Shown here: positions 1 through 8,035 of the stretch, in pieces
Position numbering within the stretch: the stretch's first letter is position 1
Layout of the letters: each line of letters starts with the position of its first letter
DNA from: Anaerolineales bacterium
Lineage (GTDB): Bacteria > Chloroflexota > Anaerolineae > Anaerolineales > UBA4823
Assembly: GCA_022865865.1 (NCBI GenBank)
Contig: JALHTN010000204.1
Coordinates: forward strand, 1 to 8,035
Direction: 5' to 3'
DNA: 8,035 bases
Program-made: the position numbers and the translations under genes
Notes under the pieces: generated by a model
Database searches by the model: none
What the model saw: the letters and a program-made list of their open reading frames with translations, nothing else
What the model was told of the DNA's origin: nothing

Positions 1-85
1 AATGCGTTCTCCCTCGATTATAGTAATGTTTCCAGAAACTTTCTGAATACCGGAGTCGCGCCAGCGACGGGGTGAGAGTAAATAT

Positions 86-1654
86 TTAAACCAACTCGAC
101 TTCACCAGGACGCCAGGTCTTATCAAAGAACGGCTGCAGTGGGCTATAGAGACGCAGGATTATGAACCACCCCTTGCCGGGGACGGTCTGGATCCAGTTG
201 CTCTCTTTACCCGCCGGCGCCTCCGGACCGAAGTACACGTCTGTTGACCCATCGGCGTTCGGGACCGCGGCCGGAGATGGATACGACTGGCTGCCGGCCC
301 TCGGCCAGCGCTGCGGCGTGCGCAGCATGGAGCGGGTCTGGGTATCGTACAATGTGAACGACCAGAAGTTGTTGTGGGGAATATTGGGCGGCAGCGTACA
401 CTTATAGGTTTTGTCGCCGTCAAAGTAGTTCTTGTCCGCATCCCGGCCGCTGATGAGATACTGTGAGCCGACGTCTGTCAGCCGCATGCACATTGCCGGG
501 GTGATCCCGGTGGCCCAGTGGAACATCGCGAAGCGAGAGGCCAGGCGGCGATGGCCGACAGGCGGATAGGGCTTGATCCCTTCGCTGGTCACCGCCGGCG
601 GTGGGGTGTCAAAGGAGAAGCCGCCCAGAAACAGCATGTTGTACCAGGCCGATCCCGGGTAATAGGAAAAGTCCTCTTCTGGGGTCCCGCGATGGGAGCC
701 GTTGAGGGTACGTCCGGTGGCGTTACCCACGGCCGCTGCGTCGCCGAGAATGCGCCGCATGCGCTCATCGGGTTCGAAGGGCTGGCCCTTGACGATGCCA
801 ATGGCAGCCAGCGCGCCCATAATCTCGGGGTCGAACGATCCCTCCAGCTCCTCCTGCACGAGCTCATTAATCAGATCGAAATAGGTGTCGTCACTCGGCG
901 GGATCGTATTGAAGGCCAGCCCACTTCCCTCGATGAACTTGACTGGGGTGATGGAGGCCGGCTTTCCGGGTTGGACCTCACCCAGGAGCAGCGTCTTGAT
1001 ACTCGTGCCATAGCCGCCAGGGGTGTATGGGTAGATTTTGATACTTTTCTTAATGATCTCGACCACGGGCCTGGGGTCATTATCCACCAGGAAGCTGCGG
1101 CCCAGCACCAGCACCCGGTTTGTACGGGACTGAGCGACATGGAAACCGCTGTCGGGGAGTGAGCCATCATAGTTCGGCGGCAACAGCAAAAAGCGTCCAC
1201 CAGCCCCGCGATCTGGGCCAGGGCGCCCGAAATCGATGACGTGACCGAACCACATATCGTCGATCACACCCAGGGCATCGGGCGGTGACTCGAAGACCAT
1301 CGGCCCATTTTGGAGGTTGATGCTGCCGACATAGTAGACCGTGTCGGCGTTGGCTGTCAGGAACAGTGACTGCGAATCCATCAGTTCCGAAAAGATGATG
1401 ATGTCGTTATCCTCGGCCCCGGCCTCCCTAAATCCCTTCAGCAGGGCGGCGACTGAGGCCCCCTGGTGGGCATCCATGTAGCCTTCGAGCGCGCGCACGA
1501 AGTCGAGGTTGTCGTAGACCTTCTGGATTGTGTCATCCGTGGGAGCTCCGTCGACGTAGGTCAGCTTCCCGAGCCAGGTGTCCATCTCGTCGGGCGTGAA
1601 GAGACTCAGCGGGATGTCGGCAGCAGTCTGCAATTTAGTTGGTGTTGAAGCCAT
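86..1654 (-). CDS. DUF1254/DUF1214 domain-containing protein
   Basis: A 522-residue protein with the two-part layout of the DUF1254-DUF1214 family. The DUF1254 part (about residues 60-190) holds the typical NADTVYY segment (102-108), followed by a 'GP.VFESPP' stretch and FLLLPPNYDG. The DUF1214 part (about 395-520) includes NNFWSFTLYD, DVYFGP, ESNWIQT and a RLYSPLQPFFDKTWRPGE ending. The family is widespread, but its biochemical role is not firmly established, so no reaction is assigned. There is no signal peptide or membrane segment at the N-terminus, so a cytoplasmic location is likely. The start chosen is the ATG at 1654, because GGAG lies 8 nt upstream of it; an in-frame ATG at 1699 would add 15 residues (MIIRNKSKF...) and has no such support. 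The gene lies downstream of the tRNA on the same strand and is much richer in G+C than the genes to the right, which hints at separate acquisition. Family call is confident; function is unknown. Confidence 0.9.
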   Translation of the reverse strand: MASTPTKLQTAADIPLSLFTPDEMDTWLGKLTYVDGAPTDDTIQKVYDNLDFVRALEGYMDAHQGASVAALLKGFREAGAEDNDIIIFSELMDSQSLFLTANADTVYYVGSINLQNGPMVFESPPDALGVIDDMWFGHVIDFGRPGPDRGAGGRFLLLPPNYDGSLPDSGFHVAQSRTNRVLVLGRSFLVDNDPRPVVEIIKKSIKIYPYTPGGYGTSIKTLLLGEVQPGKPASITPVKFIEGSGLAFNTIPPSDDTYFDLINELVQEELEGSFDPEIMGALAAIGIVKGQPFEPDERMRRILGDAAAVGNATGRTLNGSHRGTPEEDFSYYPGSAWYNMLFLGGFSFDTPPPAVTSEGIKPYPPVGHRRLASRFAMFHWATGITPAMCMRLTDVGSQYLISGRDADKNYFDGDKTYKCTLPPNIPHNNFWSFTLYDTQTRSMLRTPQRWPRAGSQSYPSPAAVPNADGSTDVYFGPEAPAGKESNWIQTVPGKGWFIILRLYSPLQPFFDKTWRPGEVELV

Positions 1655-1662
1655 GATTATTT

Positions 1663-1666
1663 CTCC
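1663..1666 (-). promoter_or_regulatory. Ribosome binding site deciding the DUF1254 gene start
   Basis: On the minus strand the sequence reads ACGGAGAAATAATCATG. GGAG sits 8 nt before the ATG at 1654. This favours that start over the in-frame ATG 45 bases further upstream at 1699. Confidence 0.7.
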
Positions 1667-1750
1667 GTGTAGAAATTTGCTTTTATTCCGAATAATCAAA
1701 TTCGGTTTGAAAATACGATTTCGTGGGATTGCCCCTCTTGGTTAACAAAC

Positions 1751-1759
1751 ATCATAGCA
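1751..1759 (-). promoter_or_regulatory. Candidate extended -10 promoter element for the DUF1254 gene
   Basis: Minus-strand TGCTATGAT has the TGn extension plus a TATGAT hexamer (5 of 6 to TATAAT). It lies about 95 nt upstream of the ATG at 1654 and downstream of the tRNA. No good -35 is seen at 16-18 nt, only a T-rich ATTTTG. The gene could instead be read from the tRNA promoter. Inferred from motif match only. Confidence 0.35.
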
Positions 1760-1780
1760 CCTTAAACCCTTAACAAAATA

Positions 1781-1852
1781 TGGGCCCGGTAGGATTCGAA
1801 CCTACGACCAAACGGTTATGAGCCGTCCGCTCTGCCGCTGAGCTACGGGCCC
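1781..1852 (-). tRNA. tRNA with CAU anticodon, probably tRNA-Ile2 (lysidine-modified)
   Basis: A 72-nt cloverleaf folds completely by eye on the minus strand. It has acceptor stem GGGCCCG/CGGGCCC, D-stem GCTC/GAGC, anticodon stem GACGG/CCGTT with loop CTCATAA, T-stem GTAGG/CCTAC with loop TTCGAAT, and discriminator A73. The anticodon CAU is at 1818-1820. It is not the initiator: position 1 pairs with 72, and the anticodon stem lacks the three G-C pairs. C4-G69 and C5-G68 are present; these are pairs reported as recognition elements for the lysidine synthetase TilS in E. coli tRNA-Ile2. The variable region TGGTC and the rest of the body also resemble bacterial Ile2 more than elongator Met. The Ile2 call is inference; elongator tRNA-Met is the alternative. 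The 3' CCA is not encoded (A73 is followed by TATTTTG), so it must be added enzymatically. Confidence 0.96.
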
Positions 1853-1892
1853 CTATATTTATACAAGGCCAATCTGGGTAAAATTCACACTA

Positions 1893-1921
1893 ATTTTATA
1901 CCAAAAATGGACTACGAGCAA
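1893..1921 (-). promoter_or_regulatory. Candidate promoter for the tRNA gene
   Basis: On the minus strand, TTGCTC (1916-1921) is followed after 17 nt by TAAAAT (1893-1898, 5 of 6 to TATAAT). A TGG just upstream of an overlapping TATAAA could act as an extended -10. It lies about 40 nt before the mature tRNA 5' end, leaving a short leader for RNase P to remove. A second TATAAA sits immediately before the tRNA (1859-1864 region) but has no matching -35. Motif evidence only. Confidence 0.4.
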
Positions 1922-1941
1922 GGAAAGCACTCTTCCGGACC

Positions 1942-1959
1942 ATTATTTCATAAAATAAT
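1942..1959. repeat. AT-rich perfect inverted repeat
   Basis: ATTATTT (1942-1948) and AAATAAT (1953-1959) form a 7-bp perfect inverted repeat around a 4-nt CATA centre. It lies between the tRNA promoter candidate and the structured RNA region. It could be a protein-binding site or an UP-like AT-rich element, or simply chance in an AT-rich gap. It has no G-C content to act as a terminator. Confidence 0.3.
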
Positions 1960-2000
1960 AGTAACAATCAGGATAAAAAAACGTTTATTTATACAGAAAC

Positions 2001-2138
2001 GCCTGTCCCTTGAAGTGGTCGAATGAATAACCAATCCCACATCTGCGATAACTTGGTTGTATTCGATCTTCAAAGCAGGTTCTCCCGTGATAAGGGGCAG
2101 AACATACCGGTCCTAGAAATGACCGGTTTCCTTTATTT
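2001..2138 (+). ncRNA. Structured RNA: small RNA or leader of the glycan operon, no family recognised
   Basis: Four helices nest in order around an 18-nt loop (2035-2052): CCTG 2002-2005 with CAGG 2076-2079; TTGAAG 2010-2015 with CTTCAA 2068-2073; TCGAAT 2019-2024 with ATTCGA 2061-2066; AACCAA 2029-2034 with TTGGTT 2053-2058. That makes 22 base pairs separated by small asymmetric internal loops. A second hairpin follows, TTCTCCC 2080-2086 with GGGG.AGAA 2095-2102 and one bulged C (2098). Then comes a terminator-like hairpin at 2106-2127. The terminator tract exists only on the plus strand, which sets the direction. The apical loop TCTGC (2042-2046) could alternatively pair with GCAGA (2097-2101), a possible pseudoknot or switch. 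I checked it against remembered features of T-box, GEMM c-di-GMP, SRP and 6S RNAs and none fits clearly. The 5' end is unknown, as no convincing promoter is visible. It stands 38 nt before the first operon gene, so a cis-acting leader is as likely as a free small RNA. Confidence 0.5.
2106..2138 (+). terminator. Rho-independent terminator-like hairpin upstream of the glycan operon
   Basis: ACCGGTC (2106-2112) pairs perfectly with GACCGGT (2121-2127) around an 8-nt loop, followed by TTCCTTTATTT. The 7-bp stem has five G-C pairs; the U-tract is interrupted. The minus strand has no T-rich run after the stem, so it acts in the plus direction. No plus-strand coding gene lies upstream in the gap, so it either ends a small RNA or works as an attenuator of the downstream operon. 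Confidence 0.6.
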
Positions 2139-2165
2139 GGCTGAGCATTAGTATTATTTTATAGG
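2137..2165 (+). promoter_or_regulatory. Weak candidate promoter between terminator and first operon gene
   Basis: TTGGCT (2137-2142) and TATAGG (2160-2165) are 17 nt apart. Both match the consensus only partly (4 of 6 each). Initiation would fall near 2172, only a few bases before the ATG at 2177, giving an almost leaderless message. If this is not a promoter, the operon must be read through the terminator from further upstream. Confidence 0.25.
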
Positions 2166-2176
2166 TATTGTCCGAG

Positions 2177-3595
2177 ATGATAACCAGATCCAAAATGTTA
2201 ATTCGAATGTCTAGTCTCCGGATACCAAGATGGTTAATTGAGATAACTATATTGGTAATAATTATTGTAATCGCTGCCGGATTACGTTTTTACAAGTTGG
2301 GAGAATGGAGCTTCTGGGGAGATGAGGCATTTACATTAGGTGCAAAGGAAGATGGTTTCAATTACAGTTTTTTACGTCGATCATTGGCAACCGACCTAAT
2401 CCGTTTAACAACGGCTTATCTCGGGGTCAGTGAATGGAACGCCCGGTTGGTCCCAGCCCTGATCGGTATTCTAACCATCCCCCTAACTTACTATCCGACG
2501 CGCAGAATGTTCGGTACCGGGACAGCGCTCCTCGCAGCCATATTTCTTGCGATCTCCCCGTGGCATTTGTACTGGTCGCAAAATGCCCGTTTTTACATTC
2601 TATTGCTTTTGTTCTACAGCATGGGGTTGCTGGCTTTTCATATCGCAATGGAGGAGGATCGCCCCTGGCTGCTGGTAGGATCCCTACTCCTATTTGGATT
2701 CGCAGCTCGGGAGCGGTTGATCGCCCTGTTCTTTGTTCCGGTTATCGGGGTCTACCTGGTACTGATATGGCTGCTGCCCTTCGAAAAACCCAAAGGCTTT
2801 CGGCCGCGAAACCTGGTTTTGATTATTGCACCGGCTGCCATTGCAGGTATCTTTTTCGCTGGCCCCTACTTGGCGAACCTGGGAGCCTGGTTTGGCGGGT
2901 TTGGCCGCATCAACACCAATCCCTTCTGGATGTTGGCAGGTACGGTGTACTACATTGGTTTACCGATCGTGATTATCGCTGCTTTCGGGTTCTTGTATTG
3001 GTTTAGTCGAAAAAACCGTGGCGTTCTCTTGTTTGGCTTAAACGCTTTCTTACCGCTGGCTGCGATTGTAGTATTATCCACTTTCCATTATGCCGCAAAT
3101 CGCTATGTGTTTATCACCTTAACCAGTTGGCTGCTGCTGGCAGCGCTAGCTATACGTGAGCTCTTCAGGAACATTGAAGGATTGGGACGCATTCTGGCAT
3201 TTGGAGCTCTTATGCTGGTTATTCTGGTTTCTTTCAGCGAAGATATCTTATATTTTCAATACCAGAATGGCAATCGTGATAACTGGAAGGCAGCCATGCA
3301 TTATATCGAAACGCAACGCCAGGACGGTGACATCGTCGTCTCCTCCAACACCGATATTAGCGATTATTACTTAGATGAACAAACTAAATCTCTTTACAAT
3401 TGGGAGCCACCTCTTTTCAACGGACACAATCGGGTGTGGATTATTGAAGATATGAATGTTGCTGAACTTCAGCCGCAAATGCTTTCGTGGATTAAAGAGA
3501 ATACTCGAGAACAAGCAAGATTTGATGTACATGTTCAAGCGCGCAACTTCAAAATGCGAGTTTACTTATTCGATCCTGTGAATATAAACCAATAA
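2177..3595 (+). CDS. Polytopic GT-C glycosyltransferase (GT39/ArnT-like)
   Basis: A 472-residue integral membrane protein of the dolichyl/undecaprenyl-phosphate sugar transferase type. TM1 (about 20-36) is followed by the short outer loop RFYKLGEWSFWGDEAFTLG. Its Asp-Glu (48-49) is the expected catalytic acidic pair. The conserved SPWHLYWSQNARFY block (127-140) precedes TM segments that run to about residue 353. The last 110 residues form a soluble tail starting near DNWKAAMHYI. Known relatives move a sugar from a polyprenyl-phosphate carrier to lipid, glycan or protein on the outer membrane face; the acceptor here is unknown. The usual HPPLYY motif after the first loop is not seen. The start is uncertain: ATG 2177 is chosen (AGG 11 nt upstream), while TTG 2168, ATG 2195 and ATG 2207 are alternatives and none has a good ribosome binding site. 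It is first in the operon, 21 nt before the fused GT2 gene. Confidence 0.85.
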   Translation: MITRSKMLIRMSSLRIPRWLIEITILVIIIVIAAGLRFYKLGEWSFWGDEAFTLGAKEDGFNYSFLRRSLATDLIRLTTAYLGVSEWNARLVPALIGILTIPLTYYPTRRMFGTGTALLAAIFLAISPWHLYWSQNARFYILLLLFYSMGLLAFHIAMEEDRPWLLVGSLLLFGFAARERLIALFFVPVIGVYLVLIWLLPFEKPKGFRPRNLVLIIAPAAIAGIFFAGPYLANLGAWFGGFGRINTNPFWMLAGTVYYIGLPIVIIAAFGFLYWFSRKNRGVLLFGLNAFLPLAAIVVLSTFHYAANRYVFITLTSWLLLAALAIRELFRNIEGLGRILAFGALMLVILVSFSEDILYFQYQNGNRDNWKAAMHYIETQRQDGDIVVSSNTDISDYYLDEQTKSLYNWEPPLFNGHNRVWIIEDMNVAELQPQMLSWIKENTREQARFDVHVQARNFKMRVYLFDPVNINQ

Positions 3596-3605
3596 TATGT
3601 GCATC

Positions 3606-3610
3606 GAGGA
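3606..3610 (+). promoter_or_regulatory. Ribosome binding site deciding the start of the fused GT2 gene
   Basis: GAGGA lies 6 nt before ATG 3617. It overlaps the extra codons that would follow an in-frame GTG at 3599, so the ATG is the better start. Confidence 0.75.
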
Positions 3611-3616
3611 AAATAT

Positions 3617-6355
3617 ATGAATCAGAATCGACAACCACAAAAGGAGAAACTCCCTTTCCAGGTCAAGCTGGCAGGAGCAATCCCGGGTTTAAAAGCATCG
3701 CTGTTGCGTGTGTCTATCCTCATTGGATTCCTCGCCTTGGTTTACTACTTTAGTTGGTGGTTAATTGACGATCGTTTGCAATCGCCCTGGATTGTAATAC
3801 TGTTTGTCTTTGCCGCTCTATATGCAGGAACCCAACTCGTCGGCAACTGGATGCTGTATTTATTTGTTCACCCGCCGATCAAAGCCTTACCATGGCCTGA
3901 GAGGTTAACAATTGATGTGTTTGTGACTGTCTGCAATGAATCACACGATCTGGTGGAGCGGACTCTCTCGGCGGCTAGCACCATGAAAGGCGAGCATCGA
4001 ACTTGGTTGCTGGACGACGGGCACGAACCGGCGCTAGCAGTCATGGCTAACCGCCTCGGGGCGGGCTATTTGACCCGTGAAGGCCACAAGAACGCCAAAG
4101 CCGGCAATATCAATGCCGCACTGGAACAGACAATTGGCGATATTGTAGTGATTTTTGATATCGATCATGTGCCCGAGATGGATTTTCTTGAGCGCAGTCT
4201 AGGGTATTTTGCTGATCCAGAGATAGGTTTCGTCCAAGTCATGTTAACCTTCAATAATGAAAAGGATAGCTGGGTAGCAGAAGGAGCGATCGAGACCAGC
4301 CTGGAGTTTTATAATCCCACTTCCCTCGGGGCGGATGGCATCGGAGGCGCAACTCTGATGGGCAGCAACGCATTAATCCGCCGCTCCGCCTTGAGGTCGA
4401 TCGGTGGCTATCAACCCGGTCTGGCTGAGGATCTGGCAACTTCCATCACGCTACATGCAGCCGGATGGAAAAGTTCTTACATCGCCGAACCATTGGCTCC
4501 AGGGATTGCTCCTCCGAGTTTTTCTGCTTGGTTTATACAGCAGTTGAAGTGGGCGCGCGGCGTTTTCGAATTGCTGTTGACCGCTTACCCGCGCCTCTTC
4601 TTGAGACTTTCTTGGGGACAGCGCCTTTCTTACTCTGTGCGCATGACCAAATATTGGATTGGACCGGTAGTGGCTGGCCACCTGTTTGCCACAATAGGAA
4701 TACTGATCTTCGCTGGACCTGAACTTAGATATTCCTTCCATGATTACTTGATCCATATCACCCCACTTGCCATTGCGGATGTGCTGATCCGACATCTCGC
4801 CTTCCGCTTCTACCGGCACCATAGCTCACCAAAGACTTCATTGGCACGAGCCGTCGCGCTCGTGTACAGCACCTGGCCAATTTACATGCTTTCCTGGGGC
4901 ATGGCGTTGCTTCGTATACCCTTAGATTTCCGGCCTACACCAAAGAGCAAAGGTGGCAAGCTCAACCCACTGTGGTTACTGCCACAAGCTGTTACGCTGA
5001 TCCTCCTGACTCTGGGAACAACTTATTCAGTGTTTGTGAAAGGTCACCCATTATCAATTTTACTGGCTTTTGCCATCCTACAGGGAAGCTTGCAGATGAT
5101 CTTTTTGGTCAGATGGCTTTATTCAAATGAGACATTTGAATTTAATCGCAGCCAGAAAAATTTCGCTGATCCAGTTGCCGTACTGGATCTAGACTTTGTC
5201 AATCTACCTGATGAAATCGGTGGTTCCAATGAACAGAAGCAAGCATTGGCCTTAATTCGTTACAAGCACAGACCAGTCGGTCAAGTTCAGCTAAATTTAA
5301 ATGGGAGAAGCATGAATAGGGATAGGTTGGAGAGAATTATCCTTAATTCAGTAGAATTCCCTTTTTGGCAAGCCTGGCTGGAAGATGAGTTGGAATTGGA
5401 TAGCAGGCCCAAGACCGATATCCAGAAAGAAAAAATAACAATCGCTATTTGCACCCGCGACCGGCCGGAGGATTTAAAGCGCTGTTTGGAGGAAATCACC
5501 TGTATGCCCGAAGATGGGCAGGAAGTACTTGTGATTGATAGCTGCTCCCTGAGTCCAGAAACGAAATATATCACCCAAAGCTTCTCACAAGTACGCTACG
5601 TATATGAGAATTACCCAGGCCTAAATAGAGCTCGCAACCGAGCGTTAATGGAAGCTTCCCATGACATCATCGCCTTCATTGACGATGATGCCATTCCTGA
5701 TTCAGACTGGTTAAGAGCACTGTTACCTAATTTTAGCGATCCCCGGGTTCTGTGTGTGACTGGATTAACCATGCCCCTAGAGCTAGATACAGCAGCCCAG
5801 CAATGGTTTGAGCGTTATTCTCCCTTCAACCGCGGTTTCACTCGCAAAGTCTATGATAAGAATAATCTCCACCACCTTGCTGCTGGTCGCGTGGGTGCTG
5901 GAGTCAATATGGCTCTGCGAAGAAGCGTACTCGACCTGATTGGGCCATTCGATGAAGTTCTTGATGCTGGGACACCAACCCTTTCTGGGGGAGATACAGA
6001 ATTGTTTTACCGCATAATAGCCAATGGGTTTCAGATCGTTTATGAACCTGCAGCTCTCTCCTGGCACCGCCATCGCAGAACCTGGGAAGAATTACGCCAT
6101 GTGCTGTATGGCTATGGGGTCGGCACTTACGCATACTGGACAGGCAAGCTTGTCCAGGAAAATGAGTGGGGAGTATTTTATGCAGCTGGAAATTGGTTCT
6201 TTGGGTACCAACTCCCAGCGCTATTTAAATCCTTCCTGCATTTTCCAAACAGCACACCCATAGATTTGCTGGTCAATGAATTGCGCGGTTGTCTTTCGGG
6301 TCCCCGCGCATATTACCTATCACGAAGAGAAAATGAGTTAGTAAGCATTGATTAA
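3617..6355 (+). CDS. Fused double glycosyltransferase: cellulose-synthase-like membrane GT2 plus C-terminal GT2
   Basis: A 912-residue protein. After two N-terminal TM helices (about 28-48 and 57-84) comes a processive-type GT2 domain resembling BcsA. Its landmarks are VCNES (105-109), LLDDG (131-135), FDIDH (180-184, the DxD metal/nucleotide site), GSNALIRR (249-256), AED (270-272, the general-base motif, usually TED) and QQLKW (308-312, in place of QxxRW). Five or so TM helices follow (about 349-500). No PilZ c-di-GMP domain follows them. A small linker domain (about 516-590) leads to a second, soluble GT2 domain with AICTRDRP (610-617), FIDDDAIP (687-694), a GAGVN acceptor segment (761-765), GGDTELF (791-797) and SWHRHRR (815-821). 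Both domains look catalytically intact. Likely function is sequential sugar addition from nucleotide sugars, with the first domain perhaps coupling synthesis to membrane transfer; product and donors are unknown. Start is ATG 3617, with GAGGA 6 nt upstream. It overlaps the next gene by 8 nt. Confidence 0.88.
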   Translation: MNQNRQPQKEKLPFQVKLAGAIPGLKASLLRVSILIGFLALVYYFSWWLIDDRLQSPWIVILFVFAALYAGTQLVGNWMLYLFVHPPIKALPWPERLTIDVFVTVCNESHDLVERTLSAASTMKGEHRTWLLDDGHEPALAVMANRLGAGYLTREGHKNAKAGNINAALEQTIGDIVVIFDIDHVPEMDFLERSLGYFADPEIGFVQVMLTFNNEKDSWVAEGAIETSLEFYNPTSLGADGIGGATLMGSNALIRRSALRSIGGYQPGLAEDLATSITLHAAGWKSSYIAEPLAPGIAPPSFSAWFIQQLKWARGVFELLLTAYPRLFLRLSWGQRLSYSVRMTKYWIGPVVAGHLFATIGILIFAGPELRYSFHDYLIHITPLAIADVLIRHLAFRFYRHHSSPKTSLARAVALVYSTWPIYMLSWGMALLRIPLDFRPTPKSKGGKLNPLWLLPQAVTLILLTLGTTYSVFVKGHPLSILLAFAILQGSLQMIFLVRWLYSNETFEFNRSQKNFADPVAVLDLDFVNLPDEIGGSNEQKQALALIRYKHRPVGQVQLNLNGRSMNRDRLERIILNSVEFPFWQAWLEDELELDSRPKTDIQKEKITIAICTRDRPEDLKRCLEEITCMPEDGQEVLVIDSCSLSPETKYITQSFSQVRYVYENYPGLNRARNRALMEASHDIIAFIDDDAIPDSDWLRALLPNFSDPRVLCVTGLTMPLELDTAAQQWFERYSPFNRGFTRKVYDKNNLHHLAAGRVGAGVNMALRRSVLDLIGPFDEVLDAGTPTLSGGDTELFYRIIANGFQIVYEPAALSWHRHRRTWEELRHVLYGYGVGTYAYWTGKLVQENEWGVFYAAGNWFFGYQLPALFKSFLHFPNSTPIDLLVNELRGCLSGPRAYYLSRRENELVSID

Positions 6356-7667
6356 AGCACAGTTATCCTCCAATTCACCAATTGCGAGCGTGGTAATTCC
6401 AACTCATAATCGAAGCAACCTTCTTGAAAAAGTTCTTACTGCTCTCACACAACAAACCATCTCACCTGATGATTTTGAGGTTGTTGTGGTCGCCGATGGC
6501 TGCACAGATAATACAGCTGATATTGTTGAGTTGTTCAAGGAAACGCTCCAAATTATCTTGATTGAACAATCGGGTCAAGGTCAAGCAATGGCGCGCAATG
6601 TTGGCGCAAAGGAAACCAGTGGAAATCTGCTGGTTTTCCTTGATGATGATATTGAACCCCAACCCCTATTCTTAGCAGCTCATATCAGATCCCATTCGGG
6701 AAGTGGGCGCACAGTAGTGATTGGCTATTACCCACCATTGCTCAAAACCCAGACCGGGTACTTTCGCTCAGAACTACTCGAATGGTGGGAAATTACTTTT
6801 CAGAATATGCGCCTTCCAGGTTATCGATTTAGCTATACCGATTTGGTGAGTGGAAATTTCTCTCTACACCCCGAATTATTCGACGAAGTAGGCAGGTTCG
6901 ACACTAGCTTCCGTTGCCACGAAGATTATGAATTAGGTATCCGTCTGCTTCAAGCAGGTGCTGAGTTTGTTCACTCGATCGAAGCTATTGGGTATCATCA
7001 TGAACGTAGTGAATTACACCAGGCTCTTAAGCGAAAGTATGACGAAGGGGTTGCTGATGTTCAGATTGGAAGGCTCTACCCATTCTTGAGATCTACATTG
7101 CTGATGGACAAATTACAAAAACACTCTCTGCCACCAAGCCGTGTGTTTAAAATACTTGCCTTTCATTGGCCAATAATTGGTGATTTGATTGCAGATTTTA
7201 TTAGAAAGCAAATGGATTTTTTTGAGCGAATCCGGTGGTATATGATGTGGCTGCGATTATTGAATGGTTTGATGGGATACTGGTACTGGCGTGGTGTTTC
7301 AACCGAATTACCCAATCTTACAAAAGTGAGAAACTTTTTGAATGATCCAGCTGCTCATAGTGAATCAAGATTGGTTGTCGATATTAACCTGGCAAAGGGG
7401 ATCGCCAAATCGGAGTTGATCCTTGACGAATATCGCCCCGATGAGGTCCGGTTGAGCATTAACCAGGCTGAGATCGGTCGGATCCCTTACAGTCCTGGAA
7501 ACGAGCGGGTGCGTGGCGCTCATCTGCGACCGTACCTGGTAAATAACTTAAGTTTGGAGTTGGTAAAGGCGTTTGCAGAAGATCCATCTTTTCCATATCC
7601 AGAGATTTCTGCGGAATTAGTGGCTAAATGCGAGGAATCACTGAAACTCAAGAAAAAGTGGTCATAA
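6348..7667 (+). CDS. GT2-family glycosyltransferase with small C-terminal domain
   Basis: A 439-residue protein beginning with a GT-A fold GT2 domain. Visible landmarks are SVVIPTHNR (14-22), VADGCTDNT (48-56), FLDDDIEP (97-104, DxD metal site), LVSGNFSLHPELFDEVGRFD (166-185) and HEDYELGIR (191-199, catalytic acid/base region). Weakly hydrophobic helices near 266-312 may associate with the membrane. The C-terminus (about 338-412) resembles the linker domain of the preceding protein. The start is TTG 6348: a stop codon lies two codons upstream and no other usual start precedes the first beta strand. No strong ribosome binding site is present, and the first 8 nt overlap the end of the fused GT2 gene, so translation is probably coupled. 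The expected role is cytoplasmic transfer of a sugar from a nucleotide donor to the growing glycan or lipid; substrate is unknown. The last 40 nt overlap the next gene. Confidence 0.88.
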   Translation: MIKAQLSSNSPIASVVIPTHNRSNLLEKVLTALTQQTISPDDFEVVVVADGCTDNTADIVELFKETLQIILIEQSGQGQAMARNVGAKETSGNLLVFLDDDIEPQPLFLAAHIRSHSGSGRTVVIGYYPPLLKTQTGYFRSELLEWWEITFQNMRLPGYRFSYTDLVSGNFSLHPELFDEVGRFDTSFRCHEDYELGIRLLQAGAEFVHSIEAIGYHHERSELHQALKRKYDEGVADVQIGRLYPFLRSTLLMDKLQKHSLPPSRVFKILAFHWPIIGDLIADFIRKQMDFFERIRWYMMWLRLLNGLMGYWYWRGVSTELPNLTKVRNFLNDPAAHSESRLVVDINLAKGIAKSELILDEYRPDEVRLSINQAEIGRIPYSPGNERVRGAHLRPYLVNNLSLELVKAFAEDPSFPYPEISAELVAKCEESLKLKKKWS

Positions 7668-8035
7668 AGATAATCGCCAAAACGCAGTTTGGTCTCAAAA
7701 AGATTGGGTTTTTCCTGTGGATGGCCTTCGCGCTGATCACACTGGCATTCTATTATCGACAGGTCTGGAACCTGTTCACTTGGGGACCTGTCCTGTGGAT
7801 TCAGGAAAACCATTCTTTAAATTCAGTTTTGCTCTCGATCTGGCGGATGATCCAGACAGGTGGATGGGAATTTCCACCTAGCTATTTTGCAGAGGCACTC
7901 CAGAGAGGGTTATTGGGGATGTGGGGGGTATCTGTAATCCTACTTTGTTCCTATTTTCTTGGTTTTGCCATTCTTAAAGGGATACGAGTTGAATTAGTAG
8001 ACACAATAGATGCTTTACTGTACCGGTTTGGATTG
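7628..8035 (+). CDS. Partial membrane protein of the glycan operon, 3' end outside the window
   Basis: An open frame of 136 codons runs from ATG 7628 to the last base with no stop. The ATG follows directly on an in-frame TAA (7625-7627), so it is the furthest upstream start; GTG 7658 is an alternative that would reduce the overlap. The first 40 nt overlap the previous gene in another frame. The protein starts with a basic amphipathic stretch (MRGITETQEKVVIKIIAK), then a TM helix (about 27-44, FFLWMAFALITLAFYY), an outer or inner loop containing WNLFTWGPVLWIQ and a GGWEFPPSY segment, a second TM helix (about 99-120) and a short acidic stretch ending LLYRFGL. No family is recognised from this fragment. 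Its context suggests a polytopic transferase, polymerase or transporter acting on the same glycan. Existence is fairly sure given length, composition and operon packing. Confidence 0.75.
   Translation, partial: MRGITETQEKVVIKIIAKTQFGLKKIGFFLWMAFALITLAFYYRQVWNLFTWGPVLWIQENHSLNSVLLSIWRMIQTGGWEFPPSYFAEALQRGLLGMWGVSVILLCSYFLGFAILKGIRVELVDTIDALLYRFGL

What the first reader, a model, noticed from the sequence alone, without database searches (positions are those of the whole stretch)
2002..2102. Long nested RNA hairpin with no recognised family in front of a glycan operon
Four perfectly complementary helices (4, 6, 6 and 6 bp) occur in nested order over 78 nt, followed at once by a bulged 7-bp hairpin and then a terminator-like stem. 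This is hard to explain by chance in a non-coding gap. It may be an undescribed small RNA or a riboswitch-like leader sensing a metabolite, nucleotide signal or sugar.
Basis: partly seen in the sequence, partly recalled or inferred. Interest (0 to 1): 0.75.

Follow-up and report, generated by a model that had tools for sequence, protein, structure and literature searches.

The report
Lone strong hairpin before glycan genes
A real and unusually stable hairpin, followed by two smaller ones, sits in a gap before sugar-transfer genes of a Chloroflexota-like bacterium, but no convincing relative of it was found, so whether it is a working RNA or only a DNA palindrome stays open.

Summary
At 2002-2079 four Watson-Crick helices (4, 6, 6, 6 bp) nest, followed by a bulged 7-bp hairpin (2080-2102) and a terminator-like stem (2106-2127). 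The hairpin (-26.2 kcal/mol) is matched by 0 of 1000 dinucleotide shuffles (z -4.4). But 15 of 5603 80-nt windows of 14 related loci are as extreme, about one per 11 kb: notable, not extraordinary. No Rfam family matches. Single-sequence covariance models and blastn gave no convincing relative in the genomes sampled, nor in 23 related GT39 loci. One weak lead, L053, folds into a nested hairpin but gets no support from the model. Covariation, the key test, therefore cannot be counted. Against a riboswitch: no antiterminator fold is seen, and the gap is not conserved before related genes. A flanking inverted repeat (18 of 22) and equal stability on both strands leave a MITE-like palindrome open. 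Best guess: a short, lineage-limited non-coding transcript ending at the 2106-2138 terminator.

The parts
2002..2079 (+). main hairpin: four nested Watson-Crick helices (4, 6, 6, 6 bp) with an 18-nt apical loop
   Evidence: MFE -26.2 for 2001-2080, z -4.4, 0 of 1000 shuffles
2080..2102 (+). second hairpin, 4+3 bp with one bulged base
   Evidence: pair probability 0.75-0.80; competes with the pairing 2089-2097/2129-2137 (0.11-0.18), which wins in the best folds of 2002-2150 and 1980-2160
2106..2138 (+). intrinsic-terminator-like stem (7 bp, 8-nt loop) and U-rich tail
   Evidence: 1 found in 1850-2200 (+ strand), 0.3 expected from shuffles; pair probability 0.87-1.0
1950..1971 (.). left arm of the flanking inverted repeat (18 of 22 complementary to 2141-2162), TA near the outer end
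2141..2162 (.). right arm of the flanking inverted repeat
1781..1852 (-). divergent tRNA gene, anticodon CAU (called tRNA-Met)
2177..3595 (+). GT39-type (PMT_2) glycosyltransferase, first gene of the operon; ATG 2177 is where the 99%-identical database protein P0001 begins (the ORF listing starts at TTG 2168)
3599..6355 (+). protein with two GT2 domains
6348..7667 (+). GT2 glycosyltransferase

Best explanation
A short non-coding transcript, about 137 nt (roughly 2002-2138), with a long 5' hairpin, a small middle hairpin and an intrinsic terminator, made between a divergent tRNA gene and a glycosyltransferase operon. It would be a lineage-limited small RNA, or a short leader that mostly ends before the operon. 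Shown: the fold, its strength, the terminator-like stem, the lack of a Pfam or Rfam match. Inferred: that it is transcribed, where it starts, and that it acts as an RNA.
For: Order hairpin-hairpin-terminator, with the U-rich tail found on the + strand only. Prefix folds from 2002 form each hairpin in turn, and the main hairpin then stays. Hairpin z -4.4. No coding signal and no Rfam family.
Against: No sigma-70-like promoter on the + strand in 1850-2200 by the scan; a looser listing gives at best 9 of 12 matches with a 15-nt spacer at 1858-1884, far upstream. The opposite strand folds as well or better. No convincing relative in the genomes sampled. Windows this extreme occur about once per 11 kb in related DNA. 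The second hairpin is replaced by another pairing in some best folds.
Confidence: 0.4

Rival explanations
1. A palindromic DNA element: a miniature inverted-repeat (MITE-like) insertion of about 213 bp with ends at 1950 and 2162, whose inner hairpins are DNA palindromes and whose terminator is incidental.
For: Flanking arms 18 of 22 complementary; in 1000 dinucleotide shuffles of the flanks 2 reach that at length 22, 10 at 16, 16 at 20, 14 at 24, 12 at 28 and 93 at 12; 0 of 300 mononucleotide shuffles. 1945-2167 folds far better than 200 shuffles as DNA (z -4.63) and as RNA (z -3.86). Both strands are equally stable (-61.4 and -62.6). TA near both outer ends.
Against: No second copy in the window: blastn of 1945-2167 against it gives, outside the gap, only matches of 9-17 nt. 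No exact match of one 22-mer in the 84 loci held, no match in phage or plasmid records, none convincing in the genomes sampled. The arms are A+T-rich, which favours chance pairing. No clear target duplication beyond TA.
Confidence: 0.24
2. An ordinary terminator beside a chance or decaying palindrome, with no function of the hairpin itself.
For: 15 of 5603 natural windows are at least as extreme; 6 of 300 shuffled gaps hold an equally stable stretch; upstream stretches of other GT39 loci hold windows of z -4.4 (L005) and -4.2 (L010) by 30 shuffles; no conservation detected.
Against: z -4.4 against shuffles of the hairpin itself; three hairpins in series and a flanking repeat would be several coincidences.
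Confidence: 0.24
3. A riboswitch or attenuator leader that senses a ligand and controls the glycosyltransferase operon.
For: The element lies 39-175 nt before ATG 2177; a terminator-like stem lies between hairpin and gene; in 1945-2167 the best fold closes all hairpins into one junction.
Against: Forbidding the terminator leaves its arms unpaired at a cost of 11.1 kcal/mol, with no antiterminator. No model match before the GT39 genes of L001-L012 or at the further GT39 matches L066, L072 and L074; L008 and L066 hold only a short upstream stretch. No Rfam match.
Confidence: 0.12

Closest known systems
Bacterial small RNAs with a 5' stem-loop and an intrinsic terminator (general class, from general knowledge)
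   Same: size, order of hairpins, terminator-like 3' end, place in a gap between genes
   Different: no promoter evidence, no transcript, no convincing relatives, both strands fold equally
Miniature inverted-repeat elements (MITEs; features recalled)
   Same: about 213 bp, imperfect terminal inverted repeat with TA near the outer ends, strongly self-complementary on both strands
   Different: no second copy found in what could be searched, no source transposase known, no clear target duplication
Metabolite riboswitch or attenuator leaders (as a class)
   Same: structured gap plus terminator-like stem in front of an operon
   Different: no Rfam family matched, no antiterminator fold, not found before related genes

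Membership tests
Any Rfam 15 family (4227 models) | covariance-model match | tested here: not met
   apart from the tRNA at 1781-1852 only Plastid-ycf2 on the tRNA's antisense, TMV_UPD-PK1 at 4971-4992 and mir-1729 at 2123-2170, all below their gathering scores
Riboswitch / transcription attenuator | two mutually exclusive folds, one with and one without the terminator | tested here: not met
   without the terminator its arms stay unpaired, 11.1 kcal/mol worse; thermodynamic test only, no ligand. A competing pairing of 2089-2097 with the U-rich tail exists but keeps the terminator stem
Riboswitch / transcription attenuator | conserved aptamer in front of related genes | tested here: not met
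   no match in the related GT39 loci; the nearest is only 53% identical in GT39, so close kin are untested
Small RNA gene | intrinsic terminator | tested here: met
   consensus match 2106-2127 plus U-rich tail; a consensus is not proof
Small RNA gene | promoter and transcript | tested here: inconclusive
   no + strand sigma-70-like promoter in 1850-2200; no RNA data on hand
Small RNA gene | covariation among homologues | not testable with these tools
   no convincing homologue found; no whole genome held for the window; metagenome scans capped at 0
MITE | terminal inverted repeats | tested here: inconclusive
   18 of 22; 2-16 of 1000 shuffles for lengths 16-28, 93 of 1000 for 12; A+T-rich
MITE | several copies in the genome | not testable with these tools
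   no whole genome is held for the window; none other in the 8-kb window

The most novel reading that the evidence does not exclude
The stretch 1950-2162 is one folded RNA, a five-way junction closed by the flanking repeat and holding four hairpins, that belongs to an undescribed regulatory RNA family restricted to uncultured Chloroflexota-like bacteria and controls a surface-glycan operon.
Probability: 0.08. Interest if true: 0.6.

Novelty: new member of a known kind. Interest (0 to 1): 0.22.

Why it matters
If it is transcribed and conserved in close kin, it would be a new non-coding RNA in a phylum where, as far as I recall, few are described, next to a glycan operon. As it stands it is one strong hairpin in one sequence, and it mainly shows how such single-sequence findings compare with the natural background of strong hairpins.

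Tried and rejected
Matches read and judged chance: blastn hits of 16-35 nt in sampled genomes (L051-L064). Ten of the 14 were folded; nine show nothing like the nested hairpin, while L053 does fold into a nested hairpin (outer CCCCT-type, middle GTCGAA/TTCGAC, inner AATCAGT/ACTGATT pairs) with 84% identity over a 31-nt stretch. It lies beside a sigma-factor-like gene (label recalled from its translation); its z is -2.9 for 1445-1536 (5 of 500 shuffles) and -1.5 for 1455-1534 (35 of 500), and model R2 without filters gives it no match at that place at E <= 10 (best of the 14 loci is L052, 11.5 bits, E 0.79). I keep L053 as an unproven lead. L054, L055, L057 and L058 were seen only as short alignments and. 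Model R1 hits L067, L068 and L075-L077 match the second hairpin or terminator with little or nothing of the main hairpin; a second R1 match in L076 (minus strand, 19.1 bits) was listed but its alignment not shown; L069/L070 look like one dehydrogenase coding stretch in two genomes (label recalled). R2 hit L078 breaks several pairs. Six viral contigs with AACCAA...TTGGTTGTATTCG: no R2 match at E <= 10. Coding relic: no Pfam hit in six frames, no candidate for the 42-aa ORF. Known families such as 6S, SRP, T-box and lysine riboswitch: considered from memory, no Rfam hit. Defence role: no PADLOC hit for the five window proteins. Papers: three searches, listings with the opening lines of abstracts only, no paper opened; nothing on this element seen there. 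L011 has its own long hairpin before GT39, which does not resemble this one.

Full report
Setting. The window carries a DUF1254/DUF1214 protein gene on the minus strand, a divergent tRNA gene with anticodon CAU (1781-1852, minus), a gap, and then a glycan operon on the plus strand: GT39 (PMT_2), a protein with two GT2 domains, a GT2 protein and a further frame open at the window end. Among the 120 best of 986 relatives of GT39, those with an organism name are Chloroflexota, Anaerolineae, Ardenticatenaceae or Caldilineaceae. No whole genome is held for the window. The closest GT39 in the genome collection is 53% identical, while P0002-P0009, 69-89% identical, are known here only as proteins whose DNA could not be fetched.

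The structure. The fold of 2001-2080 is -26.2 kcal/mol; 0 of 1000 dinucleotide shuffles reach it (z -4.43). On a 40-base grid over the 8-kb window it has the best z of 199 windows (-4.66; next -2.87). Scanning the whole gap is less extreme: 6 of 300 shuffled gaps hold an equally stable 80-nt stretch. The longer piece 1980-2160 has z -2.35 on the plus strand (4 of 200 shuffles as good) and -3.30 on the minus strand (0 of 200).

Natural background. In 14 related loci (L001-L014), 15 of 5603 scored 80-nt windows (5621 drawn, 18 dropped for N or a missing base) have z <= -4.4, and 59 have z <= -3; one long palindrome can count more than once, as in L013 at two neighbouring positions. That is roughly one per 11 kb on a 30-base grid of one strand, while the window's hairpin was scored in its best register, so the background is if anything understated. 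The windows were not sorted into coding and non-coding. The finding is not explained by base composition, but hairpins of this grade are normal residents of such genomes, which weakens the phrase 'hard to explain by chance'.

Fold along the transcript. Prefix folds from 2002 form the main hairpin by 2080, the second hairpin by 2104 and the terminator stem by 2128, and the main hairpin stays. One part is not fixed: 2089-2097 can pair with the U-rich tail 2129-2137, replacing the second hairpin but keeping the terminator stem; this is the best fold for 2002-2150 and for 1980-2160, and has probability 0.11-0.18 in 2002-2167. Forbidding the terminator costs 11.1 kcal/mol and leaves its arms unpaired; forbidding the main hairpin's inner helices costs 20.6. 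No antiterminator is seen, so this is not the pattern of a two-state attenuator, although a thermodynamic test cannot exclude ligand effects.

A flanking inverted repeat. Arms 1950-1971 and 2141-2162 are complementary at 18 of 22 positions. In 1000 dinucleotide shuffles of the flanks, 2 reach this at length 22, 10 at 16, 16 at 20, 14 at 24, 12 at 28 and 93 at 12. With these arms 1945-2167 folds into one closed junction with four hairpins (-62.2, z -3.86 as RNA; z -4.63 as DNA). The minus strand folds as well (-62.6 against -61.4). In general a dedicated RNA often shows a better sense strand, a DNA palindrome does not (general knowledge). This supports the mobile-element rival, and the outer ends carry TA; but the arms are A+T-rich, there is no second copy in the window, and the genome cannot be searched.

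Relatives. No Rfam family matches the gap or the four related loci scanned. blastn of the RNA gave matches of 16-35 nt in 6 of 12 genomes behind named loci at E <= 1 and of 18-24 nt in 6 of 396 genomes of the class at E <= 0.05. One of them, L053, folds into a nested hairpin of the same general plan, but its inner helix differs, its z is -2.9 or -1.5 depending on the ends, and the model does not pick it up; it is an unproven lead. A longer query found nothing in 38 genomes of one family at E <= 0.01 and in 10 of one order at E <= 0.05. Model R1 (137 nt) gave 4 of 396 class genomes at E <= 0.5 and 3 of 400 order genomes at E <= 0.3, judged chance after reading the alignments. Model R2 (main hairpin) gave 1 of 38 family genomes at E <= 0.5, judged chance, and 0 of 380 phylum genomes at E <= 0.05. 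These samples overlap. Searches over more than 40 genomes used stricter filters, and there was no positive control in a relative, so empty answers show only that the element is not widely conserved in a recognisable form, not that close kin lack it.

Of 30 GT39 loci compared by tblastn at E <= 1e-20 (L001-L030), L001, L007 and L011 carry GT39 - double GT2 - GT2 in order. R1 found nothing in 23 related loci except a 12-bit match in L010, and blastn of 1900-2160 against the 50 loci then held gave only 13-28-nt matches. Strong local folds do occur upstream of other GT39 genes (best z -4.4 in L005 and -4.2 in L010, 11 loci, 30 shuffles each), but they differ in sequence and shape; L011 has a different long hairpin. 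The element is therefore not a general part of such operons.

Verdict. The hairpin series is real. The most likely reading, at about 0.4, is a short lineage-limited non-coding transcript that ends at the 2106-2138 terminator. A MITE-like palindrome and a chance hairpin beside an ordinary terminator each have about 0.24, and a riboswitch about 0.12. Without DNA from close relatives or RNA data it cannot be decided.

Noticed in passing
window 1950-1971 and 2141-2162: Imperfect inverted repeat (18 of 22) that encloses all the hairpins, with TA near the outer ends.
   Followed up: partly
L053 1440-1540: Nested hairpin with a 31-nt stretch 84% identical to window 2049-2079, in front of a sigma-factor-like gene on the other strand; not supported by model R2.
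   Followed up: partly
L011 about 5830-5910: Another, different long hairpin (GATAGGGGAATTAA...TTTAATCCCCTATC) in front of a related GT39 gene; local z -3.0 by 30 shuffles, but z -0.73 for the 186-nt stretch.
   Followed up: partly
L010 9702-9787: Very strong palindrome with GCGGATC-like repeats on both arms, z -8.2 in the background scan.
   Followed up: no
window 1907-2026 and 2023-2151: Two small plus-strand ORFs of 39 and 42 aa overlap at ATGA inside the hairpin; the protein search gave no candidate for the second, the first was not searched on its own.
   Followed up: partly
window 1780-1852: Weak match of the plastid ycf2 leader family lies on the antisense of the tRNA gene, below its gathering score.
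   Followed up: no
window 3599-6355: One protein with two GT2 domains; the order GT39 - double GT2 - GT2 also occurs in L001, L007 and L011, the double protein appearing as two tblastn pieces in L007 and L011.
   Followed up: partly
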